Part shown: in pieces, positions 1 to 64,000 of the stretch
Layout: each line of letters begins with the position of its first letter
Numbering within the stretch: position 1 is the first letter of the stretch
Assembly: GCA_963971305.1 (NCBI GenBank)
Contig: OZ020317.1
Location: 14,650,001 to 14,714,000, forward strand
DNA length: 64,000 nt
Source of the DNA: Arcuatula senhousia
Lineage: Eukaryota; Mollusca; Bivalvia; Mytilida; Mytilidae
Direction of reading: 5' to 3'
Made by a program: the position numbers and the translations under genes
The notes under the pieces: model-generated
The model's input: the letters and a program-made list of their open reading frames with translations, nothing else
Database searches by the model: none
Told to the model about the DNA's origin: nothing

Positions 1-1734
1 ACAGCGAGCGAATATTTATGAATGGAAAATTATAACAGAATGCAAATATTATGCAACACAAAATTAAAACTCATAAACATACTTTGTATGCCGTTTGTAC
101 AGAAGAAACATTATGCAGATGTGGTCTGTTCTGAAATGGCTTTCATACTCTTTTGTTATCGTAAAGTCTACCGCATGATAGAATATACTAAAGATTTCAA
201 TTCTATATGCAGTTTCAAGTTTCTCCTACAAGAACTTTGGTTTTCTTTTCACACACAAAAACTCAAAGTTCTGAAAAGTACTAGTAGCCGGATTAATCTA
301 CAAATTCGAAAGATATAGTATAAACGTAAAGTTGTAATTAGATAAAGCGAAGAAAATATAAAATCTCTGAAAAGGAACGACATTGCAACAGTGAATTGAT
401 ATTTGGAATCATATGTGATAAGGTAACACAACCATCAAGCTAGCTTTTGGTTGGTCAGTTACTGAAAGGTCGTGGCAAATCGCTACTGTGATAAACCTGG
501 CTAAAACATGCTACAAATTCTGGTTTACACAATTACAGAGCATTAGGTCATGTTTTATGGAGAGGGTGAAAAGCAATTCCTATACTGGAAGGGTTCGAGA
601 CTTGTCGTCATTAGGAAGGGATGTAGATCGAAAACGCCTAAGGGAGATAAATATTAAATTAAACATTCAAGCTTTCTGTGATCTAAATCAGGGATGTTGA
701 AACTCATGCTTTACGAGAATTTCTTGAACAATTTGTGATTCGATTCTTTGTTATTTCTTGTTTTGTTTTGCTTTGATCTTTGAAAATTAACGTCTATAAA
801 AATGAAGTTGTATAAGTCGTTTTAGTTGTACTTTAAAATCAAAAAGTTATAAACTAGAAGCATCGTTCTGTGGCTTTTCTTCGAAAGTTTGGAATATAAC
901 TAAAAGACATAATTTTATTTGAGGTGTTAGTTATACACCTTAAAGAATGCGAAGTGAGTCTCTAGATTTTGTTGGTCTGTCTGTGAAAAATAAAGCTTTT
1001 GAACATTGTTAAACAAGCGTAATTTCTTTCTAAATAAATTATCTATATTATCATAAAGAGTTTTATTTTTAACAAGACGCCGGTATCTACTTAACCACAC
1101 ATTTAGATTAAAAACTAATAATGTAAAGTTTTCATCTCTGATAAGTACTCCTAAAGCTTGACTTAAAGTGTCGACTCTATTTCAATTTAGCCTCCCCAAA
1201 AAAACTCTTCTGACATGTAGTAAACCATGCGACAAAAGATATAACCCATTCTTCTTTTCAAATTCACTGGTAAACATTGGGATAGTTTTATGTAAACATA
1301 CTTGGAAGATATATATCTTTTTGTCGGATTCGTTACACGAGAAATGCAAACAACACTTCACTTTTCCATATGTATCTTTTGTCCTCGCCGAGGCTCGGAA
1401 TTAATGGTCTCGTCTAAATCTCCAGAAATCCACTTCAGTATGCGTTTACACACTCAAGAAAACAATGCACCGGTAATAAATAATTGCACTTAAAACTGCA
1501 TTTTGTTCTCATTGCCTTATTAATGCAAAAACGTGTTGCTGCAAGATGACCTTAAATAGTTTTCTCTTGTGAAATTAAAAGGGCAAATCTAGATCGGATA
1601 AAGGTTCAGATTGGTAAGAAAATAAAATGCACATCTGGTCAAATTAGGTTTTTAGGTGCAATCATTTTCTACTTAACTTTTGGTTTAAGAATTATATAAA
1701 TGTATATAAATATAAATATTAGGTAACATAAACA
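1..1734. other. No gene seen upstream of the VWDE-like gene
   Basis: AT-rich sequence with short, unconvincing reading frames and no recognisable domain. TATATAA-like strings at about 1693-1715 lie 20-40 bases before the proposed first ATG and could be a core promoter, but such strings are common in DNA of this composition. Confidence 0.4.
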
Positions 1735-1816
1735 ATGCTACCGAACTGGGATGATCAATTTAACAAGGCAAAAATATTAAAGATGGCATTGGTCCTGATT
1801 TTTGTGTTGGCATCAC
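1735..1816 (+). CDS. VWDE: Exon 1 candidate: signal peptide
   Basis: Starts at ATG 1735, with a second in-frame ATG at 1783. It encodes a basic n-region followed by the hydrophobic core [11 protein letters not shown], then a GTGAGA donor. The exon ends in phase 1, exactly what exon 2 needs. The 12-kb intron that follows makes this tentative, and another signal exon or an unseen intermediate exon is possible. Confidence 0.42.
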
Positions 1817-4800
1817 GTGAGAATTGGTGGATAAACCAGGTTTTATTGTTCCAAACCATAGGCAACTTGTATCATATTAGAGAATAATATGATATATATT
1901 TTTTTATATAAAACAAGTATTATATTAGAGTACTTTTTAATAACTTTCAAGTCTTTTCTTAAGATCCAGTCAGTTTCTCGGCGGTTTAGTAAGAGTTTTC
2001 TGGTTTTCCTTAGACCCTAGAGTATTAGTATATGATATATATTTTTAATGAAAGAAGTGCCTGTGTCCCAAACTCCCCCTTCTATTTTTATTTAGATCTA
2101 TTTTTTAAAAAACCCAACGTGGGTTTTAGTTGTTAATTGACGGAATTTTGTGTCATGGACATTCATTTTATACGATTCCAATACCTCGCATATTCTAATT
2201 CTTAATATTTGGCTCATAACTTATAAATCAAACATTTTATCATTTTTCAAATTTGGCATAAAACATCAAACATCAACACTTTTCAATACAATTTCATGTC
2301 ACTTTATGGACTATCTTGTTAACATTTTAAAGATCTATATCACATTTTAGAAACATGTAACAAATATGAAACCCCATCATACTTTGATCAAGTGTATCTT
2401 TTATATTGTATAATTTACTCATAACTTTGAAGTTTTTATATCTATTCTGTATTAAACTCTATGTAACCTCGTGATACGGATGGAAGAGTTATATTGCCCC
2501 ATTAAACACGGGCCGATAAAGTCATTATGTCGATATTAAGGCTCTTTTTTCCTCTTAAACTACTCGTCTAAATGATTTATAATTTAAATGGGATATGGAT
2601 ATGACGATTTTGTTAAAGATTTTGTAATTTGGAAATATTTTTGAAACTTTTTTTAAAGTTGTTTTTGTCATACTTGTGTCACTGAACATACGATTTTCCA
2701 ATCTTTTGCTGTTTGACTGCATTTTCTGCTTATTGTAGTATCACTTGCACTCCTCTATGGTTGCACCAAATTGCCAAAGTTTAAAGTGGCAGATCCAAAA
2801 AAAAACACCAAAAAACAGGCTATATAAGAAAAAAAGGGGCCCTTTTTCGGCCATGCTTCAATGGTTTCCTAAGAAGGGGCCCGGACACCCCCCCCCCACA
2901 ATGTATCAGGGTCGGATCCAGAAATTTTGAAAGGGGAGGTTCTGACTATTGTCAAATGAGGACGAAAGGGGGTCCCAGATCAATTTAGATGAAAATATTC
3001 ACGAAAATAACAAAATCTTCCAATGAAAAAAAGGAGGGGGTGGATTCCAATCCCTGAAACTGCCGCCCCTAGTTCTGGATCCGCCACTGAGTGAAACAAT
3101 TGGTGACCAATACATTTGGCGTCATCTACTTCCTGTTTAATGAATACTTTAAATGCAGGCGACATTTGTACTTATAAATTTTATTCTATTTTATGTGAAC
3201 CATTAAAATTTTATAAAATAATAACATAAAAAAGGGAAGAAAGAATGCAGTAAAGCGCTTACATCAAAGAAGTAATGTTTAAACTGTACTAAACGGTGCA
3301 TTCGCTTTAATTTAATATATGCCTTATAAATTAAAATCATTTTGGAGGTTCAAAGACTACATTTTAATAACGTTTCTCATAATTTGTAAAAAGTCATTTC
3401 TAATTTACTTTCATTTACTTTTGAAAAGAAATTTATCTAAAAGGCTGAATGTTATATTAATTTTCTTTTAATTTGCAACTTAGAATTAAAAATTGTATGT
3501 TTACTTGCGAATTATGAAGACATCATCAGTATGTGGGTACTAAACTTGTGTGTCTTGCACAGCCTGGAGTAACCGGTTAGTCCAAACTCGTGTCCGTTAA
3601 GTGTAAATCGATGTTCGTGCATCAGACTACCACTTTTTCGTTATAAGCTTTCGGAAGTGGGAGCTAGTTTAGAATACTATAGTTGAATAGAATATTAGAA
3701 ATTTTGGTCTGATATGCTATTTCGCTAGGTCATATAAGTTAAAAAAATTTTTTTAGAATTTATTGGTATGCATAAAAACGCGGGAAAGATTTTTGCTAAT
3801 AACGCCTAATATTTAAATGAATGGGTTGTAATTAAATAAAAATTTAGAAGAAAGTATTGAGAAACATTTGATATGGTTTTAGACATATCCATTTCACGCA
3901 AATGAATTAATTAACGTCTAAATGTAGTTCAATATGCACTTGATGCAACAGTGTTCTGAGGGACTGTCACGGAATTTTCAAATCATTCAAATTATATTTG
4001 TGTTGACTTTTTGATCTATCTGTACCATTTAAACATACTTTTTTTTCGATATCTCAATATACTGTGTAAACTTTTCCAAACATCAAAGGAAAACGATGAA
4101 ACTAGATACACTGACACGGAGAAAAATCCACACCGATAATATGCAAGCGCCCTTCTGATAAGGATCTAAAGGATTGCTCGGGTATGCTTACCTCCCCCTT
4201 GCTGACAAAAGAATTGTTGCAAAAATGAATAATTTTTTTACATTTTGCAGATAAGCTGAAGTGTTTTTACACGAACTCTATACCAATTTGAATGAAACTA
4301 AAACAGGGTATTCTTTAGGGGTTAAAGGGGTATCTAAAATAACCACAACTTCATCTGTATTTGCAGGTGACGGTAATTATTATGAAATATTATCTTATAG
4401 CTTAAGGTTAAAAATACTATAGCATCTTCCGTTATTGTTATGAAATGATATAATACTTAGAATAGAATCTTAATGTTTAATATTATTCTTTTCGGTGAGA
4501 GAATAATGAAACTTGCAGAGGCGTTGGCAATCAGAGACAAATAGAATGAAAATTGTTATGGGAGTCTCTTAATTAATGTTTAAAACTATTTTTTCGATTA
4601 TGAAAACCGAGATATAATATTCACAGAGGCGTAGGCAGAGGCTGAATCATGTTATTGGTGTTCGACTTTAATAAATAAAAGTTACAATACATTTTTTTTA
4701 TTTCGTGTATACCAAAATGCTTAAAAAAATCGAAAACATATCCTGTGTCCCAATTTTTATTCCTTGTTTTATTCTAGATCTGCTATCGACTCGTAGAATC

Positions 4801-7800
4801 TTTATAGTTCTCTTGCATAGGCAGCTGAACAGGTTCAAATCACTATTAGACTATAGTTGTGTCCTTTTCATGTATACCAAAATGCTGAAAACATCGAAAA
4901 GCTTAGAGTCCTCTCCTATTTTCAATTCCTCGATCTATTTTACCACATGTAAAAGCATCTACTTATGGTAAGAAAAGTTTTAATTTTGCTGCAGCTGTAA
5001 TGTGGAACAACCTTCCAGACCATTTTAGGACTGAATGCAGTTTTTCCCATTTCAAAAGTCTCATTCAGTCCTGGAATGGATCTGTTTGTCACTGTTCTGC
5101 TTGCAGGTAACTTTTATTTCTGCTTTAGACTGCTTACTTTATGTTCCTTTTAGCTACGCCTACTCTATATGCTGCTTGTGCATGTTAGCGCTTTATATAT
5201 TCTTGCTTTTTTATATGTTTGTTGCTAATTTAATCTGCTTGACCCTGTAGTGCTTTTATTGTCATTTATTTTACTGTATTTGTGATGTCATTTTATTGTT
5301 AGCATGCATGAAGTTTTATGTTTGTCTATATTCGATAAAAAGCTCATCAGAGCTGTGCCGAATTGAAATAAAGTTTTCGTTTTCGTATTCGTATTGTAGA
5401 TTTGCCATCGTTCTTTTGCATAGGCAGATTGTTATATTTAGGAGACTAGTTGAGAAACAGTTACATTGTGATTATTTCGTGTACAAATATATACCAAAAT
5501 GTTGCAAAAGCATCGAAAGCCTGCATAGAGTCCTCTCCCGATTTTAATTCCTCGGTTTTTTTTTTGGTAGATTTTCTATCGTACAATCTTTATAGTTTTC
5601 TTGCAAAGGCAGATTGTTGGATTAGGAACCAATTCAATCAGACTAGTTGAGAAACATGTATACCAAAATGCTGCAAAAGCATCGAAAGCCTGCATGGAGT
5701 CCGCTCCCAATTTTAATTCCTCGTTTACCGATATTGCATGTATTGTAGAATTGTTATCATAGAATCTTTATTGTTTCGTTGCGTATCAATCAGTAAGATA
5801 CACCCCTTTGTTAACATATTAATGCTTATAAAACATAACAACGTGAAGTGTTTACCGATGCATAAGATGTAATTAACGAATTCTTCTTGGCAAACAATAT
5901 TATTTACACATTCTTAATCTATTTCGTGTTTAATTAGATAATCCCGCCTTTACAAATATCGAACTGATATGAGTAAATAGTGCATATCTATAGATACTGA
6001 TTGCTTTTCTTTATCATAGAAGAGAGTCGGTAGTACCTTTTACGGGACAGCGGGAAAGGCTTCTTTACTCACTGAAGAATTCGGCATTTTACTCATAAAA
6101 CTTCGGGAATTTGCTATTTTTACGTACTTTGCTCAATTATTTTACCGGAAAAAGCGGGATTTGGTATTTATTTTTACGGGGTGCGGGAAGAGACCCCAAC
6201 CTCAGACCCCAACCTACCCCCCCCTAGTTGATACTAGCAAGGAAGTACACAATCTATATAATTCCTTGATACTAGCATGTACACGTTTTAACAGAACCTT
6301 TTTTTTTCAAAGTCAGGGTCAGTCAAACTCTGAAATACTAGCAACAAACACCTAGCATTGATAAGATTTTTTTGTTTGCATGATCCAACAAAAAATAAGC
6401 CAGGTTTTCATTGACTTGCAGTTTCGTATTATTTTTAATTTTAGGTTTATGAATTTATACAAACAAACTTCGAAGGTTTTTTCGAATTGGATTCCAGCCA
6501 TTTTGTTTTAAGATTATCCTCGAATTTAAGAAAAGTTGTTCGAAGTTTGATAACCTTAATTTGGAACTTGAAGCTTATAATGGAACTGTATTTTTGGTGT
6601 TCGTTGAGGACACACATTCATTTGAAAATAAAGAATACTGATTTATATTGGAATCTATACTTCTACTATTGTCTCCCGGGACGTCTATATTCTATATCAA
6701 GGTTCAAGAGGAAATGAATTCCACTAGCACTTATTGACTCTTTTGTTCTATTTATCATACTTAGTCTAAATGATATAGATTTATTCCAACCTACAAGACC
6801 TAGTACTGTAAGGTAACATAAGCGTCCTCCTAATCTGCTGGCATCACTGTGGACCATTTGCGAATCGAAAAAATAAATGCCTTTATGCACTCATGCAACA
6901 GCATCTTTTGAAAAGATATCAATCGATGCGTTTCTGATAGATGCCTGGTTGCTATAAACATATGGTTTGTTGCTAAAAGCAGGTGCAGTCAGCGACAGCA
7001 ATCAGGTCTATATCACAATCGCAGAGATCTATCTCTTTACAAAAATAGCACCTGAAGTTCGCGTTGCTGATTGCTTTTCGGTTGTTTTTTTGTTTTTGTT
7101 TTTTGTTTGTTTGTTTTTGTGTTGTCTGTTTCTTCGTGTTGTTCTCGTTTGTATTGATCGACGTCGTCCTTGCCTTTTCGTACTTTTGATATCCCAATGC
7201 TCCATTGGTACCTCTTAACTTCATAATTCTTTTTAATGACAGTAACAAGGGCACGTGTGTCCGATTATATCAATTATGCATAACTTCATCATTCCAAAGC
7301 TCAAACCTGGAAAAAGACAGGTGTTGCATATGAAGCTTCTATTCAGTTTTGGAAGAACCTTAAGTATCCATTTTTTTCTTAAACCTATACTCTGTCTATT
7401 GAATTTCTAATTTCAAATATAAAAATATTGCTTCGGTTTATTGGCCAATCTAGAGCTCATCTGTAGAACAAATTAATTTAATAATGAAAAATGTAGTTGG
7501 ACTTGTGTCCGATTTTCGATTATAAGGTGCAATGGTACATCATGTATTTGCTTTTTTATGTAATCGGAAAGCCCTAAACTCTTTATAAGAACAATAAAAA
7601 AAGACGGAAAAACTGCATAGATTCAGGTGGTATATAATCGTATATAAATGCAATATTTTAGTACAATAACCCATTCATTAATGCTTGCACACGTCGAAGT
7701 TATCTCGACCATTTAATTTATGTCACAAGATAACTTATTTTGTGCAGTTAAGTAATTATTTAATGATAAAATGTATCAGTTGATCGTAAACTTTTAATAT

Positions 7801-10800
7801 TTAATATCAAAGTGTCAACGTGGAAGCCTCGTCCTGCAATTATGACATAAAATTACGATGCCCTTTGACCCTAGCATCAGCTTGATACCCGAGCGGTGCA
7901 CTGTGCAATTTTACAGCATACTGAGGTTTCAAAGTAGAATTTGAGTCACATGTGTCAAGAAATGTAAAACCTAAAGCATATATTTGAAATAAGATGTATA
8001 TGTGGTGTAAAAAATCTGCTCGAAGATTTAGATCAGTGCAAGTTATTTGACACATGTTTAAATGTGTATTACCCAGACAGCCATCTTTAGAATATACCAA
8101 TCAATCAATCAAATTTATTGTCATATAAACATCTAGACAGAGTTTGTGACAAAAACAAATACCAGAAGCAACTGAAGTTTGATATAGGAACTTGATATGT
8201 AAAATTTACTAAATTACTAAATGAATCATTAAGAAATCGAGAAAAAGTCCTAATTTTCCTTTAAACTGTGATATGTAAATCTTAATCTAAATCTCCATAA
8301 TCTTGGCTTTGTCGCCTTTGTTTATGGACTTTGTATATCTATTGCATTGACGAAAGCAACTTGCATGCGTGTTTCCTTTAGCTGGTATATACTCCGCCCA
8401 TGTCCGACAAGCTGTACAAAGAATTATATTTACAAATACAAATAACTAGTACGACTATTTATATCTAGGACTGGATATGTAGGGTTAGTGGTATTTGGCT
8501 TAGCCCTGCCTGGAGCTGCTCGGTGATAAGCAAGTTCTTCAGCACTTTGTTTCATATGGGGCACCCGGCTCATATTATAATGTTCCATCAAATACAGGTG
8601 GTGGGTAAGAAATACTTTACTGTGCTCAGATCGCATGGGCTTGGTGACCCTTGGTCCATTTTTTTCCCTATAACTTCAAATAGAAGTAAATACAATTTAG
8701 TTGGATAGTTATTGCTTTACTCCCAAGCAGCACGATTTCGGCTATATCCGGGAGATGAACATGAGATTGGTGATGATCATACAAAAATTGTACAAAGCCC
8801 CTGTGCTCAGATGTAAATTAATTTTAAAAAATCATATTTCCAGTGAAAATATATCTCGCAGTTTTATGTGATAGCCTTTTTGTATACTCAACGTGCCATT
8901 CATTGAATGAAAATTTCTCTTTAAGACTAACTTAACATACTTGTAGAGTTCAAGATCAGGTCATTGTGTGTCTCATAGTATATTTTATATACCCTTTTAT
9001 CACTATCTTTGGCCTATTAGTGTTTTAAGCAAATATTGACAGGTAATTCAAGTTATTGATCTTGTAAATTTGAGGACCGATTTTTCATCGTCATTTGTTT
9101 AACAAAACTGTTTATTTGTACTAAAACGTGTTTTGTCATTAGTGTCAATGTATTAAGTCACAATTGATGAAGATTAATAGATGAAAATGAAACCACTTAC
9201 ATTTCTAACATTTGCATCAGAATTCAAAGAAATCGTTTTACATTTTTACGTGTGTGTCATTTTAAAACCACAAATGGGATAAATTGAATATAGAGGAGTT
9301 ATGGTACTGATTTACATATGATAAATCTATCTCATTATGCCATAGACCTGTATATAAATAGATTTGCAAATTGGTGAAATCTCACAATATCTCATGCAAA
9401 GAAACGAGATTTCGTACAAAATAAACAATATGAAATGTAGAACTTTATACTGTAATATCTCAAAAACCATTAAAGATTAAAGATTTTTACATGATTCTTT
9501 TTTACAGCCATTCTTAGATAATTTGAGATTTTACATGTGTTAAAATAATTTTTATAACCTTAAGCACTTTAGAGTAGTATCAAAAGAGCCCATACTACCC
9601 GAGTTTTCATGAAAATACAATATTTTACAACAATTTTGTAATGTTTCCGCTTTAAATTGTCACAAAAAGTTTATTCCTAAATCAAATCATTTTTTAAATG
9701 AAATTTTTACACAGATGTTCTTTAATCTTTTCTCTGTTTAATGAAATTTATTCTGGTTGATTCCATAGAAAGGCAAAAAAAGTAGTCCGAAAAATAAACA
9801 AACTCACATTTTATATAAACCAGTGATATTTTCACCCATATACTGGACAATTAACAAGTTGCAAATCTATTTAATATACAGGTCTATGATTATGCAAAGT
9901 CTTTTGCAAACTAATGCCAAAAAGAATCAATCTTGGGATTTAGTGCATAATAACGCCCGCTGAATTTTCAGGATTTCATAAATTATGTCAAGTTATTATT
10001 TATTTGATTGGTTTTTTTTTTATTTCATTTTGCCTGAAAGGAAGTGTCTGCGCGTCCACGCCGCGTGGACGAATAGACTACAGGCTGCGCGTCCACGCTT
10101 CCGGTATTTGCATTTCGGCATGCACATTTCGCATCTAATGTCACGGAACTTTGACATTTCCAGGTACAAATAATGACAAAGAATTCAATTTCATACTACA
10201 ATGAATGGAAGTTCAGTAAGTGAAAGTTCTAATTTATATAAACTTTAATAACGAGAACAAGTAGTCAAAATCTTTAGAAAAAAGGAGAATATTCGGCAAA
10301 AAATAACAACAGAATGCAGAATTTCGGACATCCCAGCAACGTCCTAACAGAAAACAAAACAAAACCCAACAAAATGTTTTTTTTCGTATGCACATTGACT
10401 CTTAAAATATATCAAATATTGATAGAGACTGATTGTTCAAGCTATAGATTTTTAGTACCAACTTTTATCATTTGAATCCTGGCATAATATTGATAGATGT
10501 GAGCAAGTCCTCGTTCTATCATAAGTATATGTAGTAGTCTGAGAAAATGAAAACACGTTTAATTTTCTCAGTAGTAGTGTATGCCGTAAGCTTAAAATTC
10601 CTGTGGAAAGTTTCCGTGTCCGACTGATAGCTTAACTGTTACATGTATACGATTTTAATATATCTTCACTGCAATTATTTTATGCAGTCTGCATTAAAAC
10701 GGTTCAGTTAGAGTTTTCTGGTTTCTTTTAGACCATAATTACGTTTTTATATCATTCTTTATATTTTTTTTCCAATTCCCAAAGAATTTTTGTTTACACT

Positions 10801-13800
10801 GCATTCCCTAATTAAAAATTAATAAAAACAATTACGAAATTCTAGCAGTTTTCGCTAATTTTCACTTATTTAATACTTAAATTGTATATCAGTGAATATT
10901 AAAATACATTTTTATGTTTAAATATTAATTACTTTATTGCTCTACGCATTGGGAAGTTTATAAAAATTACGAAATAACGGAAATTGTCCGGAAAAAATCC
11001 TTAATTACTCGTTATATCGGAAGCGTGGACGCGCAGACACTGCCTATCATTTAAGTGAAATTACGAACTGAAAAACTCGGGGAAGATCGTTTTTGTACTA
11101 ACTGTGCACTGAGAAAACCTGAGTGAATAAGATAAGAATACGTTTACTTGAGTAGTAAATTTCGAACGCGCCTATTAGGGCACATGTTCTATGAAAAGTC
11201 GTTTCTTTCCCCTCATATTCTTTTACCCTTTGGTACTTTTTACGTTGATATCATTTGATTTGATTAGTAACAATCTAAGGTAACAATAAGTAACTGATTT
11301 TTTTGTTTTTCTTCTTAGAACCGCTGCATTTTATGACAGTAAGACTTGAAAGGATCTGTTATTAATTTTCCAAAGTTTTTTCGGGAGTTTTTATTAGAGA
11401 TCGAGCTTTTAAGGGTCTCACTATTTAGCGACAAGAAGCGTCAAGAGCCGACAAGAAGCGTCAAGAAGCGACAAGAAGCGTCAAGAACCGACAAGAAAGA
11501 TTTTTTTAACGACAAGAAGTCAAAAAATAAATATTTTTTAATCAAATTTAAAAATTTTGATAGTTAATAAGATTAAAAATATTTGTTGTATTTAATGTCT
11601 GGTAGGATTTGTTTTATAAATTGTATTTTGATTCAGGTTTATTCAGGTTTATTTTATCTTGGTGTGTGCATGATAACTACTAAAAAAGTGTATTTTTCTA
11701 TTCTAATTGTGTTTGTTTATTCAACTCATTTACCAGCAATATGAGTAAAGAAGCGTTGGTATGAGTGGAATGAACCATCCCAGTGCAAATATATTAATGG
11801 TCCATTATAAATGAATTAGTAGCTTTGCCTTTGCGTTTAAGTTTACTTTCTTGGAACACCGTGGTCGTGACGAAGCATGCAAGCGCCAAGATTGAATGTT
11901 CTGTCAACACCTATTATTGTATTTATACAAGCACTGGCAAAATGTTTCAACTGAAAATCAGTATAGCAAATAATGTTTTGTGGTTTGCCAGAAGCCTGTA
12001 CAATTTCTTAAATACATGGGTGTTTTGCAGAATTCATATTTTAAATGACACTTTGTATGTCTTCAGCCACGTTTTGTTTGTTAGATGGGTTGTGCTCTTT
12101 ATTGACTTTGTATTAAACGTTTTCTACATATTTAGAGTCTCTAGGTTGGTGGTCAGAGTCAAAGTTTTCAAAAAATATTCGTTTCACGGATTTACCCGTA
12201 TCAACTGAGCAGATCTTAAAACTTGTTTAGTATCTGGTGATGTTCTGATATACTCTTGATGTGTATTTTTTGCGTTACCATGAGAACTAAATGTATCAAT
12301 GGGAAAACGCCCTACATATTCAGCGATGGCTTTGTTCATACAATCATGAAAATAGCCTGGCATTTTTTCAAACCAACTGACTCTCTTTTTGTAACTGGTA
12401 TCTCTCTTAAGAGAAGCATAGTATCTTTTTAATACAAAGAGTGTAGAATCAGTTGGTTGTGGCTCTAAATGAATGATTAATCCAAGATAGAAGAAAAATT
12501 AGAGAAATGTTACAAAAACATGCAAAGCATGCACGCTTTTTAAAAACAGCAGAAACAATCTTCAAAAGATTTTTTTTTTAATTTCTAATCACCTTTCATC
12601 CTATTATACTCAAGTTTGTTGTTTTACCGTGATATACTTCGCGGTTCTTAAAAAGGAACAATCAAAACAATCAATAAGCGTGTCGTTAATAATGTTGATT
12701 GCTGTTTGTAAAATAATTTAATATGATTACAGGATCATAAATGATCATTAACGGCGCGTGTAACCAATCAATCATGCACATGACTACTTTCTTGATTAGT
12801 AATTAGCAGTTAGCGTACATCTACCTTTTTTACTGAACAGTTGCTGGGAATTTAAAAAAAAAATCTTACTTAAATGATAACTTGATGTTATTTATTATTA
12901 TTTGATAAAAAAAATGAAAGCTTTTTACCACAAAATTTTATTAATTGTTCGTTTTTAAAATTGTTTTTATTTGTAGCTGAGAAAATCATTGTCTCAGTTT
13001 ATAGGAAACCCGCATAAAAAATCCCCTTTTTTCTTTTTTTTATGCATTAGATTTGTTTTATTTTTATGCTCAACTTAATATTAAACTTTTTGATAATTCT
13101 TGTCGGTAATTAAACTTTCTTGTCGCTTCTTGACGCTTCTTGTCGGTTCTTGACGCTTCTTGTCGGCTCTTGACGCTTCTTGTCGCTAAATAGGGAGACC
13201 GGCTTTTAATAATAGCTGCGGTTCCGTAGTCCAGATAATCATGACGTCTTTCTGGGTTTTTTTATCATTTGGATTTTTTCTAGATCCCCAGGAAGCCAAA
13301 CGTCAAAAATTATAAAAGGCTTTCAAGACGGCATAATTATTTGGACTACGGTTCCGTAGCTCTTAATAGTCCTTTTTGAAATTTTCTGATTTGGCGGACT
13401 ATACCCACAAAAAATATACATATGTATCAAAACAGAGACTATGCATGGACAAAACAGACAATATATACATATATATAGTCTCTGATCAGAAGGACGTTAA
13501 AGAGCTATGAGCCGCAGCTAGAGCTTTAACAGATCGCAAAACTGCACAAAATAAAATTAAAAATCACCATGTTTGTTATCACTGTTCTGACACACGTGTG
13601 CTAGATAACGATGTAATGATCTAATTAAGGTAAGTAATTGTTCTGTATGGGGTTTGTCAAGCCATAGAAATATTCAACTTGTCATGCTTATCATGCTTAT
13701 AAGAAGAAGAAAGTGTATTTATTTCCAAAACCTTGAAAAAGCCAGTAGCGACATAATTAACCTCTTTTTAGATATTTCAGGGAAGGAAATTCACTGAAAA

Positions 13801-16800
13801 AGTAACCAGCCCTGAATTGAAATTCTACCTGTTTTTGCTATATACATGATATAGCCAGTCAAATTTTCATGAATTTTAGCCAGCCCTGCCCAAAAGTTAC
13901 CAGTCTCGGTCTGGCGGGCAGGCTGTTATTTCCAACTCTGGATATTTTATTTAGATCTTTTATATTTTAAGCTAGACCCATGTTCAGAGAAGCGATATAC
14001 AGTACTAGACGATTTCCGTAGATCTCCAACTCACTACATCAACCCATCTGAGAGAAGACTTTGTGATAACAGAATTAAACAGGACTGGTACAGACTACAA
14101 GTCAATGGATCAGATGCTCAGATACCAACCACTTGTGTTCCAGTTAGTGTTTTGTAATTTTATAATACTACATCTAAGTGGTAGATCCAGAAAGGGTGTT
14201 CCAGGATTTGGAGACCCCCTTTCCTTTGAAAATTCTGTTATTTTTGATTAGATTTTTGACAATCTTGGTTTGGAACCCCCTTCCACTTTAATGACTGTGT
14301 GTGGATCCCTTTAAAAAAATTCCAAATCTGCTCTACTCGTTCAGTATAAGAGTTTTCATAGGATCATTAAAAAAAAGCATGCCATCAAACCTTCAATGTT
14401 GTTGAGGCAGATCTGCTCCTGCATTAAAAAGATATCTATTTTTTTCTCCTAAAACTGTTTATACACTGTACATACCGGGTACATGTATACAAGGTGGTCT
14501 ATCACAATTAAAGTTGGAGGATAAACAAATCATTAACCTGAAAGCATCTTGCTAAAAAAAAAAATTTTTTGCATACTGTAAACCTGGAAATTTTCGCGCA
14601 GTCTTTCTTTCGCGGTTGTACGGAAAAATATTAGTTTGCGCAGTTTTAATTTCGCGTTGAAAAGTTATTGTCCATAAACTACAATGGAAGACAAACATAT
14701 TTTCGCTGTTTAATTTTCAAGCTAACAATGTCAAGGCAAAAATCGCGAAAATAAAACTGCCACGAAAATTTTGGTTTACAGTAATTCTTATTTTGAACAT
14801 TACATGTATCTTTTTACATCTTTACTATTGTTTTTTTTCCACTTTATTCAACTGAAAATAGGATGTTTGTAAACTTTTGTTTACCTGTTTTACTGAATTG
14901 ATTTTATCGAAATATTATGCATGAAAGTAAAAAGACTACATTGTTTGACAGAAAATATGAAATTCCAACAAATATGGGCTGTGGGGTCTTTGGCACATTA
15001 ACATTACTGTGGATTCATTTATTTTCGTGGGTACCAATTTTCGTGGTTTGTTGAAAAAGGATCTGTTCGTGGATTTTTAATTTCGTGGTTCTGATGTCTC
15101 CAGCATACAGATCAATGTTAAATTTCCTTTTCGTTGGGTATCAAATTTCGTGGATGAAGGCTACCCACAAAAACCACGAAAATTGATACCCTACGAATAA
15201 TAATGAAACCACAGTATATATTACTACTGTTATTAACCTACTACACAAAGAGTGCTTGTTGTACTGAAAGATTGTTGGCTTATCTTTTTAAAATTGATAT
15301 TTGCAGGAAGGGTGTGGCACCAGAGCTCCAATATGGTTATCCCCTCCCTCAAAAGGACTTCCCCCTCCTGGAAAGAAGAGCCGTACCCATGCCTGTGCCT
15401 CTTTCGCTGTCCCTGGTAGCCAATCCAATTGCTGTGGGTTGAAATTTCCAATCGCTATCAAGAATTGTGGGACTTACTTTGTCTATCGATTACGGAGCAC
15501 TAAAGGATGTGATTTGGCCTACTGCTCAGAAGGTTTGACATTTTCCAATTGTTTTTAAATTCAAACTTGTTTAAACACCATGTACTCCACATGGTTGGTA
15601 TCCTTGATGCTGAATGTTGCTTCTTCTTTCAAACTTTTTGATTTCTCTATACCTCTTTACCTGTACATGTATCTCCATGGTTATTAAAATTATAGAGCAT
15701 ATTATGATAAAATAAAGATTTTGGGACAAAGGTTTTGAAAAAAACATAAATAATAGAACATTAAACATATTTAAAAATCTGCAGTTTCCGAAAGTCCTTG
15801 TCAAATAATCTATTGTTAAATGAAACAAGCACCAATTTTGGCTCATTTCAGTAATTCCATCATTGATGTGGAGTTGGACATGTCTATGTTGTGCACAGAC
15901 AAATGTTTTGAAAAGAACATGAGTAGCAGAACATCAAGCATATTTAAAAATCTGCAATTTCTGAGTCCTTGTCAAATAATCTATTGTTCTAATATATACA
16001 CTGTTGATCTTTTAAATGAAACAAGCACCAATTTTGGCTCATTTCAGTTATCCATCGTGGCTGTGGTGTAGGACAAGTCTATGTTTTACATCTACAGAAA
16101 TGTGTAGGTGAGTTATCTCCATTATTAGATATATGTATAGTTTTTGTAACTGTTGTGAAACTTTTATTTAAAAGACTTCACACTTTAAAAATTTATAGGT
16201 AGTTCAATTTGTTGTGACAAAAATTAAGTTTGTCAGAGTATAGACCCATTTTATCATGCATTGTTAACATAATATAGTGTTGTCAATTATAAGTTGGTGG
16301 TGGAAGCTGGAAGAAGATACCAAAAGACTACAACCTTGGGCATGGAACTGATGAACATGTACATGTGCCAGTTACAATTTTTATACGACCGCAAAATTTT
16401 TGCGATCGTATTATGTTATGGCGATGTCGTTGTCGTTGTCGTCGTCGTTGTCGTCGTCGTTGTCGTTGTCGTCGTCTGTAGACACTTTGGTTTCCGTGCG
16501 ATAACTTTAGTTGTAGTTAACCAATTGGTATAAAATTTTGATAAGATGTTTATAACCACTAAAGGAAGGTTGGTATTGCATTTGGGGTTTCTGGCCCCTA
16601 CCGTTTAGGAAAAAAGGGCCAAAAGGGGCAAAAATGGGTGTATTGACAAAACCTCTGTAGAATGTTTCATTTTTATCCGATTTTGATCATTCTTTTTTTA
16701 TTGTATTCCTCTTTAAATTCTGTTAACAAAATGTATCAACGGCTTTTATGTATCTTGTACTGTTAAATTGCTACTGGGGGTCAAAAAAGGGCCACACCCA

Positions 16801-19800
16801 AAAAATCGACTTTTTTATTTGTAGTCCGATTTTCAAAATCTTTTTTTCATTGGAATCCTTGTGAAAATCCCTGCCTGGGTTTTTCAATCAGATTTGCAAT
16901 ATCTCTTAACGTTTTTGAGAAATTAGGGGTCAAAGGGGTCAAAAACGCTGTTTTTAAAAGTTTATCAAGGCAAATAGTTTTAAACCAAAAATTAAGTTGT
17001 AGTGGGCCTGCCAATTGTTATGAAGTTTTAATATGATGATTATATCCACTAAAGGAATGTTGGTTTTGTATTTGGGGTTTGTGGCCCCTTCTGTTTTAGA
17101 AAAAAAGGGCTAAAACGGGTGTATTGACAAACTTGTTGTAGAATGTTTATCATTCATTTGATTTTGAAAATTCTTTTTTTATTGAATTCATCATTTAATT
17201 CTATCTACTAAATGTGTCAATGATTTTGATATGTACATGTATTTCACCATTACATTGCTACAGGGGGGCTAAAGACAGGCCACGCCCATAAAATCAACTT
17301 TTTAGCTCACCTGGACCGAAGGTCCATGTGAGCTATTGCCATCACTTGGCGTCCGTCGTCGTCCGTCGTCGTCGTCGTCCGTCGTCGTCCGTCGTCGTTA
17401 ACTTTTCTTTGAAAATCTTCTCCTCCTAAACCACTGAAGGGATTGTTTTGAAACTTTGCACACTTCATCTATGGGATGTCCTCTACCAAGATTGCACAAA
17501 TGGTGACCGCTGTCCAAACAACATGGCCGCTGTTACTAAAAATAGACCAGGGGGGTCAGACTACTGTTTTTAGCTTGTATATCAAAAAGTATAAGAGATA
17601 GATGAAATTTAATGCCACGCTACTGCTTCAGCATCAAAAGCTCTACAAAAGTCTTCATTGAGTCAAAGTTGTCAGATGACCCCTTATAGGAGTTATGGCC
17701 CCTTAAAGGTGAAAAATAGCATTTTTTCGTGTTTTTGGATTATAGAATGAAAATTATTACAGATAGAGAAAAGTTGTTGCTTGCTTAAATGTTCAGCTCA
17801 TTTAGCTCTACAAAATTCTCCATAGGGTCGAAGTTGTCAGTTGACCCCTTATAGGGGTTACAGCCCCTTAAAGGCGAAAAATAGTGTTTTTGGCCTACAA
17901 AATGAAAACTATTACAGATAGAGAAAAGCTGTTGCTTGCTTAATTGATCAGCTCATTTAGCTCTACAAAAGTCGTCATAGGGTTGAAGTTGTCAGATGAC
18001 CCTTTATAGGGGTAACAGCCCCTTAAAGGCGAAAAATAGTGTTTTTGGCCTATAGAATGAGAACTATTGCAGATAGAGAAAAGCTGTTGCTTGCTTAAAT
18101 GTTCAGCTCATTTAGCTCTACAAAATTCTCCATAGGGTCAAAGTTGTCAGATGACCCCTTATAGGGGTTACAGCCCTTAATGGCTAAAGAATAGTGTTTT
18201 TTGGCCTCTAGAATGAAAACTATTACAGATAGAGAAAAGCTGTTGCTTGCTTAAATGATTAGCTCATTTTAATAGCTCTACAAAGTTGTCATAGGGTTGA
18301 AGTTGTCAGATGACCCCTTATAGGAGTTACAGCCCCTTAAAGGCTAAAAATAGTGTTTTTGGCCTACACAATGAAAACTATTACAGATAGAGAAAAGCTG
18401 TTGCTTGCTTAAATGATCAGCTCATTTAGCTCTACAAAAGTCGTCATAGGGTTGAAGTTGTCAGATGACCCTTTATAGGGGTTACAGCCCCTTAAAGGCG
18501 AAAAATAGTGTTTTTGGCCTATAGAATGAAATCTATTGCAGATAGAGAAAAGCTGTTGCTTGCTTAAATGTTCAGCTCATTAAGCTCTACAAAAGTCTCG
18601 ATAGGGTTGAAGTTGTCAGATGACCCCTTATAGGGGTTACAGCCCCTTAAAGGCGAAAAATAGTGTTTTTGGCCTATAGAATGAAAACTATTGCAGATAG
18701 AGAAAAGCTATTGCTTGCTTAAATGTTCAGTTCATTTAGCTCTACAAAAGTCTCCATTTGGTCATAGCAGTCAGATGACCCCTTATAGGGATAATAGCCC
18801 CTGAATAAACATCTTTTAATTTTGTTTGTTTATATAATGAAAATTATATCAGATAAAGAAAAGTGGTTGCTACTTTTAATGTTAATTTCATTAGAAGCTC
18901 TTAATAAAAGTCTCTATAGAGTCAAAGTGTACAGACAGCCCTTAAAATAACATTTTGCAAGTTTTTGGCCTACAGAATGAAAACTATTGCTGTAAGAGAA
19001 AAGCTGTTGCTTGCATAAATGTTCAGCTTATTCAGCTCTACAAAGTTCTTCATAGGGTTGACATCAAGACCAGGTGAGCGATTCAGGCTCCTGGGAGCCT
19101 CTTGTTTATTTGTGGTCCGATTTTCAAAATCTTTTTTTCATTGGATTCCTTGTGAATTTTTGTGCCTTAATTTTTAATCAGATTTGCAATATTTTTACTG
19201 TTTTTGAGAAATTAGGGGTCAAAGGGCCAAAATTGTAAATTAATACATGTTTATAAATAAGGCTTTTTGTATTAGATGTTGATGTAAATATAAATGTGTC
19301 AAAAATGAATTTTTAAGTCCACCACAGGATGCATGTGTCAAAAAGCATTGTAAGTCCACCATGGGCTTTATGTGACCAAAACAATGGACTATCCATACTG
19401 GGCCTCCAACATTCAGGGTTCAACTTGTTGCGGTCGTATCATGCTGCGCTCGGCGTAGCTTTTTATTTTTTCATAGATTTCAAAGCAGGACTTAACAGTA
19501 AGGCGGGATCCAAGGAAAGGATAACAGGACGTACTGTTAAGCAAAATAGTGTCCTATAAAATTTTGTCCACTCTGCCATACTTAACACTGAAAAATCTAG
19601 AGGACAAAATTTCATATCTCTTAAGCATTTTATTCTGTCCTTGGACTTCATCATAGGAGTGAATGCCACTCAAGACAATATTTCACAGCGGACACTATTT
19701 TATGTTACAGTACAACCCCCCATAATTGACCAAAACTATGTTTTTGCTCATAATCAATGTAAAAAACACTAAAAAAAAATTACGGCTTCCCTTCACTTAA

Positions 19801-22800
19801 GTCCTGGATCCTCCCCTGACAGTCCAGATAAATCATTTCTAATGATTAACAAAATGACAAAAACAAATTCTTTCTTTCCATCTTCTTAATTTTAATGAGT
19901 GTTGAATAGACAAAATGTACAGTATCTTGCATAACCAAAGTCATTGCTTGGAACTTTATTGTAATTTTGATTTGAAGATAACAATATTTTTAATATTTTT
20001 TTTAGAAATTCTTGTACAGATTTCCAAGCCAAAACTCCATGTGAAAAAGTACCAAGATCGGGTATCAGTAATGTGTTTGTTTGATGTGTACAATACAACT
20101 GTTTCTGAACACAAACCAACCTTCTCAGTGACTTGGATCAGAATAAGAAATGGAGTGTCTACAATTATCAAATTCAAGTTTATATCAGATACAAAAGATC
20201 AAGTGGTCCTTGGCAAAGATGTCCACACTGGTGATTCGGTTAGTTCATTTAAAGATTCAGAAATGTATATGCCCCATTAAAAGTAGAGAGGCATATAGTG
20301 TTTGGGTGAGTCTGCCCTGCCAGATAAGTGTGGCTCCCGCAGGGTTAAAAATGACCTGCGACCTGAGGACTTTTTAAGGGCGACTTCTGACCTACACTTC
20401 ATAAAATCTAACTATGCCAAAAAACGACATGCGACCTCCGCCAAAATATGCCTTTTAAAAGCGACCTTGTGACCTGAGAGGGGTACCCTGCTGGAGCCTC
20501 ATAAGTATGGAATCATCATGAAACTTTATACACATAAACATCAGGGTATGAACAAACAAAAATCATCAAAAATTGTCGACTGATTATATTAAAAGTGGAT
20601 GATACACAGTTTTACCCACCCGTTGAAGTTAGTTTACCATGATGGAAGTGTGATACCATTATGAAAATTAATACACACATACATCAGGGTATGAATAGAC
20701 AAAAATCATCATAAAACTGTACCTGTCTCATCAACTTTATTGTTAAGTAATTTCAAGAAAAATAAATGTTACGAGATGGGGCCAATGTGTCTTTTGGACA
20801 TATTCTTGTTAAAAACAAATTATGACAAATGTATACCCCTTGCAAAGGGTTTATACCAATCACCCTGGGTGCTTCCCATTATGCGGTTTGCACCAGTTGA
20901 ACCTTAGATTCGTGTTCCATTACCTGGTTCGGCACAAGCGGTTTGCATCAAAAGACGAACCAGACGAACCGGTGACAACACAAAATAAACCGGTATGAAC
21001 CGCATAATGGAAAGCAACCCTGGTCTAACTGTCCATTTTAATTTCCTGTTTTCATGTTTAATATTTTATTTACTTCAAATATTAATCCTTAAATCTAGAA
21101 TGTTTAGGAAAACATGGGGGGGGGCATATCATTTTTCAAATGAACTTTAATTTATGTGTGATTATTATTATGTTTTAGGTTGCATGTGAGGTCATGCCAG
21201 TACATCAAACAAAAAGTAAAATGTCAGCAACATTATTTCTTGGGATTCAGGTAATACTAGTATAAGAAATTCAAACTTTCAAAGATTATGTTAATTATTA
21301 TTTTTGTTTTCAAAATGGTTTCCCAGTATAAGTGGAGGGCAATATCCCATGCAGGTTAGAGATCCTTTTGTAGAGTTTGACAATAATTTTAGTTTGGGGG
21401 CTAATACAAAGACAACCGTATAGCGGGAAATTTTTGTGAGGTTCTAATTTTCGATATCTTCGCGCCCATTACTCTGTCACGAAATTTAGAACCTGTGTAA
21501 AATAGAATCAACATAAATTTGTAATGAGAATGTTATTAAATCGCGAAAATAAATGTCCGCGTATATAACAACTTAGTCATTTGGAATGAAATTGTGAAAT
21601 TTGCACGCCGCGAAAATTACCCGCTATAGGTATATTCTCAAATTGCAAAAAAAGGAAATCATTTTATTCTTGCAAATGGACTTTAATTTATTTGTTTTTT
21701 TATTATCTTTTAATTTGCATGTATCACATATTAATTTAAACTTACTTTGGTTGACAAAGTTGGTTTATTTTGTTTTTTTTTTCAGTTAATGGAGCAAGGT
21801 TTAGTAATAAGTGAGAATGGAGCTCCACAAACTCTGACTTTTGTATCCACTGTACCTCTAATGTGTGACAAGGAGAATGTCAGATGTAAACTAGACATGG
21901 TTTTAACTATGAAATATCCTAAAGGTTTGTAAAGAAGTTAATTTGGACCTTAGATTTAGATTATTGTATAAACAAAAGCATTTACTGCAATATTATTCCT
22001 CCAGCAAATTGAAACAAAGATTTGGATATATAGAAATCAGTCCACCCCCAGTCCTGGCATATCTGGTTGGCACAATCTTCCTGAACTACTTGATAGATTT
22101 TGAGGAAACTTTACATGAAGCCTTACATCATAAGGACATGTGCAGGAAGAAATTTCATTGCTCTAGGATATTCAAGGTAGACAAGTAGAATTCTTTTTTA
22201 ATTATAGAGTTTAAAATAAAGTGAGTATTACCCTTTAGTGAGCTTGTTCAAAGTATTTCAGGTATTTGAAGAACATTTTAGAAAATGTTTAAAGATTCCT
22301 GCATTATTGTGTTATCATAAAATAAATCTCATTTCTCTTGAAAACAATAAATATAAATTATTTTAAAAAACATCAGTGATTCCTTATTTTCTAACAAAAA
22401 TGCATCAAATATTAACAAAAAAAATGGCAACCTATGTTTAAACAAACCACTGGCAACCTTTAATGATTTCTTAAAGATCCCTAAGCTATCATAATGCTAC
22501 ATTGCCTATTTTAGGACTTACTGTGAATTCATTTATTTTAGTGGGTACCAATTTTCGTGGTTTGATGAAAAATTGTCAGTTCGTGGATTCTTGAATTCGT
22601 GGCTCTGTAGTTTGCAACATACAAACCAATATAAAATCTCCTTTTCGTGGAGTATCAAGTTTCGTTGGTCAAGCCACCCACGAAAACCACAAAAATTAAT
22701 ACCCCACGAATAATAATGAAACCATAGTATACAATTTGTTTGATTTTTTGCTATGTAAGTTAATAGTTGATATGTTTTAGATAATACAGTTTCCAATGTG

Positions 22801-25800
22801 ATGCTGTCCCGCTGTCTCCTGCAGTTCCAACCCAATACTGTATGTCAGGGAATAGGATGTATTACTCAACAAGTTACAGTTGCCATGACACCCAATCTCC
22901 ATGGTTACAAGGTCAAAGAGGTCAACATTTCAGGTTACATTTATGTTGATGATAAGACAGAATGGATACAGGATTCTGTACAAGCAAAGGTAAAGATGAT
23001 CTCTTAAGGCAAAAAAAAGTGAGATGTGGAATAACTAGACAGCATTTGCAAACCCAAAGAGCAATTGAAAATCTCCATATGAAAACCATAAAGTAGCCAT
23101 CAATATGCATGCTGTATTGAAATTTGTCGTAGATAAAAAGTTTGATACACAAGATTCAAAACTATAAATCTTAAAATTACACACACCCCGCCCCCGCTCT
23201 GGAAATAAATCAACTTGCATAAAGATAAGTACAAACATAAGCTTTTACAAAGATTCCTGGCTTTGGACTGGCACATATAAAAAAAAAAGGAATCATTTTA
23301 TCTATCTGTTCACATGCATCGTAAGTGTAACTATGTCATGTAAAAAACTGAATATTTATAGATCTATGACATTTTTTACTATTTCAGATAACAGTAGAAG
23401 ATCTTCCATCAGCCTCTTGTTATGTTACTGCTGGAGTATTTATATCATCTTTTCAGGAGAGGTAATGTCTTATTGTAATGTTTGCTTTTCAAATTCTTCT
23501 GTGTAGTTATATATTTGAAGTTCACGAACATTTTTTTTCAAATTTTCATGGTTTAATATTTTGGGAGGTTGCTTTTCAAAATATGCATATTTTAAAATTA
23601 TTTCCATTGACTTCATTGGTCTGCAAATTATACCTAGATTCTTAATTGAATAAAAAGCGTATTTTAAAAACTTTCTTGTATCTGTCATATATCTGAAGCA
23701 TGATAATATCACTAGAAAAAAGTTAAACAGTTGAGTCAAAGGTACATACCTAAGATCTTCTAGCAATGACTTCATCTATGATTTTGAAATAGCAATAAAA
23801 GTGATTTTTGTCTTTTTCAGTATATCCAAGTTACCAAGAAGGGGAACTTATGTTTTAGTTAAAAGTATTACCAATGAGTTTGAGGTAAAATAAAAGATTT
23901 ATTTTTTCTTTGCTACAAAAGAATACATTAAGATGTAGCATCACATGGCATAATACCAAAAATTATAGAGATAGATAAATCTACAACTATCAGTGCAGAT
24001 ACAGAAAAGGAAATGATTTCCACTATGGATAAAAGTTATGCCAATTTTGCTAAAAATCTAACAAAAATAACACAATTTCTTAAGAAAAGGGGGATGCAAC
24101 CCTTAAAACACCCCTTCTGGATCCAGAACTAAACTATCCAATTTAGCATTCACTTGCAATCATTACCTGTTATGCCACTCAAACCACTCATTTTGTCTGT
24201 GAAATAACCAGAAACTTGAACAATAACAGCCAAACAAAAAAAGTAAAAATTCTTATACTCTTTACTAGGAACTCTTCAGATTCACCATTGTTCAGTTATC
24301 AAATTGATTGTAAGATCATAAGCTCAAATATTTTTAATTACAGGTACAGATTCGTGTCAGTACATGTGCATCAGATGACCTGTTGTGTATTTGTGGTGTG
24401 GCTGTATATTACTGGGAGACCAGACTTCTGATTGATAGCTGTCAGACAGGGGACCAGTCTAAGGACATATTTATACAATATCTACCTCAATCCAGGGCCA
24501 ATATGAAGATCTATGAAGGCAGACATGGAAAGTTGATCTATGTATGTATGATATGTTAAAACTGAAATATGCTATCATCAAGTTCCCAATCCACAGATAG
24601 GTTTTTGACTTGATATTGAGGAGATGACCGATTCAAGGATGCTTACTTCATATTTGAGTATTCACCTCAAAATTGACTTTTTACAAAGGTTCATGACAAA
24701 CATAATGACTTCAACTTTTTTTTGTTATTTTCCTTTAATATTTATGAAGCAACATTCTGTCTGCTCTGACTTCTGATAACTTAAACTTTTATCAGAGCAT
24801 GTTAGATTACATGTATATCATACAGGATTTTCTAAATTAAGCATCACATTTGTAACACCTATCACAGTTATAGTTTTTGGCAAGATTTCTCGAAGTTAGA
24901 ATTCAAGTTAAAATGGTAAAAGTCAGGCTGCAGAAGCTGGTATGTAAAAAATTTTATCACAACATTCCTCTAAGCAACTAGTAACCACAGCTTCTTGATA
25001 ATTGGTATGGGTTCAGTTTAAGGTCTGTTGCTCACCTACTTCCTGTTTAACAAAATACAGCCATTTTTCACCTAGACAGATTTTTTATTGTTAAACATTT
25101 ATATTTTTAGATCCTGCTTGATAACAAGGCCCAGCTTAGGATCGACCTTAGACAGAATAGTTTGGCGGTTACAGTCCAGGTATCTGGTTACTTCACGGAC
25201 AAAATGAGTGGTTTGTGTGGCATTATGGGTAATGAATCCAGTGGTGATGAAGATAATGAACTAAATGTTGAGGATTTGAGGTGAGATTTGTACTTAAAAG
25301 GATGTTCGCCACTATTATTGAAAATTAATAGGTTTCAAATTTGATGCCTTAAATGAAAAGTAAAAGGTATAAAATAAGCCAAAAATTTAGATAGGTTCCT
25401 GACCTCATTTTCAAGATAATTGACGTTAAAGTTTTGGCGGGAAAAGGTATTCTCAGACTTTTTCAAAGGTTCAGCATTAGCACTATTTAGCTGTTAAAAC
25501 CCATGACAAATTAAATAGGATTTGATAAAACTTTGTCTATAACCTCTTTATGACATATTATAGACATTAATAACAAGAAAATAGGGAGTACGTGGGTAAA
25601 AATTGTAATCCTATTTTGATGGTAAAATCCAGAGAATTCCGAAAAAATGACAGAAATGCCAAAACAAGACCAGCGAGCATCCTTAATGCAAATGTACTGA
25701 AAGCTGATACCTTTTCATATGACTTTAAACATGTTTGTAATTTCTCTATACTTAGCTCTGTTATCAAAATTCCATGTTATATTAAAAAATATAATGATAC

Positions 25801-28800
25801 AGTTCTAGACTCCCATCCATAAAAATAACAGAAAAAAGTTGCTGCCAAGATTTCATGGTTTACAGTGATGACTCAAAATTTGTGTGCCTTTTGCAAAAGC
25901 AGGAAATATGTATTTTTAAGTCAATAGTTTAAAGGTCAAGGTTGCATTAACTTCAACAAATATGCATGCAGGACATCTCATGCAGTACTCTTGCATGTGA
26001 TTGGCTTTTTAAAACTTTTATTGTGTTGATTGTTAATTTTCATGTAAGATTGTAGGTTGATAGCTTTATCAAAAGAAAATATAAATAAAATGTATTAATT
26101 AAAAGCATTTCAGAAACAAAATCACATTGGCATAATATCGAACAATGGATAAAGAGTTGTTGATACAATTGTATAAGTTGATCCAAAATCCATGTATCAT
26201 ATATTTAAATTCTGCTTTCTCTATTTTAGATTGATGCCTGGGTTAAGTTTGTTTGACAATTCTGAACTATTTCCATTGTCCATGACGACAGAGTTACCGG
26301 AGTGTGATTGTTCTCGTTCATCTTACCAGACCTCATGTCCTACATCAACCTCAGATCTACCTCAGTTCCTATTTACTCTCAAAGAGACTACTTCTTATTG
26401 GTTGAACCAAACAAAACTGTCCAATCAAAATCAAGATTACTTATTCAGTGGGGATTTTAATGATGAGGAGATTGTTTTGAAACAGGTACCCTCAAAAGAC
26501 GGACAGCTGGCAAATGACCAATGTCAGAAAATGTTTGCAACTTCAGGGATTGCAAAAACATGTCTAAACAAAATCAAAATAAACATTGACAATGTTGTAA
26601 ATATTTGTGTTGCCTTGGCAACATCGTACAGGAATTCAACATGGATTCCAGAAGTTTTGAGATTGTTGGAAAATTTATGTGAGACCAATCTTCATAACAA
26701 TGAAGAACAAGACACTTCTGATATTAACATTGAAGACATACGACAAGCCATTCTTTGTCCTGAAGGTTGCTATGGTAACGGTATGTGTACAGAGACAGGA
26801 TGTTTCTGTTACCATGGATACACTGGTATCGAATGCCTCACAAGAACAGGTAAGTTTCTCAAACATTGTTTCACAGACAGTGATTTCTATCATGTATGTT
26901 TTTTTAATGGAAAAGTATATTGAAAGTGTTGTGCATTGTTAAATTAGACAATTTTTTCAAAAAATTTCTCCTGATATTCATTTTCATTTGCATTGTAGGC
27001 GGTTCTATATAATTTTGAAGAAAAGTGCATAGTTTATTTCTCTATTTACCGGCTTTGGTGGTCAGGGATCAATTATTTAGGACTTCTTTTTAAGCTTACC
27101 TTAATGAATGAGAAACTTAACATGCTTAGGCTATGGCCAATCTTGTAGATGAAATAGAGTTATACTGATGAGAGGTTACTCCTTGAAATATCAATTTACA
27201 GCATAACCAAATTAACAGTTTTATACCCGTTTTTGGTATTGTTATATGGAAAAAAAGTACTTACTTTTAACATTTTGTTGGGTTTCAGAACAATATTTCT
27301 ATTAGTCATTTCACAAACTCAACCCTCTTGCTGCCAAAAGGACAACTGTGTCCACTACCGGCTCACTGCCAAACGAATATATGTATCCACTACCGGTTCA
27401 CTGCCAAACGGACATATGTGTCCACTACCGGTTCGCTGCCAAACAAACATATATGTCCATCCGACAAAATGATCCAATGCAACTTTATCATTCCTTATAA
27501 TTTAACACGCCTTTAATGATAGAAGAATAACTAATAAACAATATGGAACAAAATGTAAAAGTGGTTTTCATGTATTGTTACCGTAAGTCCGTAACAAGGT
27601 CAAAAATAAAAAAAGATGTCTCATTTGATCAAATATTCTATTGTAATGTCAGGAAATTGTGGTGTTGGCGACGTCATTCAAAGTTTTAGTCTGGTAGCAA
27701 GAGGGTTAAGTATTTTACATATTTGTATTGTTTTTTCCCCCAGAAATTATTACAACCTCAACTTTGCCAACTACCACCACAACAAAATCAACTGCAGCAA
27801 CCGCAACAAGTACTACCTCAACAACAACTACCATGACAACCACAACCACTGAAGCATATCCTGTCACCTTGGTTACCTGTGATGTCAGACAAAATGGCTG
27901 CAGATCTGTAAATGTGGCCTTGACCTACAATTATAGAGAGTCTCCATATCAATGTCATGTGACCCTTGTACAGGTTTGTTATATCAATTAGTTTACTTTG
28001 CATATCAGACAATAGACCATATCAGACTAGAAAACTCAGAAAATAGATTTAAGGGTGCAAGGTATAGTTTTGCAAAGTGACGTCATCAGATGAAAGCAAC
28101 ATCACCTTCATGCTTGAATGGAAATAAGATATTTTCCTGTAATATGGACATCTATATATCAATAAAAAGCTGAAATTCACCACTTTTTAATGGAACCCAC
28201 ATAGTAGACTTATTCATATTTGAATATTTCATCAAAACTGTCCAAAATGAACAAAAAAGGGGGTGTTTTGTGTAAAATTTATGGGTGTCATCCCATTTCT
28301 GAGGCTAAATTCCACTGACTTGTGACCAAATTTCAAGTCTTAATAATAGATCGCTTGAAAGAGCATGTCACTTAGGGCAAAAATTTGGAACAAAAAGGGT
28401 ACGCTTTCCAGCTCTAAAGAAAAATATTTTTGTTTACCTGAAAAGTGTCATTTTGACATCTGCAAATATGGCGGGATTTATAGTTGTCTCCCTGCACACT
28501 GAAGTTCTTATAAAAAAATTTTAAAAAAGAAAATAAACCTGTTGTGGCATTTTTAATACAAAAATATATCTAAACAATCATAAAAGTTTAAAATATTTGA
28601 TGATTTTCACTTCAGCTATATGAATAGACAGGGATTCCCTTACCTGTGTTTAATGTATTTGGTAAAACTCACTAGTATTTTATACGAAACTGTGTCTTGC
28701 ATCGTTTAAAGCATTATGATGCATGAATATTCTGATGAAAGCAACTTTTTCTGTTTCGGTATCTTATTGCGAACACAATGGTACCTTATTTTTGTCGTTG

Positions 28801-31800
28801 CGATAAAAAATAGCGAAAACATACAGATTCTCATACAAGACCTTGCGATGAAGATTTTTGGATTTTTTGCATTCATGAACTGTTTTCAGCTGAAATGTGA
28901 AGCTTATATCAATACTATGCTTTTTAAACAATCTAACATAATTATCTTAATAAAAATGATATTGTGATGGCAATTAATCATAGTTTATCTAAAAAAACAT
29001 TCAAAGGGATTTTTTTTTTTACCTAGTTTTGCCATAAAATAGGGTCATTTTAAGTTTATTTAAGAATTTGGGTATTACAGATGGTTTGTGCAATACCCAT
29101 TTAACATACTTTACTAGCTAAATGTAAAAAAAAAGCATCTACTGTATACATGTGGTAGATGGTTGAATGATAATTTATAATTTTATGTACTATAAATGGT
29201 TTCTAAGTCACAAATTGTTCCCTCTGTGAATGCGAAAGACATGAAACGTCGCAAAAGTATGAAATGACGTCACATATTGCATAATGACTTTGAGTGTTTT
29301 ACTGGTAACTATGGAGTTTTCATGAGAATTATGAATGTTACTGAGCCAAAATTGTTCCAATACATTGGTATTGTGTATGTTAACAAATTGACAATTGTAT
29401 CCAAGACCTAAATAAACCAAGTAGACCCTAAAATGATTCATAAAGTAAGTATATATGCCTTTAAAGGGTGCAAGGTATAGTTTTGCAAAGTGACGTCATC
29501 AGATGAAAGCAACATCACCTTCATGCTTGAATGGAAATAAGATATTTTCCTGTAATATGGACATCTATATATCAATAAAAAGCTGAAATTCACCACTTTT
29601 TAATGGAACCCACATAGTAGACTTATTCATACAGTAGACTCCACGAAATCGGATATCGGCTACTTGGATATATCGGCAAATGGGATAGAATATCAAAACA
29701 CCAAACCATTTCCTATTCTTTCTATATATTTTTTATCGGGAAATAGGATATCGGAACATTGGATATATCGGCAAATAGGATAGAATATTCCTTCAAAAGT
29801 TTGCCATTTTGTATAAAAATCGGATATTTTTTGTATTTCAGAAGATCGTGATGACCGGAAGTTTGACATAAGTTTTCAACAACATTTGCATTCAACTCTC
29901 TGTTTATGATTTTTAATAAACAATGTATATTGTATTTACTAATAAAGATGTTTTTATTCAAACACTTGTTTTTATTTAAGCAATAAAAGATCTGTCTTAT
30001 GTGTGTTTATTTTCTTGCACACCTGTCATTCATGATCATCGTACATGCCGGAAGTCAAAATATAAATGTTTTAAAGCCTTTCATGTTGTTATTTCTGAAA
30101 CAGCTAATAAAATATATTTCAAAATGATATTGTGTTGGTACAAATTAAATTTATTAGTGGTGAAGTCTGTGTATATTTAGTGTGTGGGAAACACGTAGGT
30201 CATTGAAATTACAGGTGTACTTATTACGTCATGACTGTAAACAAATCATGTGAGCTGTGTAATGCTAACATTTCAACTGACTTCCTTTATTGAAGGTTTT
30301 CAATTTTGAAACATTGATATTCCTCCACTATGATGTCAATCTTGAAAAGGATGTCTCAATAGATTTGAAATAAAATCCAAAACGATGTGTGGACAACCAC
30401 ATGGCTAATCAACATTTTGTAAATCCCTAGTCGCCATTTTGAATATTCATGAGCTGCTATAATCTCATATTTGATTGACAAATGTAGACAAATTTTGTCA
30501 TATTTATGAAAATGTGATCTTGAAACGCATAATTTTACGATTTAGATGTAATATGAATGAATACCAGCTTTTAAATCTCGTTCATTGATAGAGAAAAAAT
30601 TGCAGATTCTTTTTAGAAATTAATAAATTTTCTACAATGTAAACAACAAAGATGGACGACCTCAGTAAAACACATGTTATGGAGGGAATATAAGTACACA
30701 AATTGATGAAAATTATTTATTAATTAATAAAATAACTATAGCTATTCACTAAATCCTTTATTCTTGCATGATACAACAAATATATAATATGATGGCATCC
30801 TCAACACGGAACACTTGGACAAGACTTGGAGTTACGTCACCAAAACTGATATTCGATCTCTTGAAATGGCAAATCGGATATCCTGGGTAATCGGATATTT
30901 TTTCCTGACAAATTCGATATCCGATTTGGCGGAGTCTACTGTATTTGAATATTTCATCAAAACTGTCCAAAATGAACAAAAAAGGGGGTGTTTTGTGTAA
31001 AATTTATGGGTGTCATCCCATTTCTGAGGCTAAATTCCACTGACTTGTGACCAAATTTCAAGTCTTAATAATAGATCGCTTGAAAGAGCATGTCACTTAG
31101 GGCAAAAATTTGGAACAAAAAGGGTACGCTTTCCAGCTCTAAAGAAAAATATTTTTGTTTACCTGAAAAGTGTCATTTTGACATCTGCAAATATGGCGGG
31201 ATTTATAGTTGTCTCCCTTCACACTGAAGTTCTTATAAAAAAATTTTAAAAAAGAAAATAAACCTGTTGTGGCATTTTTAATACAAAAATATATCTAAAC
31301 AATCATAAAAGTTTAAAATATTTGATGATTTTCACTTCAGCTATATGAATAGACAGGGATTCCCTTACCTGTGTTTAATGTATTTGGTAAAACTCACTAG
31401 TATTTTATACGAAACTGTGTCTTGCATCGTAAAGGCATAATGGCTTTAAAATCAGGAAAAATATATAAAAGAAGCAGTTTAATCTCACTCAATATAAATA
31501 TATAGGTAAAGCAGAAAACAGACAACAGATTAAACAACAACTTACGATTTGAAAATTTTCAAAACAAAAATGTAACTCAGTTGCTCTGGGAGGTAAAAAA
31601 CTGTGTTTATCTTAACTATTGTAAGTATTGATTACCGTATAGCAAGTTTTTTTGCCTGGGTAATTTTCATGGTTTTTTGTCATAATGTAGGTGAGAAAAA
31701 TTTATGGGCTTTATTTTTGTGATCTCTGAATGAGTTTGTGTTGGATTTGCGTTAGATAGATATTTTTGCGGGAATTATATTTAGTTGACCGATGAAAATA

Positions 31801-34800
31801 AGCAAAAATTAAACCATCGTGAAAATAAACAACTATATGGTATAATAATTTCTTTTTGTACAATTGTATATAAATAACATCTGCCATTCTGGGAGTCTAT
31901 AAGAACCATTTAAACCGATATATTAATAATTTCTCTCTTGCAATTTAGTTTATAAATGGCATATGGGAATCTGGTAGAAATATGTACACCACCATGTTGA
32001 GATTTGTTGATGCTTCAACTGTTGAATGTATGTTACCATTGGTAACTAACAGGGGGAACAACTTTGCAAATGTTTACAAAGTTGAGGTAAGCTTAAATTT
32101 AGAAATTGTCAAATTCAGAAAATACTTTTGTCTTAATGTGAATGTTTTAAATGTATAAAACTTGGAAGCCAAAAATTCTACAGAAGAAATAAAAAGAAAA
32201 TCAAGCCTAAAAGCATAAAACACAATAACCAAATTATTCAAAATAACATACTGTAAAAGGGGATTATTTGGCGTGGTTTAAATTTCGTGTTTTAAGTACC
32301 AAAATGCATTTGTGAGGTTTTACTTTTGCGTTTTATTAGATCATGGAATATTGGGTCCTTCTAAATGTAATTTACGTGTGGGTTTTTTTTTCGCAAATTT
32401 GTTTTGATCGCGATATTAGCGGAAATAAACCCCTTGCGAAAATTTCCCCTTTTACAGTACCAACTTTGCAAACATTTTAAAACATTTGAAAAGTACTATC
32501 ACACCTGAAGACTTTTGAGGACCACTTCTAACCTACATCATGCTCCATGTTGTTAAAAACAACCTACCATGAAAATTTATTGAAACCAACATGCAAATTA
32601 ATATGCTCTAATAGAATCTCTTAGCATTTTAAAAGTGACCTGAGTGGGGTTAATTGCAGAAGCCCCATGTGAATGCTAAATGAAAATGACCAACCTTTAC
32701 CAATTGAGTTGTAGAAAATTAAAATTGATTAAAAGTACTAAAAAACTATCAAACTGGAATAATCAATCTCAAATGTCTGTAACAAGATACAATACTCACC
32801 AACAAGTTATAGCTTGGTCAGCAGTGTATAGAAGGTCCGAAGACAGCAAGCAGGAGCCTGGCCAGGAATATGCGTCTGAATCAGTAACCGGAAGCTGCTT
32901 AGGATGAACCCAATGACGTCATACGTATCCCTCCGCCGGTCAAGCATACCAATCACTACACTCCCCTCCCTTTTCTCTAACAAGACCCCCCAAAAGGGGG
33001 TTCCTGGGAGGGAGTACGAAGGGTCCCGCCTAACCGATAGGGTCATCTACCAAGAGGCTAAACTCAAATTAACTTTGAATTAACTTTTCCAGGCCCCTTC
33101 CCACAAACAGACCTAACCCGTCTGTCTACCCCCTCCACGGCCTGGCTAGTCCTATTTCTTCAGGACCAGCCTATTTACTTATACTTTTCCTATTCCTGCC
33201 CCCTTCTCCCTGGGGCCAACCGTTCGTATCTGAATTTCCCCTCTACTGCCCGGCTAGTCCTATCTCTTCAGGACCAGCCTATTTACTTATACTTTTCCTA
33301 TTTCTGCCCCCTTCTCCCTGGGGCCAACCGTTCGTATCTGAATTTCCCCACTACTGCCCGGCTAGTCCTATCTCTTCAGGACCAGCCTATTTACTTATAC
33401 TTTTCCTATTCCTGCCCCCTTCTCCCTGGGGCCAACCGTTTGTATCTGAACTTCCCCTCTACTGCCCGGCTAGTCCTATCTCTTCAGGACCAGCCTATTT
33501 ACTTATACTTTTCCTATTTCTGCCCCCTTCTCCCTGGGGCCAACCGTTTGTATCTGAATTTCCCCTCTACTGCCCGGCTAGTCCTATCTCTTCAGGACCA
33601 GCCTATTTACTTATACTTTTCCTATTTCTGCCCCCTTCTCCCTGGGGCCAACCGTTCGTATCTGAATTTCCCCACTACTGCCCGGCTAGTCCTATCTCTT
33701 CAGGACCAGCCTATTTACTTATACTTTTCCTATTTCTGCCCCCTTCTCCCTGGGGCCAACTGTTTGTATCTGAAATTTCCCCTCCCCAGTTTGTTCACTT
33801 CCCCCGACGTACACACCCCCTAGGGCCGGAGGTACAGGGCCCTCCCGTTGGCCACCCCCGCTGCCAGTATGTCCTGAGCCTGGGCGGACCGGGCTTCGGC
33901 AACCACCTCCGCCACCCTGAACAAGTGTGCAGGATGGTTGATGGAGGCAGCTGCGTCAGCGAGGTGCGGCGAGTCTGTCTCTAGGAGAAGCCTGTCCTCC
34001 GGTACTGCCCGAATCCCCTGCCTCTGGCCCTCGTCGCACCCCTTAGCCAGGAGGCTAAACCCAAAGTAGGTCTCTGGGTACGACTCAAGCCAGAGTTTGA
34101 CTGTCGCAGTGTCGCCGGTGAAGGTGTGCAGGTGGATACCCTGCAATCGGTTCGGGACTTTATCCTGAACTACCCCCAACAGCCTACGGTACAGCACGGC
34201 AGAAGCCTGGGAGCTACCTCCCGAGGCCCGACAATGCAATACCAAGGGCTTGTAGGGTAGACAGAGCCCCAACGCCCACCGCAGGGTACCTAATTGCAGC
34301 TCGAAGGCTTTCGCCCCCTCACCGCAATCTACCCCAATCTCCCCCAGGGCAGCAACAGCCGGTGAGTTCACCAGTCGCTCCAGCTGAGCATGACGCGCGT
34401 CGTCAAACTCCCTGGCATGCGAGGGGTGAACTCCCACTGCCATCACGAACCCTGGAGGGAGAGCCACCTTTCCCGGGTCTTCTGGCCACGTCTTGGGGTC
34501 ACAGTACACCAATACCCCTCCCACCAGTTTAACTGGCTGCACAGGCGGGGGCACCGGAGGACGGGATAAGAACTGGGCCACGCCTGTTCTGGGGCTGAGG
34601 CCGAGTCTCCGGAGGGACCGGTCCAGGTGGAAATGGCAGTCCATCCCACGTGGGACCAATTCCGGAGGCTCAACCCCTGCCCAGGCCGTCTGTTGCCGAG
34701 GTTCCTGATCACCTCCCCCTACCCTGGGGTTGGGTTTACCCCGACCAACTTCCGGTGCTTGCGGGGCACAACAGGCCGGGACCGTTCCAGTCGAAGCGAC

Positions 34801-37800
34801 ATCAGAGGTTGTGGCTTCGGTCGGACGTCCCGTCCTCCACTGAGGACCCGTTTGAGCACCGGTGCATTGGCCAGGACCACCACTCGCGCCGGGTCCTCAG
34901 ATCCCTCCGACAGACTCTGGTTAAGCCTTTTTGTCGGAGGACTCCGAGGACTCACTACCTTACCTGACCCCCTGGGAAACCGGAGAGACTGTACCGCTTC
35001 CCTCTTGGAGACAGGCAAGAGACCCAGCGTCTCAATGAGGGCCCTCCAGTTCATAAGAACTGCAGGTGAGTTAGGGGGGTTCAGAGAGAACTCCGTAGGA
35101 ATCTCCCATTCCCCCACCTGACATACCTCCCTCATTGCCTCTACCTCCTCGAGTTCTACGGATTGGCCCTCCAGGGTTCCCAGGGTGGCCAACAAGTCTG
35201 CCACGTAGGCAAACGAGCCCCTCCCGGGCCCCCCTAACACCCTCAGGATAGTCCGCAGGGCAGACATCCTGACCCTTCCCAGGTCATCCCCCACTTGGGT
35301 CAGATTGGAGAAGATCTCCGGGATGTGCTCTACCCACTTGGTGAACTGATCGATCATCATGAGTATATGTTCGTTACCCTGTTCAGTTTTGGGAAGGGGC
35401 CCTATGAAATCAAGGTGTACCTTTTCCATTACCTCCCCCGCATGATAAGAGATCATTGGGTGTCGGGCAGCCACCGTTGCCTTCTTGTTCTGGTTGCACT
35501 CCGAACAACCCTTGACATAACTGCCCACATCTTTACTTACACCCCTCCAATAAAAACTTCCCTTCACTCGCCCCGTAGTCCTTTCTATCCCCTGGTGTCC
35601 GGCTAGGGGAGGATCGTGGCACAGACTCAACACTCTTGCTTGGAGCCCCTTGGGTACCACCCGCCTTGGGGGATATTTGTCATCCCCCTTCTTCCAGAGG
35701 ATCCCGTCCACCAACTCAAATAGCTCTCGATTCACCCAATAATATTTCGATTGAGCCTCCCCGGCCAACACCTCCCCCTCCCTGGGCTCTACTTTGTTTT
35801 CTAACCAGTTTATTACCCAGGTTAAATTTTGGTCTTGCCGTTGACCCTCCTTGAGTTCAGCACTACCCGGGCCCTGTAAACTAACTCCCACCTCCCCACG
35901 GACCACTCCCACGCTGGGCAATGGCTCCCACTGCACCTTTACGCCCACATCCCCCGAGGTAACCCACACCTCTGATACCCTTGGAGTTACCCCTGACTCA
36001 GTAGCTATCTTCCCTTGAGAAAGTGGGATTACATCGTCCACGTCTTTGTCGAACATGGCCCAATTGTTCTCAGCCCGTGTACAGTATGCACACCCCCCAC
36101 ATGGCAGATCCTGGAGCTTTGTCCCTACCTTAAACCCAGGACAGGGCCCTCCCCCTGGAAGACGGCTTAGTGCGTCAGCGTTTGTGTGGTGTTTTCCTTC
36201 CCTGTACTGAATTTCCATGTCGAATTGACTTAATTCCTCAAGCCACCTAGCCAGTTGCCCCTGGGGTTCCTTAAAATTCATGAGCCAGGTCAAACTGTGG
36301 TGATCAGTCCTGACCGTGAAATGCCTCCCCATTAAATAGTGACGGAATTGGCGAGTGAACCTCACAATAGCTAGTAACTCTTTACGAGTGGTGCAATACT
36401 TCTGCTGTTCAGGGGTCAGTGTCAGACTGGCATACGATACCGCCCGTTCTTGTCCCCCCTGCACCTGCAGCAGTTCTGCCCCAATTGACTTGTCCGACGC
36501 ATCGGTATCAAGGATGAAGGGATCATGGGCATTGGGCAACGCGAGCACTGGTGCCTCTACCATCGCCTGTCTGAGGGCCTTGAATGCTTTTTCTTGTTCC
36601 TCCCCCCACTGGTAGGACCTTTTTCCCGTCAGGGCCTGAAGGGGTAGAGCTAATTGACTAGTTTTTTATAAACCCCCTATGGTAGTTGGTGAATCCCAGG
36701 AACCGCTCCACCTCTTTAGTGGAGGTTGGCCGTGGCCACTGTTCAATATCATGGACGTAGCCTGGACCAATTTGCATCCCCTCTGGTCCCACTATCCTAC
36801 CCAGGAATTCAACCCTTTTCTGGAATAGTTCGCATTTCTTGGGCTTGAGCTTCAACCCGTATTCCCTGAATCTGATGAGCACTGCACGGAGATTCTCCAG
36901 GTGCCCATTAAAATCCCTCCCCAAGACCAAGATATCGTCCAAGAAAGCCAGGACCAACTTCCAATTCAGCCCCCTCAGGACCAGGTCAATAACCCTTGCA
37001 TAGGTGGCTGGGGAGTTGCACAAGCCAAAAGCCATTCTGGCAAACTCGAACAGACCATACTTGGTTATGAACGCTGTTTTGGGCCTATCCTCCGGTTTAA
37101 TTTTGACCTGCCAATACGCCGAATTGGCGTCCAATTTAGAGTACCATATATTACCCGCCAGGGTATCTAAGCACTCCTCCACCAGAGGCAGGGGGAAAAC
37201 GTCCTTCGTGGTTTTAGCGTTGAGTGCACGGTAATCCACGCACCAACGAACCGATCCACAACGCTTCCGAATCAGAACTGGCGCAGAGGCCCATTCAGAC
37301 ACCGACGGTTGGATCACCCCCGCCCCTAACATCTTCTTCAACTGGGCCTCCTCCTCCCCTGCGAACCCCAAGGGCGTGCGCCTCATGCGCTGCTTAATGG
37401 GTTTATTGTCCCCCGTGTCTATGGTGTGATGAATAGCTTCAAAACGCCCCAGGTCAAACTCGTTCTTTGCAAAAACGTCCTCAAATTCACATAAGAGGTC
37501 GCGGAGGGCTTGTTGCTCTGGTTCAGCTAACTCCCCCTTTGATTTTTTGAACAACCCGGCCAAATGCTCTGGGAGGGCCTTTTCCCCTTCCCCTGGCAGT
37601 TCCCCTTCCGCGCGGGAAACCTGCTGGACAATTATTTCCTCCTCCCCTGGCCGCACCTCCTCTGCGTATGAGAGAACCAACCCCCTCCCTACCTCAATGT
37701 GATGGTCTGTGGGGTTGATCAAGCACACCACCGGTTCTTCCCCCCCTTTATGCAAGGTTCGAGGAATTAGCACATTCTGCTCGGTGGTGCAAGCGCGGAT

Positions 37801-40800
37801 GATAAAGTTTTCCTTAATGGGTTCGCTCAGTTTAGCCCCTATTCTCATTACAGAATTGGGTGGTACTCTACACCCTTGGACCAAAGACACCCCTATCTCC
37901 CAATCCTCCGTCACTGAGCCCCCTTTTCCCCACGACATCTGGATAATCTCATCCTTGATATGGAGATGTCTCTCCTTGAGATGTAAAGATACCCCATGTG
38001 GCTCTAAGAAATCTAACCCTAACAACATTTCATCCCCGATCGGTGCTACATACAAATCCACCGAAAAACTCTTCGACCCCAATCCTACCTCAAAGGGGCC
38101 TGCAATGAACCCGTTCATCTGCATTCCCTTGCCTGCGGTGTTCATGACCACTTCCCTACGTATGGGTGGGGCGTTATCTAGAGATTTGTAAAATTCCTCA
38201 GATACCAATGTGACTTGAGCTGCAGTGTCCACCACTGCTTGTAAAGGGACCCCCTGGACTCTAATAGGGACCCTAAACATTGCCCCATTGGACAGTTTCA
38301 ATATGGAGACGGGCTCCTCAGGGACTTCCGGGTTGCTCAATGGGTGGGGCCCTTCCAGTGTATGACCCACCTCCTCTATACCAACCATAGTATCGTCCCC
38401 CTCCCCGTCGGACTCAGTTTCGGAGTCATCAGAGTCTGTAACCGCTTCCGGGCCTACACTCCGAAGCATGAACCCCCCTTTGGCATGGGAGTCGACAGCT
38501 AGCGAGCCCCATCCGTCACACGGGTCAGGCATGCCCCCCTGTATCACCCTGACTGTGGCTAGGGGGCCCGAGTCAGGGGCCTCCATGGTAATCTCCCTCA
38601 CTTCTGGGGTTTTCCATATCCCAGTTTTTCCCTGTGTCAATGATTGGGTCTTGTCTTTGCTGAGACCGTTCTGTGGTTGGAGGGGCTCACTCAGGCCTCT
38701 TGAGTTGCCCCCCTGAAGTTTAAAGCCCCCTGTTGTTCTTGGAATGTGACCCGCCTCTCTACCTTCGGTGACCCCATGAGCTTCGGGCATTCCCTCTTGA
38801 AATGTCCCGGATCCCCACAGTGGAAACACCCCTGCTCCCTTCTAGGGGAGGGACTCCTTGACTGGGACCTGGACCACCCACTCCGGCCCCTCTTGAGTTC
38901 CTCGAGAACTCCCTCCATGGTTTTTGCAAGCCTCCCCACTTCAGATTCTAAACTCCCCAACCGTTTCTCATGTTTTTGACTTGTGGAATTTATCCCCTCC
39001 CCTAGGGCAAAAACGCTTTTCTCCCCGTCGGTATGATCCCCTCTCTCAGATATTTGCTTTACCTCTTTCCGGGTTGGGCGCCCATAAATAGCCTGGTGAT
39101 TGTGTTGGTGCCATTTCATTTTATCTATTGCCTCATCAACAGTTTGTGGGCGAATGTTAGAGGCATAACTACCCGCCTCTTTGTCCACTGCCCCTTGGCA
39201 GAACCTTACCACCGCTTGCTGGTTCAAGTGGGCCTCCGGGAGGTCCTGGAAGGCCCGGGTGGCCAGGGACAAGACCCTGTCCGCCCAGTCCTCTAAGGAT
39301 TCCTCCGGAGACTGCCGTGCATTGTTAAACTGCACCTGAGCTGTTTCTGGGAGCTCCCTAAACCCAAAGCGCCTTTCCAGTTTTTCAACTAATTCCAAAT
39401 AAGACATGTTGTGTTTGCGTTCAACCATGAGAGCGTAGTACTCACTGGCCTTGCCCTCAAGGCACCAACACAATTGATCTTGGCACTCCTCCCCTGACCA
39501 CCCACTTACTTCGGCCAGCCGGGCAAATTTAGCATAAAATGCCTTCCAGTTTGACTTCCCATCAAATTTAAGGGACTTGGGCAGGTTTACTGTTCTAGCT
39601 CGTCCCCCTTGCTGGTCATCCCTCCTATTTCTATGACCCCCCCTTTCCTCCTGCCACCTTCTCCCCCTACTAGCCGGAGTGTATGGGTCCTGGTCCTCAT
39701 CTGGGCCCACGTGTCGACCACTGTCCCGCCGACGCCCTCCCCCTCCATAAGGAGTTGCTACTCTGTCCCTGGCCTCCCCACCCCGGGCTCCATAACTGTG
39801 GGGGGTCCCCACCTCAGATCCCCCTCTACCCTGATCAAACTCCCCGGGGTCTTCCTCCCAACGCCCTCGGGGGGACTCCCTAGCCATATCATACCCAGCA
39901 CGCATGCCTGAATCCCTCCTAGGAAATTCACGCATGGGAGCCCGGTCACAGTCCCTTCGATCTCGCGAAGACCACGCCTCAAAACCGTCGCGTTGTAACT
40001 CCCGCGGTGACAGCCCCCTGTTCGGAGACAGAGCTGATCGGTCCCTACCCCTCTGGAGTTCCCCAAGACCCCTAATGTCCCCTTTCCTGGGAGTTGGTCG
40101 GGCCAAAAAAGCAGAATCTAGTTCCTCGTCCCCTGACCCCTCTTCACCATAAGGGGGTAAGTCCCACTTATTGCTCCTAGGGCGAGCCGGGGTGGACCCT
40201 TCCCAACTTTCCACCAACTGATCAATTGATTTCACCCGTTCCCTATGCTGGGCGTCTAAATCCAGGGTCCCCTTTCGCTCCCCTACAGCCCCCCTTCTAT
40301 CACCAGGGGTAAAGTCCAACACTTGCAACAAGTGCGGCGTTACTCTCAAATAAGGGAGATCATACAGGTCATCCAACTCTAAGTCCCCCCTCTGCTCCCT
40401 TAATTCTATAATGCGGTCGGCTATTTTATGCCCAACCCCTGGGAGAGACCTCAGCTCGTCTACTGAACACCAATTTACAAAAACCCTCGACATCGCGATG
40501 ATCAACTATAACACAAAACAACTGGTGTTTTTATATGTTGTGTATGCTACTTTTTGCAGTCCAGATTTTTTACACTGGGCTGAATGTTTTTTTTTCTTTT
40601 TTTTTTTTTTAAAACTGACAAACCAGGGTCTAATAATGGGTGTCTTGACAAATGGTGATGATATTGTTCAAGTAAACAAACAAACTTACGATAAACCACA
40701 AGATTGCTTTGGATTTTTCTCTGTAACCAGGGAAAAAAGGTCCTTCCACGAAGAAAATCTTTGAGGAAAGGGTCGCTTCCGGTGCAAGATTTGGGGTTCA

Positions 40801-43800
40801 CACCTATCCCAACACGGGAGTTGCTCCCCTCTCAAATGACCAAAAAATGCCCAATGCGGGGTAAAATTACCAAACTTTGACTGAAAATTTCTTATAACAG
40901 GACTCTGGATCATAAAACCTTCAAAAATCACCCTTGTGCCCCACAAATAATGATTTTGGCAAATATTCCCTAAAATTCCAGACTACGTCACAGGCGTCTG
41001 AGAATTAGTACAAAAGATGGCGGTCAAGGGTCACTCTCAGCAACCACAACAACCACAAATATCAATGAATATACACAGTACCGCTGTTCGAAACGTAGTC
41101 GCAGCGCCACTGTAACAAGATACAATACTCACCAACAAGTTATAGCTTGGTCAGCAGTGTATAGAAGGTCCGAAGACAGCAAGCAGGAGCCTGGCCAGGA
41201 ATATGCGTCTGAATCAGTAACCGGAAGCTGCTTAGGATGAACCCAATGACGTCATACGTATCCCTCCGCCGGTCAAGCATACCAATCACTACATGTCCAA
41301 GAAGAAAACAGACGGAACAAGACAAAGACAGCCTGGAGAAAATGAAGATCACAATGCAGATTCTGACTTGGTACAGGCATTTTGAAAAGAAGTTGTGAGT
41401 TAAACCAGGTTTTATGATGCCAAACCTCCTTCTGCATGTTTTTGTAAATATTTCTTCATTTGAACAAAATAGTTTTGTTAACCATTAATGTTTAAAGTTA
41501 TTAAATGACATTTTAAATGACATTGACATTTTAGATACCAGATCCTAGTGGAAAAGTTCTCACCTCTCTGCTGGTAGCAGTTATAGACAGTGTTTGTCAG
41601 GATTGTGATATCAACCGAGGCTGTAGTCTGAGGGTAATATTCTAACTAAAATTTTCTTATTAAACGAATGAGAAACATTCATGTAGTAAATTTGATATTC
41701 TTAATTTTTAGGAGAAATAGCACAATATAAAAATCAATGCTTTGAGATTGTGAAATAAAATACATGCAGTCTTTAAACCTTGAGTGATGTTAATAGATGA
41801 TACATTATAATTTGGTATACTTTAGTTCATGTTTATCTGTATTATCTGTTTGGCCACAGTTGGAAATCCATAACTATTTATGACATTTTACGTGTTTAAG
41901 TTTTATAAAGATACCAGCAAATCTTTTTGAATTTTTAACTGTTCTTTACCCTTGGATACCAGGGGGAGATAAGTGGATTTTTTTGGTTTAAATTTAAATT
42001 CCATAATGGCGGTTCAAGTATTCTTGGTAAACTTCTTAAAATTCTGATTAATTATACCCCCCGCAAACAAAGTTTGGGGGGGTATATAGGAAACACCCTG
42101 TCTGTCTGTCCGTCTGTCCATCTGTCCACATAACTCGTAAGCGCTTCTCTTCCTAAACCGCTTGAAGGATTTTGATGAAACTTTACCTAAAGGAAGTACA
42201 TCATATGTAGATGTGCATGAAGAATTTTCATCGCAATCAGACATCATTCAGGGGAGATAATTGGACTTAGACTTTTTAAATACATTATACAATGGGAAAC
42301 CTCGTAAGCGCTTCTCCTCCTAAAAGGCTTGAAGGATTTTGATGAAACTTTACCTGAAGGAAGAATATCATATGCAGATGTGCATGAAGAATTTTCATAT
42401 CAATCAGACATCATTCAGGGGAGATAATTGGACTTAGACTTTTTAAATACATTATTCAAAGGGAAACCTCGTAAGCGCAACTCCTCTTAAAACGTTGGAT
42501 GGATTTTGTTGAAACTTTACATGAAGATAGTACATCATCTGTTCATGTGCATGAGGAATTTGTATTGCTTTTGGTTATCATCGAGGGGAGATAACTGGAC
42601 TTGAGATTTTTCTTTTACAGTACAGAGTCCAATATGAAGCGGGGGTATCCTTTTGTGAGCTCGCTCACAGTATTATTTGTTTTCTTTTGTTTTTAGCCAC
42701 AGACCTGTTACATTGATAATGAATGCTACATGGACAGAAGTGTCAATCCTAAAAACAAGTGTTTTCAATGTAGATCTGAAGAGAGCACTGAGACATGGGT
42801 AGAAAATAAAGGTATTCAGTAATTTCTTTTCACACAGTTGTTAAATGAATCTTTAAATGCATCAGTTATTTGAAGATAGGAGTAAAGTGATTTTAAGGGA
42901 GGCTTATGTGATACCCTTGGCGTCAGCGTCACATTGCACTGACTCACAGAATAATGGTTAAGATCCATTCCCCCTTACTAACAAGTGCCACATCAATGAT
43001 ATTGGTATGGTATGTGACCTAGTGTCATAATGCTAAGCACAATGCATGCTTCAGATGCTGCCTGTGACCTATATTTTCCACATGGATGGCCACTTACAGA
43101 AGAATTGTTTAAGTCCATTTCCGCTTACTGACAAATGCCACATCAATGATAATGGTATGATAGGTGCACCTAGTGATGCAAAGCACAATGCATGCTTCAG
43201 ATGCTGGTTGTGACCTTTATTTTCCACATGGATGAACAAGGAAGTATGATAAAATCATGAAACTTTATGAAATGCACCAAGGTGTGAACAATCAAATTGG
43301 TCTTAGTTTAAACCTATTTATTTATCCTTGATTGGGAAAACAAGATTGATGCTTATGTGAATCCCGCTCCAGTTTGCAGTTTGTGAATGTGGCCTTTGTA
43401 GTGACCATAATTGAATTTCTCTTATGGAACTCTACAAATGCATCTTCCCATTCATGGAATGACCTTTTTTCATCCCTTCCAAAGGACTTGCATTGTTTCT
43501 TGAGACCATCCTCACAAATTGTGCTAAGAGAGCATCAGAAAATGGTCTTGAGATCTGTCATCAGCCTCATGGTGGCTCCCGCAGGGTATCCCCCTCAGGT
43601 CGCAAGGTCGCTTTTAAAAGGGGTCTGAGGTCGCAAGGTTGCTTTTAAAAGGCATATTTTGCGGGCGGTCGCTGGTCGTTTTTTGGCATAGGTTGATTTT
43701 ATGAAGTGTAGGTCGGAAGTCGCCCTTAAAAAGCCCTCAGATAGCAGGTCGTTTTTAACCCTGTGGGAGCCACCTCATGGCTAGGTGAGTACTGAAAAAA

Positions 43801-46800
43801 AAGACACATAGTGAAAGGAGAATAATGTCTTTAAGATATATACATTTATGTATTGGTATACTTTGAGTTGTCCTAGTTTTACCAATAGAGTTAAAATAGA
43901 GATAACTAAGATGACAAGATTTTCAGACTCAATTAAAACTTGAAATTTCATCTTTGTTTACAGATCACATCCCTCCATTATTACAATCTAACATGACCAC
44001 AGTCAGTGCAATGAACAGGGATACAGTCAGACAAAGGGTACCAGTTATGGATCAAGAGTTGTCTGACCTTACATTCAGTTTGACTCATATTGAGGCTAGG
44101 GTTAGTGCAGATGGAGAATTTACATGGGAGGTCAGACTAAACTCTGTTGAGGTTGTAGAATCCCGCAATGCATTTGTAATCAATGTGACAGATAGTTGTG
44201 GAGCAGGAACAACTTTTGTTTTGAATGTGAGTATTTGAAACAGGGATAAGAAATTATTTAGGGTTGAAGGAATTGTTACAAATCATATCCAAGCATTCTT
44301 AAAGAAAATATAAATAAAGGTAATAATAAAATTCTCAAAACTTGGAAGATCAACAAAGGATGGATACCATAAAAAAATTGCAGATCACCATTTTAGAGAA
44401 TCTTTAAAGAAAAAAATAAAAAGAATATGACAACATTCAATAATGAGACACGGAATATGTGTACTTGACACACAATCAGACATTATGAACCATCACATTT
44501 AAAAAGATAGGCTACAAAAATAAAACAAACAGCTTTCAGATTAGACATGGAAATTTTTTAGATGGAGGTTATATTATTGATCAAAACTTCTATAATATAG
44601 TTTGAATTATAAATACAAAAAAATTTGAATCATTGTTCTATTGACTAAATATTTCTTGTAAGTACAACATGTACCCCTTTCCTATGAACTTAAACTTTGA
44701 CATTGCACTTAAATATCAAATATGAAGTATCAACTGGCAATTATTTAAAGTTATGATTTCAGGTAGTTGTAAAGCCATGTCTCTGTTTAAATGGAGGTCT
44801 CTGTAATCAACAGATAGTTACTAAAAATAGAACAGATTTTGTCTGTACCTGTAATTACCCATTCACAGGTAAAACTAAAAATAAAACAGATTTTGTCTGT
44901 ACTTGTAATTACCCATTCACAGGTAAAACTAAAAATAGAACAGATTTTGTCTGTACCTGTAATAACTTATTCACAGGTAAATCTAAAATAAGAGCTGAAT
45001 TATTTGTATCTTTGAGTAATAAAAGAACATATTTTACATGTACCTGTTTTTACTCACTCAGAATTCTACATATGACTAAAAAAAAACACGGGTTAACATG
45101 CATGTTTGCCACAAGCTTTTAAAATGCAACGCATTTATCTTCTCATTAATTAAACTTTGTAAGCAATTTGTTTATGCTCACAAGTTGATAAAAGTTTATG
45201 TTTAATTTGCATTCCAATCCTTTAATCAAAACCCTTAGACATTTCAAAAAAATTAAATGATGTTTTTATTCTTGCATGTTTTAAGGTGTCTCTGGCTATA
45301 AGAATTCTACTATAGATTCTTTTCATTTTTGGCACATTGATAGACCTTTATGTATAGATAAAATTACAAAAATATCAAATAAAATGAGGGGGTCACTGTT
45401 TATTTTAGAGTGCTATTTGCTTTCTAAAAATAGCAAAGTTAAATATTTTATATAGTATATATAGGGGAAAAAATGCTATAGAGGCACCTACATAGGAAAT
45501 TCCTACTATAGAATCAGCTCCAATTCTGAAGGAAAGTCCCTTTTCTAAAGCTTTTTTAAATTGTCTGAAAAAATATAGGGTCATTGTTCATTTTTGTCTC
45601 GCCTGCGAAGCAGAGAGGGACATAGGTGTTACTTTACCGGCGGCGGCGGCGACAGCGACGGCGGCGTTAACTTAAAGTTTTATGAGCACCTTCATATCTC
45701 AAGAACTATAGGTCCTGGGTTGATGAAACTTGGTATGCATATGCCCCAGTAGTAGCTTAGCACCGTTGCATCCCCATCTTTTGACCTTGACCTTGATTTT
45801 CAGGTTGAGTGACTTTGACAATTTTCAATACATATAATAGCAATGGAAAAGTTTTGCGAGCACCTCCATATCTCAAATTACCGTAATTATTCAGCTACTG
45901 ATACAATTTATGTTGTTACCTTACATTTAGCTTTATTGTTACGTTTAATTTGTATGTTATATGTACACATATTATTCCTATTTTAAATTGTCTTTTGCAA
46001 ATATACTTCCAACATTTAAAGTTAGCCAACCGTGTTTTATATGAAAAAAATATATATGTGTGTTTTTTTTTGCTAAAGGAAAGGCAAAAGGGGACTGTTG
46101 TGTTATCCCTATGATTATTCCTGGGTCAGAGGGATGTGTAAAACACAGGAACCCTTAGTTTGGATATTGCTCGGTCCACTAGGGTAAATTGTAACGAGTA
46201 ATTGTTGAATAAACTTGTTAAAGATAAAAACAAAACAAAAAAAACTATAAGTCCTAGGTTGATGAAACTTGGTATGCATATGCCCCAGTAGTAGCTTAGC
46301 ACAGTTGCATCCCCATCTTTTGACCTTGACCTTGATTTTTGGGTTGAGTGACTTTGACAATTTTCAATACATATAATAGCAATGGAAAAGTTTTGCAAGC
46401 AACTCCATATCTCAAGAACTATAGGTCCTAGGTTGATGAAACTTGGTATGGGTATGCCCCAGTAGTAGCTCAGCACACTTGCATCCCCATCTTTTGACCT
46501 TGACCTTGATTTTTTGGTTGAGTGACTTTGACAATTTTCAATACATATAATAGCAATGGAAAAGTTTTGTGAGCACCTCCATATCTCAATAACTATAAGT
46601 CTTAGGTTGATGAAACTTGGTATGCATATGTCCCAGTAGTAGCTTAGCACAGTTACATCCTCATCTTTTGACCTTGACCTTGATTTTCCGGTTGAGTGAC
46701 TTTGATTATTTTTATTGCATATATTTGCAATGTTTAGGTTCTGTAAACATCTTTTGATCTCAGAAACTGAAAATCCATGTAAATTCAAAATATAGTGGAA

Positions 46801-49800
46801 GTAAGAAAGAATAGTTGTTTCTGATGGTGCCGGCAGGCGAGACATACTTTAGTGTTAACTCTTGTTTCAAGATATTCATGAAAATTGAAAAATTTCCTAT
46901 TCATTCTATATACATTATCTCCCTTTGATTTAGTATGGGATATTTTAAAAATGATTAAAAAAAAATCATAGTATAAAGTTCTTGTCTGACAAGTTCAGTT
47001 AGTTTATCAATTATGTACAAAATTATGCACAAAAAGATGCTCAGTTTTAAAGCCTTGAGCCACCTTAAATTGAATGGTAATTTCTGTTTTATAGGTCAAC
47101 TTTGTGATACAGAAATAAATGGTTGCCATGGTAATCCATGTTTTCCTGGAGTTTCCTGCACAGATAATGGAGTTTCCTACCATTGTGGAGAGTGTCCTTT
47201 TGGTTACCATGGTGATGGCATAACATGTAGGTCTAAAGAAGGAAAATGTTTCTGATATTGTTTTGGTTTTGATAACAATAAATACAGGCATGTGATTATC
47301 GAAAGTCCAGAAAAGGTACAAAAAAATCAGTTGACACAATTGATAAAAATAACACTATGAAAAGGGCATTTTTGATCTTTCCTCCTAGGTTTTCCTGGGT
47401 AAATTATTTAGCACAGGTTTGAAAATAAAACAGAATGTGGTTTCTTATACAATAGTGTACATTCGGATAATTTCCCAAACCTTGCTCTGCTCCAAGTTAA
47501 CAACTTCTTTTGTACCTAGGACACCCTGGGTTTTAATGTCAAAGGTAAGCTATCATTGCATAACAAAACCAACATTAAACAACTTATGGGTATTCAGTAA
47601 CTTTAACTCATATGAATTGATCATAAGCTCAGAAGATAAATACTATACTTATATTGCAAAATTCAAAAGTTTAAACCTTTTTAGGTAAAAAATCTTGTGC
47701 TGCTGATCCCTGTTTTCCAAATGTGACCTGTACAGACATGCCTGGTAGAGGTTTTGTCTGTGGAGCATGCCCAGAGTATTACTATGGCAATGGCGAGGAA
47801 TGTTACAGAAGTGGTAAATAAATTCATAGTTTGAAATAACATACATACTTTATATTTTTAGAGAACATACTGTGGTTTCATTATTAATTGTGGGGTGCTT
47901 GACCCTTAAAAATTGATACATCACTAAATGGAAATTTAGCATTTGTGTTCAGAACCACAAATTAAAAAATCTTCAAACTGGTCATTTTTCATCAAATAAG
48001 GAAAATCAGTACCCACAAAAGTAAATGAGTCCACAGTATAACTTCTATTCTTATGAAGAGGCTATCTTGCTATTAGTTTCCAATACTTCTATTTATGATA
48101 GTGGTGTCTACATGTTGCAATCACCCTGCCTGTCAGGCTGTATCTAAGTTTACACTTTGTATGCCCCAACTAATAAGAGAGCAGGCTGTATTGCTATCAC
48201 CTTTACGTGTCTCTTTACTGTGACTTTCTTAACTCATTTCTATGCATCTACCAAAGGGGATGGATAAACAATCATTAGTCTTCATTTTATTAACCAATGG
48301 AACTCTTAAGTCAGCTTTGTATTTGCATTTGTATTTTGAATTAGACTTTCAGATTTTAATACCCTATTAATGTTAAAATCTTATAATTTCAGATGAATTG
48401 GCCTGTAACAATAATGTGTGTTCCACATTAGTGTCATGTGAGGAGACAGCTGACTTTCCTGGATATAGATGTGGCAGTTGTCCTAGGGGTTATCTAGGCA
48501 ATGGAACTGTGTGTCAAGGTATGATAATAATATTTGATAAAGAAGGGGTATGGGATTGGTTGTGTGTCCCTTCTGGAAGACTTTGAAAAGTCCTTAACCT
48601 TCAAAGTTATAGATATGGATGTTGCCTGAGATGTCAGACTTTGTATTTGATGTCATTTGGAAAAAAATCAGAGGACACCCTAATTCCATCAGACTGTTTG
48701 ACGTAAATCTGTAAATGTCAGAATGACAATAGATCATTCATTTTACTGTAATGAATTGCTAGATTTTCAAAAATGGAAGGTAAATCAGAACAAAAAATCT
48801 GACACAACAGAGCTTTAAGGCTATATTCTAGCTTTACAAAAATTGCAGATAAAGTCAGAAAGAAAGGCTGACTGTGTAACTGCAGCTTAAATGAAAATTT
48901 TCAATAAGGTACAAATATACACAATAAGCATGTAATCTACAGAAATTACCATCAGTTAAAGTTTAGTATAGGTCTTTTGAAAATTGTGAAACGGTAATAT
49001 GAAATTTTCTGACAACTAAAAAGGTTGAATTTGCATGAATTATAATTATTTATTATACAATATCAACCGGGTTTCTGTTTTGTGTTTTCAGCATTCTGCT
49101 TTCCTCCTTGTACAGCTGGTAAACATTGTGTAGGACCAGGTGTTTGTGAGTGTAGCCATGGTTACACAGGACCAGGATGTACACAAGGTAGAGAAATATT
49201 GCTTGATGGACAGAATTTAAAAATTAAAACGAATTTTTATGCTCTGCCTTTGACAGTAGAGGGGCATATAGTGTTTGGGTCTGTTTGTTCGTCCGTCCCA
49301 AATCCCCAAGTTTTTGTTTACTGTTAATTGTTTACTGACATTTGCCATATCAAACATATTAGGATGGTAGGTGCACCAAGTGATGCTTAGCACAATGCAT
49401 GCTTCACATGCTGGATGTGACCTATATTTTCCTCATGGATGACAACTTATAGAAGAATTGTTTAAGTCCATTCCTGCTTACTGACAAGTGCCACATCAAC
49501 TATATTGGTATTGTAGGTGCACCTAGTGAATCTTAGTTACTAAACAATGAAGGAAGTGTGGTATCATCATGAAAGCTTGACTTACTTATTCCACTTCATC
49601 CATATGTTGACATTAAGGGCCACTACAACTCCCTTCCAACCAGCTCTGTCCTTCGCCTTTGTCTTCTTCTCATTACAGATCCAATCTTCTTGAGTTCTGT
49701 GTTGTTACCCCTATGCCAAGTGTTTTTAGGTCTGCCCCTCTTTTGTTGTCATTGGGGGTTCCAATCTAATACTTGTCTTGTTATATCCTTAGCATGTGTC

Positions 49801-52800
49801 CAATCCATTTCCATTTTCTCATTATCTCATGAAACCATTTACACATAAATATCGGGAAAAGAATAAGCAAAAATTTTACCTGTCACATCAACTTCATGGT
49901 TGTACCTGATTGATTGACCTAAGAAATATAATATGATCGCAGTAAGTGAAATTATTATTATTCAATGTCATTTTTCAAATGTCTGCAATTTTAATCCTTG
50001 TTATTTTAAGCTATTTGTGATGTTATTCCTTGTCATTTTTCAGCTATTTGTAATGTTATTTCTTGTCATTTTTCAGCTATTTGTAATGTTATTTCTTGTC
50101 ATTTTTCAGCTATTTGTAATGTTATTTCTTGTCATTTTTCAGCTATTTGTAATGTTATTTCTTGTCATTTTTCAGCTATTTGTAATGTTATTTCTTGTCA
50201 TTTTTCAGCTATCTGCGATACTCCATGCCAGAATGGTGGAATCTGTTACCAGCCAAACAAATGTTTCTGTCAAACTGGCTTCACAGGACAGTATTGTGAA
50301 ACAGGTAGGGCTAGGCAAAAGTCACAAAGGGGAAGGTGTTGAGGGGGAAAGGGGGGCTTACCAAACAAATGTTTCTGTAACACAGGCCCAGGCTTTTCTG
50401 GGCAGTACTGTGAAACAGGTAAAGCTAGTACACAGGGGTGGGGTAGGTGTTGGGGGATGTCTAACTTAACAAATGTTTCTATGAAACAGGTTTCACAGGG
50501 CAGTACTGTGCAATTATAATATTGGTTAGGGTTAGGGATTGGGATTTGGGGAAAGGTATTGAATCTATCAAACATGATTCACTGGCCAATATTTTGTGAC
50601 AGGTATGGTTTGTTTGAAATAAGCTAAAAGGGTGTGTGTGGATTAGGGGGTCTTTCTATCAAATGTTTCTTTCAAACCAGGCTTTACAGGGCAGCATTAT
50701 GAAACAGAGGGGGGAGTTGGTATATGAAGTGTTGTCAACAGTTTTTTTTTCCAGAAACTATAAATGACAGCCTCTAGATTCAGTCACTATGCACAATTAT
50801 CATGGGGTTCTATATTGGTTGATTTAATCTTATGTCATTCATTTACCTTCATTCTGTTTAACAAAAAGATGTCAGTTTTGTCTTGGACCTATTTTCAAGG
50901 TTCCCACACCATCCTTGAATTCAAGGAAACCTGGAAAAGTCCTTGAATCTCATTTCAATGCTCAAAAGCTGAAAAAATCCTTGAATTTTATCAAATATCC
51001 TTGAAAAACCCTGGAATTTTGTAATATGAAGATTTGTTGACCGTTTGATAAAAAAGGCCGAAAAATATTGGATTTTTAAAAAATTTTGCGGACTATTTTG
51101 ATCCTGGAAAATGACCTCAATACCCTTGAAATGTTCTGGAAAAACCCTTGAATTTTGTGTCCAAAAAATAGTGGGAACCCTGTATTTAATGTTTTACATA
51201 AGGCATACTTGTGTTAGCAGGGGTATCACTAGTGAGCTTTAGCTAACAAAATTTCTTTGATTATTTTTTGAAGACTTGTGCCCAGATGGGTGTCTCAATG
51301 GAGGATCTTGTCTGGCTGCCAATAAATGTGCTTGTTTACCTGGGTACAGAGGTCATAGGTGTGAAATAGGTATGTCAAAATATCACCTTAAAAAAGGATA
51401 CTGTAAACCAACTTATTTTCAAAATTTCGCAAAAAAAAATGTCGCAAATTAACTCATTTCATTGTAATTTAATTGTTTTTACGACTCATTGCGAAAATAA
51501 ATAGCCGCGAAAAAGCCATATTACACAAAAACGCGAAATATTGTACTGCAAAAATAAATTGGTTTTCAGTATTTCAAGCTGAAAATACACATGTAAAGAT
51601 TTTTATGTGTATAACTAAGTCATTCAGCTCATTAAACACCATCCTGAGAATAGGAGTGTTCTTTCATCAACCTGTTAGTAAATGTGAAGATGTTAACCAG
51701 TATCTTTTCTATTGTAGAATTCTGTTTTATTCTGTTCTATCACATTTCTAAATGTAAGCATTAGTTATGTGAGCTGTGTTGCGTACACTTATTCCACATC
51801 TCATTAATTTCTATTTGTGTAGAATTTGACATATGTATATGTCCTAAATGTATAGGTGTACATGTGATATCATCATCCAGTGTGTAGATATATTTGGAGG
51901 TGGTAACCATTTATTTTAACATTCTAGAATCATGTTCTATTTTATGCCCCAACAAAGGCATCTGTGAAGAATTAAGCCAATGTAGATGCCCTTTCCTGTA
52001 CATGGTTCATGTTCTGTCATCAGCACATGTTTAAATGTATATGAAGATGACAACCATTTTTTTTGCCATTGTAGATCTTATGCCAGAATGGACACATTTC
52101 TGTAAGACTTAGCCTATATGGGTGTAATCTGATATTGGCTCAAATGTGTATGCAGATGACAACCACTTATTTTTCTATTGTAGAATCTTGTTCTATCACA
52201 TGCCTCAATGGAGGAACATGTGTAGGATTTAACCAGTGTACATTTACTCCACAACACATATGTGTTTTTTGTCATCAGCTTATATGTATATGAAGATGAC
52301 AACCATTTATTTTTCTATTGTAGAATCCTGTTCTATTACATGCCTTAATGGAGGAACCTGTGTGGGATATAACCGATGTAGATGTACTCCACAGTACACA
52401 GGTGTGTTCTGTCATGAACCTGTGTGTAAACCTGACTGTATCAACAATGGTGTGTGTGTACGACCTGACGTGTGCTACTGCCCCATGGGATATTATGGAC
52501 CCCAGTGTGAACAAGGTACAGATCTTGAAAATGATTGAAAATAAAAGTGCTTATTTAAGTTGTGAAAAAACTGAACTTTTTATGCCCCTGCAACGACATG
52601 TCAAGGGGCATTAAGTTTTACTCATGTCAGTCGGTCGGTACTTACGTCCTTACAAATTTCCTTCAAGCTTTTCTTAGAAACCGTACATGGGAATGATTTG
52701 AAACTTGGTAGGATGGTTTAGTATGATAAACTATGCGTCCTAAGCGACTTTCAGACCTGTTGGACTTCAACCTTTTATTTGAGGCCAGCGGGGGCATTCG

Positions 52801-55800
52801 TGTCCCATGGACACATTCTTTCTTTATTTCACTATATAGTTAACAAGTAAATGCTTGAAAAAGATGCTTTGTTAGAATAGCAATTTAATTAACACATATT
52901 AGTTTCTTAATATATGGGTTTGGTAAAATTGTTTCTTACAGCAGTGTCAAAAGGAAAGCATATTTTACATGTATATCACAAAATTATTTCAGGTATAAAA
53001 AGATTTTTCTCACCTTTATGCAATGTGTTAATATAGATAAAAATTCTATCAATGAGTTAAAAAAATACTAGATATATCATTTAAAATATTTAATTAATAT
53101 TTAAAACATGTATTGATATTTCAGTTTTCTGTTACCCTCCCTGTAAAAATGATGGTAAATGCCTGGCAGGGAACCAGTGTGAATGTCAGCCTGGTTTTAC
53201 TGGTCACCACTGTGAATCAAGTAAGTGATTTGTTAAGATTGGTAACTCCTGACCATTTTTATTTTAAAGATTTTATGAATGTAAAATGCAAAATGTAAAT
53301 GATAGGTCCCTGTGCTCGTTTTCGAGATATATGACATCAACGATTTGGCAGGAAATCAGATTTCTCTAGAATCTCTAGATTTTACATAACTTTAATATTA
53401 AATATATTTATTGTGAGGTTATTGGCCTTAAAAGCCATGAAGTTGTATCAAGAATTTCAAGAAATTTTATACAGTTGGTTGTTAAGGTCTATATAATCAG
53501 AAAATATCATAAAAAGTAGGGGTCAGTGTGCAAAAAATTTCTTCGATTTTTAAAGGTAAAGTCTAGAGGAGTTCCGAAATCAGACTTAAATCCTTAATAG
53601 AAAAATCAAAGATAAACTTCTGAAAATACTGTGTTGAGATTTACAAAAGATATGGTAGTGTAGTTGTTAATGACTTGGGTTTCCAGCGTTTAGACATGTT
53701 TTACTGATTCCCCCGCCCCCCCCCCAAAAAAAAACCACCCCCACAACACAAAAAGGGAAAATAAAATTCCTTGACATCCCTCTAGTTAAGATTCTTGTAA
53801 CACTCACACTCCAACAATTCTAGTTAACAGATTTTGTTGAAATTTTCATATTGTGAAAAGTTCCAAATGCATGTGTAATACACAGTTATTGACTTATTGT
53901 AGATATTTTATAACTTTGATCACAAAACAATTAATATGCTGACCTTGATATTTCTGTCATTATTTCTGGTTGGTTTTTGTCTCGCCTGCGAAGCAGAGCG
54001 GGACATAGGTGTTACTTTACCGGCGGGGGTAATGGCGACGGCGGCGTTACATTTTTGGAAAAGTTTTATGAGCACCTCCATATCTCAAGAACTATAGGTC
54101 CTGGGTTGATGAAACTTGGTATGCATATGCCCCATTAGTAGCTTACCACAGTTGCATCCCCATCTTTTGACCTTGACCTTGATTTTCCGGTTGAGTGACT
54201 TTGACAATTTTCAATACATATAATAGCAATGAAAAAGTTTTGGGAGCACCTCCATATCTCAAGAACTATAGGTCCTGGGTTGATGAAACTTGGTATGCAT
54301 ATGCCCCAGTAGTGGATTAGCTCAGTTGCATCCCCATCCTTTGACCTTGACCTTGATTTTCCGGTTGAGTGACTTCGACAATTTTCAATACATATAATAC
54401 CAATGGAAAAGTTTTATGAGCACCTCCATATCTCAAGAACTATAGGTTCTAGGTTGATGAAACTTGGTATGCATATGCCCCAGTAGTAGCTTACCACAGT
54501 TGCATCCCCATCTTTTGAACTTGACCTTGATTTTTGGGTTGAGTGACTTTGACAATTTTCAATACATATAATAGCAATGGAAAAGTTTTGCGAGCACCTC
54601 CATATCTCAAGAACTATAGGTCCTAGGTTGATGAAACTTGGTATGCATATGCCCCAGTAGTGGCTTAGCTCAGTTGCATCCCCATCCTTTGACCTTGACC
54701 TTGATTTTCCGGTTGAGTGACTTCGACAATTTTCAATACATATAATACCAATGGAAAAGTTTTGCCAGCACCTCCATATCTCAAGAACTATAGGTTCTAG
54801 GTTGATGAAACTTGGTATGCATATGCCCCAGTAGTAGCTTACCACAGTTGCATCCCCATCTTTTGAACTTGACCTTGATTTTTGGGTTGAGTGACTTTGA
54901 CAATTTTCAATACATATAATAGCAATGGAAAAGTTTTGCGAGCACCTCCATATCTCAAGAACTATAGGTCCTAAGTTGATAAAACTTGGTATACATATGC
55001 CCCAGTAGTAGCTTAGCACAGTTGCATCCCCATCTTTTGACCTTGACCTTGATTTTCCGGTTGAGTGACTTTGATTATTTTTATTGCATATATTTGCAAT
55101 GTTTAAGTTCTATAAACATCTTTTGATCTCAGAAACTGAAAATCCATGTAAATTCAAAATACAGTGGAAGTGAGAAAGAATAATTGTTTCTGATGGTGCC
55201 GGCAGGCGAGACATACTTTAGTGTTTACTCTTGTTTTTTTTTAGAGTTTGCAGTAAAGTTTGTTGATAGAGCAATCAATTTAACATAACTGTAAACCAAT
55301 TTATTTTCGCGACTAGAATATTTCGTGTTTTTGTGTCAGAGGGCAATTTCGCGGCTAATTATTTTTGCAATTCTTCATGAAAAACTATTATATTGCTTTG
55401 AAAATAAAGAGTTTGCTACAATTTATTTTTGCAAATTTCTGTTCCTAGCGAAATACACGAAAATTAGTTGGTTTACAGTATTTAGACATACTAATCATTG
55501 AATGACAATCTGTTTTATGTCAAGTGAGATTGCTCTTATTTTACTTTTAAGGAAGAACCTGTTTGAGAAATTTTGTTTTTCGTGGGTGGCCTTGACCCAC
55601 AAAATTTGATACCCCAAGAAAAGGAAATTTAACATTTATCTTTATGGTGAAGACTTCAAAAACCACGAATTTAAGAATCCACAAACTGATCCTTTTTTAC
55701 TAAACTACGAAAATTTATGCCCACGAAAATAAACGAATCCACAGTATTAAGTTTCTGTCAAGTTAGCCAAATATTATTGAATTTTGTAGGAACCTGTTTT

Positions 55801-58662: not shown

Positions 58663-58775
58663 CCCCAATAACAAAGCTACTGGTCTGCATTCCAAGTATT
58701 ATCAAGTCCTAGTGGTGGAAGTTTACTAAGAAGTCTCTATTGACTGTGATAAGAGAATTATCAAAATGTCATTTT

Positions 58776-59866
58776 TGTCTCGCCTGCGACGAATGTCGCA
58801 AAAGGCGAGACTTAGGTATGGTGATTCCGGCGGCGACGGCGGCGGCGTCCACAATTGGTTAAAGTTTTTTCTTAAGTCTGTTTAACATGAAGCAGTTATG
58901 TTACACCATTGATATTTGGTATGCAGTTGCACCAGCATCAGTACAGATCAGTTTTAAAAGGATTTCACCTGTATGCTCCTGCAGTCACGGTCTACTGACT
59001 TTGAAATTTTACACTGATTTGGCCGAGGTTAACCTTTTTTCTCAAGTCTGTTTAACATGAAGCAGTTATGTTACACCATTGATATTTGGTATGCAGTTGC
59101 ACCAGCATCAGTACAGATCAGTTTTAAAAGGATTTCACCTGTATGCTCCTGCAGTCACGGTCTACTGACTTTAAAATTTTACACTGATTTGGCCGAGGTT
59201 AACCTTTTTTCTTAAGTCTGTTTAACATGAAGCAGTTATGTTACACCATTGATATTTGGTATGCAGTTGCATCAGCATCAGTACAGACCAGTTTTAAAAG
59301 GATTCTACCTGTATGCTCCTGCAGTCACGGTCTACTGACTTTGAAATTTTACACTGATTTGGCCGAGGTTAACCTTTTTTCTTAAGTCTGTTTAACATGA
59401 AGCAGTTATGTTACACCATTGATATTTGGTATGCACTTGCATCAGCATCAGTAAGATCAGTTTCAAAAGGATTCTACCTGTATGTTCCTGCAGTCACGGT
59501 CTACTGACTTTGAAATTTTACACTGATTCTGCCGAGGTTAACCTTTTTTCTTAAGTCTGTTTAACATGAAGCAGTTATGGTTCACCATTGATATTGGGTA
59601 TGCACTTGCATCAGCATTAGTACAGATCAATTTCAAAAGTATTTTATCTGTATGATCCTGCAGTCACAGTCTACTGACTTTGAGATTTTACACTTTTTAA
59701 CTTTTTACTTATGTCATGAGTGTTTTATATAAAGCAGTTATGGTTCACCATTGATATTTGGTATGCTGCTGCTTAAGCATTAGTTTAGATCAGTTTAAGG
59801 AGGATTTTAACTTCATTTTATACTGTGTCCAGTTGCGACAGGCGAGACATGTCTCTGTGTTAACAG
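58776..59866. mobile_element. GTCTCGCCTGC tandem-repeat element, divergent copy
   Basis: Ends GTCTCGCCTGCGACG and GCGACAGGCGAGAC, GGCGGCGACGG microsatellite at about 58829-58848. Interior has about six repeats of about 180 bases (AACATGAAGCAGTTATG at 58885, 59055, 59225, 59395 and on). It begins about 115 bases after the proposed stop codon, so the host 3' UTR may run into it. Confidence 0.75.
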
Positions 59867-60028
59867 TTTATCTATGAGATTAGTACTGCCAAATATTTAG
59901 AACTGTTCAAGAAAATACTATAAAAACTTCAAAAAGACAGCATATTTTTTTACCTTGACCAGTAATGCCAATATAGAGTAGGGAGAAAATTCATGGCATT
60001 CATATTACAGGATTTCATAGCATTTTAA

Positions 60029-61563
60029 GCTCACCTGGTCTAAGGACATGTGAGCTTATGCCACCACAATACATTGTGGTCACCAATCATTGTATGCCAT
60101 TGTCGTTGTCTTGAAACAATTTCAAAAATCTTGTCCCCTGAAACCACTGAACCAATTTAAGAGAATTTTACAGGAATGGTCTATGACATGTTGTCAAAAA
60201 ACATTCCTTAATTTGAACAAATTTGATAAAATAAACAAACAATAGAACATAGGGGAAAATGCTTAAAGCTCAGCAACTATAACACATAGGACAAATCCGA
60301 AGGATCTTAGGCTCGTCAGAATGAAAAGCTATACAAAAGTCTTTATTGTGTTGATGTTGTCAGGTGACCCCTTATAGGCGTTTAAATGGACCTTTAAAGA
60401 CAAAAATAGCATTTTTAGCTCACCTGAAGGGTCATGTGAGCTATTGCCATCACTTTGCGTCCGTCGTCCGTCGTCCATTAGCTTTTTTCAAACGTCTTCT
60501 TCTCTGAAACTGCTAGGCCAATTGCAGCCAAACTTGATATGGTTGTTCCTTAGGGTATTGTGCAAAAAGTTTGCGTTGGGATTTTTGATACGTCAAAAAA
60601 CATGGCCGCTGTTACTAAAAATAGAACAGGGGGGTCAAATATAGTTTTTTGCAAATAACTCAGAAACGGTCACAGATATCAAAATTCTGGCTGGGTAAAA
60701 GTGATAAGCACCTCAAGATCTACCTGCGCAGAAATTTTCAAAAAGATCCAACAACCGATGTTGGAGTTATTGCCCTTTTTCTGGATTTTTTCAAAATTTT
60801 GCACTTATTTAGCCCTATATCTTGAAAACTGTTCAAGATATTTTAATAATTCAAATTGCATATGATTAAGCACGTCAAGATCTACGTTTCATGTAATTAG
60901 GCCAAAGCTGTAGAACCATTTCTTTTAGGAGTTATGGCCCTTAAAGCGTTACTTTTCCCCTAATTTCAAAGATGAACTTGTCTGACACCATACATCCAAC
61001 TTCAACCAAACTTGGCACAGTTGCTTAATAGCATAATTGCTACAATTCTATTGTTTTTGATTTTTGATTCGTCAAAAAATATGGCCGCCATGGCTAAAAA
61101 TAAAACATAGGGGTAAATTGCAGATTTTTGCTAATTACTCAAAAATAGTTACAGATATCAAAATTGTGTAAGAATCAAAAGTGATCAGCATGTTAAGATT
61201 TACCTGTCCTGAAATTTCAAAAAAGATCTGACTGCTGATGTGGGAGTTATTGTTCTTTTTCCTAATTTTCGCCAAATTTGCACTTATTAAGCCTAATATC
61301 TTAAAAACTAACCAAGATATTTCAGAAATTTAAATCGCATATGGTTAAGCACAATGATATCTACAAATATATGTATCTGTGTAAATCAGGTGAGCAATTC
61401 AGGCTCTTGTTTTTGCCATATTGTATTTAAGGTATTGCAAATTGAGAAATGCTGATGACTGCTAAAACCTTCAGCTCTTTAAGCTCTACAAAAGTCTTCA
61501 TTGGAGTTGTCAAATGACCTTTGAACTTTGAGACCAGGTAAGCAATCAGGCTCCTGGGAATCT
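60029..61563. mobile_element. AGCTCACCTGG-type element, outer copy
   Basis: Start AGCTCACCTGGTCTAAGG, end GACCAGGTAAGCAATCAGGC with a GGCTCCTGGGA hairpin. It is split by a second element of the same family at 60418-61412. Confidence 0.6.
60418..61412. mobile_element. AGCTCACCTG-type element, nested copy
   Basis: Start AGCTCACCTGAAGGGTCATG with GTCCGTCGTCCGTCG, end CAGGTGAGCAATTCAGGCTC followed by TTGTTT. It lies in a T-run of the outer element, as with 17304-19107. Confidence 0.65.
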
Positions 61564-61586
61564 CAAAATATAAAAGAAATAGTATT

Positions 61587-61791
61587 CTGTTGTTTCATTA
61601 TTATTTGTGGGGTATCAATTTTCGTGGGTGCCTTTGACCCATGAAATTTGTTATCCCACGAAAAAGAAATTTAGCATTTATTTGTATGCTGAATAACATT
61701 CGTGAAGAACCACGAATTTAAGAATCCATGAACTGGTCATTTATCATCAAACCATGAAAATTGATACCCACGAAAATAAATGAATCCACAG
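61587..61791. mobile_element. MITE, CTGTGGATTCATT family
   Basis: Reversed copy with ends CTGTTGTTTCATTATTATT and AATAAATGAATCCACAG. Confidence 0.75.
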
Positions 61792-61799
61792 TTATATGT

Positions 61800-62780
61800 T
61801 GTTCTTTACCTAAATTTGAGTGAAATTAGATCTCCCCCAATTTGACGGAAGAGACATCTTGTTTTTGCCCAGACTGTTTGCCTTTCCATCTATCTCTCAC
61901 AAAATTACTATGCTCCATTTCTTTGAAGTTATTCAACTGATTAATTGAAACTTTGTACATAGTAAGTACACCATATGTAGTTGTGTATATTACAAAGAAT
62001 GTTGATCCTGAAATTTTTGTGGGGATTATGGCCCTTTGAAATAAAAACACTTAAGGTGAAGGGGGATGGATACATTGCTTTGGCATACAAAAGCAAACAT
62101 ATGTATTGTTTGTAGTTTTGTTTAAAAGAGCTTAATAAGAAATCATTAGCTTAAAACTCAGGAATATTGACTGTTATTTTTAACATTGAAGTAAGTTGTA
62201 AATTTTACATCAATACAAATGTATATGTTGTATGTAGTACATTGCTTTTACCACCCACATGATTAAATAAGATTGTCTTTTTAATAAGAGGAAGGTGACA
62301 TAGTATATTTCTAGAACAGCTCTTTTTTATTGTGTATATGTTTTGTAAATTATTTGTATAATTTGTGAATATCCATTTGTTGTTTATTATATATTTATAT
62401 ATTTTGTTTTAATTTGTACATAAACATTTTTGATGTAGAATTTTGATATCATGTTGATGTCCAATATATTATTGTTCTATAAAATGTTTATATAATTATT
62501 TATCAAATATTTGAGGCCTCACCTTGAACAAGTTGGCATTCCAATGGGTACCAACTTAGTCCTTTATCTAGCTTAATTTAGATACCCCCCTTTACAAATT
62601 TTAGGTATGTAGCTATACGGGTGTATGTCTGCTACACCTAACGGATATCATCACTTATCCACAAGTCCTCTTTAATCAATCAATGGATTTTCATGAAACT
62701 TTCACACAAACCTTGTGACATAATGTAGTCATGCACCTCCTATTTCTAAAATTTGATTTATATGTTGGCATCTGATTCAC
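61800..62780. other. AT-rich stretch without a gene
   Basis: I see no coding signal. A short tandem-type element may start near 62575 (TAGATACCCCCC), but its end is not visible. Confidence 0.4.
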
Positions 62781-62784
62781 ATTT

Positions 62785-63548
62785 AGATTTTTGATTCAAC
62801 AGAAAACATTGCTGCTGTTACCAAAAAAGCATAGAGTAAAACCTCCTTTAAGTTACCTACTATGGATACCTAAATTGCACAAAAATCCTTATAAATCTTG
62901 TTTCATCTCTGCTTCAAATAAGTGTTTTTTACCCATATTTCCAATGTTCTATCTCATACTTAAACTACTATGAAGGAATTTATCATTCAAGACTGTTAAA
63001 AGTTATTGGAAAACAGTAGAATTAATCATTTTTAGAGCGTAAAAAATTCACTTGATGTTTTGGAAAACCTTTGTGCGTTTGAAAATACTTTCCATACTGT
63101 TGATAGTTACGATTTTTCTACTTTATATACTAACCCTTCACATAATCTTATTAAAAAGGAATTTGAATATTTTGTTAAATGGTGTTTTGATAAATCTAAG
63201 AGTGATTATATCTGTTCTAGAGTTTCAAACTCTTTTAGTTTATCATTTTTTAGTAACGAAACTCAAAAAGGTTACGTTCACTGGACTGATGCAGAAACTA
63301 TTGCTGCTCTAAATTATTTGTTAGATAATATTTATATACGTTTTCGTAAACAAATTCATCGCCAAATCATTGGTACTCCTAAGGGAACTTATTGTGTGCC
63401 ACTTATAGCTGACCTTTTCCTATACTATTATGAATCACAATTCATGGCTAAATTACAAAAAGACCCCAACAAACAGAACCTGATCAAAACTTTTAATAAT
63501 ACTTTTAGATATTTAGATGACATTCTTGTACTCAATAATCCTTCATTT
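62785..63548 (+). pseudogene. Penelope-like reverse transcriptase remnant
   Basis: The early part reads LLWIPKLHKNPYKSCFISAS in one frame. After frame breaks near 62925-63055 the core continues in another (from about 63060): DFSTLYTN, then IIGTPKGTYCVPLIADLFL, then FRYLDDILVLNN. These are the hallmark motifs of Penelope-like elements. The frame is cut at 63548 by a GTCTCGCCTGC element, so thumb and GIY-YIG parts are missing. Confidence 0.85.
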
Positions 63549-63550
63549 TT

Positions 63551-64000
63551 GTCTCGCCTGCAAAGCAGAGCAGGACGTAGGTGTTACTTACCGTTGACGG
63601 CGGCGGCGTTAACTTTTTGGAAAAGTTTTATGAGCACCTCCTTTTGTCAAGAACTATAGGTCCTAGGTCGATGAAACTTGGTATGCTTATGCCTTAGTAG
63701 TAGCTTAGCACAGTAACAGCTCCATCTTTTGACCTTGACCTTGATTTTCTGGTTGAGTGACTTTGACAATTTTCAATACATATAAAAGCAATGGTTTTGT
63801 GATTCAGAAAACGTCGCTGCAGACCTATATATAGGTAAAGTCACGACGTTAAACTCCCCAGTCAGTCAGCACCTCCATATCTTAAAAACTTAAGTCCTAG
63901 GTTGATGAAACTAGATATGCATATGCCCATAGATCTATATATTAAAGGTATAAAACCACTAATTCCGAGTCCCATTGATTTCTATGTTAAATTGGACATT
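63551..64000. mobile_element. GTCTCGCCTGC tandem-repeat element, partial at window edge
   Basis: Starts GTCTCGCCTGCAAAGC with a GGCGGCGGCG microsatellite and the GGTCGATGAAACTTGGTATG repeat. It inserted into the Penelope-like remnant. Its end is beyond the window. Confidence 0.75.

Follow-up and report, generated by a model that had tools for sequence, protein, structure and literature searches.

The window, i.e. the whole stretch of 64 000 nucleotides analysed here, contains an LTR element on its minus strand that runs from position 41293 to position 32778, and the features of this element are given in Table 1. The gag protein matches the Pfam families HHH_3 (E = 5.9e-7) and zf-CCHC (E = 1e-5), as well as PNMA at 1.7e-5, slightly below the cut-off of that family. 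The Ty3/Gypsy-type order of domains, namely protease, reverse transcriptase (RT), RNase H and integrase (IN), is complete in the related element L032, and in the window element it can be followed up to the zinc domain of the integrase, the core of which has been deleted. By its domain order, its LTRs, the short target-site duplication and the purine tract, the window element is a Ty3/Gypsy-type LTR retrotransposon. A TatD gene between pol and the polypurine tract, within identical LTRs, had been described in the first-pass annotation, and the anatomy of the element bears this out. Because the two LTRs are identical, the insertion is young and its last transposition was recent.

Table 1. Features of the LTR retrotransposon in the window
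Feature	Position	Strand	Remarks
Target-site duplication GACA	41294..41297 and 32774..32777		Abuts both LTRs
5' LTR	41111..41293	-	183 bp, TG...CA; sequence exactly that of the 3' LTR
Candidate 5' splice donor GGTGAGT	41127..41133	-	Near the LTR end; similar in the 239-bp LTR of L032
gag ORF, 604 aa	38691..40505	-	N-terminal helix-hairpin-helix, weak PNMA similarity, C-terminal CCHC knuckle
pol part 1, aspartic protease and reverse transcriptase	36658..38829	-	RVT_1 1.2e-28, gag-asp_proteas 4.5e-9
pol part 2, RNase H and integrase H2C2 zinc domain	34719..36563	-	RT_RNaseH 4.7e-34, Integrase_H2C2 6.7e-18
Deletion junction	35320..35330	-	11 nt align to both flanks (window against the C1 copy, L075 and L011)
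TatD nuclease domain, C-terminal domain of ORF3	33820..34644	-	274 codons and stop
108-bp tandem repeats, between ORF3 and 3' LTR	33130..33785 (limits approximate)	-	Also present in sister copies
Polypurine tract adjoining the 3' LTR	32961..32977	-	Read directly
3' LTR	32778..32960	-	183 bp, TG...CA; sequence exactly that of the 5' LTR

The TatD reading frame, open from the ATG at 34644, matches Pfam TatD_DNase (PF01026) over residues 40–271 with an E-value of 7e-31 and a score of 108 bits against a cut-off of 27, and its best sequence match to solved TatD proteins has an E-value of 5.1e-10. When the AlphaFold2 model of this domain (pLDDT 95.3, pTM 0.93) was compared with the PDB using Foldseek, 14 of the 17 best rows were named TatD, TATDN or deoxyribonuclease (6l25), the other three being uncharacterised, namely an amidohydrolase (3e2v, two rows) and a metalloprotein (3gg7). 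The protein has all of the expected motifs (HxH, GVHP, E, H, H, ETDSPHL), and HxH, E, H, H and D are the presumed metal ligands of TatD. It is confirmed by the agreement of Pfam, fold model and metal ligands that the window encodes a TatD-family protein with an intact predicted active site inside an LTR retrotransposon, as had been proposed at first sight.

The same annotation took the 274 codons for a gene. An open TatD frame is indeed there, but it is only the C-terminal domain of ORF3: a stand-alone gene is rejected by the sister copies, in which the frame extends upstream (650 aa in L033, and 577 aa in L011, where ORF3 is open up to an interruption of TatD). In the window copy the connection of the TatD frame to the rest of ORF3 is broken. 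In the comparison with the C1 copy (L075 and L011), the match stops and then resumes about 1.7 kb further on; the deletion of these 1.7 kb, which the C1 copy does not have, took the integrase core, the C-terminus of pol and the N-terminal part of ORF3, and the 3' portion of pol part 2 is the middle part of ORF3, joined through the deletion. The window copy was probably moved in trans by the proteins of intact relatives. The suggestion that TatD stands in for the lost integrase is rejected, because the relatives hold TatD and integrase together and the loss in the window is a deletion that is absent from the C1 copy.

A third gene downstream of pol

In the relatives L031, L032 and L033, the RT, RNase H and integrase of pol are followed by a PHD finger at the C-terminus (PF00628; E = 4.4e-12 to 6.8e-10 in all three pol C-termini scanned), the pol frame being interrupted in L031 and, inside the integrase, in L033. 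A separate ORF3 of 626, 686 and 650 aa, respectively, follows pol in these three elements, and each has its TatD domain at the C-terminal end (E = 1.8e-29 to 3.9e-36). TatD-containing ORF3s come after pol at ten more loci (L037, L038, L044, L045 and L047–L052), the frame of L038 having one stop, and at L046 such an ORF3 follows gag only. ORF3 thus comprises a zinc-finger part with one finger or two, a central helical part and, at the C-terminus, a class II (HxH) TatD domain. Both the zinc-finger residues C60, C65, H75 and H80 and the TatD residues H255, H257, E343, H379, H409 and D459 are invariant in all 15 ORF3s aligned from these and related lineages, and the C, C, H and H of the zinc finger are also invariant in a set of 11 ORF3s that includes two TatD-less ones. 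In the predicted structure of the L044 ORF3 the beginning is disordered, the zinc-finger and helical regions come next, and TatD sets in at about residue 249; TatD proteins came top in a Foldseek search with the whole model, and the zinc-finger and helical part is not named among the 50 matches listed.

Since five environmental proteins (P0063, P0064, P0066, P0067 and P0068) have the same zinc finger and TatD layout, with 28–33% identity across 89–92% of their length, this layout is not private to the present genome. A metagenome protein labelled Ca. Thiodiazotropha (P0021) may be derived from DNA of the host clam. The A1 alignment scan gave 31 pattern matches in viral contigs and 30 in bacterial and archaeal genome contigs, none of them coding for a relative, and the single match with E < 0.001 among viral structures was an uncharacterised protein of the giant virus Yasminevirus.

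Pyrimidine-rich AG sites within 12 nt of the assumed ORF3 start were scored as splice acceptors by a scheme of our own. Scores of at least 0 were obtained for 11 of 17 ORF3s against 217 of 1584 control ATGs, and scores of at least 6 for nine and 30 of these, respectively, with a P value that is too optimistic because the elements are related by descent. Six of the 17 scored below 0 at the assumed start, and of the two TatD-less ORF3s in this set L034 passes and L036 fails. At L037 an acceptor is found at the head of the frame, and the early ATG is absent. As for the donor, the start of GGTGAGT lies 23 nt from the LTR end in the window element and 35 nt from it in the L032 element, whose 239-bp LTRs are 99.2% identical; shuffling indicates that a donor-like word is to be expected in about 1% of LTRs of such composition. 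In L071, which forms the 5' part of the L046 element, no GTRAGT was found within 1400 bases of the beginning. These splice signals suggest that ORF3 may be expressed, like env, from a spliced subgenomic RNA, in which a donor near the LTR end would be joined to the acceptor at the ORF3 start, as in retroviral env.

Distribution, inheritance and selection of TatD in the genome

The Pfam search of the genome yielded 273 TatD candidates, of which 150 were scored, and the RT and IN lists hold 105 scored out of 2469 and 150 out of 2011 candidates, so that all counts are lower bounds. All 150 TatD, 150 IN and 105 RT rows were used for the linkage counts, 104 further RT rows being left out. Every one of the 150 scored TatD places passed the Pfam cut-off, and 91 lie in open frames of at least 500 aa. 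Upstream on the same strand, IN is found in 93 of the TatD rows, RT in 49 and either of them in 99, with an IN–TatD distance of 1.3–2.8 kb in 89 of the 93. As controls, IN was found within 8 kb of TatD on the opposite strand in two and downstream in one of the 150 rows, and RT within 10 kb in none in either position. Conversely, a TatD match lies no more than 8 kb downstream of IN in 95 of the 150 IN rows, and 55 have none there; TatD is downstream in 38 of 105 RT rows, a count that drew on 126 of the 142 rows of a first TatD list. Neither IN nor RT from the scored lists lies upstream in 51 TatD rows. The six of these 51 that were read are the host TATDN3 gene (L041; E = 1.1e-87 against human TATDN3), a Helitron (L042), a DUF6589 element (L043) and three pol-less copies (L046, L073 and L074). 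The TatD-carrying LTR elements form a large, varied and apparently old group in this genome.

A chimera, a misassembly or a one-off capture of a host gene, confined to the window, might be suspected from the fact that the window copy is deleted and its TatD frame severed from the remaining ORF3. The chance of this is next to nil: sister copies on other contigs have TatD, the 108-bp repeats and the LTR, and the genome-wide linkage of TatD to IN or RT at 99 of 150 places likewise refutes it. Other copies without the gene, or TatD genes without a linked RT, had been named beforehand as the observations that would point to such a one-off; the outcome is the opposite, and the view that TatD belongs to the element stands.

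The trees of RT (18 rows) and TatD (14 rows) have a common deep split, with support of 100/100 in both, between clade A (L037, L044, L045 and L047–L051) and clade B (the window element, L018, L028, L030, L031 and L032); for the L045 lineage, the RT used in the trees and Mantel tests was taken from L061, a different copy of that family. Between RT and TatD, the pairwise distances are correlated among the 14 lineages (Mantel r = 0.72, P = 5e-5), and also within clade A (r = 0.70, P = 0.003) and within clade B (r = 0.78, P = 0.011). The finer branching is resolved only in part, and the RT and TatD trees differ at some forks of clade B. TatD evolves faster than RT, the median end branch being 0.80 (14 rows) versus 0.38 (18 rows). 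As judged from these comparisons, TatD is old and has been inherited together with RT, with some losses. A recent capture is not supported, TatD being present on either side of the deepest RT split examined.

Three RT rows from TatD-less elements (L053, L054 and L055) are placed inside clade B, and the RT of L055 barely differs from that of L056, which comes from an element with a TatD match. L034 and L036 have a zinc-finger ORF3 matching the N-terminal part of other ORF3s, in L036 split over two overlapping frames, and no TatD was seen in either element. L035 has no recognisable ORF3, yet in RT it is nearly identical to a TatD-bearing sister. The simpler reading of the RT tree, which was built without an outgroup, is that the TatD-less elements of clade B have lost TatD, and on the evidence of L034, L035 and L036 TatD appears to be dispensable in some lineages. 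These TatD-less lineages, the zinc-finger ORF3, the PHD finger in pol of the sister elements and the splice signals come in addition to what the first-pass annotation had described.

TatD identity to the window domain falls as low as 21% among the lineages, and H4, H6, H73, E102, H137, H173 and D224 are nevertheless kept in all 14 of them. The dN/dS ratio was calculated for 17 TatD stretches, and pairs of 40–99.9% identity are reported. In the six pairs that reach 75% identity and have 17 or more synonymous changes, it is 0.03–0.16, namely (with synonymous and nonsynonymous changes in parentheses) 0.07 for L024/L027 (17 and 4), 0.09 for L013/L014 (21 and 7), 0.16 for L014/L016 (21 and 12), 0.15 for L015/L018, and 0.03 each for L020/L022 and L020/L021, which are close to saturation. 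Two pairs with fewer changes give 0.11 (L025/L027; 14 and 5) and 0.06 (L024/L025; 5 and 1). Higher values were obtained for L013/L016 (0.76; 2 and 5), L021/L022 (0.46; 12 and 19), the window and L002 (0.35; 1 and 1), L023/L028 (0.23; 5 and 4) and three distant pairs with L029 (0.27–0.30); in close pairs, such values would be expected of copies that decay after insertion. TatD is thus, by these estimates, under purifying selection in copy pairs with enough changes. Selection had been proposed from the stop-free frame in the window, and it is the copy pairs of other lineages that support it; the frame itself is no proof, since this copy, with its identical LTRs, is simply young.

Carriers other than complete LTR elements are also found. 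At L042, a 297-aa TatD ORF with a possible CCCH finger directly follows a Helitron coding stretch, the carrier (L042/L067) having Helitron_like_N (5e-31), PIF1 helicase (2.1e-34) and OTU (9.8e-10) domains. The TatD of L043, one of several 309-aa TatD frames, follows long DUF6589 coding frames. All three pol-less copies read retain gag and ORF3 sequence, in L074 within a single open frame of 836 aa, and no RT or IN match was found within the L046, L073 and L074 stretches; L071 and L072, at the flanks of the L046 element, have in common a direct repeat of at least 127 bp (99%). In a tree of 35 rows, the mobile TatDs are separated (97/90) from a non-mobile side sampled by E. coli TatD (partial), YcfH, TM0667, an S. 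aureus TatD and TATDN3. An origin from the sampled bacterial TatDs or the host TATDN3 is therefore rejected, and this too speaks against a recent capture.

A provisional sequence of the human TATDN2 domain, serving as a lead only, tentatively falls among the mobile TatDs (92/84, under the starred threshold), together with L042, L043 and clade A. TATDN2 and TATDN3 are assigned to the HxH class, and the N-terminus of TATDN2 is described as extended in higher eukaryotes, in the parts of PMC10085689 drawn on here; the mobile TatD proteins have the HxH motif and an extended N-terminal region, as in that description of the TATDN2 clade. In the portion used of a report on the giant squid Hox cluster, a 'TATDN2' frame is given among the non-Hox frames, together with POGK and ZMYM1 (PMC6962438), and this frame may be a TatD mobile element. 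It is a tentative possibility that there is one portable TatD lineage, carried mainly by LTR retrotransposons, Helitrons and DUF6589 elements, in which the animal TATDN2 clade is included. If so, TATDN2 would have been domesticated from an element, or captured and then spread across classes of element, owing to a common step involving RNA–DNA hybrids or 3' ends. A human genome-stability (R-loop) nuclease clade and the mobile-element TatDs might then form a single lineage, many invertebrate genes annotated as TATDN2 would be transposon genes, and counts of TATDN2-like genes in invertebrates may be counts of transposons.

Possible function and comparison with known systems

The replication of LTR elements yields RNA–DNA hybrids, primer remnants and 3' overhangs. 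TatD enzymes are described as 3'–5' exonucleases acting on single-stranded 3' ends and as AP endonucleases (PMC10085689), and TATDN2 as an R-loop-resolving enzyme that is both a 3' exonuclease and an endonuclease on RNA (PMC12709183), as far as the consulted parts of these sources go. Because such activities fit the substrates that LTR elements make, we favour, with about even confidence, the explanation that ORF3 is a zinc-finger-guided nuclease working on the element's own intermediates. The zinc fingers would bring TatD to the nucleic acid of the element, where it would trim 3' ends, clear RNA from RNA–DNA hybrids or incise abasic sites, and this would aid the maturation or repair of cDNA before or at integration.

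TatD might instead be directed against the host, by degrading guide RNAs or by removing nucleic-acid ends or lesions that are made or detected by host defences, and would thus protect any mobile element that carries it. The fact that TatD is carried in a single genome by mobile elements as dissimilar as LTR elements, a Helitron and a DUF6589 element speaks for such counter-defence, and the faster evolution of TatD than of RT would suit an arms race; however, the change-rich pairs are under purifying selection, there is no sign of a host target, and 55 of 150 IN rows lack a downstream TatD match, and we consider this role rather doubtful. It is also unlikely, and somewhat more so, that TatD is an old passenger of little consequence and that what the element needs is the zinc finger, for RNA or cDNA binding, export or targeting. 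The conservation of the zinc finger in 11 of 11 ORF3s, TatD-less ones included, agrees with this, as do the open frames of up to 2619 aa among the RT rows without a downstream TatD match, but a mere passenger would hardly keep seven of seven tested active-site residues in all 14 lineages at identities down to 21%, or show low dN/dS on the TatD domain itself. Finally, the position of ORF3 after pol and the acceptor at its start recall env, and ORF3 might, with env-like splicing, serve in spread between cells. This is very improbable, given that no envelope domain was found at E ≤ 1 in any of ten ORF3 proteins searched against Pfam and that a zinc finger joined to a nuclease is unlike a membrane protein. 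Between these alternatives and the favoured role in the element's own replication, the role of the extra enzymatic ORF becomes testable, because TatD-bearing and TatD-less lineages exist side by side in one genome.

Cellular TatD proteins (E. coli TatD, YcfH and YjjV; human TATDN1 and TATDN3) have the same fold and metal ligands as the mobile ones, but the identity over the fold is about 16–25%. The TATDN2 clade shares with ORF3 the class II HxH motif and a long N-terminal extension ahead of a C-terminal TatD domain (PMC10085689, PMC12709183, in the parts consulted); unlike ORF3, it is a host gene that is not known to be mobile. Among the accessory domains of LTR elements, the chromodomain and the DnaQ-like exonuclease are called well known in the part of PMC6338049 considered. 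The pol of the sister elements ends, as in chromodomain-containing LTR elements, in a module resembling a chromatin reader, whereas the module here is a PHD finger (PF00628). No report of TatD in a retroelement was found in the accessible portions of the open-licence PMC literature, Repbase Reports lying outside this scope, and the word TatD is absent from the main text of a survey of mollusc LTR elements (PMC6238403).

The closest parallel is given by the LTR retrotransposons Vesta and Juno of bdelloid rotifers, in which ORF3 encodes a DEDDy exonuclease or a GDSL esterase (PMC5408684). In the parts of that report on which we rely, these elements resemble ours in having an enzymatic, non-envelope ORF3 after pol, in encoding a nuclease of 3' ends with catalytic residues largely kept, and in sharing one type of ORF among unlike element classes. 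They differ in that the TatD fold is another one, and that ORF3 here also has zinc fingers; in that TatD is found on both sides of a deep RT split, whereas the earliest branches lack the rotifer ORFs (PMC5408684); and in that purifying selection is indicated here, whereas no significant departure from neutrality is given for the rotifer ORFs (PMC5408684). Enzymatic ORF3s in LTR elements are thus already known from rotifers (PMC5408684), and what appears to be new, within the sources covered, is that the ORF encodes TatD. The accessory genes of LTR retrotransposons are thereby extended by a nuclease with a different fold, one that has been retained long enough to be inherited together with the reverse transcriptase across a deep split.

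Domains at the termini of gag and pol

The N-terminus of the gag in the window (38691-40505) matches the helix-hairpin-helix profile HHH_3 of Pfam with an E-value of 5.9e-7, and the gag of L071, the 5' part of a pol-less element (L071:1271-2251), has a weak N-terminal match to the same profile (0.0074). To our knowledge, a helix-hairpin-helix motif at the start of gag is unusual. At the other end of the coding region, pol is closed by a PHD finger (PF00628) after the integrase in three sister elements (L031:2070-5924, L032:1069-5421 and L033:3307-4305), where it is possibly a chromatin reader serving target choice. No PHD finger was noticed when the pol ends of two further TatD-bearing lineages, L044 and L045, were inspected by eye rather than by profile scan.

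Repeats and rearranged copies

The direct repeats of 300 and 171 bp (Table) suggest that 28048-31241 of the window is another recent mobile or duplicated sequence.

Table. Repeats in the window other than those of the element
Feature	Position	Identity	Remark
Direct repeat, 300 bp	28217 and 30942	100%	
Direct repeat, 171 bp	28048 and 29461	99%	
167-bp unit, three copies head-to-tail	42134-42634		Outside 5' LTR

L033, the copy of the window element's family on contig C2, contains a 2.1-kb direct repeat (3376-5474 and 5629-7728; 99.95% identity) spanning the integrase end and part of ORF3. At L074 (G000:C6:53956700-53960500), pol is absent and a single open frame joins the N-terminal half of gag to the ORF3 zinc fingers and TatD.

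TatD in other settings

A TatD ORF lies downstream of Rep, a PIF1 helicase and an OTU domain in a Helitron (L042/L067; G000:C10:3312400-3322500), and another comes after DUF6589 coding sequence that includes a cysteine-rich stretch (L043/L069; G000:C5:6231500-6239700). Comparison of two flanks of the DUF6589 locus (L069 and L070) revealed no shared repeat; TatD frames equal in length to that of L043 are present elsewhere in the genome. Five CCHC zinc knuckles are fused to a TatD domain in P0073, a JGI metagenome protein of 587 aa and a further fusion of zinc fingers with TatD from outside this genome.
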